From Deltaproteobacteria bacterium (GTDB lineage Bacteria > Desulfobacterota > Dissulfuribacteria > Dissulfuribacterales > QOAL01), in assembly GCA_026986785.1 (NCBI GenBank), contig JALSNW010000051.1, positions 1-64,000 of the forward strand: a DNA stretch of 64,000 bases. The letters run 5' to 3'. Shown in pieces: positions 1 through 64,000 of this stretch. The number at the start of each line of letters is the position of its first letter. Position 1 is the first letter of the stretch. The translations under genes were made by a program, and so were the position numbers. The notes below the pieces were generated by a model. The model did no database searches and was not told where the DNA came from. It saw nothing but the letters and a program-made list of their open reading frames with translations.

Positions 1-922
1 CTGGGGGCAATCCTCTCCTCCTCATGCCCGAAATCGTGGGCATCCTGGGGTCGTCCCATCCAGAGACTACACCCTCTTCTACCAGCCGTATCAGCTTCCT
101 CTTGCTGAGTATGGTATAGGTGAGGTTGAGTCTGGCGAATTCTATCTGCTGAGGGTGGCATTCCACCTCCAGGACGTCCAGGAACCAGTCATAGAGGGGG
201 CGGTGATCTTCAAACTCCAGGGAACATAGGGAATGGGTGATGCCTTCGATGGAATCGGACAGGCAATGGGCAAAGTCATACATGGGATATATGCACCATT
301 TGTCTCCAGTCCTGTGGTGGGGAACATGCATTATCCTATAGATGACAGGGTCTCTCATGTTGAGGTTGCCTGACGCCATGTCTATCTTGGCCCTCAGCAC
401 CCTCTGCCCATCCTTGAACTCTCCTGCCTTCATCCTCCTGAAGAGATCCAGGTTTTCCTCTACACTCCTATTCCTATACGGGCTTTCCTTTCCTGGTTCG
501 GTGAGGGTACCTCGATAGGCCCGTATCTCTTCGGGTGAAAGGTCACAGACGAATGCCTTGCCTATCTTTATGAGCTTTTCTGCATATTGATAAAACTTGT
601 CGAAATAGTCTGAGGCATAATAGAGGTGTTCCCCCCAGTCATAACCAAGCCATCTCACATCTTCTATTATGGCATCTACATATTCCTGTTCTTCCTTGGT
701 GGGATTGGTGTCATCGAAACGTAGATGACATCTCCCATTGAATTCCAGGGCAAAGCCAAAATTCATCACAATGGACTTGGCATGGCCGATATGGAGATAG
801 CCATTGGGTTCAGGGGGGAACCTCGTTATGACCTTACCCCCGTATTTGTTTGATTTTATATCTTCCAGGATTATATTTCTTATAAAATTCGAAGGTTTTT
901 TGTTTTCTTCCTTCTTGTTCAT
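1..922 (-). CDS. glnS: Glutaminyl-tRNA synthetase, N-terminal part (runs off the window)
   Basis: Charges tRNA-Gln with glutamine in the cytoplasm. The minus strand is open from an ATG at 922 to the window edge, giving about 307 residues of the class I catalytic domain. Visible motifs are the [16 protein letters not shown] signature near residue 36, [11 protein letters not shown], and an anticodon-domain approach containing [17 protein letters not shown]. The RFDDTNP and [13 protein letters not shown] blocks favour GlnRS over GluRS. The start has a good ribosome site (AGGAG, five bases before ATG). The C-terminal anticodon-binding domains lie outside the window. The gene is divergent from uvrB, with about 90 bases between the two starts. 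Confidence 0.93.
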
Positions 923-931
923 GTCTTCTCC

Positions 932-960
932 TGAGCAGGATTTTTTCTATGCCCTATAAT
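932..960 (+). promoter_or_regulatory. Candidate sigma-70 promoter for uvrB
   Basis: TATAAT at 955-960 is a perfect -10 box. A weak -35 (TGAGCA, 932-937) lies 17 bases upstream. It lies between the divergent glnS and uvrB starts. I see no LexA-type palindrome here, so SOS control of uvrB cannot be claimed from this sequence. Confidence 0.4.
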
Positions 961-1012
961 AATGCCAAACAGCAGAGAAATTAAAGTCTCTTAAAACAGA
1001 TAATCTCTTTCT

Positions 1013-3019
1013 ATGTCAAGTTTGTTCAGACTTCATACCACATTCTCTCCTTGTGGGGACCAAGAAAAGGTCATCGAACAGCTCACAAATGGGCTGAATA
1101 GAGGGATGCGTCACCAGACCCTCCTTGGGGTGACCGGTTCTGGAAAGACATTTACAATGGCAAATGTCATAGCCCGGATCAACAGGCCTGCATTGGTAAT
1201 GGCCCCCAACAAGACCTTGGCGGCCCAGCTTTTTTCAGAGTTCAAGGCGTTTTTCCCAGAAAATGCAGTGGAATACTTCGTAAGCTATTACGACTATTAT
1301 CAGCCTGAGGCCTATATCCCCTCGTCTGATACGTATATCGAGAAGGATTCGTCCATAAACGATTTCATAGACAGGCTTAGACATTCTGCCACCCATTCCC
1401 TCTTGACGAGAGAAGACGTGATAATTGTGGCAAGCGTATCTTGCATATATGGCCTGGGCTCTCCAGAGGAATATCAGGCAATGCACCTGTATCTCAGGCA
1501 GGGAGAGGAGATGGCCAGAAGAAAGATCCTGGCCAGATTGGTCGGGATGCTTTACGAGAGGAACGATATAGACTTCCGGCGGGGTACGTTCAGGGTAAGA
1601 GGTGACGTGATAGAGATATTCCCTGCCTATGAAGAAGAGATGGCCATTCGTATCGAGCTATTCGGTGACGAGGTGGAAAGGCTTAGTCTTTTCGACCCTC
1701 TGACAGGCAAGCGTCAGGCAGACGTACCACATATCCTCGTGCACCCATCAAGCCACTATGTCACGAGTCAGGGCAATCTAGACCGTGCTATCTCTGCCAT
1801 AAAAGAGGAGTTGGAGGAAAGACTCCGATATTTTGAAAGAGAAGGAAGGCTACTGGAGGCCCAAAGGCTTGAACAACGTACCAACATGGACATAGAGATG
1901 CTCCAGGAACTCGGCTATTGTCATGGTATTGAAAATTATGCCAGACACCTGTCAGGCAGAGAGCCTGGCCAGCCTCCCCCTACCCTTTTGGACTATTTCC
2001 CACCCAATTTTGTCACCTTTGTGGATGAGAGTCACATAACCGTTCCTCAGATAAGGGGAATGTATGCAGGAGATCGCTCTCGTAAGGAGACGCTTGTGGA
2101 GTTTGGTTTTCGTCTTCCCTCGGCCCTGGACAATAGGCCCTTGAGATTCGATGAATTCCTGGAGGCCACTGGCCAGTTGATATATGTTTCTGCCACCCCA
2201 GGGCCCTATGAACTCGAGGTCTCGGATGGGGCTGTGGCAGAGCAGATCATTCGGCCTACTGGTCTCATGGACCCAAGGATGGAGGTGCGTTCAGCTCAAA
2301 ACCAGGTGGATGACCTGTTGGGCGAAATAAGAGAAGTGGTGGCAAAAGGCGGCAAGGTGCTTGTCACGACTCTTACCAAGACAATGGCCGAGGAACTGAC
2401 AGAATATTACAAGGCGGCTGGAGTGAAGGTGGAATATCTCCACTCTGACATAAAGACAGTGGAGCGCACAAAGTTGATCCAGGGCTTGAGGCAGGGGGAC
2501 TTCGATGTCCTTGTGGGCATAAACCTCTTGAGGGAGGGGTTAGACATGCCGGAGGTGTGTCTTGTGGCCGTATTGGATGCAGACAAAGAGGGCTTTTTGA
2601 GGTCGGAGAGATCTCTCATCCAGACAGCTGGGCGTGCGGCAAGGAATGTGGATGGCCTTGTCGTCCTCTATGCGGACAATGTGACAGGCTCCATGAAAAG
2701 GGCCATGTCTGAGACTGAAAGAAGACGCGCTATTCAAGAGTCCTACAACGCCAGTCATGGCATAACCCCCCAGTCCATAAAAAAGGATACCTCGGATGCA
2801 TTGACCAGGATTTATCAGGAAGACGTGGGCTGGGGAGGAGAGATACGTGAATCCGGCCCAATATATGGGGAAACATGCTCCAAAGAGGAATTGAAAGCTC
2901 TCAGGGCGAGGCTTGAAAAGGAGATGTTCGAGCTTTCAAAACAGTTGAGATTCGAAGAGGCAGCAGCCCGGCGAGATGAGATAAAGAGGATAGAACAGCA
3001 GCTTCTTGCCCTGGAATAA
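1013..3019 (+). CDS. uvrB: UvrABC excinuclease subunit B
   Basis: Damage-verification helicase of nucleotide excision repair. It is loaded by UvrA and recruits UvrC. The protein has 668 residues, normal for the family. Visible features are the Walker A GVTGSGKT (39-46), the aromatic beta-hairpin region with YDYYQPEAY, helicase motifs DESH (domain 1 end) and SATPGPYE, motif [11 protein letters not shown], and a C-terminal UVR motif ([17 protein letters not shown]) that binds UvrC. Motifs are intact throughout. It is probably transcribed alone: a strong hairpin follows its stop. Confidence 0.97.
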
Positions 3020-3048
3020 GTATTTGTTTGCGTCTTGGTTTCGATAAT

Positions 3049-3083
3049 TCTTGGCCATCTTGAGGTGTCGAGATCGGCCAAGA
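3049..3083 (+). terminator. Long imperfect hairpin after uvrB
   Basis: The arm TCTTGGCCATCTTGA (3049-3063) pairs with TCGAGATCGGCCAAGA (3068-3083) around a GGTG loop, with one bulged C and one G-U pair. That is about 15 base pairs, starting 30 bases after the uvrB stop. The nearest T-run is at 3110-3116, so it is not a textbook intrinsic terminator. It may act as a terminator or mRNA 3' stabiliser. Confidence 0.45.
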
Positions 3084-3366
3084 GAAGATCTCGGCCCCCA
3101 AAACCGTTTTTTTGAGAATGGGATATTGCACTTTTTTTCACCTACTTATGTCCCTTTTTAACAAATAACAAGGCAATAACTTGGGGTTTTCAAGCAAAAA
3201 TGACTTTTCAGTCATTCTCAAATCCTTTATAAAGGCATGTAAAAATACATGTCAATTATCTGAACCCCAACAGCAGGACAAAGGATGGAGACTTCGAGGT
3301 TGTTTCCCCTTTGGGTAATAGTGGCTGTTTTGTGCAAAAAAATAAAAAAACGACCCAAGATAGATT
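3084..3366. other. Intergenic stretch uvrB to methyltransferase, no gene seen
   Basis: AT-rich. It contains two small perfect hairpins: AATGACT-TTTC-AGTCATT at 3199-3216 and CATGTA-AAAA-TACATG at 3236-3251. Neither is followed by a convincing T-run. They could be operator-like sites for the downstream methyltransferase. No tRNA or convincing small protein was found. Confidence 0.35.
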
Positions 3367-3963
3367 ATGAGACAGATGAATGGACGAACCTTTTTCTTTC
3401 AGGAATTTCTAAAGCATCCCCTTCAGATTGGCTCTGTGATACCGAGTTCGCGATTTCTGGAGAAAAGGGTGGTGGATACGGCCAAGGTTAACTCTGCCAG
3501 ATTCATCGTTGAGCTTGGCCCAGGCATTGGAGGGATTACAAAGGCAGTGCTCGAGGCTGCTGGGCAGGACTTTAGGCTCTTGAGTATAGAGATCAATCCA
3601 AATTTTCATGCATTTATCAAAAATATAAGAGATGAGCGTCTAATCGCCCATCTCGGAGATGCAAGGGAACTTGGACAGATAATCGATCGGTACGGGCTTG
3701 GAGCCCCGGATGCAGTCATATCCGGCATCCCCTTTTCCACCATGAGTGAAAGTTGCGGTTCCAAGATAATAAGATCTATCTTCGACGTATTGGCTCCAGG
3801 GGGGCGTTTTGTGGCATATCAATTGAGCAGTCGGGTCATATCCCTGTGTAAACCAGTAATGGGAGAGGGCGAGATCATGCTCGAATTTCTGAATATACCC
3901 CCCATGAGGGTATGCTGCTGGAGAAAGTCCAACGGAAATGGGGACAAAGCAACCAAGGGTTGA
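3367..3963 (+). CDS. SAM-dependent methyltransferase, phospholipid N-methyltransferase (PmtA)-like
   Basis: 198 residues with the N-terminal signature QIGSVIPSSRFL followed by the SAM-binding glycine motif VELGPGIGGITKAVL (about residues 49-63) and the acidic residue of motif II (LLSIEINPNF). This pattern is typical of the rRNA-adenine-dimethylase-like / phospholipid N-methyltransferase group, which methylates phosphatidylethanolamine at the inner membrane. The substrate cannot be fixed from sequence. No transmembrane segment is evident. An alternative start three codons later (3376) is equally possible because neither has a strong ribosome site. It converges on the gene ending at 4070. Confidence 0.7.
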   Translation: MRQMNGRTFFFQEFLKHPLQIGSVIPSSRFLEKRVVDTAKVNSARFIVELGPGIGGITKAVLEAAGQDFRLLSIEINPNFHAFIKNIRDERLIAHLGDARELGQIIDRYGLGAPDAVISGIPFSTMSESCGSKIIRSIFDVLAPGGRFVAYQLSSRVISLCKPVMGEGEIMLEFLNIPPMRVCCWRKSNGNGDKATKG

Positions 3964-4069
3964 TGTCGAGCCTTCAAAAATAGTATTGCCTGGACAATAG
4001 AGAAGAGCCCCTGGGAAGGGCCCAGACAGAGGACAGACGGCAACTCGGTGCAAGATCAAGGCATGGAGC

Positions 4070-4591
4070 TCAGCTGGGCTTGGCAGATGGTGTTTGTTCT
4101 ACCACAAGGCCGTACGCCTTTCCCACCCTGTAGACCATCTCCATGAATCCTTTGGGGAGAGGGGCGTTTCGCTCTTCCAGCAGGATGCCATAGTCCTTTG
4201 CCTTTGCAAGTACTGCCAGGCTGTAATCCGGCATGCCATCTTGGTGGTTGCATAGAAAATGCATGCGCAGGGCATCTGTCAGGGGTATGAGGAGATCCTC
4301 GAAGTTTTTTGGCACATTTCTCAACTCCTCCTGGATTAGGGAGGCATTTTTTGAGGCGAAGGCGGCAAATTCCTTCTCTGGATTCTGGATGCCAAACAGT
4401 TCATTCAAGATGGCACCTGCGAGCATCTGGCTAAATTTTTTGCCCCTTTCTGGGTGATTCCCCATGAGATGGTCACGCATCCGGATGAAGAAGACCATTC
4501 GTACAATGTCTATGCCTTCTCTAAGTGTCTGTATAAATTCACGATCCATTTGTTTGTCTTGGTATGTATTGTCAGTATGACGGGGATTCAT
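4070..4591 (-). CDS. Conserved-looking protein of unknown function
   Basis: 173 residues, not recognised. The ATG at 4591 is preceded by AGGAAA at a suitable distance. A second ATG 14 codons later is possible. The sequence is soluble, mostly helical, and rich in Met and charged residues (for example IVRMVFFIRMRDHL and LTDALRMHFLCNH). It has no signal peptide, membrane segment or Cys motif. Codon use resembles its neighbours. It stands alone between the methyltransferase (convergent) and rpsA (divergent). No function is proposed. Confidence 0.6.
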   Translation of the reverse strand: MNPRHTDNTYQDKQMDREFIQTLREGIDIVRMVFFIRMRDHLMGNHPERGKKFSQMLAGAILNELFGIQNPEKEFAAFASKNASLIQEELRNVPKNFEDLLIPLTDALRMHFLCNHQDGMPDYSLAVLAKAKDYGILLEERNAPLPKGFMEMVYRVGKAYGLVVEQTPSAKPS

Positions 4592-4732
4592 TTTTATTTC
4601 CTTAATGATAAAAGTTACAATGACACTGGGTTGGAGACTTTAATTGAATCTGGTTTGATTGTCGATTGGCTTTTTTCTCTTTTTTCTTTCTGTGAGGGGT
4701 TTTCTGCATGTATGATGTTTTCAATTTGTTCA

Positions 4733-4761
4733 TTGAACTTTGCTCCATATCCTGTTATAAA
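4733..4761 (+). promoter_or_regulatory. Sigma-70 promoter for rpsA
   Basis: TTGAAC (4733-4738) and TATAAA (4756-4761) are separated by exactly 17 bases, giving a predicted start of transcription about 30 bases before the rpsA ATG. A strong AGGGGG ribosome site follows at 4781-4786. Confidence 0.7.
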
Positions 4762-4796
4762 AGCGAATTTAACGTTTTGTAGGGGGTCTTTCGTAA

Positions 4797-6665
4797 ATGG
4801 AAAAGGTAACCGAAGTAAATGAGAACATTTCAAACACCGCGTCAGCCGCGGACACAGCCGAGACAAAGGCTGCAGAAACACCTGCTCCTGCAGAAGATAC
4901 GACTTCTGCTATCGTAGAAAACGAGCAGGCTTCTGATGTCTCTCCAGAGGATGAAGAGGCATCAGACATGAGCCAATTCGAAGAGCTTTTTGAACAGAGC
5001 CTTCGCTCTTTCCAGGAAGGTGAAATCATAGAAGGTACCGTGGTCAGTGTTCAAAATGACTACGTCATGGTTGATATAGGGTATAAATCCGAGGGTCTGA
5101 TTCCATCCAGAGAATTTGTCAATGGAGATGGGAATCTCAATGTCAAGCCTGGAGATGTGATAGAGGTCTTGCTTGAACGTTGGAATCCAGAGGATGGTAG
5201 TCTCAGGCTGTCCTATTCCAGGGCTATCAGAAGAAAGGTCTGGGATGAGGTGATCAAAGCCTATGAGGCAAAAGAGCCAATAGAGGTAACCACTGTCTCC
5301 AAGGTGAAAGGCGGGCTTACCGTAAGGATCGGAGAGAGCATTGGTGGTATAAAGGCCTTTTTGCCCTATTCTCAGATTGACGTTCGTCCACATCCAAATC
5401 TGGATAACATGATCGGCCAAAAGTTCATGTGTTCCATCCTCGATTATAACAGGAAGAGGGAGAATGTGGTCGTCTCCAGAAGGGAGCTCCTGGAAAAGGA
5501 GATGGAGGAAAAGAAGAAGGAGACCCTGGAATCCCTTGAAGAAGGTCAGGAAAGAGAAGGGGTGGTCAAAAATATAACAGACTACGGTGTATTCGTGGAC
5601 CTTGGCGGCATAGATGGTCTTCTCCATGTGACAGATATCTCCTGGGGTAGGGTCGAGCATCCTTCAAAGGTCTTCAAGGTGGGAGATGTGGTCAAGGTCA
5701 AGGTACTCTCTTTTGACAGGGAAAAAGAGAAGGTAGCTCTTGGTATCAAGCAACTCTCGGAAGATCCCTGGCTCAGGGCAGCGGAAAAGTATCCCGAGGA
5801 AACGAGGGTGACTGGTAAGGTGGTGAGCCTCACCGAATACGGCGCCTTTGTCCAACTCGAAGAGGGAGTGGAGGGTCTCATCCATGTCTCCGAGATGTCT
5901 TGGACCAAGAGAATTCGTCATCCCAAACAGGTGCTGAGTGTGGGGGACGAAGTAGAGACCATGGTCTTGAAGGTGGATCCTGAGGCGAGGCGTATATCCC
6001 TTGGCCTCAAGCAAGTGAAACCCAATCCCTGGGATCTGGTCAAGGAGCGTTATCCAGAAGGTACCGTGATCGAGGGCAAGGTCAAAAATATTACTGAATT
6101 CGGGTTGTTCATAGGTATTGAAGAAGGGATAGATGGCCTTGTTCATATCTCTGACCTGTCTTGGAGTAAGCGTATCAAGCATCCATCCGAGATGTTCAAG
6201 AAGGGAGACAAGATACAGGCAGTCGTCCTCAATATAGACAAGGAGAAGGAAAGGTTTTCCCTTGGGGTGAAACAGCTTCATCCCGATCCCTGGGAGTCGG
6301 CACCTGAGAGATATCCTGTTGGCAGCAGGGTCTCTGGTAAGATCACAAATGTTACGGATTTTGGTATATTCGTAGAGTTGGAAGAGGGTATAGAGGGTCT
6401 GATACATGTTTCAGAGATCGCTCCTGGAAGGCCCAAGAGCCCGGTAGGCAAATATGAGATTGGGGATGAAATCACTGCTATGGTGATAAACGTTTCGCCA
6501 AAGGATAGAAGGATAGGGCTTTCTATCAAAAAGATGGCAGAGGACGAAGAGAGGTCATTTTTCTCTGAATACAGCTCGAGCAAGGCTGCTCCTACAACCC
6601 TTGGTCTTCTCCTCCAGGAGGAATTGGGCCAGAAGGACAAGAAGAATTCCGAGGACAAGGAGTAA
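4797..6665 (+). CDS. rpsA: 30S ribosomal protein S1
   Basis: Binds mRNA on the small ribosomal subunit and helps initiation on structured messages. It has 622 residues with six S1 (OB-fold) repeats. The first two are diverged (starting GEIIEGTVVSVQ and IEVTTVSKVKGG). The last four are near-copies of each other, each carrying a [YF]G[VAIL]F[VI] core followed by HVSE or HVTD-type strands. Residues 1-70 are an Ala/Glu/Ser-rich acidic extension before the first domain, longer than in E. coli S1. The protein ends in a charged Lys/Glu tail. sppA follows 18 bases downstream. Confidence 0.95.
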   Translation: MEKVTEVNENISNTASAADTAETKAAETPAPAEDTTSAIVENEQASDVSPEDEEASDMSQFEELFEQSLRSFQEGEIIEGTVVSVQNDYVMVDIGYKSEGLIPSREFVNGDGNLNVKPGDVIEVLLERWNPEDGSLRLSYSRAIRRKVWDEVIKAYEAKEPIEVTTVSKVKGGLTVRIGESIGGIKAFLPYSQIDVRPHPNLDNMIGQKFMCSILDYNRKRENVVVSRRELLEKEMEEKKKETLESLEEGQEREGVVKNITDYGVFVDLGGIDGLLHVTDISWGRVEHPSKVFKVGDVVKVKVLSFDREKEKVALGIKQLSEDPWLRAAEKYPEETRVTGKVVSLTEYGAFVQLEEGVEGLIHVSEMSWTKRIRHPKQVLSVGDEVETMVLKVDPEARRISLGLKQVKPNPWDLVKERYPEGTVIEGKVKNITEFGLFIGIEEGIDGLVHISDLSWSKRIKHPSEMFKKGDKIQAVVLNIDKEKERFSLGVKQLHPDPWESAPERYPVGSRVSGKITNVTDFGIFVELEEGIEGLIHVSEIAPGRPKSPVGKYEIGDEITAMVINVSPKDRRIGLSIKKMAEDEERSFFSEYSSSKAAPTTLGLLLQEELGQKDKKNSEDKE

Positions 6666-6683
6666 AAGAAATCCTGTTTACAT

Positions 6684-7607
6684 ATGGAAGATAAATCGCG
6701 CTGGGGCAGCCGCTCCAGCATCTTTGTAATAGTCCTTGCAACCATTGGAGGGCTTACCCTCATGGGTTTTTTCTTTACTGTCCTCACTACGATCTTCTTG
6801 TTGAAGGCTGGAGTGGAATCGGTTACCCAGTCCTCAGGCGACAAGATAGGTGTGGTAGAGATATTTGGAGTTATCACCACCCCTGAAAAGGTCATCGATG
6901 CCCTGAAACAATTCAAAAAAAACGATCAGGTCAAGGCTGTGGTCCTCAGGATCGACAGCCCTGGCGGGGCAGTTGGGGCATCCCAGGAGATATATCAGGA
7001 GGCGAAAAGGCTCGACAGAATAAAGCCCGTTGTGGCCTCTTTTGGTAATACGGCTGCCTCAGGTGGATACTATTCTGCCATGGGAGCTCGCTATATAGTG
7101 GCAAATCCCGGTACAGTCACTGGAAGTATCGGAGTAATCATGAAGCTGCCGAATGTCCAGAAGCTACTTGAGCGGTTGGGTATAAAGACTACTGTCATAA
7201 AGAGTGGGAAGTTGAAGGATCTGGCTTCTATCACCAGGGAGCTCAGTCCAGAGGAGCGGGCTGTGCTCAAATCTGTCATGGATGATATCCACAAACAGTT
7301 TATCCAGGCAGTGGCCTCGAGCAGACATCTTTCCATGGAAAAGGTGACAGCCCTTGCAGATGGTAGGATCTTTTCTGGGGAACAGGCCAAAGAATTAGGC
7401 CTGTTGGATGAACTGGGCAATTTCTCAGTGGCCCTGGATAAGGCTGCCAAACTTGCTGGAATAGAGGGGCAGTGGGAGGTCCTGTATCCAAAGAAAGACA
7501 AGATAAGTGCCTTGCGAGAGATATTGGAGGAGTCAGGGGCTAGGACCCTGGCCAACTTGGTAGATCTCGTTGTTCAGAAGAATTCTGTCTATGTAGTTCC
7601 CGAGTGA
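6684..7607 (+). CDS. sppA: Signal peptide peptidase SppA, short (36-kDa) type
   Basis: A membrane-anchored serine protease that degrades cleaved signal peptides and small membrane fragments. 307 residues: one N-terminal transmembrane segment (about 13-42, IFVIVLATIGGLTLMGFFFT), then a ClpP-like S49 fold. The nucleophile Ser is in NTAASGGYYSAMGA (about 116) and the general-base Lys in IKSGKLKDL (about 168). It is half the length of E. coli SppA (one domain instead of two), as in many anaerobes and Bacillus. It sits between rpsA and an IHF-type gene, a common arrangement in this group. Confidence 0.93.
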   Translation: MEDKSRWGSRSSIFVIVLATIGGLTLMGFFFTVLTTIFLLKAGVESVTQSSGDKIGVVEIFGVITTPEKVIDALKQFKKNDQVKAVVLRIDSPGGAVGASQEIYQEAKRLDRIKPVVASFGNTAASGGYYSAMGARYIVANPGTVTGSIGVIMKLPNVQKLLERLGIKTTVIKSGKLKDLASITRELSPEERAVLKSVMDDIHKQFIQAVASSRHLSMEKVTALADGRIFSGEQAKELGLLDELGNFSVALDKAAKLAGIEGQWEVLYPKKDKISALREILEESGARTLANLVDLVVQKNSVYVVPE

Positions 7608-7620
7608 CCTGGAGGGGGAT

Positions 7621-7914
7621 ATGGTAAAAGCTGATCTGCTGCGCAGATTAAAGGCCGAATTCCCGGAATACACCGCTTCCGATCTCAAGGATGTCCTTGA
7701 TCTCATATTCGAGCATATGTGTCAGTCCCTGTGTGCATGTAATAGGATAGAGATAAGAGGCTTTGGTAGTTTTGTTGTGCGTCCCCAAAAGGAGAGAGAA
7801 TTTATCAACCCAAAAAATGGGAAGAAAACATATTATCCCAAGAGATATCGAATAGTTTTTCGTCCTGGTAAGAAACTGAGAAAGACCTGCCAAAATTTTT
7901 CCCCAAACAATTGA
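7621..7914 (+). CDS. ihfB: HU/IHF-family DNA-binding protein (IHF beta-like)
   Basis: A small DNA-bending nucleoid protein. It has 97 residues, the family length, with the diagnostic core IEIRGFGSFVVRPQKERE and the DNA-arm motif NPKNGKK followed by FRPGKKLR. The start has a very strong ribosome site (GGAGGGGG). In E. coli ihfB likewise lies just after rpsA, which supports IHF-beta over HU. It is very likely co-transcribed with rpsA and sppA. Specificity (IHF versus HU) is inferred mainly from this context. Confidence 0.85.
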   Translation: MVKADLLRRLKAEFPEYTASDLKDVLDLIFEHMCQSLCACNRIEIRGFGSFVVRPQKEREFINPKNGKKTYYPKRYRIVFRPGKKLRKTCQNFSPNN

Positions 7915-8241
7915 CCCGGATTGTGCAACTAACAGATCTGCCGAAGACGTGAGGAGGGTATTGCTATTTCAACTACCCGACAATAAAGCAGATTCGGGAA
8001 GCCTTCGAGCCCTTGTGGCTTAAAATCCCTGAAGGTTTATCATTACTTTAGACTGAAAATACAATGGTATCAGATACATTCTGGCCATGCAATCATTCAA
8101 AGGATTACTTTTCTTACGCGCTTGAAGTGCATAATCTGGGCTTAGATAGTCTTTCATTCGTTTCCTTCTTAAAAGATTAACAAAAAATGGTAGGCGTGCC
8201 ATTGGGCGCACATAGATTTGAGAATTTTGGTACAGTCTATC
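7915..8241. other. Gene-poor stretch with a possible gene remnant
   Basis: No convincing gene. On the plus strand, after a TGA, about 24 codons are open and protein-like (reading ...IKQIREAFEPLWLK..., ending TAG at 8050-8052) but have no start or upstream extension. This could be a decayed C-terminus. A 63-codon minus-strand frame (8020-8211) has no credible ribosome site or homology. No tRNA or RNA fold was recognised. Confidence 0.35.
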
Positions 8242-8270
8242 TTGACAAACTTTTCTAAGTATTCTTTAAT
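8242..8270 (+). promoter_or_regulatory. Sigma-70 promoter for the di-heme peroxidase gene
   Basis: A perfect TTGACA (8242-8247), a 17-base spacer and TTTAAT (8265-8270). The expected transcript starts near 8277, leaving about 130 bases of leader before the ATG at 8407. That leader carries the palindromes listed below. Confidence 0.65.
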
Positions 8271-8292
8271 TAAATATATGCAAAATATAGCA

Positions 8293-8310
8293 TGTAGTTA
8301 ATTAACTACA
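8293..8310. promoter_or_regulatory. 18-bp perfect palindrome (operator-like) in peroxidase leader
   Basis: TGTAGTTAATTAACTACA is identical to its reverse complement. It starts about 16 bases downstream of the predicted transcription start, a typical position for a repressor operator. The regulator is unknown. It does not match the FNR, Fur or OxyR consensus as I know them. Confidence 0.55.
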
Positions 8311-8334
8311 CCTTTTAGTCAATTATAATTAATA

Positions 8335-8355
8335 GTTTTCGCGGGCCCGTAAAAC
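8335..8355. promoter_or_regulatory. GC-core inverted repeat in peroxidase leader
   Basis: An inverted repeat with outer arms GTTTT and AAAAC around the 8-bp palindrome CGGGCCCG, slightly asymmetric (CG on the left, T on the right). It may fold in RNA or bind a dimeric regulator. A further loose repeat (TTGTcGTC-AAAA-GACtACAA) follows near 8366-8385. Confidence 0.4.
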
Positions 8356-8406
8356 ATAGGTATAGTTGTCGTCAAAAGACTACAAATCAAGAAATCAGGA
8401 GAACTT

Positions 8407-9543
8407 ATGATTATCAAAAGAACCTTAGTACTACTGTCTTTTTGTGTATCGACCCTATTTTTAATCAATACCGCAGCCTTAGCCGCTCCTCTCACCAAGA
8501 TGGAAAGGTTGGGCAAGAGGATGTTCATGGACCCAAATTACTCGAGAAATGCGACTCAGTCCTGCAATACCTGTCATGACAAGAGATTGGCCTATGTGGA
8601 TCCGGCCAATGTGGCAGACCCGGACAACTCCGTGGTCTCCATAGGAGATGACGGGGTGAGTACTGGGGATCGTAATTCTCCCACTGCCGCCTATGCCGGC
8701 TATAGTCCAAAACTCCACTTTGATACCCAGAAAGGTGGCTATGTCGGAGGTATGTTCTGGGATGGTAGGGCAACTGGCTGGATTCTGGGCGATCCTCTCG
8801 CTGAGCAGGCCCAGGGCCCTCCCCTCAATCCAGTAGAGATGAATATGCCCAGCAAGGAGGCAGTGGTGGAGGTTATCAGGCATGCTCCATATGTAGGCCT
8901 GTTTCTCCAGGTGTTTGGACCCGACTCGTTGAACGATGTGGACGAGGCCTATGACGATTTCGCCAGGGCCATTGCCGCCTTCGAACGCTCCAGATGGGTA
9001 CAGAAATTCAGCTCTCGCTTTGATGCAGGAGATCTCAATGGCCAGGAGTTGAGGGGGTTTGAGCTCTTCAAGGCAAACTGCTCCAAGTGTCATTCCGCTG
9101 ATCCTGGCCCTGGTGGAAGTCCCGCCTTGTTCACCGACTACTCCTATCACAATATCGGTTTGCCACCCAATCCTCTCCTTGCCGACAAGGGAAAAGATTT
9201 GGGTCTGGGGGGATTCCTCGAAAAGGACTATGAAAGTTCCTCTCCAATAATTGGAGATGCCAATTATCAGGCCCAGTACGGCAAGTTCAAGGTCCCTACA
9301 TTGAGAAATATAGCCCTGACTGCACCCTATGGTCACAATGGTTATTTCTCAAGCCTGAGGGAGATGGTCAGTTTCCATAATTCTAGGGATAATGGCAGTT
9401 GGCCAGCCCCTGAGGTCGAGGAAAACCTTGATCATGATGTAGGCAACATGGGCTTGTCCGAGCAAGAAATAGATGACATCGTTGCATTTCTCCATACCTT
9501 GACGGATAGTCGTGGCCACGGCAGGGGGCATGGAGGAAGGTAA
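8407..9543 (+). CDS. Di-heme cytochrome c peroxidase / MauG-family protein
   Basis: A periplasmic enzyme expected to reduce H2O2 with electrons from c-type cytochromes. 378 residues. It has a cleavable signal peptide (basic MIIKR, hydrophobic core, likely cleavage after AALA near 27) and two CXXCH heme sites: CNTCH (53-57) and CSKCH (225-229). C-terminal segments TLRNIALTAPYGHNGYF and a leading SLREMVSFHN are typical of the family. Odd points are a His/Gly/Arg-rich tail (GHGRGHGGR) and a missing counterpart cytochrome gene nearby. It stands alone behind its own promoter. Whether it is a peroxidase or a MauG-type oxidase cannot be decided from sequence alone. Confidence 0.88.
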   Translation: MIIKRTLVLLSFCVSTLFLINTAALAAPLTKMERLGKRMFMDPNYSRNATQSCNTCHDKRLAYVDPANVADPDNSVVSIGDDGVSTGDRNSPTAAYAGYSPKLHFDTQKGGYVGGMFWDGRATGWILGDPLAEQAQGPPLNPVEMNMPSKEAVVEVIRHAPYVGLFLQVFGPDSLNDVDEAYDDFARAIAAFERSRWVQKFSSRFDAGDLNGQELRGFELFKANCSKCHSADPGPGGSPALFTDYSYHNIGLPPNPLLADKGKDLGLGGFLEKDYESSSPIIGDANYQAQYGKFKVPTLRNIALTAPYGHNGYFSSLREMVSFHNSRDNGSWPAPEVEENLDHDVGNMGLSEQEIDDIVAFLHTLTDSRGHGRGHGGR

Positions 9544-9586
9544 CTCTGCTATGGATTGGTGCTGAGAGCAACAAAGACTGACAATG

Positions 9587-9609
9587 GGCCCGATGGATAT
9601 CGGGCCTTT
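9587..9609. terminator. Intrinsic terminator between convergent genes
   Basis: GGCCCGAT-GGAT-ATCGGGCC, a perfect 8-bp stem, is followed by TTTCT on the plus strand. It abuts the stop of the minus-strand gene at 9610 and lies 44 bases after the peroxidase stop, so it probably serves the peroxidase gene mainly. Confidence 0.75.
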
Positions 9610-10215
9610 CTATTCAAAGTCCTCACAGCTTCCTTTCCCCCTTCTCAGCACTGTGGGCTCGTCGTTAACCAGGGAGATGACACTTGATGGCTCAGGCACT
9701 ATCAGGCCACAGTCCACGACGATGGCCACTTGTTTACCAAATCTTTTGCTCATCTGCCTTGGATCTGCAAAGGTCTCGTTCCCTATCGAGGCCGTCGTGC
9801 TAATAATGGGATTACCCAGAAATTTTACGATCTCCAGGCAGACTGGATGGTCAGGTATCCTGATACCTGCTGTCTTCCTCTTTGTGAGCATCATCTTCGG
9901 GACCTGTTTTGAGCCTTCCAATATGAAGGTATAGGGGCCGGGCAGATATCTTTTCAATATCCTGTATGCAAAGTCGGTTACCCTGGCGTATCTACTTATG
10001 TCGCTGAGGTCGGCGCACACAAAACTGAACGGCCTGTTCTTGGGGATGCCCTTTATCTGGTAGATCTTCTTCAATGCCTTTTTGTTGAAGATGTCAGCCC
10101 CCATACCATAGCAGGTATCTGTGGGATAGATTATCACCTCGCCATCCTTCAGGGCCTGGGCAATCCTTGCCAATTTTCTGGGATTTGGCCTATGTGGGTC
10201 TATTTCAAGGATCAA
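9610..10215 (-). CDS. L-threonylcarbamoyladenylate synthase family (Sua5/YciO/YrdC)
   Basis: Family members make threonylcarbamoyl-AMP for the t6A37 modification of tRNAs reading ANN codons. About 201 residues. Visible motifs are GEVIIYPTDTCYGMGAD near the N-terminus, KGIPKNRPFSFVC, LPGPYTFIL and GIRIPDHPVC. The motif set is closest to the YciO/TsaC single-domain branch. I chose the TTG at 10215 because AGGAGG lies six bases upstream. A GTG at 10245 would add ten residues that precede this ribosome site. Whether it is TsaC itself or the YciO paralogue (less certain function) is open. Confidence 0.85.
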   Translation of the reverse strand: MILEIDPHRPNPRKLARIAQALKDGEVIIYPTDTCYGMGADIFNKKALKKIYQIKGIPKNRPFSFVCADLSDISRYARVTDFAYRILKRYLPGPYTFILEGSKQVPKMMLTKRKTAGIRIPDHPVCLEIVKFLGNPIISTTASIGNETFADPRQMSKRFGKQVAIVVDCGLIVPEPSSVISLVNDEPTVLRRGKGSCEDFE

Positions 10216-10428
10216 AGTTATCCTCCTCAAGGGATTGACAAGCACCTTGGTTTCAAGTTAACACTTTTGACACCGCTGTCGGGCATGGAGTTGCATTTAT
10301 AATTGGAAGTCACTCCTATATTGAGATTAATCACGGTAGTCTTAATTTCAAGCCCGTCCTTTACCAGGTAGCCTTGTTATGTTTAGCCCCTTGGCTGCGT
10401 CCAGAAAAAAATGCAGGAGGAGTAGGAG
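10216..10428. promoter_or_regulatory. Promoter region of the fhs gene (elements uncertain)
   Basis: 213 bases between divergent genes. It contains TTGACA (10267-10272) and a perfect TATAAT (10298-10303), but 25 bases apart, too far to act as one promoter. TATAAT has no good -35 at 16-18 bases. The fhs ribosome site is a strong GGAGGAG just before the ATG at 10429. No RNA gene was seen. Confidence 0.3.
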
Positions 10429-12192
10429 ATGAAACTGGATCCCACTAAAATGAAAGATTGGCAGATAGCTGAAGCAGCAGAAGAGACCATGAAAACGGTC
10501 TATCAACTTGGCGAAGAACTCGCCCTCGAGAAGGAAGAGCTGCTTCCCTATGGCCACTACGTGGCAAAGATAGATTACGCAAGGGCCTTGGAAAGGCTCA
10601 AAGACAAATCCGATGGCAAGTATATCGATGTCACAGCCATAACCCCCACCCCCCTTGGAGAAGGCAAGAGTACTTGTGCCGTTGGGTTGATGGAGGGGCT
10701 TGGCAAGAGGGGAAAGAATGTGGTGGGTGCTCTGCGCCAGCCTTCAGGTGGGCCGACCTTCAATATAAAAGGGAGTGCTGCAGGGGGAGGACTAGCCCAG
10801 GTGATACCCCTATCAAAGTTCTCTCTCGGCCTCACCGGAGACATCAATGCCATAATGAATGCCCATAACTTGGGGATGGTCGCCCTTACGGCCAGGATGC
10901 AGCACGAATCCAACTATACCGACGAGCAGCTTGCCTTGAGGAATCTGAAGAGATTGAACGTACATCCAAAGAGTGTCGAGTTTCGTTGGATAATCGACTT
11001 TTGTGCCCAGGCCTTGAGAAACATAACCATAGGGCTTGGCGGTCGCATGGATGGTATGACCATGCAGAGCGGCTTTAATATCGCTGTGAGTTCGGAGATA
11101 ATGGCCATTTTGGCTATCGCAAACGATCTCAAGGACTTGAGAGAAAGGATCGGCCGCATCGTGGTAGCCTATGATCGCACGGGAAAGCCCATAACCACAG
11201 AAGACCTCGAGGTAGCGGGTGCGATGACTGCCTGGATGGTGGAGGCGGTCAATCCCAATCTCATGCAGACTGTTGAAGGCCAGCCCTGTCTCATCCATGC
11301 AGGTCCTTTTGCCAACATAGCCATAGGTCAATCCTCAGTGATCGCCGACAAGATAGGGCTCAAACTCGGAGACTATCTCGTAACAGAGAGCGGATTCGGT
11401 GCTGATATAGGGTTTGAGAAATTCTGGAACCTGAAATGCCGTTTCAGTGGTCTCAAGCCCAATTGCGCAGTGGTAGTGGCCACGATAAGGGCCCTGAAGT
11501 GTCATGGTGGAGCCCCGATTCCAAGACCGGGCAGGCCAATGCCGCCAGAGTACAATGAAGAGCATGTGGACTGGGTGGAAAAGGGAACGGCCAACCTGCT
11601 GCACCACATAGAGACGGTCAAGAAGGCAGGTATCAATCCTGTAGTGTGTATAAACGCCTTTTATACCGATACCAAGGACGAGATTGCAGCTTGTCGTCGT
11701 CTCTGTGAACAGGCTGGGGCACGTGTTGCAGTGTCAGAGCACTGGCTGAAGGGAGGTGAAGGCGCCCTGGAATTTGCAGATGCAGTCATTGACGCATGTA
11801 ACGAAGAGAATGATTTCCGCTTTCTATACGATCTCGACATGCCGCTTCGTCAGAGGATAGAGCTCATTACCAAAGAGGTGTATGGTGGAGACGGGGTCAC
11901 TTATACCCCTGAGGCAGAGGCAAAGGCAAAGGCGATGGAGAAAGATCCCGAACTGTCAAAACTTGGTACATGTATGGTAAAGACCCACCTGAGCCTTTCC
12001 GACAATCCAAACCTCAAGGGTGTACCCAAGGGATGGAAACTCCATGTACGCGATATCCTGACATACAAAGGCGCTGGCTTTGTCGTACCTGTGGCAGGGG
12101 CCATAAGCCTGATGCCTGGTACTGGTTCAGATCCAGCGTATCGCAGGATAGACGTGGACACTGCAACAGGTAAGGTGAAGGGGCTGTTTTAG
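10429..12192 (+). CDS. fhs: Formate-tetrahydrofolate ligase
   Basis: The second step of the methyl branch of the Wood-Ljungdahl pathway: formate + THF + ATP to 10-formyl-THF, in the cytoplasm. 587 residues, slightly longer than the usual 555-560. Visible motifs are the P-loop-like ATP motif [11 protein letters not shown] (about residues 66-76), the [15 protein letters not shown] signature, and TVRALK-like and [13 protein letters not shown] segments. The N-terminal 40 residues carry the characteristic [15 protein letters not shown]. It heads the carbon-fixation cluster but is followed by its own terminator. Confidence 0.96.
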
Positions 12193-12222
12193 AAAAAGTT
12201 GCTTTATGTTGATGCATATTAT

Positions 12223-12258
12223 AAGGCCGCTGATAATTATGTCTCAGCGGCCTTTTTT
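12223..12258 (+). terminator. Strong intrinsic terminator after fhs
   Basis: GGCCGCTGA (12225-12233) pairs perfectly with TCAGCGGCC (12244-12252), followed by six T. This separates fhs transcriptionally from the folD-to-fdhA genes, although both encode the same pathway. Confidence 0.88.
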
Positions 12259-12391
12259 GTGGGGAAAAAGGTCTCATGCCTGGAGAAATAATACCCCTCT
12301 ACTTGGTGTTGCTATGTTTTTTGGGTTAGTAACACCTGGAATTGTCTAAAAATGTATTGATTTCAGTCTATTGCATAGGCATTAGTAGGGG

Positions 12392-12408
12392 TGGACAAAA
12401 TTTGTCCA
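12392..12408. promoter_or_regulatory. 17-bp palindrome next to the folD-fdhA promoter
   Basis: TGGACAAA-A-TTTGTCCA is a perfect inverted repeat with one central base. Its end is two bases upstream of the -35 box of the promoter at 12411-12439, so it is centred near -46 relative to the predicted transcript start. This is a position expected for an activator, or for a repressor that blocks polymerase. It would govern the whole folD-cooS-hdr-met-acs-fdh unit. Confidence 0.55.
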
Positions 12409-12410
12409 GG

Positions 12411-12439
12411 TTGGCTTGTTATTTGCTGATAAGTATAGT
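12411..12439 (+). promoter_or_regulatory. Candidate sigma-70 promoter of the Wood-Ljungdahl operon
   Basis: TTGGCT (12411-12416), a 17-base spacer, and TATAGT (12434-12439, 5 of 6 matches). The predicted transcript starts about 30 bases before folD, whose ribosome site is GGGAGG. It is the only plausible promoter seen between the fhs terminator and folD. Confidence 0.5.
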
Positions 12440-12476
12440 CTTTTAAAAATGATGTGAAAAAAGTCTGGGAGGAACC

Positions 12477-13364
12477 ATGTCGGCAAAGATTATCAGCGGC
12501 ACAGAGATAGCAAAGCAGATCAGGGAAGAACTTAAAAAGGAAGTCCAGGAACTGAAGGATAACCACGGGGTGACCCCTGGCCTTGTCACCATCCTGGTTG
12601 GGGAAAATCCGGCTTCCGTCTCCTATGTGACTGCTAAACAGAGGACGGCCCACGACCTGGGGTTTCATTCCATACAGGACAATCAGCCTGATGACATTTC
12701 AGAAGACGACCTTTTGGGCCTCATAAAGAAATATAACGAGGATGAGAGTATTCACGGGATCCTCGTCCAACTCCCCCTTCCAAAGCATATCAACGAAAGC
12801 GAGGTGCTTTACGCCATATCTCCAGACAAGGATGTAGATGGCTTTCACCCTGTCAACGTGGGGAAGATGGTCATAGGGGAACAGTGCTTTTTGCCATGTA
12901 CGCCTCATGGCATTCTGGAGATGCTCATACGTTCGGGGACGGAAACCAGTGGTGCCGAAGTCGTGGTAGTGGGCAGGAGCAATATCGTGGGGAAGCCCAT
13001 TGCGAACCTCATGCTCCAGAAAAGGGAAGGCGGAAATGCAACCGTTACCATCTGTCATACCAGGACCAAGGACGTGGCGTTTCATACCAGACGGGCTGAC
13101 ATCTTGATAGTTGCTGCAGGCAGGCCCAAGGTCATAACGGCAGACATGGTGAAAGAGGGTGTTGTGGTGATTGACGTGGGGGTCAACAGGATTGGGAAGA
13201 CCCCTGAGGGCAAAGCCATTCTATGTGGTGATGTGGATTTTGAGGGCATAAAAGAAAAGGCAGCAGCCATAACTCCTGTACCTGGTGGCGTAGGGCCCAT
13301 GACCATTACCATGCTCATGAAAAACACTGTCCAGGCTGCAAAGCAGTTTGCCGGCCTTGTATAA
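12477..13364 (+). CDS. folD: Bifunctional methylene-THF dehydrogenase / methenyl-THF cyclohydrolase
   Basis: Converts 10-formyl-THF to methenyl-THF and then 5,10-methylene-THF, using NAD(P)H. 295 residues. Family features visible are YVTAKQRTAHDLGF, which carries the catalytic Lys in the YVxxKxxA block (residues about 43-53), the GILVQLPLPKHI signature, the nucleotide motif VVVGRSNIVGKPIANLML (about 162-179) and the C-terminal TPVPGGVGPMTITMLMKNT. Because FolD does both reactions, a separate cyclohydrolase (FchA) is not needed, and none is present. cooS follows after 15 bases. Confidence 0.96.
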   Translation: MSAKIISGTEIAKQIREELKKEVQELKDNHGVTPGLVTILVGENPASVSYVTAKQRTAHDLGFHSIQDNQPDDISEDDLLGLIKKYNEDESIHGILVQLPLPKHINESEVLYAISPDKDVDGFHPVNVGKMVIGEQCFLPCTPHGILEMLIRSGTETSGAEVVVVGRSNIVGKPIANLMLQKREGGNATVTICHTRTKDVAFHTRRADILIVAAGRPKVITADMVKEGVVVIDVGVNRIGKTPEGKAILCGDVDFEGIKEKAAAITPVPGGVGPMTITMLMKNTVQAAKQFAGLV

Positions 13365-13379
13365 AGGAGATTCGTACTG

Positions 13380-15374
13380 ATGGATACCAGCAAGAGATTT
13401 GAAAAGGGCAATGGCGGATGCCCCAGCATCCAGTGTGAGGCAAACCGGGAGGTCCTGTGTAACTCATGTGCCCAGGGTGTCGTTACGGCTGCCCACAGGG
13501 TGCAGGACAGGAGCATAGAGCCTTGTCTCTTTGGGAAGGGCGGAACTTGTTGTAGGAACTGCAACATGGGACCATGCCAGATCATAGAAGGGGTGGATTC
13601 TATGATGGGGGTCTGTGGGGCAGATGCTGCTACAGTGGCGGCCAGGAATTTTGCAAGGATAGTAGCAGGTGGGGCTGCTGCCCATATGGATCATGGCCGT
13701 GGGGTGGCCCTGGCATTTCTGGCGACTGCCAAGGGTGAGACCCCATATGAGATCAAAGACGAAGAAAAACTCAGGCAGACAGCCCTTCGTCTTGGCATAG
13801 ATGCCGGGGAAAAATCCAAGACAGATCTTGCCATTGAAGTTGGTGAGAGGATGCTATCCGAGTTTGGTCAGCAGGAAGGGGTATTGACCTTTGTGAAACG
13901 CGCTCCCAAGCCAAGGCAGGAATTGTGGGAAAAACTTGGTGTTGCCCCCAGGGGTATAGATAGGGAGGTCGTGGAGATGATGCATCGAACCCACATGGGT
14001 GTGGATCAGCACTATGAGCACATACTCCAACAGGCAGCCCGTTGTGCCCTGGCAGATGGATGGGGTGCCTCCATGATAGCCACCGAGTTGTCGGATATCA
14101 TGTTCGGCACTCCAGTGCCCATAAGGAGCAGGGTAAATATAGGGGTACTCAAGAAGGAAGAGGTCAATGTGACTGTTCATGGTCATGAACCTGTTCTGGC
14201 AGAGGCTCTGGCCATGGCTGCAAACGACCCTGATATAGTCAGCGAGTGTAGGAAAGTGGGGGCCAAAGGTGTGAACCTGGCTGGCGTATGTTGTACTGGT
14301 AACGAGATCCTCATGAGGAGGGGTTTGCCCATAGCTGGCAGCTTTGTTCAACAGGAGGTAGTACTGGCAACGGGCGCTGTCGAGGCCATGGTGGTAGACG
14401 TCCAATGTATCATGCAAGGGGTATCACCAGTATCGAGCAACTACCACACTGCTCTTTTTACTACCTCGGACAAGGCGAAGATCACAGGGGCCACGCATAT
14501 CCCATTCGAAGAGCATAATGCAATGGATGTGGCCAAGGACATTCTGAGAAGGGCCATAGCCAAATTCCCAGAAAGGGGAAAGCACTTCATCCCTGCCCAT
14601 GAGATGGACGTGGTAGCAGGCTTCAGTCACGAGACCATAAATTACATCCTTGGTGGACGCTTCAGGGCTTCTTATAAGCCTCTGAATGACAATATAGTCA
14701 ACGGTAGGATCAGGGGAGTAGCCGCCATAGTCGGATGCGATAACTATAGGGTCATGGACGAGGTCCATGTGGAGCTTGCCAAGGAGCTTATTGCAAACAA
14801 TGTCTTGGTCTTGGTGACAGGATGTGCTGCAACTGGTATGGGGAGATCGGGGCTTCTTTCTCCAGAGGCCATGGACATGGCTGGAGACGGCCTGAGAGAG
14901 GTGCTCGAGGCAGTGGGATGTCCGCCAGTACTGCACATGGGCTCCTGTGTGGACAACAGCAGACTTCTCATAGCTACTACCGAGATGGTCCATACGGGTG
15001 GCTTGGGACATGACATCTATGAGCTTCCAGTTGTTGGTTGTGCACCCCAGTGGATGAGCGAAAAGGCCGTATCCATTGGACAATATTTCGTGTCGAGCGG
15101 GACCTACGTCGTATTTGGTCCGAGTTTCCCAACCACAGGTTCCAAGGTGGTTACGGATTTCTGCTTCAAAGAGATGGGAGAACTGTATGGCGGGTCCTGG
15201 GATGTTGCCCAAGGGGCAAATGAATTTGCCAACAAGATGATTGACAAGATCGATGAGAAGAGGAAGGCCTTGGGATTGGACAAGAAAAAGGAGCGTGTCT
15301 TGTTCGACATGGCCATGAGACGGGAACTGGGTTCGGGTATCCCTGGTATGGGATGTTCCCCAGGGGGACACTGA
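13380..15374 (+). CDS. cooS: Anaerobic carbon monoxide dehydrogenase, Ni-Fe catalytic subunit
   Basis: Reduces CO2 to CO for the carbonyl branch (or oxidises CO). 664 residues. The N-terminus carries the D- and B-cluster cysteines (CNSCAQG and the block CCRNCNMGPCQI). C-cluster ligands fall in the expected blocks: the Cys of GVCCTGNE, of DVQCIMQG, of VGCDN, of VTGCAATGMGR and of MGSCVDNSR, plus the His of VHGHEPV. As it sits with acsB, acsC, acsD and acsE, it could equally be called acsA. No CooC/AcsF nickel-insertion ATPase gene is present in the window. Next is hdrA, after a hairpin. Confidence 0.95.
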   Translation: MDTSKRFEKGNGGCPSIQCEANREVLCNSCAQGVVTAAHRVQDRSIEPCLFGKGGTCCRNCNMGPCQIIEGVDSMMGVCGADAATVAARNFARIVAGGAAAHMDHGRGVALAFLATAKGETPYEIKDEEKLRQTALRLGIDAGEKSKTDLAIEVGERMLSEFGQQEGVLTFVKRAPKPRQELWEKLGVAPRGIDREVVEMMHRTHMGVDQHYEHILQQAARCALADGWGASMIATELSDIMFGTPVPIRSRVNIGVLKKEEVNVTVHGHEPVLAEALAMAANDPDIVSECRKVGAKGVNLAGVCCTGNEILMRRGLPIAGSFVQQEVVLATGAVEAMVVDVQCIMQGVSPVSSNYHTALFTTSDKAKITGATHIPFEEHNAMDVAKDILRRAIAKFPERGKHFIPAHEMDVVAGFSHETINYILGGRFRASYKPLNDNIVNGRIRGVAAIVGCDNYRVMDEVHVELAKELIANNVLVLVTGCAATGMGRSGLLSPEAMDMAGDGLREVLEAVGCPPVLHMGSCVDNSRLLIATTEMVHTGGLGHDIYELPVVGCAPQWMSEKAVSIGQYFVSSGTYVVFGPSFPTTGSKVVTDFCFKEMGELYGGSWDVAQGANEFANKMIDKIDEKRKALGLDKKKERVLFDMAMRRELGSGIPGMGCSPGGH

Positions 15375-15422
15375 TCCTGTGTGGCCTGATGTTTTTTTGT
15401 TCGATTACAGGGAATTAGAACT

Positions 15423-15442
15423 GGTGTCCATGTGTGGACACC
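15423..15442 (+). promoter_or_regulatory. Perfect 8-bp hairpin between cooS and hdrA
   Basis: GGTGTCCA-TGTG-TGGACACC lies 28 bases before the hdrA ATG. There is no T-run after it. It may be an mRNA processing or stability element, or an operator that sets hdrA-fdhA expression apart from cooS. Confidence 0.45.
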
Positions 15443-15469
15443 TAATATCAACAATGCGGAGTGGCAAGA

Positions 15470-18400
15470 ATGGCTAAGAGCGGTTCAATAATGGTCCTCG
15501 GTGGTGGTGTGGCTGGAGTGCAGGCCGCACTGGACCTTGCCGATCTGGGCTACTATGTCTACCTGGTGGAAAAAAAGGCGTCCATCGGTGGAGTCATGGC
15601 CCAGCTTGACAAGACCTTTCCAACCAATGACTGTTCGTTGTGAATCCTGGCGCCAAAGCTGGTAGAGGCCGGTCGGTCTCCAAACATAGAAATCCTCACA
15701 AACGCCAGGTTGGAAGGGCTGGAGGGTAAGCCCGGACAGTTTACTGCAAAGGTATTTCAGGAGCCTCGCTATATAAACGAGGACCTGTGTACGGCTTGCG
15801 GGATGTGTACCATGTATTGTCCACGGCCTGTGGTAGATACCTACAACGAGCGCTTGGAGATAACCCGTGCGCCCCATATAGACTATGCCCAGGCAATCCC
15901 ATCCAGTTATTATATAGATGCAAAGGCCTGTCTCAGGGTCAATTTCGAGACATGTAATCTGTGTGCACAGACTTGTACTGCGGGTGCTATCGATTTCAGC
16001 CAGAAACCGAAGAGATTGGAGCTCGAGGTGGGGGCTGTAGTCTTAACCCCTGGCTTTGGCAGGGTGGATGCTGCAGTCCTTGAAAAATATGGCTATGGCA
16101 AATATCCAGACGTGGTTACAGCCTTTGAATTCGAACGTCTCACCTGCGCCTCTGGTCCCACTGAAGGGCATATCGTCAGGCCATCGGACAACAAGACGCC
16201 GAAAAAGATTGCATTCTTGCAATGCATAGGATCCAGGGATGAGACTTGTGGCAATGGATATTGTTCCTCTGTGTGTTGTATGTATGCCATAAAGGAGGCC
16301 TCTGTCGCCAAGGAACACGAACCCGATCTGGATGTGTCCATATTCTTCATGGATGTAAGGACCATGGGCAAGGGCTTTGACGAGGCGAGGAGGCGAGCCC
16401 AGGAAAAATACGGTATAAACGTCATACGTGCCAGGGTCCCAAGGGTGGATCAGGTGGATGGACGCCTTGCCCTGACATGGACCAGCGATGACGGCAATCA
16501 CCATTCCGGTATATTCGACATGGTGGTCCTTTCCGTGGGCCTTGAATCGCCCGAAGACGCACAGATCCTATCAGAGATAGCTGATATAGAGCTCAATCAC
16601 TATAATTTCTGTAGTACCCGGGTGGATGCCCCCCTTTCCACCAGTAGGGATGGGGTCTTCGTGGCAGGGGCATTTCAGGGGCCAAAAGACATACCCGAAA
16701 GCGTGACCCAAGCCTCTGGAGTGGCAGCTATTGCCTCAGAACTCTTGGCAGAGGCGAGAAATTCCAAGACCGTCAGCATAACCTATCCGGAAGAGAACAA
16801 GGCCCTTGAAGAGCAGGAGCCCAGGATAGGCATCTTTGTGTGTCACTGTGGTGTGAATATTGCCGGCGTAGTGGATGTCAAGGCAGTCAGAGACTATGCG
16901 GCTTCACTTCCAGGGGTGGTCCTTTATGAGGATCCACTCTATTCCTGTTCTCAGGATGCTCTCAAAAGCATTGCTGAAAAGATCAAGAAAAACAATCTGA
17001 ATAGAGTGGTTATTGCTGCATGTTCTCCCAGGACCCATGAACCACTTTTCCAGGAGACCCTTCGTTCTGTTGGGCTGAATCCAGCTTTGGTGGAAATGGC
17101 CAATATCAGGGATCAATGTGCATGGGTTCACGCCCAGGAACCGGATGCAGCTACGGAAAAGGCAAAGGACCTTGTCCGCATGGCAGCTGCAAAAGCCCGT
17201 CTTCTCACACCCCTGGAGCAACCCACAGTAGATGTCACCCCTGGAGCCCTTGTGCTTGGCGGTGGTGCCGCTGGCATGTCTGCTGCTTTGTCCATAGCAG
17301 AGCAGGGATACAACGTGGTGCTCGTGGAGAAATCGAGCCAGCTCGGAGGCAATCTGCGGCGTCTTACCTGGACCTTGGACGGAGAAAACGCAAAGGCGGT
17401 CCTGAAAGAGCTGATCTCCCGGGTAGATGCCCATCCAGGCATAGAGGTGATAACAGATTCTACTGTAGAGTCCATATCGGGTTACGTGGGCAATTTTACC
17501 AGTACCATAGCCACAGGGAAAAAGACCAGGCTCGTAAATCACGGTGTAACCGTGATTGCCACGGGTGCAAGGGAGTACAAGCCGAAATCCTACGGATATG
17601 GAGAAAGCCCCAGGATTGTAACCCAGCTCGAACTCGAGGAAAAGCTGGCCCGTGGGAAGAGCTTTTTGAAAAATGCCCGCAACATCGTAATGATCCAGTG
17701 TGTCGGCTCCCGCGGCGATGATATGAGCCATTGCAGCCGGCTGTGTTGTACCCAGGCAGTGAAAAATGCCTTGAAGCTCAAGGAATTGAAGCCGGACTGC
17801 AATATATATATCTTCTACAGGGACATGAGGACCTATGGCTTCTATGAAGATGCCTACAGGGAGGCCAGGAGAAAGGGCATCGTCTTTCTTAGATACAGCC
17901 CAGACAAGAGGCCTGAAGTCGTCAAACAATCCAGGGGGATAAAGGTGAGGGCCTTTGACAGGTTGCTCGGGGAGGATATAGAGATCCCTGCAAACTTAGT
18001 GGTATTGTCAGCTGGGATTGCTCCAGGAGACAATCAAGAGCTGTCAAAGATCCTGAAGGCCCCCCTTACTTCTGACGGCTTCTTCCTGGAAGCACATGCC
18101 AAGCTGAGGCCAGTTGAGATAGCTGTGGACGGGGTTTATCTCTGTGGTCTTGCCCACGGCCCAAAGAGCCTTGAGGAGTCAGTGGCTCAGGCCAAGGCAG
18201 CTGCCGCCAAGGCGACCATACCCTTGGCCAAGGGCAAGGTAGCTGTGGCCCCAATAGTTTCTCGGGTTGACCAGGATGCATGTATTGGATGTGGTATATG
18301 TGAAAGTCTTTGTCCATTCAATGCCATCAGGCTCTCCAAGGTGGGCAAGAGGAAGAAGGCCCAGACCATTACTGCCTCTTGCAAGGGCTGTGGTATATGT

Positions 18401-18505
18401 GCATCCCACTGCCCCACATTGGCCATTAGCATGGGAGGCTTTACGGACGAGGCCATTATGGCCCAGATTCATGCTTTTTCTGGTCAGGAATGTAGTGAGG
18501 GTTAG
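15470..18505 (+). CDS. hdrA: HdrA, double-length, selenocysteine-containing FAD/Fe-S subunit (in-frame TGA at 15641)
   Basis: The flavin core of heterodisulfide-reductase-type electron-bifurcating complexes. Translation must read TGA 15641-15643 as Sec58: the flanking residues [15 protein letters not shown] match the HdrA motif where other members have Cys or Sec. The full product is 1011 residues. The first half has a FAD motif ([13 protein letters not shown], about 11-23) and [4Fe-4S] motifs [12 protein letters not shown] (about 106) and CNLCAQTC (about 163). A second HdrA half starts with FVCHCGVNI (about 456), a second FAD motif (about 595) and two C-terminal ferredoxin motifs ([24 protein letters not shown]). 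I chose the ATG at 15470, eight bases after GGAG, over the GTG at 15461. mvhD follows six bases later. Confidence 0.93.
15665..15680 (+). promoter_or_regulatory. Bacterial SECIS hairpin in hdrA
   Basis: GAGGCC-GGTC-GGTCTC forms a 6-bp stem (one G-U pair) whose loop holds GGU. The loop lies 28-31 bases after the TGA, within the 16-37 base range known for bacterial SECIS elements. It lies inside the coding region, as bacterial SECIS elements must. Confidence 0.7.
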
Positions 18506-18511
18506 GGCAGC

Positions 18512-19318
18512 ATGGCAAAGGAAAACGCAGTCGAAAAGGAGAAAGAAATGACCCAAGAGGGTTTTGATCCCAAGATACTGGGCTTTTTTTGCCACTGGTG
18601 TTGCTATGCAGCAGCGGATTCGGCAGGGGTTTCCAGGTATCAATACCCGCCCAACGTCAGGGTTATAAGGGTGATGTGTACAGGTCGCATAGATGCGAGA
18701 TTCGTTGTTGAGGCCTTCCGATGCGGTGCTGACGGGGTTTTTACTGGTGGCTGACACCTTGGTGAATGTCATTACCAGTCTGGTAATTACGAGGCAATGA
18801 TAGTGACCGAGGCGAGTAGACAGCTATTGGAGGATTGTGGAGTCGATTCCGACAGGCTGTCTCTCGAATGGGCTTCTGCCGCAGAGGCACCGAGATTCGT
18901 GGAGCTAATAACTGGTTATGTCTCCAAGATCAGAGACAAGGGGCCTCTGGGTTCCAGCGATGGTGAAGTATCGAGAGATACAATCAAGCGCAGGCTTGCC
19001 GCGGCAGTCAAGGCAGCAGGGGCAAGAAAGCCCCGGACACTGCTGGGAAATCTGGCCAAAAAGCTGTCCAAATCGGGTGATTATTCCAAGGAGGCAATTG
19101 CAAACGGGGTAAAGGCAAAAGTGCTTCCTGCCATGAGATCTGAGAGGATATCCCATGAATTGAGGATCCTTCTTTCAGAAGCTCCTTTGGATATGAAATC
19201 GCTCTGTACCCAGACCGGGGCATCAGCCGAAGAGCTTGAGAAGATAATGGCACCCCTGGTCAAAAAAGGACTTATTTCCCAGAAAAAAGGCAAGATAGCC
19301 TTGGTGGCCGGGGAATAA
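18512..19318 (+). CDS. mvhD: MvhD-type [2Fe-2S] electron-transfer subunit, selenocysteine-containing (in-frame TGA at 18752)
   Basis: Links HdrA to its electron donor or acceptor. Reading TGA 18752-18754 as Sec81 gives a continuous 268-residue protein: the block [22 protein letters not shown] matches MvhD/VhuD, where this position is Cys or Sec. The other family cysteines are present ([20 protein letters not shown]). The family is usually about 140 residues. Here about 120 residues are added, ending in a winged-helix-like module (residues about 205-268, ISHELRILL ... [15 protein letters not shown]). The N-terminus has a charged 15-residue extension. hdrC follows after 23 bases. Confidence 0.92.
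18771..18787 (+). promoter_or_regulatory. Bacterial SECIS hairpin in mvhD
   Basis: ATTACC-AGTCT-GGTAAT is a perfect 6-bp stem with GU in the loop, the loop lying 22-26 bases after the TGA. Placement and loop match the E. coli fdhF type of SECIS. Confidence 0.75.
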
Positions 19319-19341
19319 TAATCGATTACAGGAACTAATTC

Positions 19342-19893
19342 ATGACTGTACAGTTATCAAAATTGAATCCGGCATTTGTGGAAGAGATACTGCCTCATCA
19401 GGGCTGCGATACCCTGAATCAATGCTATGGTTGCGGCTCGTGTAGTGGTGTCTGCCCTGTGGAGAAGGTAGTGGATGAGTTCGATCCCAGAAAGATCGTA
19501 CACATGGTATCCATGGGGATGGAGGAAGAACTGGTGACAGGGAACATCATATGGGCATGTTCCCAGTGTCAGAGTTGCATACCCGTATGTCCCCAGAATG
19601 TACGCTGTGCCGATGTAATAAAGGCACTTCGGGACGAGGCTATCAAGAGAAAATCCGTAGATGAACACAGGCTCGAGAGCTTGGGACAATTTGCTGTGGT
19701 AGAGGCCGGCAAGTGTGTGGCCTGCCTCACCTGTGTCAGGCTTTGTCCTTTTGGGGCCCCCCGGATCATAGAAGAAGGCTATGCTGTCATAGAGCCTGAG
19801 CTTTGTCATGCATGTGGGATATGTGTACTCGAATGTCCAGCCGAGGCAATCCGGCTTGCGCCGTCACCAGAGGCAAAGGGGGGATTAGCATGA
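19342..19893 (+). CDS. hdrC: HdrC-like protein with two extra ferredoxin clusters
   Basis: An iron-sulfur relay subunit, 183 residues. The first half is HdrC: CYGCGSCSGVCP (C28, C31, C34, C38) and CSQCQSCIPVCP (from about 73), separated by the helical FDPRKIVHMVSMGME segment typical of HdrC. The second half adds a two-cluster ferredoxin, CVACLTCVRLCP (about 125) and CHACGICVLECP (about 156). There is no hdrB (CCG-domain) gene next to it, so no site for heterodisulfide reduction. It therefore probably only conducts electrons, here to MetV/MetF. Its stop overlaps the next start (ATGA). Confidence 0.88.
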   Translation: MTVQLSKLNPAFVEEILPHQGCDTLNQCYGCGSCSGVCPVEKVVDEFDPRKIVHMVSMGMEEELVTGNIIWACSQCQSCIPVCPQNVRCADVIKALRDEAIKRKSVDEHRLESLGQFAVVEAGKCVACLTCVRLCPFGAPRIIEEGYAVIEPELCHACGICVLECPAEAIRLAPSPEAKGGLA

Positions 19894-20276
19894 GCAGGAT
19901 CAAGGGATTTTGTTGTAATTACACCCTCAGCGTGGAACCAGAGGCACTGAAGGGTGAAGGCCTCATCCCCGAAGATGTAGATCTGGAGAGGATCCCATGC
20001 ACTGGCCGATTGGAGGTTCCAGAGCTTCTCGATGCCTTTACTCAAGGGGCCTCTGCTGTATTTGTCGTGGGATGCCAGATAGATAAGTGCCATAACTTGT
20101 CCGGTAGTAGAAGGGCATCCAAGAGGGTGGCACAGGTAAAAAAGATACTCGAGGAACTGGATATGGACCCAGGCCTTGTGGAGATGTTTTTTGCTGGCAG
20201 GGGAGAGACCGAACCAGTGGTTGAGGCTGCCAGGATTATGGCATCGAGGGCCGGGGCTGGCAGTAGGCCAGAATAA
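19890..20276 (+). CDS. Second, shorter MvhD-like protein (Cys form)
   Basis: 128 residues, starting at the ATG that overlaps the hdrC stop. It aligns with the first MvhD: GFCCNYTL at the N-terminus, PCTGRLE in the middle and VVGCQIDKCHN where the first copy has Sec. So the Sec position is Cys here, and the N-terminal CXXC pair is reduced to adjacent cysteines (CC). It may bind a different or incomplete cluster. Its position between hdrC and metV suggests it is a structural or electron-transfer part of the same methylene-THF reductase complex. Confidence 0.82.
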   Translation: MSRIKGFCCNYTLSVEPEALKGEGLIPEDVDLERIPCTGRLEVPELLDAFTQGASAVFVVGCQIDKCHNLSGSRRASKRVAQVKKILEELDMDPGLVEMFFAGRGETEPVVEAARIMASRAGAGSRPE

Positions 20277-20309
20277 GAGATTGGTCCAGCAGATTTGGGG
20301 TAATATTCA

Positions 20310-20978
20310 ATGATAATTGCAGAAAGAAAGACACTTAAAGAGCTTCTGGAAATGGTCCAAGGCTGTAACCGCATCATGATCCTCGGTTGCAGAGGTTGTG
20401 TGGCAGTGTGTTCTGCAGGGGGAGACAAGGAGGTTAGCATTCTGGCCTCGGCCCTCAGGCTCGGCCTTTCCAGACAGGGCAAAGAGATAGAGATCCAGGA
20501 ACGGACCCTTGTCAGGCAATGTGATCCAGAATACATCGATCCCTTGAACGAGGAAGCATCTGATTTTGATGCAGTATTGTCGATGGCCTGCGGCGTGGGT
20601 GTCAATTTCATTGCCGATCGCTGTGAAGACATAAACGTACTGCCTGCACTGAATACTACATTTTACGGGGCCAATTTGTCCAGTGGGGAATGGAAGGAGA
20701 TGTGCGCAGGCTGCGGGGCCTGTGTACTCCATCTCACCGGTGGGCTTTGTCCTGTGGCAAGGTGTGCCAAGAGCCTTTCCAATGGGCCATGTGGTGGTTC
20801 TCAGGGTGGACGCTGTGAGATCAATCCGGATGTTCCATGCATCTGGCAGCAGATATACGATAAGCTTTCTCGACTCAACAGATCGGATGAAATGAAGAAT
20901 ATCATGCCAATACGCGACTGGACCCAGGCAGGCCATGGAGGCCCCCGTCGCAGAATTAGGGAGGACTTGCTGCCGTGA
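20310..20978 (+). CDS. metV: MetV, zinc/iron-sulfur partner of methylene-THF reductase
   Basis: 222 residues with the Cys-rich pattern of the methylene-THF reductase C-terminal-like family: LGCRGCVAVC (about 25-34), MACGVGVNF, CAGCGACVLHLTGGLCPVARC and a CGGSQGGRCE block. In Moorella the MetV-MetF pair works with HdrCBA-MvhD. MetV is needed for MetF activity and holds Zn or Fe-S. The same neighbours are present here except HdrB. The C-terminus is basic (GGPRRRIRED). Its TGA overlaps the GTG start of the MetF fusion, so the two are translationally coupled in the MetV:MetF order seen elsewhere. Confidence 0.88.
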   Translation: MIIAERKTLKELLEMVQGCNRIMILGCRGCVAVCSAGGDKEVSILASALRLGLSRQGKEIEIQERTLVRQCDPEYIDPLNEEASDFDAVLSMACGVGVNFIADRCEDINVLPALNTTFYGANLSSGEWKEMCAGCGACVLHLTGGLCPVARCAKSLSNGPCGGSQGGRCEINPDVPCIWQQIYDKLSRLNRSDEMKNIMPIRDWTQAGHGGPRRRIREDLLP

Positions 20979-23900
20979 AAGCAGGAAGCAATCTAGAAAA
21001 TGTGTTGCGCTCAGGTGCCTTTGCGGTCACAGGTGAACTGGGGCCACCAAAGAGTGGGGATCTGGAGCTGGTAAGAAAAAAGGCCAAGATATTGAAGGGC
21101 CATGTAGATGCTGTAAATATTACCGATTGTCAGACAGCCATTGTCAGGATGTCAAGTCTCACAGCAGGCTTGATTGCGCTTGCCGAAGGTCTGGAGCCGG
21201 TAATGCAGATGACCTGTAGGGACAGAAACCGTATAGGTATGCAGGCGGACATCCTCGGTGCTTCAGCCCTCGGCATCAAAAATCTCCTGTGTCTCACAGG
21301 AGACCATCAGAAATTCGGGAATCATCCCCAGGCCAAGGGCGTCTTCGACATGGACTCTATCCAGCTTCTTCAGATGGTCAAGAAGATGCGGGATGACAAG
21401 AGGTTTCAATGTGGGGAAGAGATCAAGGGTTCTGAACCCAATCTCTTTCTGGGTTGCGCTGCCAATCCCTTTGCCGATCCCTTTGAGTTCAGGCCAGTGA
21501 GATTGGCCAAAAAGGTGGAGGCGGGGGCAGATTTTGTCCAGACCCAGATCATCTATAATGTAGACAAGTTTGCCAGGTTCATGGAGATGGTCCGGGACTT
21601 AGGCGTACACGAAAAGTGTTTCATCCTGGCAGGAGTTACTCCTCCCAAGTCCCTGGGAATGGCCAGGTATATGAAAAAGTTCGTACCAGGTCTCGACGTT
21701 ACCGATGAGGTCCTGGCCCGACTTTCGGATTCTTCCGACCAGAGGGAAGAGGGCATAAACATATGTGTTGATATAATTAGGCAGGTCCAGGATATCCCAG
21801 GGGTTGCCGGTGTGCATATCATGGCCATTGAATGGGAAGAGGCCGTGCCAGAGATTGTAAAAAGGGCGGGTCTTGATCAGCGGCCGGAACCCAAGGGTGT
21901 CGAGCCGGTCCTGGCCAGTTTGGACAGTATCGAAAAGGCAGTGGAAGATGCCCGTAAAGAGGTGAGGATAGAGTTTGAGGAAGAGCTTGAAAGGGCAAAG
22001 ACAGAGGCCCAGGCCTCCCGTGAATTGGTGATCAAGGAAAAGGAAAAGGTGGCCTCTGAGATGTCGGATCTCAAAAAGCAGATAGAGGAGGCAAGGACTA
22101 TGGCAAGCCAGAAAGAGGCCGAAGTCCAAAGACTTACTGAAGAGATAGAAAGGACCAGGAAAGAACTGGAGAAGAGGCAGGCTATATCCACGTCAGACCT
22201 TGAGGCACCAGTGAACGCTCCAGTGGCGCCACCGGCGCCTCCTGTACCCCAAGGTCCAGGTCCTGCTTTGACCGATAGGGAACAAAGGGTGTTGGAGTCC
22301 TTGAACCTCGGACTTCAGGCATTGAAAGAGGTATTGGGCCTTGATGATTCCCAGTTTGAGGCCCTCAAGAGATTTCTCGAGGCAGAATTCATGCTCCAGT
22401 TGGCACAGGTTGCTCCGCCAGTGCCAGGGCGTGGGGCACCTCCTCCTCCACCCAAGGTAGAGGTCCCAGCCCAGGAAGTGTCGACTCCTGTGGAAGAGGT
22501 GGTCAGAGCCACTCCTGAGGAACAGGAAATAGAGCAAAGGCCAGCCGTTAGGGACAAGGAGGTGGTAAACCTTGTGGCAAAGGGCAATCTTGCCCTCCAC
22601 AGTGGGGATTATAATGGGGCTATAGATGCCTTTGAAAAGGCCCTTTCAATCGATGCCGGGGATGAAAAGGCCAAGAATGGTCTGGCAGAGGCCAAGGCCG
22701 CCCTCGAGAAGGAACTTTCTGGCGTAAAGGGGCCTTCTGTCAAGGCTGAGCCGGTTGAGACATCCCAAACCCTGCCCCCATGTCCTGAAGATGTGGATGA
22801 GCAGTGGTGGAAGGAAAAATGGGTCATACGCTATACTGCCAGGGGCAATGTCGCCCTCATGAAGGGTGATTACGATACTGCAATAGCAGAATTCAAAAAG
22901 GCTCTTTCAATCGATCCCCAGAACGAAAAGGCCAAGGATGGTCTAAACAGGGCGGAGAATAGACAGGGGATATACATACCGAGTATAGAAGCTGGTCCGA
23001 GGCCTGTTGAGAAAGCAAAAGAAGAGAAAGCACCAGTAACCGAAGAGCCAGGGCCTGAACCCCAGGAAAAAGAAAAGGAGAAGGTCTCTACTCCAGAACC
23101 TGAGCCTGAGGCCTCCAAAGCCAAAGAAGAGCCTGAGAAACCTGCACCAAAAGCAGAAAAACCCAGGATAGAGATATCTGCCCCTGCAGAGGAAGGTGTT
23201 TCTGATCTCTCTGTCCCCGTGTTATCCAAGGAAGAGCCCAGTCTGCCAGAAAGGGCTGGAGACATACCAGAGGAGGTGTACCTGGAGGCATGCTCAGGGG
23301 TGATCCAGAGTGTGACCCTTGGAGATGGGGACAAGGCCATCTCCGTTGGTGGAGAAACAGCACTGCCATTTTACAACTTCGAAGGGCAGATGCCCAATCC
23401 ACCAAGGGTGGCCTTTGAGGTTCTGGATACAGAGCCTGAGGAGTGGCCGGAGGTCCTTACCAAATATTTCTCCGACTGTTTGAATGACCCTCCAGCTTGG
23501 GCCAAGAAGTGTGTAGACGAATACAATGCCAAGTGTATCTGTCTCTCGCTCATCAGTACTGATCCAAACGGGGCGGATGCCTCTCCTGCGGAAGCGGCTG
23601 AAGTGGCACAAAAAGTGGTGGAGGCCGTTGATGTGCCAATTATATTCTGGGGTTGTGGGAATGCAGAAAAGGATACCGAGACCTTGCGAGAGATCACAGG
23701 CAGGATAGGAGAGAGAAAGGTATGCCTGGGGCCTTTGACGGATGCCAATTATAGGACCCTCGGGGCGACTGCAATGGCCTTTCAATATCCTGTTGTCGCA
23801 TCCACCCCCATTGATGTCAACCTGGCCAAGCAGTTGAATATTCTCCTTGAAAACCTGGGTGTGCATCTGGATCAGATCCTCATGGATCCATCCATTGGTG

Positions 23901-24199
23901 CTGTCGGATATGGTCTGGAATACACCTATTCGGTCATGGAGAGGATAAGGCTTGCAGCACTGACACAGCAGGACGACAAGCTGTCTTGTCCTTTCATATG
24001 TAACCTTGGTAGAGAGGTATGGAAGGCCAAGGAGACCAGACTGCCAAGTGACGGTATGCTCGGTGATCAGGAGCGGCGGGGTGTGCTCATGGAGGCAATT
24101 ACAGCCTCCACTCTTCTTCTCGCCGGTGGAGAGCTCATGGTGATGAGACATCCCAAGTCGGTTGCATTGACTGAGGCCCTCGTGGAAGGTCTCTTGTAG
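20975..24199 (+). CDS. Fusion of methylene-THF reductase (MetF) with corrinoid Fe-S protein small subunit (AcsD/CdhD) through a coiled-coil/TPR linker
   Basis: 1074 residues in one frame. Residues 1-310 are MetF, with the GELGPPKSGDLE N-terminus, TDCQTAIVRMS, the LCLTGDH block and the GAAxPFADP-like GCAANPFADPF. Residues about 310-405 are a charged coiled coil; about 405-425 and 480-500 are Pro-rich. Two TPR-like units follow at about 527-575 and 612-662 (GDYxxAIxxFxKALSIDxxxEKAK). About 670-760 is a Glu/Pro/Lys-rich spacer. Residues about 764-1074 are the AcsD TIM barrel (SVGGETALPFYNFEG, DPSIGAVGYGLEYTYSVMERIR). There is no ATG with a ribosome site at the AcsD junction and no separate acsD in the window. 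MetF makes methyl-THF; AcsD with AcsC accepts the methyl group. Confidence 0.93.
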   Translation: MKAGSNLENVLRSGAFAVTGELGPPKSGDLELVRKKAKILKGHVDAVNITDCQTAIVRMSSLTAGLIALAEGLEPVMQMTCRDRNRIGMQADILGASALGIKNLLCLTGDHQKFGNHPQAKGVFDMDSIQLLQMVKKMRDDKRFQCGEEIKGSEPNLFLGCAANPFADPFEFRPVRLAKKVEAGADFVQTQIIYNVDKFARFMEMVRDLGVHEKCFILAGVTPPKSLGMARYMKKFVPGLDVTDEVLARLSDSSDQREEGINICVDIIRQVQDIPGVAGVHIMAIEWEEAVPEIVKRAGLDQRPEPKGVEPVLASLDSIEKAVEDARKEVRIEFEEELERAKTEAQASRELVIKEKEKVASEMSDLKKQIEEARTMASQKEAEVQRLTEEIERTRKELEKRQAISTSDLEAPVNAPVAPPAPPVPQGPGPALTDREQRVLESLNLGLQALKEVLGLDDSQFEALKRFLEAEFMLQLAQVAPPVPGRGAPPPPPKVEVPAQEVSTPVEEVVRATPEEQEIEQRPAVRDKEVVNLVAKGNLALHSGDYNGAIDAFEKALSIDAGDEKAKNGLAEAKAALEKELSGVKGPSVKAEPVETSQTLPPCPEDVDEQWWKEKWVIRYTARGNVALMKGDYDTAIAEFKKALSIDPQNEKAKDGLNRAENRQGIYIPSIEAGPRPVEKAKEEKAPVTEEPGPEPQEKEKEKVSTPEPEPEASKAKEEPEKPAPKAEKPRIEISAPAEEGVSDLSVPVLSKEEPSLPERAGDIPEEVYLEACSGVIQSVTLGDGDKAISVGGETALPFYNFEGQMPNPPRVAFEVLDTEPEEWPEVLTKYFSDCLNDPPAWAKKCVDEYNAKCICLSLISTDPNGADASPAEAAEVAQKVVEAVDVPIIFWGCGNAEKDTETLREITGRIGERKVCLGPLTDANYRTLGATAMAFQYPVVASTPIDVNLAKQLNILLENLGVHLDQILMDPSIGAVGYGLEYTYSVMERIRLAALTQQDDKLSCPFICNLGREVWKAKETRLPSDGMLGDQERRGVLMEAITASTLLLAGGELMVMRHPKSVALTEALVEGLL
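22558..22981 (+). repeat. Two TPR-like repeats, about 261 bases apart, inside the MetF-AcsD linker
   Basis: The two units share long stretches even at DNA level (for example CTTTCAATCGAT, then GAAAAGGCCAAG). They differ mainly in the loop (DAGDE versus DPQNE). The similarity indicates a fairly recent internal duplication. TPR-like helical hairpins usually mediate protein-protein contacts, so they are candidates for docking to other Wood-Ljungdahl enzymes. Confidence 0.7.
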
Positions 24200-24229
24200 A
24201 GCTATGCCATAGGAACTGACGGAATAAGG

Positions 24230-24248
24230 TTCAGGAGAGGTTCCTGAA
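24230..24248 (+). promoter_or_regulatory. Small perfect hairpin between the MetF-AcsD fusion and acsB
   Basis: TTCAGGA-GAGGT-TCCTGAA in an 84-base gap, the largest gap between folD and the operon's end apart from the one before hdrA. No T-run follows. It could be an RNA processing or stability site allowing acsB to be made at a different level. Confidence 0.35.
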
Positions 24249-24283
24249 GAGAATTTCAAAGAGAAACTTAGAGAGGAAAGAAT

Positions 24284-26491
24284 ATGTCCAAGATAATCTG
24301 TTCTGCAGCGATCCGAGGCGCACACAAGATAGTGGATATGGCCGAGGAAAAATTTGAGGATGCCCTGAAGAAGTATGGTCCTGAACAGGAAGTGGCATTT
24401 CCCAATACAGCCTATTATCTACCTATTATCTACAGTATGCTGGGTGCGCCTGTGAAACAGCTGGGGGATATGAAGGATATCTTCCAAGAGTGCAGAAAGC
24501 TTCTCCCTCCCCCGGTAAGCGATCACCTTTGGCTTCCGTATCTGGCGCCAGCCCTGGATGCAGGCATGGCCACATATTTTGCAGAGGAGATGTTTGAGGC
24601 CATAAGGTATATTGAGGAACCCCAGTATTATACGAAGACCGAAGATCCCCCTTCCAGTGGTAACTATTGGCTGGGTGCTGCAGACGATATTATCTTCAGA
24701 AAGAGGGGCGTAGAATTCGTGGATGGAACGGCCCCGGGCTTTGCAGCAATACTTGGCTCCCCGGCAAAGGCCGAGGAGGCCGAGAAGATAGCCATAGAGC
24801 TTCAGGAAAAGAATCTATACATCTTCTTGCACGATCAGACCGATGGGATCTACTTCCCTGATCAGCTTCTAAAGAGGAAGGTACAGATTGGTTGGTCTAC
24901 CAGGCTCGTACCCTTTGGCCCTACTTATACCTCCACTGTCTTTTCCATTGGTTTTGCTTGCCGTGTGGCCCTTGCCTTTGGAGGTATCAAACCAGGTGAT
25001 TACAAGGGGAATCTGATATACAACAAGGATCGCACCTTTGCCTTTGTCATAGCCTTTGGTCCCGTGTCCGACGAATGGTATGCCAATGCTGCCGGGGCCA
25101 TCAACTGGGGTTTCCCTACAATTTCGGACTGGGATATCCCCGAGGTCCTGCCAACTGGTATATGTACGTACGAACACGTGGTGAGCAATGTCCCCCATGA
25201 CGAGATAGTCCAGAAGGCCATCGAGGTAAGGGGACTCAAGGTCAGCGTTACCAAGATCGATATCCCGGTGTCCTATGGGCCGGCATTCGAAGGTGAGCGG
25301 ATCAGGAAAGACGATCTTTACCTGGAGTGCGGTGGCGGCAGGACCCTTGGTGTCGAGGTCCTCGTATCCAAGGATATGGACGAGGTAGAAGACGGCAAGG
25401 TCATCGTGGAAGGTCCAGAGATGACAGAGGTGGAAGAGGGGGCCAAGCTTCCCTTGGCCATCTTGGTCGAAGTGGCGGGCAGACAGATGCAGCCGGATTT
25501 CGAGCCCATACTCGAACGCCAGTTTCATCATCTCATAAACTATGCCCAGGGCATTATGCATATTGGCCAAAGAAATATCATGTGGCTCAGGGTGGGAAAG
25601 GCTGCAATAGAAAAGGGCTTCAAATTCGAACATATCGGCAGGATCTTGCATGGAAAGCTTCATCAGGATTTTGGGGCCATCGTGGACAAGGTACAGGTCA
25701 AGATCTACACCATTGAGGACAAGGTCAAGGAGGTGCTGGAGCTGGCCAAAGAGGTCTATGCCGAAAGGGATAGGCGTCTCGGTTCTATGACGGACGAGAG
25801 CGAAGATATCTTTTACTCTTGTACTTTGTGCCAGTCCTTTGCCCCGAGCCATGTCTGCGTGATAACTCCAGAGCGTATCGGCATGTGTGGGGCCTACAAC
25901 TGGTTGGACGGGAAGGCATCTTACGAGATCAATCCTACTGGCCCTAACCAGCCAATCGAAAAGGGCAAGTGCATCGATCCCAAGCTCGGACAGTGGGAAG
26001 GGATCAATGAATTTGTCAAGAAGGCCTCCAGGGGCAAGGTGGAAAGGGTAAGTGCCTATTCTCTCATGATCGATCCCATGACTGCCTGTGGATGTTTCGA
26101 GTGTATTGCCACGATGCTTCCCATGTGTAATGGCATAATGATCGTCAACAGGGATTATATGGGCATGACTCCGAGCGGCATGAAGTTTACCACCCTTGCA
26201 GGCATGGTTGGTGGTGGTCAGGTTACTCCAGGATTTCTTGGTGTATCCAAGCACTACATTTGTTCCAGGAAATTCATGCAGGCTGAAGGTGGTCTGAAAA
26301 GGGTGGTCTGGATGCCCAAGATGCTCAAAGAGGAACTCCGGGAGCGTCTGGAAGAGAGGGCCAAGGAGGAGGGAATACCTGAGCTTCTGGACTTGATAGC
26401 AGATGAAGAAGTGGGTGTTTCCGAGGATGAGGTGTTGAAATTCTTGCAGGAGAAGGGTCATCCTGCACTTTCTATGGAAAGCGTAGTTTAA
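24284..26491 (+). CDS. acsB: Acetyl-CoA synthase catalytic subunit (CODH/ACS)
   Basis: Condenses the corrinoid-bound methyl group, CO and CoA to acetyl-CoA. 735 residues, the bacterial length with the N-terminal CooS-contacting domain that archaeal CdhC lacks. The A-cluster ligands are all visible: Cys513, Cys516, Cys525 and Cys535 (CTLC ... HVC ... GMC) for the [4Fe-4S] cluster and the CGC motif (Cys602-Gly-Cys604) for the distal nickel. The numbering runs exactly seven above the Moorella enzyme. It is followed closely by acsC (15 bases). Confidence 0.97.
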   Translation: MSKIICSAAIRGAHKIVDMAEEKFEDALKKYGPEQEVAFPNTAYYLPIIYSMLGAPVKQLGDMKDIFQECRKLLPPPVSDHLWLPYLAPALDAGMATYFAEEMFEAIRYIEEPQYYTKTEDPPSSGNYWLGAADDIIFRKRGVEFVDGTAPGFAAILGSPAKAEEAEKIAIELQEKNLYIFLHDQTDGIYFPDQLLKRKVQIGWSTRLVPFGPTYTSTVFSIGFACRVALAFGGIKPGDYKGNLIYNKDRTFAFVIAFGPVSDEWYANAAGAINWGFPTISDWDIPEVLPTGICTYEHVVSNVPHDEIVQKAIEVRGLKVSVTKIDIPVSYGPAFEGERIRKDDLYLECGGGRTLGVEVLVSKDMDEVEDGKVIVEGPEMTEVEEGAKLPLAILVEVAGRQMQPDFEPILERQFHHLINYAQGIMHIGQRNIMWLRVGKAAIEKGFKFEHIGRILHGKLHQDFGAIVDKVQVKIYTIEDKVKEVLELAKEVYAERDRRLGSMTDESEDIFYSCTLCQSFAPSHVCVITPERIGMCGAYNWLDGKASYEINPTGPNQPIEKGKCIDPKLGQWEGINEFVKKASRGKVERVSAYSLMIDPMTACGCFECIATMLPMCNGIMIVNRDYMGMTPSGMKFTTLAGMVGGGQVTPGFLGVSKHYICSRKFMQAEGGLKRVVWMPKMLKEELRERLEERAKEEGIPELLDLIADEEVGVSEDEVLKFLQEKGHPALSMESVV

Positions 26492-26506
26492 GAGGAGCTA
26501 AGGATC

Positions 26507-27859
26507 ATGGCGCTTACTGGAATAGAGATCCTGAAAATGCTCCCCAAGAAAAATTGTGGGGAGTGTGGTGTACCTACCTGTTTGGCCTTTGCAATGAAGG
26601 TTGCTGCAGGTCAGGCAGAGATAGGTGCTTGTCCCTATGTTTCAGAGGATGTGAAGGAAAAGGTCAGTGAGGCCAGTGCGCCTCCCATTAGGACCATCAC
26701 CTTGGGAAGCGGGGATGACAAGTTTGTCTTTGGTGGTGAGACTTGTCTCTACAGGCATGAGAAGAGATTCGAGCATCCTACCGGCATTGCTGTAATGCTG
26801 TCTGCCGATATGGATCCGTCGGAAATAGATGGGAGATTGGACCGTTTCTTGGCCCTTCGCTATGATAGGGTAGGGGTTGAGCTTAAGGCTGACATGTTTG
26901 CTATCAAGGATGTTGGTGATTCCCAGGCCTTTGTTGGCTTGGTCGAAAAGGTCCGCTCAAAATGTCCTGATGCCAGCATCATTCTCATGAGCGAAGATCC
27001 ACAGGTCATCAAGGCTGGTGCAGAGACCTGCGGTAAACACGTTCCCCTGCTATTTGCAGCAACCGCCTCCAATGCAGAGGCCATGGCCGAGGTCGCCAAG
27101 GAGACCGGCTGCCCCATTGTGGTAAAAGGGGAAAATATCGGAGAGACGGCAAAGATATCTGAAAAACTCCAGGCTGACGGCCTCAAGGATTTGGTCCTGG
27201 ATACCGGTGCCCGCACCATGAAGAGTGTGTACGAGGACCAGATAGTGTGCAGAAGGGCATCTGTGAAACACAAGTACAAGCCCTTGGGCTTTCCAACCAT
27301 AACCTTTCCATGTGAGATGACAGATGATCCCTTCATGGAGACGGTCATCTCTTCCATACTCATAGCCAAGTATGCGGGTATCATAGTGCTTTCTGACCTG
27401 CAGGGTGATCTGTTGTTCCCCTTGCTACTTGAACGGCTCAACATCTTTACAGATCCTCAACGCCCCATGGTGGTACAGGAGGATATCTATCCTATCAACG
27501 GCCCTGATGAGAATTCTCCAGTGCTCATAACCTGTAATTTCTCTTTGACCTATTTTATCGTCTCTGGTGAGATAGAAGGCAGCAAGGTGCCATCTTGGCT
27601 CCTCATTAAAGATACCGAGGGGCTTTCCGTATTGACGGCTTGGGCGGCAGGAAAATTCAGTGCAGATCTCATCGCCCAGTTCGTGAAGAAGAGCGGCATA
27701 GAAGAAAAGGTGAGACACAGAAGTCTTATAATCCCTGGTTATCTTGCATCCATCAAGGGTGAGTTGGAGGAGGAACTGCCAGATTGGAAGATACAGATAG
27801 GCCCAAGAGAGGCAAGTCATCTCCCTCCATTCCTCAAAAGTTGGAAACCGGAAGATTAG
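26507..27859 (+). CDS. acsC: Corrinoid iron-sulfur protein, large subunit
   Basis: Carries the corrinoid cofactor and a [4Fe-4S] cluster, and shuttles the methyl group from AcsE to AcsB as a heterodimer with AcsD. 450 residues. The N-terminal cluster cysteines are C17, C20, C25 and C42 (NCGECGVPTC ... ACPYV). A TIM barrel containing FVFGGETCLYRHEKRF follows. A C-terminal Rossmann-like domain (from about 320, with PVLITCNFSLTYFIVSGEIEGS) binds the corrinoid. Its partner AcsD is supplied only as the C-terminal domain of the MetF fusion upstream. Confidence 0.96.
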   Translation: MALTGIEILKMLPKKNCGECGVPTCLAFAMKVAAGQAEIGACPYVSEDVKEKVSEASAPPIRTITLGSGDDKFVFGGETCLYRHEKRFEHPTGIAVMLSADMDPSEIDGRLDRFLALRYDRVGVELKADMFAIKDVGDSQAFVGLVEKVRSKCPDASIILMSEDPQVIKAGAETCGKHVPLLFAATASNAEAMAEVAKETGCPIVVKGENIGETAKISEKLQADGLKDLVLDTGARTMKSVYEDQIVCRRASVKHKYKPLGFPTITFPCEMTDDPFMETVISSILIAKYAGIIVLSDLQGDLLFPLLLERLNIFTDPQRPMVVQEDIYPINGPDENSPVLITCNFSLTYFIVSGEIEGSKVPSWLLIKDTEGLSVLTAWAAGKFSADLIAQFVKKSGIEEKVRHRSLIIPGYLASIKGELEEELPDWKIQIGPREASHLPPFLKSWKPED

Positions 27860-27898
27860 GCTGCTCTAAGGGTCAAAAAATCAAGTGAGGAAATTGCT

Positions 27899-28789
27899 AT
27901 GTATGTCCAATGTATAGCTGAAAGTATAAATATTATGGGAACCCGTACTGGGAATGCCATGAGATCCAGAGACCCTGGGCCCATCGTGGAGATGGCCCAT
28001 GAAGAGGTGGCAGATGGTGGTGACTTCCTGGACCTTAACATAGGCCCTGCAAGGAAGGACGGGCCTGAACTCATGCCCTGGATCGTCAATGTGGTAGAGG
28101 AGGTCACAGATTGTCCCCTGTCGCTGGATACCACGAACGCCGATGCATTGATAGCAGGGATGAAGGCGGCAAAACACCCTGAACATCACATCATGAACTC
28201 CATCTCCTTGCAACCAGAAAGGATGAAAAAGCTCATCCCCGTAGCCGCGGAATCTGGTTGTTTTGTCGTTGGCCTCTTGTGGGGGGTTGATGGCATGCCC
28301 CGGGATTCCAACGAAAGGGCTGCCATGACCATAGACCTCCTCATGGCCATGAACGAGGCCGGGATCCCGAATGAAAAGATCCTGGTCGATCCCATAGCTA
28401 CACCTATAACCTTGGGGTCCGATCAGGTCATGAGCGGATTGGAATTCATGGCGATGCTGCCAGATATTGCCCCAGGGGCAAAGAGCACAGTGGGGCTTTC
28501 GAATGTGTCGAATGGTGTGGATTCCAAGTTACGGCCTTATTTGAACAGGGCATTTCTGGCCATGTTGATGAAATATGGCCTCTGGTCTGCTATTGTCGAT
28601 ACCTATGACCATGAGCTGATAGAGCTCGCACATGGGCAGCGTCCCGAGCTAATCAAATTGGTGCATGATATCATGGATGACAACGATCCAGATCCATCAG
28701 GCCTTTCAGACAAGGAATTGGAATATTACAAGACCACCAGGGTGCTCATGGGCAAGACGATTTTTTCCGAATCCTGGCTGGAGCTTTAG
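27899..28789 (+). CDS. acsE: Methyl-THF:corrinoid iron-sulfur protein methyltransferase
   Basis: Moves the methyl group from methyl-THF to the Co(I) of AcsC/AcsD. 296 residues in a pterin-binding TIM barrel: ESINIMGTRTGNAMRSRDP, the pterin-pocket DLNIGPA block (about 41-47), LSLDTTNADAL, ILVDPIATPI and LGLSNVSNG-like VGLSNVSNGVDSKLRPYLNR. It is slightly longer than Moorella AcsE (262) at both ends. It follows acsC after 39 bases. The substrate producer (MetF) and acceptor (AcsD) are fused into one upstream protein, so AcsE would bridge those two domains. Confidence 0.94.
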   Translation: MYVQCIAESINIMGTRTGNAMRSRDPGPIVEMAHEEVADGGDFLDLNIGPARKDGPELMPWIVNVVEEVTDCPLSLDTTNADALIAGMKAAKHPEHHIMNSISLQPERMKKLIPVAAESGCFVVGLLWGVDGMPRDSNERAAMTIDLLMAMNEAGIPNEKILVDPIATPITLGSDQVMSGLEFMAMLPDIAPGAKSTVGLSNVSNGVDSKLRPYLNRAFLAMLMKYGLWSAIVDTYDHELIELAHGQRPELIKLVHDIMDDNDPDPSGLSDKELEYYKTTRVLMGKTIFSESWLEL

Positions 28790-28820
28790 AGGAAGTCGAG
28801 ATATTTTTTTTCGAGGTGCC

Positions 28821-31800
28821 ATGGCTGAAACCATTCACATAACCATTGACGGCAGGGAGGTAGTGGCGGAAAAGGGCCTTACCATTCTCGAAGCAGCTTT
28901 GGCTGCTGGGATTGACATACCTACCATATGTCACATAAGGGGAGAGCAGGAGTCAACGAATCCTTGCCTCCTCTGCATGGTCGACATAGAGGGACGTGGC
29001 AGGGTTAGGGCCTGTGTCACCCAGGCAGAAGAAGGACAGGTGATAGAGGTTCACAACAGGGATCTCGATGCCTTTAGAAAGGAAAGGCTGGAGATCTTGG
29101 CAGAAAGTCACTACGGCGACTGCCGTGCACCCTGTAACCTGACATGTCCAGGGGGCATAAACGTCCAGGGATATGTGAATCTGATAGCCAAGGGTGAGTA
29201 TCTGGCAGCTCTCATGCTCATCAAGGAAAAAAATCCCTTGCCTATAGCAGTCGGTAGGGTGTGCCCCAGGTTTTGTGAGACCAGATGCAGACGTATCCTA
29301 TTGGATGAGCCTATTGCCATCAATCACCTCAAGAGATTCGTGGCTGATTATGCCAAAGAGGCGCGTTTCAGGGACACTGAAGTAGGCAAACCCACGGGCA
29401 AAAAGGTGGCTATCATAGGTGGTGGGCCTGCCGGCTTGTCTTGTGCCTATTTTTTGAGGAAACAGGGGCATCAGGTCACTATCTTCGAGGCCGAGGACAA
29501 GCTCGGTGGCCTGATGAGATATGGTATTCCTGGCTATAAACTCCCAAACAGGGAAGTGGACAGGGAGGTCCAGGGTATCTTGAATCTCGGGGTCCATGCC
29601 AGGCTCGGAAAGAGATGGGGGACAGACTTCACGCTCCAGGACCTCAGGGATCAGGGCTTTGATGCCATATTCATCGCCACTGGGCTGTCGAGGCAGAAAC
29701 AACTCGAGATCGAAGGGGCAGAACATGCCATGTGTGGTCTCAGGTTTCTCAAGGAGGTGAACCTTGGAGGCAAGCCATCCATAGGGGAGCAGGTCTTGAT
29801 CGTCGGCGGTGGAGATATTGCAGTTGACTCGGCCAGGAGTGCCAGAAGGCTTGGTGCCAAGAATGTGACGGTCATTTATCCCAGGTCCAGGGTCGAGCTT
29901 CCTGCCCACCAGCGTGATATTGAGGAGGCAGAAAAGGAAGGGGTCCAGTTCTTTCTCATGGCCACCCCTTTGAGGATCATGGAAGATGATGGAAAGATAA
30001 AGGTGGAGATGGCCCGTACCATACTGGACGAGCCAGACGAAAGGGGCATAAGGCATCCCATCCCGATGCCAGGTTCACGCCTGACCTGGACAGGTGATAC
30101 TATCATCTCGGCCCTGGGACAGGAAGGTGATCCCACCTTCCAGAGCTATGGAGAGCTCGAGGCCTCTATTGCCCTTACCCCCAGGAAGACCATCAAGGCC
30201 CATCCCAGTACAATGAAGACAAGTGTGGCAGGTATATATGCAGGAGGAGATGCTGCCACTGGATCAAGGACTGTAATTCAGGCTGTGGCAGGTGGACGTA
30301 GGGCTGCCGAGTCCATCCATGAATACCTGACAAAGGAAAAACCATCCGTGTTGGAACCTCGGTTCAATTTTACAAAGGGCAAGAGGTTCGAAGACGTGGA
30401 TATGCACAATTTTGAAGGCTATGATATCCAACTCAACGAAGTAATGCCTGCCAGACCCCCTGAGAGGAGAACTGGTGACTTCGGAGAGGTTCAATTGGGT
30501 TTCTCTGAGGAAATGGCCCTCAGGGAGGCGAACCGCTGCCTGCAATGTGGGTGTTTAGGGCTGTCGAAATGCACCTACCGTGAACTTTGCGTGGATTATA
30601 AAGTAAAGGCCAACAAGGCCCGTACCAGGCTCAAATATCCCCTGGACAAATCCCACCCATTCATAGTCATAGATGCCAACAAATGTATCGGTTGTACCAG
30701 GTGTGTTAGAAGTTGCCGTTATGATGCCTTCGAATTGGAGCTCAGCCTGGACGAAAAGACCAGGATGCTCACCGATGTGAGTATCAAGATCAATGAAAAT
30801 TGTGTCTCCTGCGGAGCATGTGTAGACGCCTGCCCCACTGGAACCCTATCCAAGCAGGACAGTGTGGTACCCCTCCTTCCTGCCCAGCTCTCGTCTGTCA
30901 AGACAGTTTGTACCTATTGCGGGACAGGATGTAGCCTCGATGTGGTCACGATGTACGGGGCGATCCTCGAGGTGAAGGCCGATCAAGAAAATCCACCAAA
31001 CTATGGTCAGCTATGCGTAAAGGGCCGTTTCGGATATACGTTCTACAGGAGTCCTGACAGGCTCTATTTGCCCCTTGTCAGGGATAGTGTTGACGAGCCC
31101 TTCAGAGAGGTGGAGTGGGACGATGCCTTGAAGGTCGTTGTGGAACGTTTTCAGAAGATCAAGGACGAATTTGGTCCGGATAGTATGGGGGTCTTGGCCT
31201 CTGCAAGATGTACCAACGAGGAGAATTACCTTCTACAAAAGCTGGCAAGGGCTGCATGGGGTACCAACAACGTTGACAATTGTGCCCGGGTCTGACACGC
31301 TCCATCTGTCAGCGGTCTGCTGGCAACACTTGGAAGCGGTGCAGCAACTACCCCATTTGAGCAGATAATCGGTGCAGATTGTATATTGATATGTGGTGCA
31401 AACACCACAGAGGCACACCCGATAATTGGGCTGAAGATCAGGGATGCTGTCGACAGGGGGGCCAGATTGATAGTCATAGACCCCAGGAAGACGGATCTCG
31501 CAGCCATTGCAGATGAACAGGAAGGGGGTATCTGGCTCAGTATCAGACCGGGCAGCAACATCCCCCTCCTCAATGCCATGCTGTATACCATTATCGAAGA
31601 GGGCTTGGTGGATCAAGGTTTCATAGATGCCCGTACGGAGGGATTTGAGGCCCTGAAGGAACACTGTCAGGATTATTCCCCTGAAAGGATGGCCCAATTG
31701 ACAGATGTGTCTCCTGAGCTGATAAGAGAGGCTGCCAGGGTTTATGCCACTTCCGATGACTCCATGATTCTCTATGGCTTAGGAGTGACCGAGCACAAGG

Positions 31801-32939
31801 GAGGTACTGCCGGGGTCATTGCCCTTGCTAATCTTGTCATGGCTACTGGTCATGTCGGTAGGCCATTTACAGGTATTAACCCCTTGAGGGGACAAAACAA
31901 TGTCCAGGGTGCCTGTGATATGGGCACCTTGCCATATATATTCCCGGGTTATCAGGCAACCGATGATCCAGAGGCCATGAAGACCTTTGCCAAGGCCTGG
32001 GGTGTGTCTGCCCTTCCTTCCACCCCGGGGCTCATGGAGCCTGAGATGTATGACCAGGCACTCAAGGGCAGGTTCAAGGCCCTCTATTGTGTGGGATATG
32101 ACCCGGCGCAGACCCAATCGGATATTCAAAAGGTTCGACGGGCGTTAGAGGCCATGGATTTTGTAGTGGTACAAGACATGTTTCTCACAGAGACTGCAAA
32201 ATTGGCCCATGTAGTCTTGCCTTCTGCCTGTTTTTTCGAAAAGGAAGGGACCTTCACCAGCGGTGAAAGAAGGGTCAGGAAGGTCAACAAGGTCATCAAT
32301 CCCAAAGGGCGTCTGAAGGCCGATTGGGAGATCATTTGCCTCATCTCCCAGGCAATGGGTTATCCCATGATATATACCAGCCCTGAGCAGATAATGACAG
32401 AAATAACCAGATTGACCCCATCTTACAGGGGGATATCCTACAAGGATATCGGAAATCGAGGACAGATATGGCCTTGTCCCTCGAAAGGACATCCAGGCAC
32501 ACCATTGCTCCATACTGAGAAATTCCCAAGGGGCAAGGCAACTTTTGTCCCTGTTTCCTACATAGTGCCTGAAGAAGAGGCAGATAAGGACTTTCCCTTG
32601 GTGCTTGTCACAGGTAGGAGATTGGAACATTATAACAACGGATCCATGACCCGGCGCTGTGAAGGATTCGATATCATAGCCGAAAACGAGCTTCTCGAGA
32701 TCAATCCAGGAGACGCATCTACCCTGGGCATAGTCCATGGACAGATTGTCAAGGTGGAGTCAAGAAGGGGGAGCATCAAGGCCAGGGTCAAGGTTACAGA
32801 CAGGAGCAAGCCTGGTACGGTATTCATGACATTTCATTTCCAGGACAATCTTACCAACCTGCTTACAAGCCCTGGTATGGATAACAAGACACTTACACCT
32901 GAATACAAGGTATGTGCTGTTCGTATCAGGCCTAAATAG
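28821..32939 (+). CDS. fdhA: Giant formate dehydrogenase: ferredoxin + GltD-like flavoprotein + selenocysteine molybdo/tungsto-subunit (in-frame TGA at 31293)
   Basis: Expected to reduce CO2 to formate, the first methyl-branch step. TGA 31293-31295 is read as Sec825 (DNCARV-U-HAPSVSG, the formate dehydrogenase active site), giving 1372 residues. Order: [2Fe-2S] ferredoxin of NuoG type (1-80; CHIRGEQES, CLLCMVD); Cys-rich linker; a GltD-type NAD(P)H/FAD module (GGGPAGLSCAYFLRKQG about 194, GGGDIAVDSARSA about 332); two [4Fe-4S] motifs (CIGCTRCVRSC about 623, CVSCGACVDACP about 662); then the bis-MGD catalytic subunit (CTYCGTGCS about 697). The start follows GAGGTG. The flavin module suggests direct coupling to NAD(P)H. 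Confidence 0.93.
31307..31325 (+). promoter_or_regulatory. Bacterial SECIS hairpin in fdhA
   Basis: TGTCAGC-GGTCT-GCTGGCA is a 7-bp stem (one G-U pair) with the GGUCU loop placed 19-23 bases after the TGA. The loop sequence is the same as in the well-studied E. coli fdhF SECIS. Confidence 0.85.
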
Positions 32940-33051
32940 TTCTTGTGTAGATCCCATTGTGCCTTCTGAGATTTGGAAGTGATGGCCTGGGTAGAATCTA
33001 TCACTTCATATAATCTTCAATCTGTAGTATCTTAGAATTCTATTTGCTTTA

Positions 33052-33078
33052 CCCTGGCGCAGTTTTCACGTGCCAGGG
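33052..33078 (+). promoter_or_regulatory. Hairpin covering the hslV ribosome-binding site
   Basis: CCCTGGCGC pairs with GTGCCAGGG across a 9-base loop (9 bp, one G-U). The 3' arm contains the AGGG that would serve as Shine-Dalgarno for the ATG at 33084. Folding would hide it, so heat-dependent or factor-dependent opening could regulate hslVU translation. It is not the CIRCE element. Confidence 0.45.
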
Positions 33079-33083
33079 AATCC

Positions 33084-33653
33084 ATGTCGGGGAAATTTTC
33101 AATGACGCAGTATATCAAGGGCACTACGGTTATTGCCGTCAGGCATATGGGCAAAGTGGTCATAGCCGGTGACGGTCAGGTAACCCTGGGCCATACGGTG
33201 GTGAAACAGAAGGCAAAAAAGGTCAGGAGACTCTTTAATGGCAAGGTGATTTCAGGTTTTGCAGGGGCTACGGCAGACGCATTTACCTTGTTCGAGCGGC
33301 TGGATAGCAAGATAGAGACCTATGGTGGCAATCTCCTCCGGGCCGCGGTTGAACTTGCCAAGGATTGGAGAACTGACAAGTTGTTGAGGCGTCTTGAGGC
33401 AATGCTTATTGCAGCAGACGGCAACCATACCCTCCTTATCTCTGGTTCTGGCGACGTAATCGAGCCAGATGACGGCATTATTGCAATTGGTTCAGGGGGA
33501 CCATATGCCTTGTCTGCTGCCAGGGCGTTGGTAGCCCATAGTGATTTGTCTGCCAAGGAGATAGCAAGGAGTGCACTTGAGATAGCAGCCGATATATGCA
33601 TCTACACAAATCATTCTTTTGTTTACGAAAGCTTGGAGGATAAGGCGAAATGA
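33084..33653 (+). CDS. hslV: ATP-dependent protease HslVU, peptidase subunit
   Basis: The proteasome-like peptidase chamber of the heat-shock protease HslVU. 189 residues with [22 protein letters not shown] at the N-terminus; the catalytic Thr follows a short propeptide. A second ATG at 33102, with GGGG upstream, would shorten that propeptide by six residues and is an equally good start. The [14 protein letters not shown] block and the C-terminal helix that docks to HslU are present. It overlaps hslU by four bases. Confidence 0.95.
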
Positions 33654-35011
33654 AGGCTTTGACTTCCGGGGATTTTCAGCCTCTTACTCCGAGGCAGATT
33701 GTCTCTGAACTCGACAAATATATTATAGGCCAGGACAAGGCCAAGCGCTCGGTTGCCATAGCGCTCAGGAACCGATGGCGTAGGCAGCAGGTCCCAGAAG
33801 ATCTAAGGGACGAGATAGCGCCCAAAAATATTATCATGATTGGCCCAACTGGTGTTGGAAAGACAGAGATCGCCAGAAGACTTGCAAGGCTGGCCAAGTC
33901 ACCTTTTTTGAAGATAGAGGCCAGTAAATTCACAGAAGTTGGATACGTGGGGCGGGACGTGGAATCCATGATACGGGATCTGACACACCTGGCAGTGGAT
34001 ATGGTAAAGGCAGAAGAGAAGCAAAAAGTAGAAGAGAAGGCCAGGTTCCAGGCAGAAGAGAGGCTTCTGGATCTCTTGATCCCTCCAAGGCCTGTGGGGG
34101 CAGTGGGAGAGGGGGCAGACTCCAGTGAGACCAGGGAGCGCTTCAGGCAGATGTTGAGGGATGGAAAGCTGGAAGATCGGTTCGTAGAGCTTGAAATATC
34201 CCAGAAACCTGCTGCTCCCATGGTGGAGATATTTGCAGCAGCTGGCATGGAGGAGATGCAGTCGAATCTCCAGGACATGCTGTCAAACGTGTTTCCGAGA
34301 AAGAAAAAGAGGAGGAGAGTCACTGTAAAAGAGGCCAGGAAGATATTGGAGCAGGAGGCGGCTGGCCGTCTTATCGATATGGACAAGGTGGTTGAAAAGG
34401 CAGTCGCCAGGGTGGAGCAGTCAGGCATAATCTTCCTGGACGAGATCGACAAGATAGCAGCGGGTTCAGGAGTGGGAAAGGGTGGACCTGATGTCTCTCG
34501 CGAGGGTGTCCAGAGGGATCTTTTGCCCATTGTCGAAGGTACCAGTGTCCACACGAAATATGGTATAGTCAGGACAGATCACATCCTTTTCATGGCAAGC
34601 GGCGCCTTTCACGTGGCAAAACCTTCGGATCTTTTGCCAGAACTCCAAGGTAGGTTCCCTATCAGGGTAGAGCTGGATTCCCTTACCCAGGAAGATTTCG
34701 CCAGGATACTCACAGAGCCCGAAAATGCCTTGGTCACTCAGTACAAGGCCTTGATGGCCACGGAGAACATAGAGCTGGTCTTTGAAAAGGATGCCATAGA
34801 CGAAATAGCAAGAATCGCCTTTGAGGTAAACTCCAGGACGGAAAACATAGGGGCCAGGAGGCTTCACACGGTGATGGAGCGCCTTCTCGAGGAGATCTCC
34901 TTCGAGGCACCGGACGTGGCACCCCAGACCATCAATATCACTGCTGGTTATGTCCAGGAAAAACTGGCCGATATCCTGGATGACCAGGATCTGAGCAGAT
35001 TTATCCTGTAG
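33650..35011 (+). CDS. hslU: ATP-dependent protease HslVU, ATPase subunit
   Basis: An AAA+ unfoldase that feeds proteins into HslV. 453 residues. It has an N-terminal [24 protein letters not shown] helix, Walker A GPTGVGKT (about 65-72), the central I-domain (about 110-245), Walker [12 protein letters not shown] and the sensor/arginine motifs near [14 protein letters not shown]. The very C-terminus (RFIL) is the family's docking tail that activates HslV. It starts inside the hslV stop (ATGA), indicating translational coupling. Confidence 0.97.
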
Positions 35012-35021
35012 GAGTTTATAA

Positions 35022-35915
35022 ATGTCGTCGACTTCCACAGCTCAAGTGCTTATCGAGGCACTGCCATATATCAGAAGGTTTTCTGGCAAGACTATTGTCA
35101 TCAAGTATGGTGGCCATGCCATGGTGGACAACAACTTGAAGGAACAGTTTGCACTGGATATCATTCTGATGAAATATGTTGGGATAAATCCAGTCATTGT
35201 TCACGGAGGCGGTCCACAGATAAGTAGGATAATGGCCAGGATGGGGATAGAATCCACCTTTGTCGAGGGGCAGAGGGTAACGGACGAAGAGACCATGAGT
35301 GTAGTCGAAATGGTCTTGGTCGGTACAGTCAACAAGGAGATAGTCGGTCTCATTAACCGCCTCGGTGGCCGTGCTGTGGGCCTTTCTGGCAGAGATGGAG
35401 ACCTTATCCAGGCCAAGCGCATGAAGATCTATAAATATAGTGGTGATGCCAGGCCGCCAGAGATCATAGATATAGGCCGTGTGGGAAAGGTTGCTGACGT
35501 GAATCCTGGTGTCCTGACCGCCCTGGAATCAGAGGGTTTTGTGCCAGTGATTGCCCCTGTTGGTGTAGGGCCTGAGGGGCAGGCCTACAATATCAATGCA
35601 GACCTGGTGGCCGGGGCGATTGCAGGAAGGCTTAGGGCAGAGAAGTTGATCCTCCTGACAGACGTCCCTGGTGTACTGGGGCCAGGTGGCGAAAAGTCCG
35701 AACAAAGACTCATACATTCCATGAGTTTTCAGGAGGTGGAAAAGGCCATCTCCGAAGGGATAGTCTCCGGGGGTATGATACCAAAGCTCAAGGCATGTCT
35801 GAAGGCACTGAAAAAGGGGAGTCGTAAAGCACACATCATTGATGGTAGAAGAGAGCATGCCATATTGTTGGAGCTTTTCACCGATGCTGGCGTGGGTACC
35901 GAGATAGTCAAGTAA
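35022..35915 (+). CDS. argB: Acetylglutamate kinase
   Basis: The second step of arginine biosynthesis (N-acetylglutamate to its 5-phosphate). 297 residues of the amino-acid kinase fold: the N-terminal [25 protein letters not shown], the GNVNADLVAG-equivalent [24 protein letters not shown] and [13 protein letters not shown]. The N-terminal helix [11 protein letters not shown], found in arginine-inhibited hexameric forms, is present, so feedback inhibition by arginine is likely (inferred from the family). It follows hslU after ten bases. Confidence 0.96.
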
Positions 35916-35922
35916 GATGGAT

Positions 35923-36939
35923 CTATTGCCTCTTGCCCTTTTGATGGCCGTCCCATATATCTTTTAGGATAGAGTCTATCTCCTTGGCACCATTTCGATA
36001 GAGAGGAACCATCCCATAACGGGATAGCATCGCCTGGCCTTTTCCCTCCAGGGCCTTTTGGATGAATAGCCTTTTCCAGAGGGAAGGCCTGTGGCCTTCA
36101 GGCAGTTTCACAAATACGAAGATTGTCCTGGTCAGTGGATAGGTACCCGAAAGGATATTTTTATCAGTTGGCAGGAAATAGTCGGATTCCTCTTTTGCTG
36201 CCAGAGGAAGGGCCTTGGTCTTCTTGAGGTCTTTGCTTAGACAGGCAAAACCTATTCCCCTTTTGTCATTGGATACTCTGGCTATGACATCACTGGTATC
36301 TATCTGCCTGGCACATCCCTTTTTGATGCTGCCTTCGCAGAGAACCATCTGCTGGAAAAGTCTGTAGGTAAGACTCTGCCTGGTGAGTCCATAGAGGTGG
36401 ATAGGTTGTTCGAGCCAAGCACCAGAAAGTCCGACTTGCCCCCACCTGATGATATTGAAGGGATATCCGCATCTTCTGTCAGAGGAGAATATTGCATCGG
36501 CTTGGAAGAGGGTGAGTCCTTTTAATGGATTGGCAGTGTGGACGAGCAAGACTATGCCTGTCTTGCCCAGGGCGATGGATAGGATGTCTTGGCCTGTGGG
36601 GCTTTTCAGGATCTCCATCTTCTTTTCTGATTTTTTTTCAGGAAATGGATTCAGGCCAATTGCCAGGTCTGCCTGCCCTCTTTCAAAGTTGGTAAATACC
36701 TCCATTGCCTCAGAAGATAGCAACAAGAGCCTTGGCTGGTTTGGTTCCTCCTCCACCATATTACACAACCATCTGGCATAACCCTCCAAAAAAAACGGTG
36801 TCAATACAGTGAAATTTCCTGCATCAGCCCTTTGTTGAGCTGAATTGATATCTTCCCCTGGAGTATTTTGGGCCATGGAAAGAAACATGGGCCAAAGAAG
36901 TGCCAGGAGTATCAGGATAGGGAAGATCCTTTTCTTCAT
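35923..36939 (-). CDS. PstS-like periplasmic substrate-binding protein
   Basis: 338 residues: an N-terminal signal peptide (MKKRIFPILILLALLWPMFLSMA, cleavage near 23) and a two-lobed PBP-like domain similar to phosphate-binding proteins. Recognisable are FERGQADLAIGLNPFP (substrate-type motif), GKTGIVLLVHTANPLKGLTLFQADAIFS, and ISNDKRGIGFA-like VSNDKRGIGFACLS. It has no pst permease genes beside it, so it may be a stand-alone sensor or scavenger rather than part of a transporter. It shares a strand with the Crp/Fnr gene 23 bases upstream and is convergent with argB (7 bases). Confidence 0.75.
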   Translation of the reverse strand: MKKRIFPILILLALLWPMFLSMAQNTPGEDINSAQQRADAGNFTVLTPFFLEGYARWLCNMVEEEPNQPRLLLLSSEAMEVFTNFERGQADLAIGLNPFPEKKSEKKMEILKSPTGQDILSIALGKTGIVLLVHTANPLKGLTLFQADAIFSSDRRCGYPFNIIRWGQVGLSGAWLEQPIHLYGLTRQSLTYRLFQQMVLCEGSIKKGCARQIDTSDVIARVSNDKRGIGFACLSKDLKKTKALPLAAKEESDYFLPTDKNILSGTYPLTRTIFVFVKLPEGHRPSLWKRLFIQKALEGKGQAMLSRYGMVPLYRNGAKEIDSILKDIWDGHQKGKRQ

Positions 36940-36962
36940 TGCTTGTATCCTCTCAGATAATT

Positions 36963-37667
36963 CTATTTGATTTCCAGACGTCCTTCTTGGAAGATGTTGC
37001 CAGATAGTTCCTTCAGGGCATCTTGGTCAAGGATCTCGATCTTTGGGCCTTGAACAGAGATGATCTTTTCTGCTTGCATCTTGGCGAAGATCCTTGAAAG
37101 TGTTTCAGGGATGGTGCCCAGAAGACTTGCCAATTGGGTCTTGGGCATATCGAGGGTTACCGATGTGCTATTATCCTGCCTGTTCATCAATATGAGAAGA
37201 TAGGTGGCCAGCCGTCCGGGGACCTCTTTCAGGGAGAGATCACCAATCATCCTGGCAAAATTCATCAGCCTTTTGGACAAGATGGCAAGTAGGTTCATTG
37301 CCAAGGAGGGATCTTGATTCAAGAGCCTCACGAATGCATCTCTCGGTATGTAAAAGGTCCGAGACGGCTTCATTGCCGTTGCATTGGCAGGAAATCGTGC
37401 CTGTGCAAATACAGCAGCCTCACCAAAAGGTTCCCCCGGCCCAAAGACATGAAGTATTTGTTCCCTTCCTTCTGGAGATAGTTTAAATATCTTTATGCTA
37501 CCATCGATTACAATATGGAATCCACTTGGTGGATCTCCCTCCAGAAAGACAGTCTGTCTTGGTTTGAATTTTTTTATCGAGCCTATGGAGGCAATGTCAA
37601 GCAGGGCCTTTTCTGGCAGCCCCTTGAAGAGGAAGCATCTTTGTAGGAGGTCCTTTATTTGTGCCAT
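36963..37667 (-). CDS. Crp/Fnr-family transcriptional regulator
   Basis: 234 residues. An N-terminal cyclic-nucleotide-binding-type beta-barrel (FLEGDPPSGFHIVIDGSIKIFKLSPEGREQIL and FGPGEPFGEAAVF) is followed by a long dimer helix and a C-terminal winged helix (about 165-215; TLDMPKTQLASLLGTIPETLSRIFAKMQAEKII). No Cys cluster like that of FNR is seen near the N-terminus, apart from one Cys at about 11, so it is probably not an oxygen sensor of FNR type. The PETLSR recognition motif is typical of this family. It is probably co-transcribed with the PstS-like gene. Confidence 0.9.
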   Translation of the reverse strand: MAQIKDLLQRCFLFKGLPEKALLDIASIGSIKKFKPRQTVFLEGDPPSGFHIVIDGSIKIFKLSPEGREQILHVFGPGEPFGEAAVFAQARFPANATAMKPSRTFYIPRDAFVRLLNQDPSLAMNLLAILSKRLMNFARMIGDLSLKEVPGRLATYLLILMNRQDNSTSVTLDMPKTQLASLLGTIPETLSRIFAKMQAEKIISVQGPKIEILDQDALKELSGNIFQEGRLEIK

Positions 37668-37772
37668 AGCAGTCCACCAGGAGAGAAGTTTATTACCCTT
37701 TTGCTTGCCTTAAGCCATGGGCTGTCTTATAAAATAGAGGCCGGACCAAATCCAATACGAGAGGTTGACAGA

Positions 37773-38705
37773 TTGCTCCAAATCTTTTCGCAAAAGAAAA
37801 ACTCTGTGGAGCCAAGCGATCATGTAGAAAAGGGTTGCTGGATAAATCTCGTGGCTCCTACTGATGAAGAGATTAACCGGATATTGGAAGAGACTCAAGT
37901 ACTGCCTGAATTTCTACGATATCCCCTCGATGTCGAAGAGACCTCCAGGGTGGAGAGTGATGAAGGCCAGATCTTGATCATTGTCAAGATCCCCTTCCCG
38001 CAGCATAGCGGCGAGATGGTTAGATTTGAGACAATACCTCTTGGGATAATCCTCCTCGAGGATGCGATAATCACCGTCTGTCCAGTGGAGACGGAGGTCT
38101 TGGCCAAGGTTATAGAATCTGCCAGGAAACAGCGCATCTTTGTGAGCAGGGTCAGGTTCATCTTCAATATCTTTCTTCGGGTGGCTAGCGATTATCTGAG
38201 GCATCTCAGGCTGATAGACAGGTTGATGGAGGAATATGAGACCGAGCTACAACAATCCATGAGAAATAGGGAACTCGTCAAGCTCCTCAACCTTGAAAAG
38301 AGCCTTGTCTATTTCAACACGAGCCTGAAGGCAAACGACATGGTCATGGTAAGGTTGGGAAGCGGGAGATTCGTACCTATAAACGAAGACGACGAGGATA
38401 TCCTGGAGGATGCCCAGATAGAGAATCAGCAGGCTATAGAGATGGCCAAGATCTATAGTGACATCCTTGCTGGCATGATGGATGCCTATGCCTCTGTGAT
38501 CTCCAATAACCTCAACATCGTCATGAAGTTTTTGACTGCTGTCACCATCGTTCTAATGCTCCCCAACCTGGTGGCCAGCATATACGGGATGAATATCGAA
38601 CTTCCCTTCCAGCACAATCCCCACGCCTTTTTCATCACCATGGGTTTTTCGTTTCTTATCTCCCTGATAGTAGTTTACATATTTGTAAAAAAGAAGATGT
38701 TTTAG
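37773..38705 (+). CDS. corA: CorA-family divalent cation (Mg2+/Co2+) transporter
   Basis: 310 residues. The N-terminal cytoplasmic domain opens with LQIFSQKKNSVEP and GCWINLVAPTDEEI; a long helix follows, then two transmembrane segments (about 249-272 and 282-305) with the signature YGMN after the first. It ends in the KKKM-type basic tail. I chose the TTG at 37773 because GAGAGG precedes it by about eight bases and the resulting N-terminus has the length seen in short CorA proteins. The reading frame is open back to 37659, overlapping the Crp/Fnr start, but that extension lacks a good site. Confidence 0.88.
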   Translation: MLQIFSQKKNSVEPSDHVEKGCWINLVAPTDEEINRILEETQVLPEFLRYPLDVEETSRVESDEGQILIIVKIPFPQHSGEMVRFETIPLGIILLEDAIITVCPVETEVLAKVIESARKQRIFVSRVRFIFNIFLRVASDYLRHLRLIDRLMEEYETELQQSMRNRELVKLLNLEKSLVYFNTSLKANDMVMVRLGSGRFVPINEDDEDILEDAQIENQQAIEMAKIYSDILAGMMDAYASVISNNLNIVMKFLTAVTIVLMLPNLVASIYGMNIELPFQHNPHAFFITMGFSFLISLIVVYIFVKKKMF

Positions 38706-38721
38706 GAGTCTTGGGTGGCAG

Positions 38722-40473
38722 ATGCCTGACAATGTCTTTGGCCAAAAAAAGGACCCGGAAAAAGAGGCCTGGATCGCCAATTTTTTTACTGAAAACCACC
38801 TGGCATATGAGGCCTTTCCCAATGAGGTCGCCTCTCCAGAACAGTTGAAATTCATCGTCTACACAGAAGATGAGCCTTTTTACTATCCATGTTCCGACAA
38901 GATATTCAGCTCTATAATAAACAAAGAAAACAGTGATTATCTAATCCTTCAATACATGAAGGTCTGGGAGAAGATCGAGCCCCTGGTACGAAACCTGATC
39001 GAAGACGATTTCAAGAAGAGATTCCTCTTGACCCTTCTCAAGATCAAATTCCGCCATGAGACTGCATCCCTTGTGATGATGCCTTCCAGGGTAGAAAAGA
39101 GGTTGCTCCAGATCTTCGTAAGGGTGAGTGAGATAGACAGGCCCCTGTCACACGAAAAGGAAAAGGCCAACAAGAAGATACACAATCTCCTGACTTCAAA
39201 AGAGTTCAAGGATGCCTTGAATGAGAGGGTTGGCCTCGCTATAGATGCAAATACACCCCTTGACGAGATCAACCTGGAGATAAACGTACTCAAGCTGAAG
39301 AGGCTCATGAGCCTGTCCAGCAACATTGACAATCTCATGGCAATGGAGGCGCCTACGAAAGAAGAGATAAGCAGGCTTATGTCCAGACAGATCGAAGGGC
39401 CTGGATGGGAACAATTTCTCGGCTTGTTGAACGAATGGCAAGGTCATGACACATGGCATTATCTTTTGTGGCAAGGGCCTTCTGCCGGCTCCATTCTTCT
39501 GGATCTCGAGATCATCAAGATCCTCCTCCACTTCAGGGTCAAGGTCATCATCTCTGTGAAGCAGGCATTCTATCACCATGAGATCACCATGGCAGATGTA
39601 ATAGATGATCCCTATCTGGCTGAACATCTGCGTGAGGCAGACATTATCGCCAGGAGAGACATCTCAAAGAATGAACTCATAGAGAAACTCAAGAGTGACA
39701 AGACGGTATTTGTCATATCTGATGGTACACAGGAAAAATTCAATCCCCTTCTGGCCTCAGTGACCTTTGCCAGGGCATTCAAGGAGTGTGATGCCGTGGT
39801 GGTGAGATCAGCTCACGATGCCTATTGTATAGAGAGATCCCATTTCAGCTTCACCAGAGACATGATCTTTAGGACTACTAAGGGGCCCAAGGACAGGCTC
39901 GTCCTCAAGATAAAGCCACATCATCCCAATGTGATTCGTTTTTCAGAAAAGGATCTAAGGGCAAAGGCAGAGAGTCTCATCTATCATCTCCAGGTGGAAA
40001 AGAGCCGGGGCAAGACCATAATGTTCTATAGCGCCATAGTAGGCAGCATCCCCAACCAGCTTGAAACTGCCAAAAAGATCCTTAAAGTCTTTGTAAGCTA
40101 TCTCAGGCAGAAGCAAGAAGGTGTGGTGGTGATCAACCCCGCCGAACACTTCGAGCCTGGTATGGATGCCGATGACATCATGTACATGTGGGAGATCGTT
40201 CAGAGGAGCGGGCTTATCGATATATGGCGGTTTCAGACCTATGAAGACATTGAAAAGGCCTTTGAACTCATGGGCAAGAAGGTCCCTCCAGAGTGGGTTG
40301 GGAAAGATGCAACTTACAGCACTGGTTGTACAAAGGAGATGCAGATAGCAAGACAGGTACAGAAGCAACATCCTGAGATGCAGATAATAGGCCCACCATG
40401 GGAGAAATTTCTGAGGAGAAAAGAATATGGGGTGGGTAAACTCTATGACAGGGCTTTAGGAGATGTGGCCTGA
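38722..40473 (+). CDS. Large uncharacterised protein (possible distant DUF89/ARMT1-type fold)
   Basis: 583 residues, not firmly recognised. The first 230 residues are helical and charged. From about 250 a domain begins with QGPSAGSILLDLEIIKILL and VKVIISVKQAFYHHEITMADV, which vaguely recalls the metal-dependent phosphatase family DUF89 (DNAGEIVFD... and a following beta-strand/TxxDV pattern), then CDAVVVRSAHDAYCIE. The DN pair of the DUF89 metal site is missing, so this is only a hint. The end is basic. It overlaps the phoH start by one base (TGATG), suggesting coupling to phoH-ybeY. Confidence 0.7.
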   Translation: MPDNVFGQKKDPEKEAWIANFFTENHLAYEAFPNEVASPEQLKFIVYTEDEPFYYPCSDKIFSSIINKENSDYLILQYMKVWEKIEPLVRNLIEDDFKKRFLLTLLKIKFRHETASLVMMPSRVEKRLLQIFVRVSEIDRPLSHEKEKANKKIHNLLTSKEFKDALNERVGLAIDANTPLDEINLEINVLKLKRLMSLSSNIDNLMAMEAPTKEEISRLMSRQIEGPGWEQFLGLLNEWQGHDTWHYLLWQGPSAGSILLDLEIIKILLHFRVKVIISVKQAFYHHEITMADVIDDPYLAEHLREADIIARRDISKNELIEKLKSDKTVFVISDGTQEKFNPLLASVTFARAFKECDAVVVRSAHDAYCIERSHFSFTRDMIFRTTKGPKDRLVLKIKPHHPNVIRFSEKDLRAKAESLIYHLQVEKSRGKTIMFYSAIVGSIPNQLETAKKILKVFVSYLRQKQEGVVVINPAEHFEPGMDADDIMYMWEIVQRSGLIDIWRFQTYEDIEKAFELMGKKVPPEWVGKDATYSTGCTKEMQIARQVQKQHPEMQIIGPPWEKFLRRKEYGVGKLYDRALGDVA

Positions 40474-41426
40474 TGATAAGGAAGAATCTGGATTTTGAGA
40501 ACAATAGTGCCATAATCGATCTCTATGGAGAACATGGTAGAAATCTCAAGATGATAGAAAATGCCTTGGGAGTTGATATCGATGTCAGGGGCAATAAGCT
40601 CACCATCTCTGGCGACGAAGCTGGTATCGATATCGCCCATAAAACCTGTTCTCAACTCTACCAGCTCATAGAGAGGGGCTATCCTCTCCAGACCAGGGAC
40701 GTGGAATTTGCCCTTGGCATCTTGAGTGAAGATCCTACGGCCAGAATAGCGGATATCTTCCTCGACAAGCTGACCATCAAGTCCGGCAAGAGGACCATAA
40801 CACCCAAGAGTCTCGCACAAAAATTCTATGTGGAGGCCATTCGCAATAGCGACATAGTGTTCGGTATCGGGCCTGCTGGCACAGGCAAGACATATCTTGC
40901 CATGGCAATGGCAGTGGCTGCCCTGTTGAACGACGAGATAACTCGGATCATAATGGTACGGCCAGCTGTAGAGGCAGGGGAACGGCTGGGGTTTCTGCCT
41001 GGTGACCTCGAGGAAAAGGTCAATCCATATCTGCGGCCCCTTTATGATGCACTCTACGATATGCTGCCCTTTGAGAGGGTGGCCCGTCTCCTGGAGCGTG
41101 GCATAATAGAGGTGGCTCCCCTGGCATTCATGAGGGGCAGAACCTTGAATGACGCCTTCATCATCCTTGATGAGGCCCAGAATACCACCTCGGCCCAGAT
41201 GAAGATGTTCCTGACCCGCATAGGTTTTGGGTCAAAGGCAGTAGTAACAGGAGATATCACCCAGATAGACCTGGAAGACAAGAACAAGTCTGGACTCGTA
41301 GAGGCAAGGCGTTTGCTCAAGGATATACCTGGTATCAGCTTTGCCATGTTTTCCAAAAAAGACGTGGTGCGTCATCCTCTTGTAAAAAGGATCATCCAGG
41401 CATATGAAGAAGATGAAAGAAAATAG
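40473..41426 (+). CDS. phoH: PhoH family ATPase
   Basis: A cytoplasmic P-loop ATPase, often linked to RNA metabolism and to YbeY. 317 residues. It has an N-terminal KH-like segment (about 10-70), Walker A GPAGTGKT (about 132-139), Walker B FIILDEAQNTT (about 230-240), and GSKAVVTGDITQIDL. As in many bacteria, ybeY follows directly. Confidence 0.95.
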   Translation: MIRKNLDFENNSAIIDLYGEHGRNLKMIENALGVDIDVRGNKLTISGDEAGIDIAHKTCSQLYQLIERGYPLQTRDVEFALGILSEDPTARIADIFLDKLTIKSGKRTITPKSLAQKFYVEAIRNSDIVFGIGPAGTGKTYLAMAMAVAALLNDEITRIIMVRPAVEAGERLGFLPGDLEEKVNPYLRPLYDALYDMLPFERVARLLERGIIEVAPLAFMRGRTLNDAFIILDEAQNTTSAQMKMFLTRIGFGSKAVVTGDITQIDLEDKNKSGLVEARRLLKDIPGISFAMFSKKDVVRHPLVKRIIQAYEEDERK

Positions 41427-41498
41427 CCTGTTCACTGGCCTTTGTTGCAAGGCTGGCGATCCTGTAACCATCAACCCAAGGCATTCGTGGAAAATGTA

Positions 41499-42641
41499 AT
41501 GCCTGTAGAAGTGATGAACAGTTCTGGGAGACAGTTAGATATTGACTATTTCCAGCGTGTCTCCCATAGGCTTTTGAGGCTTGTCGGCCTGGGAGACAAA
41601 CAGCTCAATGTAGTTTTTATCAATATGCCAGGCATTGAAGGCCTTAATAGAAAATGGTTCAGCCGTCCCTGGCCTACCAATGTCATATCCTTTCCCATGG
41701 ATGAGCCCGAGATCCTGGGCGATATAGTAGTCTGTATCGATAGGGCTATTGGAGAGGCCAGTGAGGGCCTGACCAGCCCTCGGAACCGGATAACAGAGTT
41801 GATCATTCACGGTTTGGTGCACCTCATGGGTGAGGATCACGAGCTTGGAGGCGTGCATGAGGCACGCATGAAAGAGAAGGAACAACAATTGAGACATGCT
41901 TTGATCAGGGAGGATATTATGGCGGATCTGTGTATAAATGTTGACCATATTGCCACGATAAGGCAGGCCAGAGGTGGCAATGAGCCCGATCCAGTCCTTG
42001 CTGCCGGCCTGGTGGAACTTGCAGGGGCAGATGGTATAGTCGTCCATCTCAGAGAGGATAGGCGTCATATCCAAGATAGGGATGTGCGGCTGTTGAGGGA
42101 GGTTGTTAAGACGAGATTGACCCTTGAAATGGCTGCTACTGAGGAGATGCTCCAGATAGCCTCTGAGATAAGGCCAGATATAGTGACCTTGGTACCGGAA
42201 AAGAGGCAGGAACTGACCACTGAGGGTGGGCTCGATGTCAAAGGTCTTGAAGAATCGGTGAGACAGGCAGTTGACAGGTTGCATCAGGCTGGGATTCCCG
42301 TCAGCCTCTTCGTGGATCCTGAAGAAGATCAGATACAGGCCTCCAGCAGGACTGGAGCGGAATGTATCGAAATACATACAGGTCGCTATGCCGATGCCTT
42401 AGACAATGCAGAACAGGAGAAGGAATTCGATCAGATAGCGAAGATGGCGGCCTTGGCTGCAGATCTTGGCCTTCGTGTCCATGCTGGCCATGGACTGAAT
42501 TATCAGAATACAGGGCGCCTTGCAGCGCTCAGTGACATAGTGGAATTCAGTATAGGCCATGCAGTCGTGGCCAGGGCCTCACTGGTAGGCATGGAAAGGG
42601 CTGTGCGAGAGATGCTGGCCATAGTGAAAGGCACCGGTTAG
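41499..42641 (+). CDS. YbeY endoribonuclease fused in frame to pyridoxine 5'-phosphate synthase PdxJ
   Basis: One uninterrupted frame encodes two enzymes. Residues 1-140 are YbeY (rRNA 3'-end processing and quality control), with the zinc motif [11 protein letters not shown] that preserves the H-x3-H-x5-H spacing. Residues 141-380 are PdxJ ([44 protein letters not shown]), which makes vitamin B6 phosphate. There is no stop between them. The ATG of PdxJ (41919) has its own GGGAGG five bases upstream, so free PdxJ may also be made. The frame is open back to 41442, but I chose the ATG at 41499. The neighbours phoH and acpS are those normally flanking ybeY and pdxJ. Confidence 0.85.
41908..41921 (+). 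promoter_or_regulatory. Internal ribosome-binding site and start of PdxJ inside the ybeY-pdxJ frame
   Basis: GGGAGG (41908-41913), five bases, then ATG (41919-41921), in frame with both domains. It would start a normal 240-residue PdxJ. Confidence 0.65.
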
Positions 42642-42652
42642 ATCCGTTTGGT

Positions 42653-43036
42653 ATGATTCTTGGAATAGGTATAGATATAGTCCACGTACCAAGGATCGAG
42701 ATTGCTGTAGAAAGGTTTGGAGACAGGTTCATAGACAGGGTTTTCTGCCAAAAGGAGGCACAGCAGTGCCTATGTAAAAGAGACCCTTATCCCAGTCTTG
42801 CCGGGCGTTTTGCAGCCAAAGAGGCCTTTGTCAAGGCCTTGGGAACTGGATTTCGTCTCGGTGTTGCCCTGACCCAGATATGTGTGGACAGGAAGGACAG
42901 TGGGGCACCTTACCTCAACCTTTTAGGCAAGGCACGAGAGCTCGCAGAGATAAGGGGGGTTACCGGGGTTCATCTTTCTATAAGCCATGAAGATAGATAT
43001 GCAGTTGCCATGGTCGTCTTGGAAGGTGTGGGATGA
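42653..43036 (+). CDS. acpS: Holo-[acyl-carrier-protein] synthase
   Basis: Attaches 4'-phosphopantetheine from CoA to acyl carrier protein. 127 residues, with GIGIDIVHVPRIE at the N-terminus (the Asp is a metal ligand), LAGRFAAKEAFVKALGTG (the Glu is a ligand) and LSISHEDRYAVAMV at the end. It follows the pdxJ stop after 11 bases, as in E. coli. It is the last gene before the terminator shared with the flagellar genes. Confidence 0.94.
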   Translation: MILGIGIDIVHVPRIEIAVERFGDRFIDRVFCQKEAQQCLCKRDPYPSLAGRFAAKEAFVKALGTGFRLGVALTQICVDRKDSGAPYLNLLGKARELAEIRGVTGVHLSISHEDRYAVAMVVLEGVG

Positions 43037-43112
43037 CAACAGATTTATTGAAAAAAGGTGTTAGGATAACGAAAATCAGCCTGATAATCCTGTGACATCG
43101 TCCTGGATTCAA

Positions 43113-43140
43113 AAAAAAGGCCCTTGTAAAAGGGCCTTTT
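43113..43140. terminator. Bidirectional terminator between acpS and flgE
   Basis: An 11-bp stem, AAAAGGCCCTT-GTAA-AAGGGCCTTTT, with an A8 run on the left. Read on the minus strand, it ends in eight T, strong for the flgE transcript. On the plus strand the T-run is only four. Confidence 0.85.
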
Positions 43141-43170
43141 GTCGTTTGCCAGTATAAAAAATACGTTTTT

Positions 43171-44688
43171 TTAACGTTTCATGTTTAGGAGCTCGTTTAA
43201 CATCTCGTCCGTGGTGGTGATAACCCGGGAGTTTGCCTGGAATGCCCTCTGGGTTGTGATGAGTTTTACAAACTCTGTGCCCATATCAACGGTGGACTGT
43301 TCCAATGCGTTTGCCGCTATGGAGCCAAGGCCGTTGGTTCTTGGTGGACCAGTGATGGCAGTACCTGATGCCGTAGTCTCCCGCCACAGGTTTCCACCTT
43401 CTTTCGACAGGTCGGAGGGGCTATAGAACCTGGCAAGGGCCAGTTGGCCAAGGGCGATGATCCTGCCATTGGAATAGGACCCGGAGATCACCCCTTCTGC
43501 ATCTACGCTGAGGCTTTCCAGAAAGCCTGCGCCAAAGCCGTTCTGGTCATAGAAGAGGGTGCTGGAGCGGTTTGCATACTGTGTGGTGGTGATGGTCTCA
43601 GGTGCCCAGGATGTAACGCTGTTTTGCCCCGAGTCTATCTTTGCCTGGGCCCCGAAGCTGAATTCTATCCTCTGGGCTGTCTGATCCAGACCAGTTGTTG
43701 GATCGTTGGTGCCGGATGGCGGCTGAAAAAAGGCAATGATCTGGGGATAGTTATGGTCACCAAAGGCCTGGGTGAGATCGGTATTGTCTTCAAGATTATC
43801 TTGTTCCTGGTCGTTGTTGTAGCGTGTGATATCAAATATCCTCTCTATCTGCCCATCAGGGGTGAACTGGATCTTTCCCCACATGAGTTTCCCTGCGTTG
43901 GTAGAACCAGCATTGGCAGATTTGTCCTCTTCAGGATTCATCGCTACCAAGAATTCCCATGTACGCTCGTCTCCAGAGATATTGGGGTTGTCCAATTCCT
44001 TGTCAAAATAGACGGTCAGGTCATGGGTGTTTCCAAGGCTGTCATACACCTTGAAAGTACTTTTGTACTCATAGTTGACATTCTGCCTGAGTCCACCGTT
44101 TGGCCCCCCTGTTTCACCATTCCAGGTATCACTGAGTAAGTTTGCACTGTCAACGGGTTTTGCCCCGTCGTCGAGATTGACTGCTATGGTCGCAAGGCTT
44201 GTGGCTACAGGTGGAGAGGTGTTCTGGATCTCTATGTCCTTTATGGCCCCTACTATCTCGAATGTGCCATCTGGCTGCTCTTCCATGTCCCAGCCCTGTA
44301 CCCTCAAGCCAGCGGGATTTACGAGGTTGCCGCTCTTGTCCACGTGAAATTGTCCAGCCCTGGTGTAATAGATGCTGTTTTCGATCTGGGGATTCGAGAC
44401 CATGAAAAAGCCATTGCCAGCAATTGCCAGATCCGTGGGAGACGAGGTGCTTTCGAAAGATCCTTGGGTGAAAAGTGGTGCCACATCAGAAATGGAAGAG
44501 CCCCTGCCCACCTGGGAGCCACCCCTGGCCGTGTTTATGGACTGGGCCATGATGTCCTGAAAGGTGGTGCTTGCCGCCTTAAAGCCAGTAGTGTTCACGT
44601 TGGCAATATTGTCTCCTATTACCTGCATGGCATTACCCATGTTTACCAATCCACTGACTCCTGAATATAAAGAGCTTGTTAGAGCCAT
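43171..44688 (-). CDS. flgE: Flagellar hook protein FlgE
   Basis: The main structural protein of the flagellar hook, exported by the type III apparatus. 505 residues. The N-terminal flagellar rod/hook signature SLYSGVSGLVNMGNAMQVIGDNIANVNTTGFK (seen in part at 5-36) and the C-terminal TEFVKLITTQRAFQANSRVI heptad helix are present. The middle domain (about 150-400) is variable and surface exposed. It is the last gene of the fliK-flgD-flgE unit, 17 bases after flgD. Confidence 0.96.
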   Translation of the reverse strand: MALTSSLYSGVSGLVNMGNAMQVIGDNIANVNTTGFKAASTTFQDIMAQSINTARGGSQVGRGSSISDVAPLFTQGSFESTSSPTDLAIAGNGFFMVSNPQIENSIYYTRAGQFHVDKSGNLVNPAGLRVQGWDMEEQPDGTFEIVGAIKDIEIQNTSPPVATSLATIAVNLDDGAKPVDSANLLSDTWNGETGGPNGGLRQNVNYEYKSTFKVYDSLGNTHDLTVYFDKELDNPNISGDERTWEFLVAMNPEEDKSANAGSTNAGKLMWGKIQFTPDGQIERIFDITRYNNDQEQDNLEDNTDLTQAFGDHNYPQIIAFFQPPSGTNDPTTGLDQTAQRIEFSFGAQAKIDSGQNSVTSWAPETITTTQYANRSSTLFYDQNGFGAGFLESLSVDAEGVISGSYSNGRIIALGQLALARFYSPSDLSKEGGNLWRETTASGTAITGPPRTNGLGSIAANALEQSTVDMGTEFVKLITTQRAFQANSRVITTTDEMLNELLNMKR

Positions 44689-44705
44689 CTTAGTTCTCCT
44701 CCTTT

Positions 44706-45401
44706 TTAACCTTGTATGCTTTTTATCTCATCGAATTGCAAGACAGGGCCGTCTTTGATCAATATTTCAGGCAGCCCGTCCTGGGTGTTGTCAATACCGC
44801 TGACAGTACCCACTGTCCGCGTTGGGATATCTATCTCGTTGTCATCGGGGCCTGTTGCCTCAATAGAGACATGATATGTACCAGGTGGCAGGAGATTCCC
44901 ATCACCGTCCGTGCCATCCCAGTCGAGGCGGACCTTTGTACCGGCTTCGGCTGAGTCCATGTCTACTTGGCCAACCTTGTGTCCGCTGGAGTCCCTTATG
45001 GTGACCTTGCAGGTAGAGATGCCGTCATCGGGGATCTCGAGGTAAAATGGCCTTGGCCCCTCTGGCCCCATGTATAGTTCTTTGCCCTGGTATTCTACCT
45101 CGTGTCCAATAAGATTGATGGCAGACACGGAGGCCGAACTGTTCAAGGCATTGGCCATGTGTTCAAGGCTCGTGTTGTTTTTGTACATGAGATCAACCAT
45201 GTTGAACTGGGCCACTTGCGATGCCATCTCTGCGCTTTCCATGGGGTTCATGGGGTCTTGGTATTGAAGCTGAGTGACAAAGAGTTTCATGAAGTCATCC
45301 CTGCTCAGGGTGGCATGATCCTCTTTTGTTTCATATTTTATCTTTTCTTCACCATCCGCCTGGTTCACTACCGGGCTGGTGACTCTCGTGCCAGATATCA
45401 T
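44706..45401 (-). CDS. flgD: Flagellar hook assembly (capping) protein FlgD
   Basis: The hook cap that guides FlgE polymerisation and is discarded afterwards. 231 residues: LSRDDFMKLFVTQLQYQDPMNPMESAEMASQVAQF is the conserved N-terminal export/cap region (seen at about 32-66), followed by a FlgD Ig-like domain and the tudor-like end. It lies between fliK and flgE. Confidence 0.95.
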   Translation of the reverse strand: MISGTRVTSPVVNQADGEEKIKYETKEDHATLSRDDFMKLFVTQLQYQDPMNPMESAEMASQVAQFNMVDLMYKNNTSLEHMANALNSSASVSAINLIGHEVEYQGKELYMGPEGPRPFYLEIPDDGISTCKVTIRDSSGHKVGQVDMDSAEAGTKVRLDWDGTDGDGNLLPPGTYHVSIEATGPDDNEIDIPTRTVGTVSGIDNTQDGLPEILIKDGPVLQFDEIKSIQG

Positions 45402-45417
45402 GTTTCTTCTCCAAAGA

Positions 45418-47187
45418 TCAAATTATTACATGCATGCCATCAGAGTTGGTGATAGTACCACGCTGTACACCATCAGTTTCAATATTGTCTTGAAAGTCGT
45501 CGCCAAGCCACATCCGTGGATCTCCAAAGGGCGTGAGCTGGTTGTCATGGTGATTGTTCCCAGAATTTGCAAAGGCGTTTCCTCCAACATCGACATTGAC
45601 CTGGCCAAGAGAAAAACCGTTTTGTGCAAGGCTGTCCTTGAGATGTTGTATGTTTGCTTCGAGTATGTGTCTCGTCTCCGGGTGATCAGTAACGAAACTT
45701 GCCTGGATGTGGTTGTTATGACCCAGTGTTATACTGATCTTGACCGAGCCAAGTTCTGGTGGACGAAGATGAAGGACAGCCCTGTTCTTGTTCATCTTCA
45801 CGGCCTGGCTTATCCCGTCTGCTATTTGGCTTGCCACATTTTTCCCCAGGGTTTCGTCCACCTTGACAAAATTGCCCGTTTGTTCTGCTGCAGAAACCGT
45901 ATGGGTGTGAATGGGGGGATGATAGATATTGTCATGGCCATTCTGGCTGTTCGAATCATTATGGTTCATGGTACCCGAATCAAGATCCTGGGAGGTGATC
46001 TGTCCGGAGAACCCGTAATTCAGGCCCAGATTGTCTTGGCCAATTGGCGTACCATTTTGCTGCCTCGGGTTCGTTCCTGACATTGTGTCGGCACTGGTTT
46101 GGATGCTGTATGCCTCGAGCCCATTTTTGTCTCCTGTAATGTGTATCCTTTTGAACTGAAACGTGTCTGGATCTGCGTCCTTGCCCGCTTCAGTCCTCAA
46201 GGAGCCTGTAAGAATATCTATCTCTGTCTCCATGTCATTTCCCATGTCCTTGCTGGAGATGAATGCCTTTTTTATGTCCATCTGAATGAGGTCGTCGGTT
46301 TGGGTAGCCGGGGAAGGAGACGAGGCAGATGAATTGTCACCGGATCGTCCCTCCATGGATACGTCATGGACAGAGGTCTGACTTCCAGTTGCATCTTGGT
46401 GTGATTTGACATAGGAGATCGAGATGTATTCTACATGTCTTTCTCCTTGGTACCTGGGCGTGATTGCAGTAGGTTGGCTGGGTTGGTTTGCTGTTGTAGT
46501 AGTAGCAGGTGTCCCATGGGTTTTTGCCCCTTCTTCCTGGTTAGAAATGGTATCTTGTGTTGTTTCATCGGCATTGTATCCAGCCCTTGGGCCAGAATCT
46601 TGGGTAATGGTGTCACTTGTCAGAGAAATCCCAGGGGCAATGGAGATCGGGGCATCGCCAGCCTGTCCAGTAACCATCTGAGCAGGGACAGCAGCCTGTT
46701 GGGCAGCATCCTGGGATATGAGTTCGGTGGCTGAACCAGGACCACCTTGTGTGTTGGTCTGTGCCACCGCCTGGGAGTCGGTGGAAATGCCCTGAAAAAG
46801 GCCCTGAAGCATGGCAAGCAGGTTCTGGATCTCTGATATAAAACCCTCGAAGGCCTTGGATGGGGTGGAGGCCTTTTCCGACTGCTGATCAGCTGTGTTG
46901 AACCCAGACAGGTTTTCACTCAAGTTGTCGAGGCTGGCTGAAGATCCATCTGCCTGGTTACCGAAAAGTATATTCAACAACTGTAACAGTTCACTGAATT
47001 CATTGGTCCTTCCATCGGCTGTCTCTTCGTGCATTGGAGATGCCTCTGCTGATGGCGTGCCAGCCGCCTTGCCAATCATGTCTTCGAAATTTGTCGAACT
47101 GGAATGACCTCCTGTTTTCAGCATCACGCTTCCAGGGCCAGAGGCCTGGTCCTGAGGGTTGATATTGACCAGTGGTATAGCATTCAT
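45418..47187 (-). CDS. fliK: Flagellar hook-length control protein FliK
   Basis: A molecular ruler that stops hook growth and switches the export gate. About 589 residues, Gln/Ser/Thr/Asp-rich and low complexity over most of its length. The conserved C-terminal domain (about 480-560) carries LHLRPPELGSVKISITL and the export-switch segment ILEANIQHLKDSLAQNGFSLGQVNVDV. I chose the ATG at 47187, not the in-frame start at 47304, because a sigma-54 promoter lies between the two and would cut off the longer form. It is the first gene of the unit. Confidence 0.88.
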   Translation of the reverse strand: MNAIPLVNINPQDQASGPGSVMLKTGGHSSSTNFEDMIGKAAGTPSAEASPMHEETADGRTNEFSELLQLLNILFGNQADGSSASLDNLSENLSGFNTADQQSEKASTPSKAFEGFISEIQNLLAMLQGLFQGISTDSQAVAQTNTQGGPGSATELISQDAAQQAAVPAQMVTGQAGDAPISIAPGISLTSDTITQDSGPRAGYNADETTQDTISNQEEGAKTHGTPATTTTANQPSQPTAITPRYQGERHVEYISISYVKSHQDATGSQTSVHDVSMEGRSGDNSSASSPSPATQTDDLIQMDIKKAFISSKDMGNDMETEIDILTGSLRTEAGKDADPDTFQFKRIHITGDKNGLEAYSIQTSADTMSGTNPRQQNGTPIGQDNLGLNYGFSGQITSQDLDSGTMNHNDSNSQNGHDNIYHPPIHTHTVSAAEQTGNFVKVDETLGKNVASQIADGISQAVKMNKNRAVLHLRPPELGSVKISITLGHNNHIQASFVTDHPETRHILEANIQHLKDSLAQNGFSLGQVNVDVGGNAFANSGNNHHDNQLTPFGDPRMWLGDDFQDNIETDGVQRGTITNSDGMHVII

Positions 47188-47222
47188 GTTTTTCCCCTTG
47201 AAAGGTTTTTGGCTGAGAAACC

Positions 47223-47237
47223 GCAAGAAGTGTGCCC
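47223..47237 (-). promoter_or_regulatory. Sigma-54 (RpoN) promoter of fliK-flgD-flgE
   Basis: On the minus strand the sequence GGGCAC-ACTTC-TTGC matches the -24/-12 consensus (GG and GC ten bases apart, TTGC at -12). Predicted transcription starts near 47211, about 24 bases before the fliK ATG. An RpoN-dependent hook operon is the usual arrangement in flagellar hierarchies. Confidence 0.75.
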
Positions 47238-47416
47238 TTTGAAAAAGGCTGAAAAGACCAGAAAAACAGGCCTCAGAACCTGAAAATCCAAGTGAAGATT
47301 TCACTTACATGGAAATGAGCGGAACAGATTTCCTATGGGGGTAGGAAGCTTATGCCACATGAATCTTTTGTGGAAATAGTGGCAAAGATCCGTGGTTTTT
47401 GGTTTAATGCCCCTCT

Positions 47417-47989
47417 ATGGTTGATTTCATAAGGTCATCTTGTGAGGAGCTGATTAAGGCCTTGACACAAACGCTTCTCGAGGACGAAAGGGTTGTTGCA
47501 AAGATAGCCGAATATGTCTATGCCGCTTTGGCATCGGGCAGAAAGGTACTCCTTTGTGGCAATGGAGGAAGTGCCGCAGATTGTCAACACTTGGCTGCAG
47601 AATTTGTCAACCGGTTTCGTATGGAACGCAGGCCTCTTCCGGCACTGGCCCTTACGACCGATACATCTATTTTGACGGCCATAGCCAATGATTACTCCTT
47701 TTCGGAGGTTTTCGAAAAACAGGTACAGGCCCTGGGGAGGCCCGGGGATATCCTTGTTGGAATCTCTACCAGTGGGCGTTCGGAAAACGTACTAAAGGCA
47801 TTGATGGCTGCAAGAAAGCTCAAGATGGTGACAGTGGGCTTTACAGGTGCAAATGGAGGGGAAATGGATCCCTTGTGTAATTTTCTGATACGGGTTCGTT
47901 CCAAGGATACGCCTCGCATCCAGGAGGTGCATATCTTTTTGGGGCACCTGATCTGCGACATAGTCGAAAGGAAGATCACTGGGAAATGA
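47417..47989 (+). CDS. gmhA: Phosphoheptose isomerase (sedoheptulose 7-phosphate isomerase)
   Basis: The first step in ADP-heptose synthesis for the lipopolysaccharide inner core; direct evidence for a Gram-negative outer membrane. 190 residues with a SIS domain: LLCGNGGSAADCQHLAAEFVNRF, LALTTDTSILTAIAND and DILVGISTSGRSENVLKAL. The His and Glu near TPRIQEVHIFLGHLIC are the family's catalytic residues. It overlaps the next gene by four bases (ATGA). Confidence 0.95.
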   Translation: MVDFIRSSCEELIKALTQTLLEDERVVAKIAEYVYAALASGRKVLLCGNGGSAADCQHLAAEFVNRFRMERRPLPALALTTDTSILTAIANDYSFSEVFEKQVQALGRPGDILVGISTSGRSENVLKALMAARKLKMVTVGFTGANGGEMDPLCNFLIRVRSKDTPRIQEVHIFLGHLICDIVERKITGK

Positions 47990-48939
47990 GCTATCCAAAA
48001 CCATTTTCATTTGAAGGGCTTAATACCTATTCCCTCTACGATAGGAAGAGCAAGGTATCCATAGAGGATTTTGCACGGCCTATGGTAGAGGGACAGTCTA
48101 TGAAGGAATTTTTTTCATGTCTTCCCGACCAGCTCGCAGCGCAGGATCTCAGGGAGATAGTCAAGGCCTGGGCCAAGGCAGTGACGGCAGGTAGAAAAGT
48201 CATCTTCGCCATGGGGGCGCATGTCATAAAGGTGGGATTGAATCCCATCATTATCGATCTGATGGAAAGGGGGCTTGTCTCAGCCATTGCCCTCAATGGG
48301 GCAGGGATCATCCACGATGCAGAGATTGCAATGGCTGGCAAGACCTCAGAGGATGTGGCTGCCGTGCTTGGATCTGGGGCCTTTGGGGCTGCCAGAGAGA
48401 CGGGCGAATTCCTTAATAGGGCCATAAAAGAGGCAGCAACAACAGATCGTGGTCTCGGGCAGAGTGTAGGGGCAGGATTGGTAGAAAAGGATTTTCCATT
48501 CAACGACAAGAGCCTCCTTGCTTCTGCGGCAAGATTAGAGATCCCTGTTACCGTCCATGTTGCCATAGGCACGGATATCATCCATATCCATCCCGAGGCA
48601 GATGGGGCCAGCATAGGGCAGGCCAGTTTTCATGACTTCAGGCTTTTTTGTTCCCTTGTTGCGGATTTGCAAGATGGTGTATATTTCAACATAGGTTCTG
48701 CCGTACTCCTCCCAGAGGTCTTTTTGAAGGCCCTTACAGCAGTCAGAAATATGGGGCATGAGGTGACACGTCTCGTGACAATAAATCTGGATTTTATACG
48801 TCAGTATCGCCCCTTGACCAATGTAGTCAACAGACCTACCTTAGAAGGCGGTAAAGGCTACAGTCTGACCGGACACCATGAGATCATGGTCCCGCTTCTT
48901 GCATCTGCAATAATCGAGGAACTGGCATCTGCGAGATGA
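47986..48939 (+). CDS. Deoxyhypusine-synthase-like protein of unknown role
   Basis: 317 residues. Blocks such as MGAHVIKVGLNPIIIDLMERG, IALNGAGIIHDAEIAMAGKTSEDV and IPVTVHVAIGTDIIHIHP resemble the deoxyhypusine synthase / homospermidine synthase fold (a NAD-binding Rossmann type with G-A-H and N-G-A-G blocks). Bacteria normally lack the eIF5A substrate, so a different amine or amide chemistry is likely. The assignment is by pattern resemblance only. It is coupled to gmhA (four-base overlap), which points to cell-envelope or sugar metabolism. No signal peptide was seen. Confidence 0.65.
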   Translation: MSYPKPFSFEGLNTYSLYDRKSKVSIEDFARPMVEGQSMKEFFSCLPDQLAAQDLREIVKAWAKAVTAGRKVIFAMGAHVIKVGLNPIIIDLMERGLVSAIALNGAGIIHDAEIAMAGKTSEDVAAVLGSGAFGAARETGEFLNRAIKEAATTDRGLGQSVGAGLVEKDFPFNDKSLLASAARLEIPVTVHVAIGTDIIHIHPEADGASIGQASFHDFRLFCSLVADLQDGVYFNIGSAVLLPEVFLKALTAVRNMGHEVTRLVTINLDFIRQYRPLTNVVNRPTLEGGKGYSLTGHHEIMVPLLASAIIEELASAR

Positions 48940-48968
48940 TAGAGCGAATTTTTAATTGGAGGTAGGAA

Positions 48969-49199
48969 ATGCCTATTTATGAATACGTTTGTAATGCCTG
49001 TGGTGAGGAATTTGAGCAACTGGTCTTTTCACAGGAGGAAGTGATCAAGTGCCGCAGTTGTGGTTCTGCCGATACCACCAAGAAGATGTCGGCCTTTGCC
49101 CTGAAGTGTGGCAACAGGTTCGTGGGTACTGGTAAGAAGGCCTCTTCCGGGGGATGTGCCGGTTGCACCAGCACCAACTGTAGCTCATGTGGAGGGTAG
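48969..49199 (+). CDS. FmdB-family zinc-ribbon protein
   Basis: 76 residues. The N-terminal PIYEYVCNACGEEFEQL and CRSCGS form the paired CXXC zinc ribbon of the FmdB family. The C-terminus is Gly/Cys-rich (GGCAGCTSTNCSSCGG), typical of the regulatory variant. Probable role: a small regulatory or redox zinc protein; the function is not established. It lies directly before hemC (9 bases). Confidence 0.85.
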   Translation: MPIYEYVCNACGEEFEQLVFSQEEVIKCRSCGSADTTKKMSAFALKCGNRFVGTGKKASSGGCAGCTSTNCSSCGG

Positions 49200-49208
49200 C
49201 TTTCTTTT

Positions 49209-50141
49209 ATGAAAAAGAGACTGGTTCTCGCCACGAGAAAAAGCAAGTTGGCCTTGGCCCAGAGCAATTGGGTGCGAGCCAAGATCCAGGAGGCTTGGCC
49301 TGAAGTCTCGGTGGACCTGCTCCAGGTGACCACCAAAGGTGACAAGATCCAGGATGTCCCCCTTGCCAAGGTTGGTGGTAAGGGCTTGTTTGTCAAGGAG
49401 ATCGAAGAGGCAATGCTCGATGGTAGGGCAGATATTGCCGTACATAGTCTCAAGGACGTACCCACCGAGATCCCAGAAGGTCTGGAGGTCTCCATATTCC
49501 CCAAGAGGGAGGATTATAGAGACGCCTTTGTGAGTAAGTCTTTTGGGGGCATGGACGAATTGCCTGAAGGGGCCACCATTGGCACCAGTAGTCTCAGGAG
49601 AATGGCCCAACTCAAAAATATCAGGCCAGATCTGAGGATCGAATCCCTGAGGGGCAATCTGGATACTCGCCTGAGAAAGTTGGATCAGGGAGATTTTGAC
49701 GCCATCATACTGGCTGCAGCAGGCCTCAATAGGCTCGGGCTTTCCCATCGTATCACTTCCCATATACCCCCCGATGTCATGTTACCTGCAATTGGCCAGG
49801 GTGCTCTGGGAATAGAATTCAGGACGGATGATCACGAGACCAGACGGATCCTGACTGTTCTACATCACCATGACACGGCTACCTGTGTCAGTTGTGAAAG
49901 GGCATTTCTCATCAGGCTCCAAGGTGGCTGCCAGGTACCCATAGGCGCATTGGCTTCCCTGTCCCCCGGTGACTCTATCTCCATCACAGGGCTTGTGGCA
50001 GATGAGAAAGGGGTGAGAATGATAAAAAAGAGCTTGTCTGGTAGTGTTGAAAAGGCTGGCGAACTCGGTTTGAAACTTGCGGATCTCATACTTGATGCAG
50101 GTGGCCGCCAGATCTTAGAGGAAGTTTACAGTGAAGCTTGA
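49209..50141 (+). CDS. hemC: Porphobilinogen deaminase (hydroxymethylbilane synthase)
   Basis: Polymerises four porphobilinogen units in tetrapyrrole synthesis, needed for heme, siroheme and the corrinoid of the Wood-Ljungdahl methyl carrier. 310 residues. It has the N-terminal ATRKSKLALAQ, AVHSLKDVPT, GTSSLRRMAQL and the dipyrromethane cofactor Cys in LQGGCQVPIG. It overlaps the next gene (start 50131). Confidence 0.96.
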   Translation: MKKRLVLATRKSKLALAQSNWVRAKIQEAWPEVSVDLLQVTTKGDKIQDVPLAKVGGKGLFVKEIEEAMLDGRADIAVHSLKDVPTEIPEGLEVSIFPKREDYRDAFVSKSFGGMDELPEGATIGTSSLRRMAQLKNIRPDLRIESLRGNLDTRLRKLDQGDFDAIILAAAGLNRLGLSHRITSHIPPDVMLPAIGQGALGIEFRTDDHETRRILTVLHHHDTATCVSCERAFLIRLQGGCQVPIGALASLSPGDSISITGLVADEKGVRMIKKSLSGSVEKAGELGLKLADLILDAGGRQILEEVYSEA

Positions 50142-51657
50142 TCAAAGGGGTAAGGTCTATCTCGTAGGAGCCGGGCCCGGGGATCCCGGCCTCCTCACCC
50201 TTCGGGGCCGGGAGCTACTGTCCAGGGCGGATGTGGTTATTTACGACAGGCTTGCCAGCCCGAGGATCATGGAGTTTGTCAATCCCGAGGCTGAAAAGAT
50301 CTATGTAGGCAAGAGGATTGGTAAGCATGTGGCCAATCAGCAGGAAATAAATGACCTGATAGTAAAAAAGGCCCGGGAAGGCAAACAGGTTGTACGATTG
50401 AAGGGTGGGGACCCTTTCATATTTGGCAGGGGCGGAGAAGAGGCCCAGATACTGGCAGACCATGGGATCCCCTTCGAGATTGTCCCTGGAGTCACATCAG
50501 CCATAGCAGTTCCAGCGTATGCAGGTATCCCCCTTACCCATCGTTCATTTACGGCCTCTGTAGCCTTTATAACCGGGCACAGGCGTTTTGACTCGAGCGA
50601 GGCCCCGGTGGACTGGGAGGGGCTGGCCAAAGGGGTTGGTACATTGGTCTTTCTCATGGGGATGTCCAACCTACCCAATATTACTGAGAACCTGATGAGA
50701 TTTGGCAGGCGGCCAGACACACCCGTGGCTGTCATACGCTGGGGCACCACGCCTCTGCAAGAATCCCTCATAGGTACCCTTTCCGATATTGCGGAAAAGG
50801 TGAGAGAGCACCAATTCAAACCCCCAGCCATTATCGTGGTTGGTGATGTGTGCTCTGTCAGGGATGATATCAATTGGTTTGAAAGACAGCCTTTGCTCGG
50901 CAAGAAGGTGCTTGTCACCAGAACAAGACAACAGGCCAGTATCCTGGTGAGGCTACTCGAGCGTAAGGGCGCCGGGTGCATAGAATGCCCTACCATAGAG
51001 GTCAGGATGGTAAAGGATACCAGGGGGGTCGACGAGGCCATCAGTAGCCTTGTGGACTATGACTGGATAATCTTCAGTAGTACGAATGCTGTAAAATTCT
51101 TTTTCTCCCGTATAGATCAACTCGGCAAGGACATAAGGGCGCTTGGTAATACCAAGATAGCGGCTGTGGGTTCCAGTACAGCAGATGCCATTCGTCAACT
51201 CCATCTCAAGGTTGATGCGGTACCCCAAGACTTCAGGGCAGAAGGCCTTTTGGAGTTTTTCAGGCATGAAGGGATGAATGACAAGTCTGTCCTCATCCCA
51301 AGGGCAGTGGCTGCCAGGCAGATATTGCCTGAAGGGCTCAAGCAAATGGGGGCCAAGGTGACAGTAGCCCCAGTCTATGAGACCATCCCACCAGAGGTAG
51401 CACCCCAGACCCTTGAACTTTTGGAAGAAGAAGATATAGACGTGGTCACATTTACGAGTTCCTCTACTGTAAAAAATTTTTTCAAGACTGTCCCAGCAGA
51501 TATTGTAGACAGGATAAAGGCCAGGGCAAAGGTAGCATGTATCGGGCCTGTGACAGCAAGGACGGCCAGGAATATGGGGCTGAAGGTACATATCATGCCT
51601 GAAAAATCCACAGTGCCTGCCCTTGTCGATGCCATAGAGCAAGGTTTTCAGACATGA
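50131..51657 (+). CDS. Fused uroporphyrinogen-III methyltransferase and uroporphyrinogen-III synthase (CobA-HemD)
   Basis: 508 residues. Residues 1-245 are the SAM-dependent CobA/SUMT domain (VYLVGAGPGDPGLLTLRG, the GGDPFIFGRGGEEA motif, PGVTSAIAVPAYAGIPLTHR), methylating uroporphyrinogen III to precorrin-2 for cobalamin or siroheme. Residues 255-508 are HemD (LLGKKVLVTRTRQQA, FSSTNAVKFFF, VTFTSSSTVKNFF), making uroporphyrinogen III. The fusion is common in anaerobes. It starts with GTG, 11 bases inside hemC, so translation is coupled. Confidence 0.93.
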   Translation: MKLDQRGKVYLVGAGPGDPGLLTLRGRELLSRADVVIYDRLASPRIMEFVNPEAEKIYVGKRIGKHVANQQEINDLIVKKAREGKQVVRLKGGDPFIFGRGGEEAQILADHGIPFEIVPGVTSAIAVPAYAGIPLTHRSFTASVAFITGHRRFDSSEAPVDWEGLAKGVGTLVFLMGMSNLPNITENLMRFGRRPDTPVAVIRWGTTPLQESLIGTLSDIAEKVREHQFKPPAIIVVGDVCSVRDDINWFERQPLLGKKVLVTRTRQQASILVRLLERKGAGCIECPTIEVRMVKDTRGVDEAISSLVDYDWIIFSSTNAVKFFFSRIDQLGKDIRALGNTKIAAVGSSTADAIRQLHLKVDAVPQDFRAEGLLEFFRHEGMNDKSVLIPRAVAARQILPEGLKQMGAKVTVAPVYETIPPEVAPQTLELLEEEDIDVVTFTSSSTVKNFFKTVPADIVDRIKARAKVACIGPVTARTARNMGLKVHIMPEKSTVPALVDAIEQGFQT

Positions 51658-51730
51658 AGTTTTGGGTGCAGTATCGAGAAACGAGTGATTCCACCTTGGT
51701 TTGAGGAATTTACCTATAATTATTTGAGAC

Positions 51731-53149
51731 ATGAGCATATACTGTGTTAGGCCTGACCCACCTGAATTAGCAACCGTACTGGCCAGGATCAGGAAGAAGA
51801 AGGAGGATTACGAACACTACAATTTTACCACCCTTCAGGGCCGGACACTCAGGGCATTTTTCGATCTGGCCCAAGAGTATGAGACCCTTGAAAATTTTTA
51901 CAGGGTGGCAGTATTTGTCCCAAAGATCTTTATGGACTTTGATTCCTGTCTCTATCTCGTGGACTTTGACACCGGAAGGCTCAAAAGGGCCTGTGATTCC
52001 ATGAACGCCTTTGGGGTCTGTGGCATGGATCCTCCCGAGGGAGTGGTGCTATCTCCTGATCCCTATGAGAGAGGGGATTCCTTTTTTGCACCTATCAGGG
52101 GTAACAAGAGGCTTTTGGCCACAAAGAATCTGGCAAAGCCCACCGATGTCATAGGGATATTTGAGGTCTTCCCCAAGGCAAAACTTACAGAGAAGGACAA
52201 GCTTTTTTTTGAGAAATATGCCAACAGGATAGGATATAATCTCCATTATAAATTGCTTGCCAGACAGAATGAAGAACACATCAAGTTCATCAATACCCTC
52301 GTACAGGATATCGAACACAATGTTATTGTGCCCAATATCAAGTACAAGGTCTTTCTGAACCTCATCAAGCACAAGATAGAGAATCTTTCCAGGATTTCTG
52401 ACACTCTCGAACTCCACATAGAAGAGGCCCAGGAATGTAATTGCCCAAGGGTGACCAGGGCGGAGGAGTCTGCAAGAAAACTCAAGGAGACCATTGGGGA
52501 ACTCTCCGAGTGCTACAAGGATATAGAGAAGCATTTTACCAGTACAAGCCTATTTCTCGAAAGCCTCCTCAGGCGAGAACACTTCCTGAAGGGCGAGTTG
52601 GTGCTCAGGAGAAGGATGTGTAATTTTCGAAAGGAGGTCATAGAGCCCCAGATCGAAAGATACAGAGAAAGACTTGAAAGACAGGGTATAAAGATAGATA
52701 ATCAATTAGGGGGAGTCCCCGATGAGGATATGCCCCTGGCCGTGGACATAGGGTTGATCTCCCAGGTATATGCAAACCTGTTTTCGAATGCAGAGAAATA
52801 TTGCCAAGAGGTTACGGATCCCTCTGGCCAGAGGCTCAAGTTTGTGGCATATGGAAGAGAGCTCATCCCTGATTTCTTCGGACCTGGGCGGGACGGGGTC
52901 AAATTTAACGTATTCAGTACTGGTCCGCACATCCCGCCCGAGGAGGCCGATCATATATTCGACGAAGGCTTCAGGGCCAGCTCCACGGCAAAGAGCCCCG
53001 GTACTGGCCACGGTCTCCATTTTGTAAAAAAGATAATCGAGGTACACGGTGGGGTTGTTGGCTACGAGCCAGTCGCCCTGGGAAATAATTTTTATTTTAT
53101 CTTGCCCATCAAAGAAGAGATTCCAGAAGGGAGGGATGTTGACAACTAG
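51731..53149 (+). CDS. Soluble sensor histidine kinase with GAF-like sensor
   Basis: 472 residues and no transmembrane segment, so a cytosolic sensor. The N-terminal half (about 60-190) looks like a GAF domain with alpha-beta layers; a helical dimerisation region with a candidate phospho-acceptor His (QDIEHN, about 196) follows. A C-terminal HATPase domain has N box ANLFSNAEKY (about 342-351) and G box GTGHGLHFVKKIIEVHGG (about 421-438). The DHp segment is atypical (no HEL[RK]TP-type H box). No response regulator is next to it. It lies before the porin, but a promoter separates them. Confidence 0.82.
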   Translation: MSIYCVRPDPPELATVLARIRKKKEDYEHYNFTTLQGRTLRAFFDLAQEYETLENFYRVAVFVPKIFMDFDSCLYLVDFDTGRLKRACDSMNAFGVCGMDPPEGVVLSPDPYERGDSFFAPIRGNKRLLATKNLAKPTDVIGIFEVFPKAKLTEKDKLFFEKYANRIGYNLHYKLLARQNEEHIKFINTLVQDIEHNVIVPNIKYKVFLNLIKHKIENLSRISDTLELHIEEAQECNCPRVTRAEESARKLKETIGELSECYKDIEKHFTSTSLFLESLLRREHFLKGELVLRRRMCNFRKEVIEPQIERYRERLERQGIKIDNQLGGVPDEDMPLAVDIGLISQVYANLFSNAEKYCQEVTDPSGQRLKFVAYGRELIPDFFGPGRDGVKFNVFSTGPHIPPEEADHIFDEGFRASSTAKSPGTGHGLHFVKKIIEVHGGVVGYEPVALGNNFYFILPIKEEIPEGRDVDN

Positions 53150-53213
53150 CCTATTTTCTTGATGAAAATATAATAAGAATGCAAAAAAATTTTTTCACAA
53201 TATATGAAATGCC

Positions 53214-53242
53214 TTGACAAAAAAGGTCACCAGTAGTTTAAA
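53214..53242 (+). promoter_or_regulatory. Sigma-70 promoter for the porin gene
   Basis: A perfect TTGACA (53214-53219), a 17-base spacer and TTTAAA (53237-53242). About 55 bases of leader precede an ideal ribosome site (AGGAGGG) and the ATG at 53297. Confidence 0.65.
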
Positions 53243-53296
53243 GAATTTTAGCAGGATTATCAGGAGGTTGCTAAAAAATTTACTAAAGGAGGGATT

Positions 53297-54940
53297 ATGC
53301 AGAAACCATGTTTGGCTAAAAAGAGTCTTCTGGGTTTGGCCGTGGGCTTGGTCTTTCTGTGCATCGGGTGTCTGTCTGCATATGCAGGTGGAGTTTCACC
53401 CAACCAGGAACTTCAAGATCTAAAGGCCCAGGTCAGAATGTTGACGCAGCGGATCAAACAGCTGGAAGCCAGAAAGGCTCCATGCCCTGATACCGCAGCG
53501 TTGGAACAAAAGGTATCGGAACTGGAAAACTGGAAGAAGAATCGTTCCAATTTTTCTGTGCAATGGAAGAATGGCTTTAGGATCAAGTACAAAGATCCCA
53601 AAAGCAACAATGAATACCTCATGAGGCTCAGGGCCGGTATCCAGATGAGGTATACCTATGTCTTTACTGATGACGACATCTCTGGTGTGGATGAAAATTT
53701 CAGCTCTTTCAACATGCGCCGTCTCCGCCTGTTCGTTGACGGTTATGCACCCAACAAAGATTGGAAGTACTTCATGCACATCCAGCTTGAGCCTCAGGGA
53801 AAGGTGAATACACATGATGCCTTCATCGTGTGGCGCCACTACAAGTATGCAAGGGTTCAGTTCGGTCGTATGAAGATCCCTTACTCCATAGAGTACTGGC
53901 AGAGCGGATTTGCCCAGAACGGCGCAGACCGTACCATCTTTACCGGTGATTCTGAGATGGATAAGGACCAGTTTGGAAACCGCACCTATGACATCCCTGG
54001 ATACAACGCAAGGTTGAGGGTTGGCAACAACCTGGATAAGGTCACCGCATTTCCTACGGGTGGTATGCTCCTTTACAGATCCCAGGGTATAAACGTAAAT
54101 GGTGATGTAGACATGTTCGGGCAGAAGCAGTTTCTGTCATACTGGGCAGGTGTCTATAATGGCAGGGACACGAGAGGAACTGCCAATTTCGATGATCAGA
54201 TGCTCTATGTTGGAAGGATAGGCATCAACTTCTTGCCTGGTTCTGATCCAAAAGGTCCAATGGGTTCCAAGGGTTTCAAACACTACTTTCTCCAGGGCGA
54301 CTACGCCTATAATACCAAGCCGTTGGCAGCCTTTATAATCGGTGCCTTCAATTGGAAGAACAAGGTCAAGAACGTCTATAATCCTGTTGGAGCAAGTGGT
54401 ACCTATGGCACCAAGACAGCATTCGCTCATGATATCAACAATTATGGTGGGGATGCAGCACTCCTGTTCAGGTATCTTGGTTTCTCTGCCGATCTGGAAG
54501 CAGGTTGGGAAGAATTCCAGCAGGCCCCGGACAAGAACAACCAGTACAGCTACAACTGGGACCGCTGGGGTGGAAGGGTCAACCTGGGTTACTTCCTGGT
54601 ACCAAAGAAATGGGAAGCTACTGTCAAGTATGCCTATCTGAAGAGACTTGACCAGAACAACCTGGAAAACTCCTTGGCAAGTGGACTTGGTCTGGTAAAG
54701 ATGTCTGAAGATGGTGGATATGCAGTTGAAAAGGATATGCATCAGCTACGTGCTGGCATCAACTACTATCTCCATGGCTTCAATCAGTACATAAGCGCTG
54801 AGGTAGGCTGGTTCCATAGGAATTTCTACGAAATCAGCCAGTCTGAGGCAGATGCCCTTGGATTTACCGGAAAGCTTGCCAAAGATCCCAGTGACCAGGA
54901 CGATATAAGGCTGAGGATACAGTATCAGCATTTCTTCTAA
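53297..54940 (+). CDS. Phosphate-selective-type outer-membrane porin (OprP/OprO family)
   Basis: 547 residues, expected as a trimeric beta-barrel in the outer membrane. A signal peptide spans about 1-30 (hydrophobic LLGLAVGLVFLCIGCLSAYAGG) and contains a Cys of the lipobox-like LCIGC type, which is unusual. A short coiled coil follows (about 38-80, ELQDLKAQVRMLTQRIKQLE), as in periplasmic trimerisation segments. From about 85 come alternating amphipathic strands: the RRLRLFVDGYA and EYWQSGFAQNGADRTIFTGDSEMDKDQFGNRTYDIPGYN region (in part at 230-270) resembles OprP. Its C-terminal residue is Phe, the usual outer-membrane signal. Confidence 0.85.
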   Translation: MQKPCLAKKSLLGLAVGLVFLCIGCLSAYAGGVSPNQELQDLKAQVRMLTQRIKQLEARKAPCPDTAALEQKVSELENWKKNRSNFSVQWKNGFRIKYKDPKSNNEYLMRLRAGIQMRYTYVFTDDDISGVDENFSSFNMRRLRLFVDGYAPNKDWKYFMHIQLEPQGKVNTHDAFIVWRHYKYARVQFGRMKIPYSIEYWQSGFAQNGADRTIFTGDSEMDKDQFGNRTYDIPGYNARLRVGNNLDKVTAFPTGGMLLYRSQGINVNGDVDMFGQKQFLSYWAGVYNGRDTRGTANFDDQMLYVGRIGINFLPGSDPKGPMGSKGFKHYFLQGDYAYNTKPLAAFIIGAFNWKNKVKNVYNPVGASGTYGTKTAFAHDINNYGGDAALLFRYLGFSADLEAGWEEFQQAPDKNNQYSYNWDRWGGRVNLGYFLVPKKWEATVKYAYLKRLDQNNLENSLASGLGLVKMSEDGGYAVEKDMHQLRAGINYYLHGFNQYISAEVGWFHRNFYEISQSEADALGFTGKLAKDPSDQDDIRLRIQYQHFF

Positions 54941-54976
54941 ACACAGGATAGGATCAATAATCATTTAGCAACCGGA

Positions 54977-55005
54977 CCCGGGGCAGACAGCCCCGGGTTT
55001 TTTTT
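54977..55005 (+). terminator. Strong intrinsic terminator after the porin gene
   Basis: CCCGGGGC-AGACA-GCCCCGGG, a perfect 8-bp stem, is followed by eight T. It is 36 bases after the stop. Confidence 0.93.
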
Positions 55006-55019
55006 ATTCTGTTCAACCA

Positions 55020-55048
55020 TTGACATTCCATGCTTTCATTTGTATTTT
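55020..55048 (+). promoter_or_regulatory. Promoter of rplU-rpmA
   Basis: TTGACA (55020-55025), 17 bases, TATTTT (55043-55048). The leader to the rplU ATG at 55140 is about 85 bases, long enough for the feedback regulation known for ribosomal operons. No clear fold was assigned. Confidence 0.55.
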
Positions 55049-55139
55049 TCGCTTTCGTATCCAAAAAACAATCCATGCGATAAATCCAGTTAAGTCCTGG
55101 TTTTGTCGTATTTATCACAAGACTGGAGGAAGTTTTACT

Positions 55140-55451
55140 ATGCAGGCTGTAGTTAAGACCGGGGGAAAACAGTACAAGGTTACCCCTGGCGAGGTTATAC
55201 GTGTGGAAAGGCTTGAGGCTGAGCCAGGAAGTGAAATCGAGCTTTCAGAAGTGCTTATGGTAATAGATGGGGATCAGATGACGGTAGGGCAGCCTGTTTT
55301 GGAAAATGCTGCTGTCAAGGTCAAGATTGTTGAGCATGGCAAGGCCAAAAAGGTGGTGGTCTTCAAGAAGAAGAGGCGTAAGGGCTATAAGGTAAAAAGA
55401 GGTCACAGACAGCATTATTCCACCATAGAGATTCAGGAAGTGATAGTCTAA
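55140..55451 (+). CDS. rplU: 50S ribosomal protein L21
   Basis: 103 residues, the normal length, with [14 protein letters not shown] at the N-terminus and [15 protein letters not shown] at the end. The start is ATG 55140, with GGAGG upstream; a longer upstream reading frame (from 55020) begins inside the promoter and is rejected. It is followed by rpmA as in most bacteria. Confidence 0.97.
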
Positions 55452-55462
55452 GGAGGTTTATC

Positions 55463-55714
55463 ATGGCTCATAAAAAGGCTGGCGGAAGCTCGAAAAACGG
55501 CAGGGACAGTAAAGGACAAAGGCGAGGCGTAAAACGCTACGGTGGACAATGGGTAAAGGCAGGAAACATCCTGGTTCGTCAATTGGGCACCAAGTTTCAT
55601 CCTGGCAAAAATGTCGGTCTTGGTAAAGACTATACCCTGTTTTCCAAGATCGACGGCGTTGTAAGGTTTGAGACAAGGAGGAACAGACAAATAGTGAGTG
55701 TCTATCCTGCTTGA
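55463..55714 (+). CDS. rpmA: 50S ribosomal protein L27
   Basis: 83 residues. [20 protein letters not shown] is the characteristic N-terminus; the tail reaches the peptidyl-transferase centre. [16 protein letters not shown] is the conserved middle. No N-terminal extension needing a protease is seen. Co-transcribed with rplU (11-base gap) and followed by a terminator. Confidence 0.97.
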
Positions 55715-55761
55715 TCTAAATCGAAAGCTCTTTTATTATCCGGCCCGCATCAAGGCGTCCC

Positions 55762-55784
55762 AAGCCCAATGTGGGTTTTTTTTT
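55762..55784 (+). terminator. Intrinsic terminator after rpmA
   Basis: AAGCCCA-ATG-TGGGTTT (7 bp, one G-U) runs into a stretch of nine T. It separates the ribosomal genes from obgE. The remaining bases to 55901 are AT-rich with no gene. Confidence 0.7.
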
Positions 55785-55886
55785 GAGAAAAGCACCTTTG
55801 TCTCGCTGGACATCATGTTGTTTGTAAAGTGTTGTGGGGCCAAGTTTCCTGTTTATCTTTTAAAATCAATGATAGTTCCTAATTAA

Positions 55887-56897
<1,011 letters not shown>

Positions 56898-56903
56898 TGG
56901 GAT

Positions 56904-58073
56904 TTGTCTGGAGAAACCATCGAAAATTATGGGGAAACAGCATTGGACGCAGGACGTATCCTTAAAGATGTTGAGAAGGTGGTTATAAAAGTAGGCAGCG
57001 CCGTCTTGACCGATAGCCATGGATTGGATCGTTCCATAGTGTATGATCTTTGTAGCCAGATGGCAGCACTCACACGTGATGGCAGACAGGTGATAATAGT
57101 ATCCTCCGGTGCTGTCTCTGCAGGTATGGGCAAGATGCCGGACAAGGCTTCTCCCCGCACCGTGCCAGAGAAACAGGCCCTTGCAGCCATAGGGCAGGGT
57201 TTGCTCATGCGTATCTACGAAGAGGCATTTGAATCATACGATCTCAAAGTAGCCCAGGTACTCTTGACAAGGGACGGCCTTGTACCAAGGAGGCGTTATG
57301 TAAATGCCAAAAATACCATCAAGACCCTGATGGACTGGCGAGTCATACCAATCATAAATGAGAATGACACAGTAGCAACAGAGGAACTGCAGTTTACGGA
57401 TAACGATGCCCTTTCTGGTCTGGTGGTCAATCTTGCAGAGGCAGATATACTCGTCTGTCTCAGCGATATAGATGGCCTTTATGACAAAGACCCCAGGTAC
57501 TACGAGGATGCGGTCAAAATCGATGTCGTGGAGAGGGTGGACGACAAGGTGTTGGCGAGTGCTGGAGATGAGCCAGGTAGGGCTGGTAGGGGGGGGATGA
57601 AGTCCAAATTGAAGACGGCTCACATGGTTACATCCTGTGGGCTTCCAATGGTGGTAGCTGGCGGCAGGACACCCAAGGTCCTCGAAAGGCTTTTTGCAGG
57701 AGAAAGTCTTGGCACCTTTTTCTTGCCAGGCAGGCACAAGAAGATCTATGGCAGGAGGCCGTGGATTGCATTCGCCCTTGAAAGAAAGGGGGCTGTCAGG
57801 ATAGATCCAGGGGCTGTCACTGCACTGATCGAGAATGGCAGAAGCCTGCTCCCAGTTGGTGTTACAGAGGTTTCAGGGCAATTCGAGCAAGGTGATTGTA
57901 TTGTTTGCAAGGACATGTATGGGAGAGAGGTGGCCATAGGCCTTACAAATTATTCAGCTGAAGAGTTGAGAAAGATAACAGGATGTCAGAGCTCGGATAT
58001 CGGTAGTCTTATAGATAGGGATTCATTGAAGGAAGAGGTTATTCATAGGGACAATATGATAACGCTCAAATAG
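56904..58073 (+). CDS. proB: Glutamate 5-kinase
   Basis: The first step of proline synthesis. 389 residues: an amino-acid kinase domain (about 1-275; VVIKVGSAVLTDSHG, VSSGAVSAGM, INENDTVATEEL, GRGGMKSKLKTAH) and a C-terminal PUA domain (about 295-375; KGAVRIDPGAVTALIENGRSLLPVGV). The proposed start is a TTG (56904), seven bases after the obgE stop; no better-placed ATG exists upstream of the kinase core. Probably co-transcribed with obgE. Confidence 0.95.
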   Translation: MSGETIENYGETALDAGRILKDVEKVVIKVGSAVLTDSHGLDRSIVYDLCSQMAALTRDGRQVIIVSSGAVSAGMGKMPDKASPRTVPEKQALAAIGQGLLMRIYEEAFESYDLKVAQVLLTRDGLVPRRRYVNAKNTIKTLMDWRVIPIINENDTVATEELQFTDNDALSGLVVNLAEADILVCLSDIDGLYDKDPRYYEDAVKIDVVERVDDKVLASAGDEPGRAGRGGMKSKLKTAHMVTSCGLPMVVAGGRTPKVLERLFAGESLGTFFLPGRHKKIYGRRPWIAFALERKGAVRIDPGAVTALIENGRSLLPVGVTEVSGQFEQGDCIVCKDMYGREVAIGLTNYSAEELRKITGCQSSDIGSLIDRDSLKEEVIHRDNMITLK

Positions 58074-58157
58074 TTGGCATACGAAAGAAATGAGTCTTGG
58101 GGTAGATACTTAAATCGTCATAGCATAACAAAAGCGCTCTGGCAGATCGCCATGAAA

Positions 58158-58186
58158 AAGGGGCTGCCACAAGGGCAGCCCCTTTT
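58158..58186. terminator. Bidirectional terminator between proB and glnA
   Basis: GGGGCTGCC-ACAAG-GGCAGCCCC, 9 bp, flanked by AAAAA on the left and TTTT on the right. It lies between convergent genes and serves both. Confidence 0.88.
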
Positions 58187-58212
58187 GATATCATATCTTG
58201 GTTCAGGATTTA

Positions 58213-59625
58213 TTAAATATCATAATAGAGATAGAATTCATATGGATGCGGACGGAGTTTGACTTCATTCACTTCGTTTTCAGTCTTGTATTCCAGCCAC
58301 ATGTCGATCACATCCTGGGTGAATACGTCTCCCTTTAGCAGGAATTCGTGGTCCTCTCTCAGGGCATCGAGAGCCTCTTCGAGTGAGCCTGGTGCCGATG
58401 GAATGTTTGCAAGCTCTTCTGGTGGCAGATCGTAGATGTTCTTGTCAAGGGGCTCACCGGGATCGATCTTGTTCTCTATGCCGTCAAGTACTGCCATCAA
58501 CATTGCTGAGAAGGCCAAATATCCATTACAAGATGGATCTGGGGTGCGGAATTCGATCCTCTTTGCCTTCGGATTGGCAGAGTACATGGGCAATCTTATG
58601 GCTGCACTCCTGTTCCTGCTGGAGTATGCGAGATTGACAGGTGCCTCGAAGCCCGGGACCAGCCTCTTGTAGGAATTGGTGGAAGGATTTGTGAATGCGC
58701 AAAGGGCGCGGCAATGTTTCAGGATACCACCTATTGCATACATGGCCATCTCTGACATCCCGCCATACTTGTCACCTGCAAACATGGGCTGGCCATCCTT
58801 CCAGATACTTATGTGGGTGTGCATCCCTGTACCGTTGTCTCCAAAAAGGGGCTTTGGCATGAAAGTAAGGGTCATGCCATGTTTTACGGCAACATTTTTT
58901 AATACGTATTTGAACCACATGAGCTGGTCACCCATCTTGAGGAGGGGCTTGAAACGCATGTCTATTTCTGCTTGGCCGGCAGTAGCCACTTCGTGGTGTT
59001 GGCACTCGGTATCTATGCCAAGGCTCTCCAGGGTGAGAAGCATCTCTGTACGGACATCCTGAAGTTTATCCGTGGGAGGAACAGGGAAGTAACCCTCCTT
59101 GTGACGGGGTTTATAGCCAAGGTTGGGGCATTCATCTCTACCTGAATTCCAGATACCTTCAATGGAATCCACTTCATAGAAACAGCCATTTGAGGCGTTG
59201 TCGAAGCGGATATCGTCGAATATGAAAAATTCTGCCTCAGGTCCAAAATAGGCTGTATCCCCGTGGCCTGTGCTCTTGAGATATGCCTCGGCCTTCTTTG
59301 CGATGTTTCTGGGGTCTCTGCTATAGGCCTCTCTGGTGACAGGATCAACTATGTCACCGATGAGTACAAGTGTAGGCTCTTCAAAAAATGGGTCTATCTG
59401 GGCAGTCGAGGCATCGGGAACCACGAGCATGTCACTGGCATGGATGGGCTGCCAGCCCCTGATACTCGAGCCATCGAAACCAAAACCATCTTCAAAGGAA
59501 CCTTCATTCAGCTCAGTTGAAGGCACAGTGAAATGCTGCCATACTCCAGGAAAATCCAGAAATCTCAGATCGACAACCTTAATGTCTTTTTCCTTGATGA
59601 GATCTAAAACATCTTTTGGGGTCAT
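58213..59625 (-). CDS. glnA: Glutamine synthetase, type I
   Basis: The main ammonia-assimilating enzyme. 470 residues, with the N-terminal [22 protein letters not shown], a glycine-rich DGSSIRGW near 52, and [12 protein letters not shown] for the ATP/metal site. The adenylylation Tyr is kept in NIYDLPPEE (near 400), so GlnE-type control is possible, although glnE is not in the window. It is the final gene of the amtB-glnB-glnD-glnA series, 75 bases after glnD, and could have its own promoter in that gap. Confidence 0.97.
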
Positions 59626-59700
59626 AAAATACTCCTCCTTTTACAATTAAAATAGATTGGTTCCTTTTATCATAGAAAAGGACAAAAAAACATATTTTTT

Positions 59701-62259
59701 CTAAATCAAACACGTCCTTGCAGAGTACAAAAGGGCATCCTTCACCTCTTTCGTAAATTCTCCGTCTTCAAGTCGTTCTCCAAGGCTGTCCAATACGTAG
59801 AATACGTCGACTACCTGGTCGCCGCTGCTGCCTATCTTTGCCTTGTGAATGTTGATATCGAATTCTGCCAAGGTCTTTGTGACATTGTACAAGAGCCATG
59901 GTGAATCCTGTGAATAGGTCTCTATTATTGTGTAAAAATCGGATTGTTCATTGTCTATGACCACCTTGGGTTGAGGCATGATGGAGACCTTGTGTGGCTG
60001 GCCCGAGATGCCTGAAAATTTGGCAGCCAGCCTATGGGACAGGCTCAATCTGTTTTGCAGCGCCTTTTTGAGGTCTGTCTCTATCTGTGCCCAATCAACG
60101 TCTTGGAACGCCTTTTCTATATTCGTCCCTACGTCGAGGACATCGACTACTGTGCGGTCTTTAAGTGTGAATATCTGGGCCTGGAGTATTGACAGGTTAT
60201 GAAGGGCAAAGACCCCGCATATCTTGGATAGTAGCCCGGTCCGGTCCATGCTCATCAAGAGAATGGACCAGTAGTTGCCCCTATCCTCTGGAAGGAGAAT
60301 GACCTTGTCCTTGGATAGCTGTTTTTTTAATTCAAGGTGTTGTACTATTGCATCGGGGGTGAAGCTTAAGAGGTAGTCCTCTGGCATATTCTCTAACTGG
60401 GGCTTTTTGTCTTGACCAATGATCTCGGCTACCTTCTCCTTCATCCATTCGACTGCAGCTATACGGTTTGGATCGATCAGTTCATGTTGTTCCAGGAGAT
60501 GAGCTGTTTTGTGATAAAACTCCAGTACGAGGGCCTGTTTCCACTCGGTCCATACGTCTGGCCCTGTGGCCAGGGAATCGGCAATTGTGATGAGATAGAG
60601 CATCTTGAGCCTATCTATGGTCTTTATGTGTCGTGCGAATTTCAGTATGAGGGTTTCGTCTTCCAGGTCCCGCCTCGTGGCATTGTCGATCAAGAAGAGA
60701 TGATTGGTCACGAGAAAGCCCAATTCTTCAGACTGTTCCTTGGTCAGGGACAACCTGTTGGCGATGGTTCCTACGATTTCTCCCCCCTTTTTCGCATGCC
60801 GTCCCCCGAGCCCCTTACCGATATCGTGTAGAAATGCGGCCAGGAACAAGATTCCTTCATCTTTGATGCTGGAAAAGATGTCTCTATATTTTCCCTTGAG
60901 ACGGTTCAGTTGGACTACTGTCTCCACCAGGTGTCTGTCGACTGTGTTGACATGATATACATCATGCAGGGCCAGGGCTTGAAGGTGCTGGAATTCTGGG
61001 AGGTAGAAGCCCATTAGACCAGTGTCCAACATCTGTAACAGTGTCTTGGGATCATGGGAATTCTTCAGTATCTCCAAGAAGTATTTCTTACATCTCTTGG
61101 AAGTCCTCAATTTTTCAGGTAGCCTTTCAAGCAGGCTGGAGATGAGTTTTCTGGATCGGTAGTGGAGAGGGAGTCCCTGTTTTGCCGAAATAGAAAATGC
61201 CTTGAATATCAAATATGGTTTCTGTAGCAGGAGTTCTCCATCCCTCAAAAGGATCTTGTCATCAAGGAGCTCTATGCCTGGCACGATCTTTTGGGCCTTG
61301 CCCTTGACAGCCCTTGGGTTGATAATTTCATCCACATGTTCGAAAAACAGATCAGATGCCACTGCCACCCTTTGGAGATCGGTATGGACCCTTTTCATAA
61401 ATTTTTCCACTCCAAGGGCCTGTTTAGAATCATAAAGTCTCAGATTCTTGGCGATCTCTTCTTGGTATTCGAAAAAAAGCCTGTCATTTTTTCTGCCACT
61501 GGCATAGTGGAGCCTGTTTCGGATGACAATGAGGTCATCCTTTGATTCCTCGAGATTGGAATATTCCTTCTTGTCCAGGAGACCTGCTTCGAGAAAACCA
61601 CTGGCCGTACCAATTCCAAAGAGTACCCGGCCAGTCCAAAACATTGCCTGGAGATCTCGTAGCCCTCCCCTGCTTTCCTTTATATTGGGCTCGAGCAGGT
61701 AGGTGTGATCGCCAAATCTGCGGTGTCTTTCCAGACGATGGGCCATCATATCCAACACAAAGCCCTTCCTGCTTCCCTTGTCGAAGCTTTCCCAGAATGC
61801 ATTTGACAAATCTGTAAAGAGCCTTTTGTCTCCACAGATCAGCCGGGCATCCAGCAGGGCCACATGGAAGAAAAAGTCTTTTTTCATGTCTTCAAGGCAG
61901 GCCTCAATGGTTCGAACGCCATGGCCCACCTCTAGCCCCGCGTCCCACAATGGGTAGAAAACGGCATCTGTGACCTGCTCCACCAGGTCAGAGGTGTTTT
62001 TTTCATACAATAGTAGAAGGTCTATGTCGGAAAAGGGAAATAGCTCCTTTCTACCATATCCCCCGAGGGCAACGAGTGCTATGCCTGAGGGTTTCTTACC
62101 CATGGAATTGAAAAGGCGCTGGGAAATGAATTCGTCCATGAGGGATGAATGGTGTGTCAGCAGTTCTCTCCCAGATAGGCCTTGTTCCCAAAGGGCGGCA
62201 AGCGCCTGCCTTGGGGACAAAAACTTGATTAGTTCCTTTTCCGCTGCAGCAGTTTCCAA
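59701..62259 (-). CDS. glnD: Bifunctional [PII] uridylyltransferase / uridylyl-removing enzyme
   Basis: The glutamine sensor: uridylylates PII when nitrogen is short and removes UMP when it is plentiful. 852 residues. It has an N-terminal nucleotidyltransferase domain with GGYGRKELFPFSDIDLLLLY, then a GlnD helical domain, an HD hydrolase (FLHDIGKGLGGRHAKKG near 475) and two C-terminal ACT domains (YWSILLMSMDRTGLLSKICGVF near 668, and near 785) that bind glutamine. Its target GlnB is encoded just upstream. Confidence 0.96.
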   Translation of the reverse strand: METAAAEKELIKFLSPRQALAALWEQGLSGRELLTHHSSLMDEFISQRLFNSMGKKPSGIALVALGGYGRKELFPFSDIDLLLLYEKNTSDLVEQVTDAVFYPLWDAGLEVGHGVRTIEACLEDMKKDFFFHVALLDARLICGDKRLFTDLSNAFWESFDKGSRKGFVLDMMAHRLERHRRFGDHTYLLEPNIKESRGGLRDLQAMFWTGRVLFGIGTASGFLEAGLLDKKEYSNLEESKDDLIVIRNRLHYASGRKNDRLFFEYQEEIAKNLRLYDSKQALGVEKFMKRVHTDLQRVAVASDLFFEHVDEIINPRAVKGKAQKIVPGIELLDDKILLRDGELLLQKPYLIFKAFSISAKQGLPLHYRSRKLISSLLERLPEKLRTSKRCKKYFLEILKNSHDPKTLLQMLDTGLMGFYLPEFQHLQALALHDVYHVNTVDRHLVETVVQLNRLKGKYRDIFSSIKDEGILFLAAFLHDIGKGLGGRHAKKGGEIVGTIANRLSLTKEQSEELGFLVTNHLFLIDNATRRDLEDETLILKFARHIKTIDRLKMLYLITIADSLATGPDVWTEWKQALVLEFYHKTAHLLEQHELIDPNRIAAVEWMKEKVAEIIGQDKKPQLENMPEDYLLSFTPDAIVQHLELKKQLSKDKVILLPEDRGNYWSILLMSMDRTGLLSKICGVFALHNLSILQAQIFTLKDRTVVDVLDVGTNIEKAFQDVDWAQIETDLKKALQNRLSLSHRLAAKFSGISGQPHKVSIMPQPKVVIDNEQSDFYTIIETYSQDSPWLLYNVTKTLAEFDINIHKAKIGSSGDQVVDVFYVLDSLGERLEDGEFTKEVKDALLYSARTCLI

Positions 62260-62292
62260 TTCTTTCGGGTCTATAGAGACATGTTACGATTG

Positions 62293-62634
<342 letters not shown>

Positions 62635-62643
62635 TTACCTCCA

Positions 62644-63861
62644 TTATTGAGTATATCCAATTTCACTATGCTGGGTAAGATCCAGCCCTGTGATTTCATC
62701 CTCCTCACTTACCCTAAGACCTATTACCATGTCCACTATTTTCAATATCACAAGGCTCACTATAAATGAATAGGCAATGGATGCCCCAGCACCTATGGCC
62801 TGAATCACGAACTGATGTGGGTTGCCAAAAAACAGTCCGTTAGCCCCATCTGGATTCCAGTAGGTAGAGGCGAACAGCCCTGTAGCCAAGGCCCCCCATA
62901 GTCCTCCTACCCCATGGACCCCTACCACGTCCAAGGCATCGTCATAGCCCAACCTGTTTTTCATGAGTACTGCAAGGTAGCACAGGCTGCCTGCAAGGAG
63001 GCCTATTATGATTGCAGATAGAGGCCCTACGAATCCAGCAGCCGGGGTGATTGCTACGAGGCCTGCCAATGCGCCAGAGGCTGCACCCAGGGTGGTGGGT
63101 TTGCCCTGGACCTTCCATTCTGTCACCACCCAGGACAGAAGCCCTGCTCCTGTGGCGATCTGGGTGGTAAAAAAGGCCAGGACAGCCACAGAGCTTGCAG
63201 AAAGGGCACTTCCTGCATTGAAACCGAACCAGCCAAACCAAAGGATGCCTGCACCCAGGATAGTCATTGGAAGGTTGTGGGGATGAAATGGCTCTCGGCC
63301 CCAACCTTTGCGTTTTCCAAGAACGAGTGCTGCTGCGAGTGCTGCACATGCTGAATTTATATGAATGACTGTTCCCCCTGCAAAATCAAGGGCATGGAGT
63401 TTCCCAAGCCATCCACCGGCGCCCCAGACCCAGTGGCATATAGGCATGTAGACAAAGGTGCTCCAGAGGATGGTAAAGAGAACGAATGCGGTAAATTTCA
63501 TCCTCTCTGCATAGGCACCGGTGATCAAGGCCGGGGTGATTATGGCAAACATCAATTGAAAGGCGCAAAATAGCAGGTCGGGAATGCTGTCTGCATAAGG
63601 GCCTGGCTGTAGCCCAACACCCTTTAGTCCCATCCACTGAAGGCTACCGATGAAGCCCCCCATGTCTGGTCCAAAGGCCAATGAATAGCCATAACCTATC
63701 CATATGATAGAGACTATGCCGAGACAGGCAAAGCTCTGCATTATAGTGGCAAGCACATTTTTTTGACGTACGAGGCCACCGTAGAACAAGGCAAGTCCTG
63801 GTGTCATCAGCATCACCAAGGCCGTGGCTATCAACATGAAGGCAGTATCCCCTGTATTCAT
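62644..63861 (-). CDS. amtB: Ammonium transporter AmtB
   Basis: 405 residues with about 11 hydrophobic membrane segments. N-terminal DTAFMLIATALVMLMTPGLALFYGGLVRQKNVL is the family signature (in part at 5-37). The channel motif WGAGGWLG, HINSACAALAAALVLGKR and DALDVVGVHGVGGLWGALATG, with the twin conserved His, are present. The C-terminal tail contacts PII (GLDLTQHSEIGYTQ). An upstream second copy has the same tail. No signal peptide is obvious, unlike E. coli AmtB. Confidence 0.96.
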   Translation of the reverse strand: MNTGDTAFMLIATALVMLMTPGLALFYGGLVRQKNVLATIMQSFACLGIVSIIWIGYGYSLAFGPDMGGFIGSLQWMGLKGVGLQPGPYADSIPDLLFCAFQLMFAIITPALITGAYAERMKFTAFVLFTILWSTFVYMPICHWVWGAGGWLGKLHALDFAGGTVIHINSACAALAAALVLGKRKGWGREPFHPHNLPMTILGAGILWFGWFGFNAGSALSASSVAVLAFFTTQIATGAGLLSWVVTEWKVQGKPTTLGAASGALAGLVAITPAAGFVGPLSAIIIGLLAGSLCYLAVLMKNRLGYDDALDVVGVHGVGGLWGALATGLFASTYWNPDGANGLFFGNPHQFVIQAIGAGASIAYSFIVSLVILKIVDMVIGLRVSEEDEITGLDLTQHSEIGYTQ

Positions 63862-63900
63862 GATCTCAAAACTCCTTTTATTTGGATTGATTCGGTATAT

Positions 63901-64000
63901 CTAATCGTTATACGCTGTTTCACTGTGCTGTGTGAGATCCAGGCCTTGGACTTCGTCTTCAAGGGGTACCCGTAGGCCAAAGATTGCATTGACAATCTTG
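63901..64000 (-). CDS. Second ammonium transporter, C-terminal end only
   Basis: The last 32 residues of a further transporter enter from the window edge (stop TAG, 63901-63903). The tail reads GLRVPLEDEVQGLDLTQHSE, nearly the same as that of the complete amtB (GLRVSEEDEITGLDLTQHSE). So two amtB genes stand in tandem, 39 bases apart. The rest of the gene lies beyond 64000. Confidence 0.85.
   Translation of the reverse strand, partial: KIVNAIFGLRVPLEDEVQGLDLTQHSETAYND

Follow-up and report, generated by a model that had tools for sequence, protein, structure and literature searches.

A single gene joins MetF to the corrinoid protein subunit AcsD in a clade of Desulfobacterota

The window (the whole 64,000-nucleotide stretch of DNA that was analysed) carries, on its forward (+) strand, a Wood-Ljungdahl gene cluster in which the genes for MetF, the methylene-THF reductase that produces methyl-folate, and AcsD, one subunit of the methyl-accepting protein, are joined. 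The cluster includes acsA/cooS for CO dehydrogenase (13380-15374; TIGR01702 above cut-off), an hdrA-like gene (15470-18505) read through an in-frame TGA, and an mvhD/FlpD gene (18512-19318) with an in-frame TGA at 18752. Both TGA codons probably encode selenocysteine, and the FlpD match (E = 2e-47) extends across the second. Genes for an HdrC-like 4Fe-4S protein (19342-19893) and a second MvhD/FlpD-like protein (19803-20276; PF02662, E = 2e-23), the annotated start of which may be too early, precede metV (20310-20978), which encodes the partner subunit of MetF (PF12225, E = 7e-36). The 3' end of metV, at 20978, overlaps the start of the metF-acsD fusion gene (20975-24199) by 4 nucleotides. Downstream lie acsB for acetyl-CoA synthase (24284-26491; NF040764 above cut-off), acsC for the large subunit of the corrinoid/Fe-S protein (CFeSP; 26507-27859; NF003195 above cut-off), and acsE for the methyl-THF:CFeSP methyltransferase (27899-28789; Pterin_bind, with NF005719 below its cut-off).

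With metV upstream of metF and an MTHFR-C domain bearing the NGPCGG motif in MetV, the pair is of the MetFV type as defined previously (PMC8515935); MetV itself had no sequence match in the PDB. The arrangement resembles the 6S-subtype MetFV of Moorella thermoacetica (HdrABC-MvhD-MetFV; PMC8515935), a subtype defined by hdrA, hdrB, hdrC, and mvhD in the cluster and by an NADH-dependent heterohexamer upon purification, in the overlapping upstream metV, in the NGPCGG motif, and in the adjacent genes for HdrA, an HdrC-like protein, and MvhD, the last in two copies here. It differs in that MetF carries AcsD and that the HdrA and MvhD genes contain in-frame TGA codons, and HdrB was not seen among the cluster genes scanned.

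The fusion gene is one uninterrupted frame of 1,074 codons with a GTG start, and its product has a computed mass of 117.4 kDa. MetF occupies amino acids (aa) 1 to 300 (20975-21874), the linker aa 301 to 766 (466 aa), and AcsD aa 767 to 1074 (23273-24196). The MetF domain was recognized by the Pfam match (PF02219, aa 7 to 299, E = 2e-39), PDB alignment, conservation, and an AlphaFold2 (AF2) model whose fold matched the T. thermophilus MTHFR. The catalytic residues Glu21, Asp110, and Gln191, which correspond to Glu28, Asp120, and Gln183 of the E. coli enzyme, were invariant in 43 of 43 fused proteins. By operon context, this domain is the MetF of the Wood-Ljungdahl pathway, although it is not the only MTHFR of the genome, which encodes two more MTHFR-type proteins. 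Two kinds of joined MTHFR protein occur there, a bifunctional homocysteine methyltransferase-MTHFR (NF006396/PRK08645) and a single MetF-MetV protein. Like the fusion, both link MTHFR to a neighboring pathway component, but they have another partner and lack a long segmented linker leading to a subunit of the corrinoid protein.

At the other end, CdhD (PF03599) matched aa 780 to 1020 (E = 6e-43; score of 147.5 versus a cut-off of 24.8), and the NCBIfam AcsD models spanned aa 767 to 1073. NF003376 scored 379 against its curated cut-off of 280 (aa 771 to 1073), and the exception model WLP_AcsD scored 305.6, below its own cut-off of 430. The CFeSP small subunit in the PDB (2h9a_B) aligned from its residue 4 with aa 767 to 1066, so the AcsD domain is complete; the two share 47% identity, and the AF2 model superposes with a TM score of 0.94. 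The delta-subunit match is full length, and the domain is encoded beside acsA, acsB, acsC, and acsE (13380-28789). Known AcsD/CdhD proteins (2h9a_B, 4djd_D, and 9fzy_E) resemble it over the entire domain but are free proteins of approximately 310 aa, to which the fusion adds MetF and the 466-aa linker N-terminally. The corrinoid protein has AcsD as its small subunit, which holds the corrinoid jointly with AcsC; the first-pass annotation, which had called AcsD the corrinoid methyl-carrier subunit, needs a small correction on this point. The same annotation had claimed a MetF-AcsD fusion in one 1,074-codon frame and the absence of a separate acsD, and both claims held: the frame is open with both domains complete, and PF03599 matched only two loci in the genome (99% complete), AcsC at 26696-27826 and the AcsD of the fusion, with no second, free-standing acsD.

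Structured, conserved islands alternate with fast-evolving Pro/Glu spacers along the linker. In the AF2 model, both ends of the protein were well folded, the tetratricopeptide repeat (TPR) units and a hairpin were structured, and the spacers were disordered. The first island is an 86-aa amphipathic, coiled-coil-like helix (aa 316 to 401; 21920-22177; pLDDT mostly 73 to 84) with a hydrophobic periodicity of 3.6, the strength of which was equaled in none of 2,000 shuffles; its HMM matched 14 of 14 Dissulfuribacteria and no other row. A Pro/Ala spacer follows (aa 402 to 433; 22178-22273; 28% Pro, predicted disordered with pLDDT of <50 over most of its length), and then the mid-linker helical hairpin (aa 434 to 476; 22274-22402), with predicted helices at aa 434 to 454 and 458 to 476. 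Beyond a fast-evolving Pro/Glu spacer, also predicted to be disordered (aa 477 to 527; 22403-22555), are two TPR units of three helices each, unit 1 at aa 528 to 584 (22556-22726; Pfam TPR; pLDDT of ~95) and unit 2 at aa 609 to 661 (22799-22957; TPR_2 at aa 620 to 650; pLDDT of 87 to 96). TPR_2 matched in two stretches, above its curated cut-off (E = 4e-13; score of 48.7 versus 27). A short spacer separates the units (aa 585 to 608; 22727-22798), and an acidic Pro/Glu/Lys spacer with predicted disorder follows them (aa 662 to 756; 22958-23242).

The hairpin, to which the first-pass annotation had drawn no attention, was the only linker element that could be traced through the whole fused clade. 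Its profile matched between Dissulfuribacteria and Desulfobulbia with E values of 1e-9 to 1e-15 and matched Thermodesulfobacteria more weakly. TPRs were detected (at E = 0.001) in 17 of the 43 fused proteins and in none of those from Desulfobulbia or Thermodesulfobacteriaceae, so the TPR docking (of AcsE, AcsC, or MetV) proposed in the first-pass annotation cannot hold for the fused clade in general. Purifying selection acts on the islands in the frame of the fusion, with islands slow and spacers fast. Linker length ranges from 206 to 470 aa across lineages, and composition varies as well; judged from these large differences between sequences, precise linker geometry is not conserved.

Both domains were in one frame in all 43 fused relatives aligned, and dozens of public genomes from independent assemblies carry the fusion. 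Within the GTDB class to which the window belongs, it was present in each genome whose acsD locus is uncut by a contig end or gap, including the closed genome (long and short reads) of Dissulfurimicrobium hydrothermale. The fused gene is therefore real and the product of neither assembly nor sequencing error. Short AcsD frames in the class were ruled out as true separate genes, as they sit at contig ends or behind a run of N, as in L053, where the linker is in another frame. The fusion spans Dissulfuribacteria, Desulfobulbia, and Thermodesulfobacteria, with isolates including Thermosulfurimonas dismutans.

A search across Desulfobacterota used the AcsD domain as the query, because the listed matches of a PF03599 scan were dominated by AcsC. 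Among the matches listed, AcsD frames of 722 to 1,180 aa belonged to the families of the fused clade, except for an AcsD-CODH fused frame in G068 (L129:3816-7187). That single, unrelated case also has a Pro/Ala/Glu linker tying AcsD to another pathway part, but its partner is CODH at the C terminus rather than MetF at the N terminus. Exceptions within the fused families, among the same matches, were split genes (G131 and G339), a contig end (G035), and a second AcsD (G039). Frames of ~500 to 550 aa were rejected as linker relatives because their extensions are C-terminal low-complexity Pro/Ala/Lys tails (L130, L131, and L134); the hairpin profile did not match the extended AcsD of L130. In other Desulfobacterota, metF and acsD are separate, and L132 has the same operon with the two genes adjacent but unfused. 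Outside the phylum, no fused protein was seen among the MetF relatives listed. In the AcsD tree, a branch with support of 100/99 set apart 53 fused and 2 split sequences. The MetF tree required the same two changes when the distant rows L136 and L138 were omitted and three when both were included. The trees each fit one fusion followed by one split.

We consider it probable that the fusion is a tether that keeps the MetFV reductase of the Wood-Ljungdahl pathway close to the methyl-carrying corrinoid protein. AcsD would pair with AcsC to form CFeSP, so that each carrier would be leashed to a MetF. Since MetF would also bind MetV, and probably the adjacent HdrA-MvhD electron module, reductase and methyl carrier would form one assembly of fixed stoichiometry with AcsE within reach. 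The leash would favor local hand-off of the methyl group (from MetF through methyl-THF and AcsE to CFeSP) while leaving the carrier free to move back and forth from AcsE to ACS. Within the linker, the hairpin would be the likeliest docking or oligomerization element, and the TPRs and long helix may be lineage-specific spacers or additional docking surfaces. Pro/Ala-rich flexible linkers serve as swinging arms between the folded domains of the multienzyme carrier E2 of 2-oxo-acid dehydrogenases; the likeness is an analogy of working only, as the fusion has neither homology to E2 nor a lipoyl domain, and any swinging is hypothetical. Tethering of consecutive pathway parts, as first proposed, is consistent with the operon and with a linker that is long and jointed. 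It is also favored by solved structures in which CFeSP, with an AcsD homologue, is bound to AcsE or to CODH/ACS (4djd and 9fzy) and by the hexamer of MetFV and HdrABC-MvhD in M. thermoacetica (PMC8515935).

Several observations count against the tether. So long a linker would give only a loose proximity effect, and AcsD itself does not bind folate; therefore, the fusion is not a union of two enzymes sharing a methyl-THF site. Linkers vary, the Hdr/MvhD/MetV genes do not adjoin the fusion in some Desulfobulbia, and Thermodesulfobacterium-like genomes have split genes with no covalent link. Tentatively, the tether might be extended to a covalent core of a Wood-Ljungdahl supercomplex, in which a bifurcating or confurcating MetFV-HdrA-MvhD would be joined to the corrinoid carrier, with the hairpin as docking element, and pass the methyl group (or an electron for cobalt reactivation) without equilibration with the folate or electron pool of the cell.

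The variable linkers, the working split genes, and the unfused operon order kept in L132 would also suit a device for assembly and stoichiometry only, giving a 1:1 ratio and colocalization without kinetic channeling, in which the linker is a passive, drifting spacer. We regard this as unlikely, since the hairpin is conserved and remains attached to AcsD in the split pair L126/L127, and since the islands are under purifying selection. Somewhat more doubtful is a redox tether, by which the electron module (MetV, HdrA, and MvhD) would be brought near the corrinoid protein for rereduction of Co(II) to Co(I), or for coregulated electron supply, rather than for methyl channeling. The directly upstream hdrA, HdrC-like, metV, and two mvhD-like genes, the metV-metF overlap, and the Fe-S clusters of MetV-type MTHFRs (PMC8515935) speak for it. 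However, loci L118, L121, and L122 have the fusion with no hdr, mvhD, or metV genes alongside and with MetV encoded elsewhere, and corrinoid reactivation is normally served by its own factors. It is very improbable that MetF and AcsD mature as separate proteins through posttranslational cutting or an internal start: the spacers are long, exposed, and predicted to be disordered, and a GTG with a moderate Shine-Dalgarno sequence lies near AcsD in the window, but no internal start was conserved across 22 fused genes and the fusion has been kept in three classes. An artefactual joining of two genes, conceivable for the 52-contig assembly of the window's genome, is refuted by the dozens of independent assemblies, one of them closed.

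No description of a MetF-AcsD fusion was found in the open-access papers searched, in agreement with the first-pass annotation, although the fusion is not peculiar to this organism. Papers on fusion-bearing organisms list MetF and CODH/ACS and appear to have overlooked it. Few CO2-fixing pathways are as old or as well studied as the Wood-Ljungdahl pathway, and in three classes of sulfur bacteria, including at least two cultured autotrophs, the fusion is the standard form. It may explain why automatically annotated genomes can seem to lack acsD and to have an incomplete pathway. The fusion is a clade marker for the evolution of AcsD in Desulfobacterota, and the gene makes channeling from the methyl branch to the corrinoid protein a testable question.

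MetF and AcsD, the small subunit of the corrinoid iron-sulfur protein, are encoded by a single open reading frame of 1,074 codons with a GTG start (positions 20975 to 24199, forward strand; predicted protein mass, 117.4 kDa). Searches with hmmscan located an MTHFR domain (residues 7 to 299), two TPR stretches in the linker, and a CdhD domain (residues 780 to 1020), and NCBIfam AcsD models matched residues 767 to 1073, confirming the uninterrupted MetF-to-AcsD frame reported in the first-pass annotation. The AcsD part aligned with PDB 2h9a_B from residue 4 of the latter; therefore, both ends of the fusion are complete, and the linker spans about 466 residues. Glu21, Asp110, and Gln191 of MetF, which on alignment to solved MTHFRs presumably correspond to E. 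coli Glu28, Asp120, and Gln183, were invariant in 43 of 43 fused sequences.

The gene for the partner subunit, metV, lies immediately upstream and overlaps the fusion start by 4 nt, in the order acsA-hdrA-mvhD-hdrC-like-mvhD-metV-[metF-acsD]-acsB-acsC-acsE. No separate acsD was found in the source genome, whose only two CdhD-type loci are AcsC and the fusion. Two more MTHFR proteins occur there (C48:4225-5022 and C23:65409-66251), a homocysteine methyltransferase-MTHFR fusion and a single MetF-MetV protein. The first mvhD carries an in-frame TGA (18752 to 18754) precisely at the expected Cys of the GGCH motif. The FlpD match spans this codon on read-through (E value, 2e-47), the genome contains SelB and tRNA-Sec, and the TGA probably encodes selenocysteine. 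The hdrA gene begins some 240 nt before its listed frame, and in this added stretch (15470 to 15710) an in-frame TGA after NDCSL breaks the gene; read-through raised the HdrA2 score from 883 to 1,016 bits, and hdrA is probably a second selenoprotein gene.

An artefactual origin by frameshift or misassembly was ruled out by AcsD frames of about 1,000 to 1,180 aa across 46 genomes of the class Dissulfuribacteria and by the intact fusion (1,004 aa; L116:4490-7504) in Dissulfurimicrobium hydrothermale Sh68, whose genome was closed with long and short reads (PMC8780430). Shorter frames in the class were located at contig ends, and one AcsD locus (L053) was broken by a run of N, with its linker still readable in another frame.

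The fusion is conserved and not peculiar to the source genome. Scanning named genomes revealed it in Desulfobulbaceae, Desulfocapsa, Desulfurivibrionaceae, Thermosulfurimonas dismutans S95, and Caldimicrobium. Among 394 Desulfobacterota genomes queried with the AcsD domain, frames fell into two size classes: fused frames (722 to 1,180 aa) occurred in the source genome's order and in families f36, f68, f69, f78, f92, and f100, whereas elsewhere AcsD was a separate protein (mostly 313 to 550 aa). The exceptions were split genes in G131 and G339 (both f36), an AcsD-CODH frame in G068, and a second, unfused AcsD in G039. The G068 frame (L129:3816-7187; another family) encodes AcsD, a Pro/Ala/Glu-rich linker, and CODH (AcsA) in 1,123 aa. 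AcsD of other Desulfobacterota (L130, L131, and L134) has a C-terminal Ala/Pro/Lys tail of about 200 aa with AEAKAKAEAEAK repeats. The second AcsD of G039 (L134, contig C81; the source genome's order), which accompanies the fusion, is of this tailed type, suggesting horizontal acquisition.

An AlphaFold2 model built on the 43 sequences showed well-ordered MetF and AcsD, with a helix (residues 316 to 401), a hairpin (434 to 476), and TPR units (528 to 584 and 609 to 661) separated by disordered spacers. The T. dismutans model had a single linker helix at the corresponding place, with disorder on both sides. Between the present fusion and that of L036, replacement differences per site were about 0.10 to 0.14 in these structured islands and 0.27 to 0.41 in spacers; replacement/synonymous ratios were given little weight because synonymous sites were near saturation. 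The hairpin profile tied Dissulfuribacteria strongly to Desulfobulbia (E values, 1e-9 to 1e-15) and less strongly to Thermodesulfobacteria (E values reaching 2e-8, with the best match by way of L120 of f92). The long helix was confined to Dissulfuribacteria (14 of 14). The TPR-like linker annotated earlier stands for this protein, but TPR matches were confined to the Dissulfuribacteria rows (all of them), L120, and the pair L084/L123.

A 100/99 branch of the AcsD tree (77 rows) separated all 53 fused and the 2 split sequences from the rest; the split pair was nested in Thermodesulfobacteriaceae, a topology that fits one fusion and one split. The MetF tree gave the same count after removal of two very distant rows. 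In L132, metF and acsD are separate adjacent genes in an identical operon order, plausibly picturing the ancestral state. In the split, Thermodesulfobacterium-like genomes (L126:4677-6824 and L127:4222-6421), MetF stops at the domain boundary, and a helical homologue of the linker hairpin forms the start of AcsD; in L126, a single in-frame stop codon separates MetF from the AcsD frame, and AcsD has its own ATG soon after. These genomes also have acsC and acsE in one open frame (L126:1-2363, 787 aa; L127:1-1958, 652 aa; both cut by the locus end), possibly another fusion in the pathway.

The first-pass annotation knew of no described MetF-AcsD fusion, and we found none in the open-access literature searched. 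The D. hydrothermale paper gives MTHFR at other loci and mentions that the pathway is incomplete according to KEGG (PMC8780430); that on "Ca. Desulfobulbus rimicarensis" lists acsABC without acsD (PMC7117923). The fusion is real, conserved, and, as far as this search reached, undescribed. Solved structures show AcsD homologues bound to the methyltransferase (4djd) and to CODH/ACS (9fzy). Methyl-THF is bound by AcsE, not by AcsD, and so long a linker would confer only loose proximity. We conclude that the fusion protein probably acts as a tether between the MetFV reductase and the corrinoid protein, and the tether may serve methyl-group channelling, electron supply to cobalt, or fixed stoichiometry alone.
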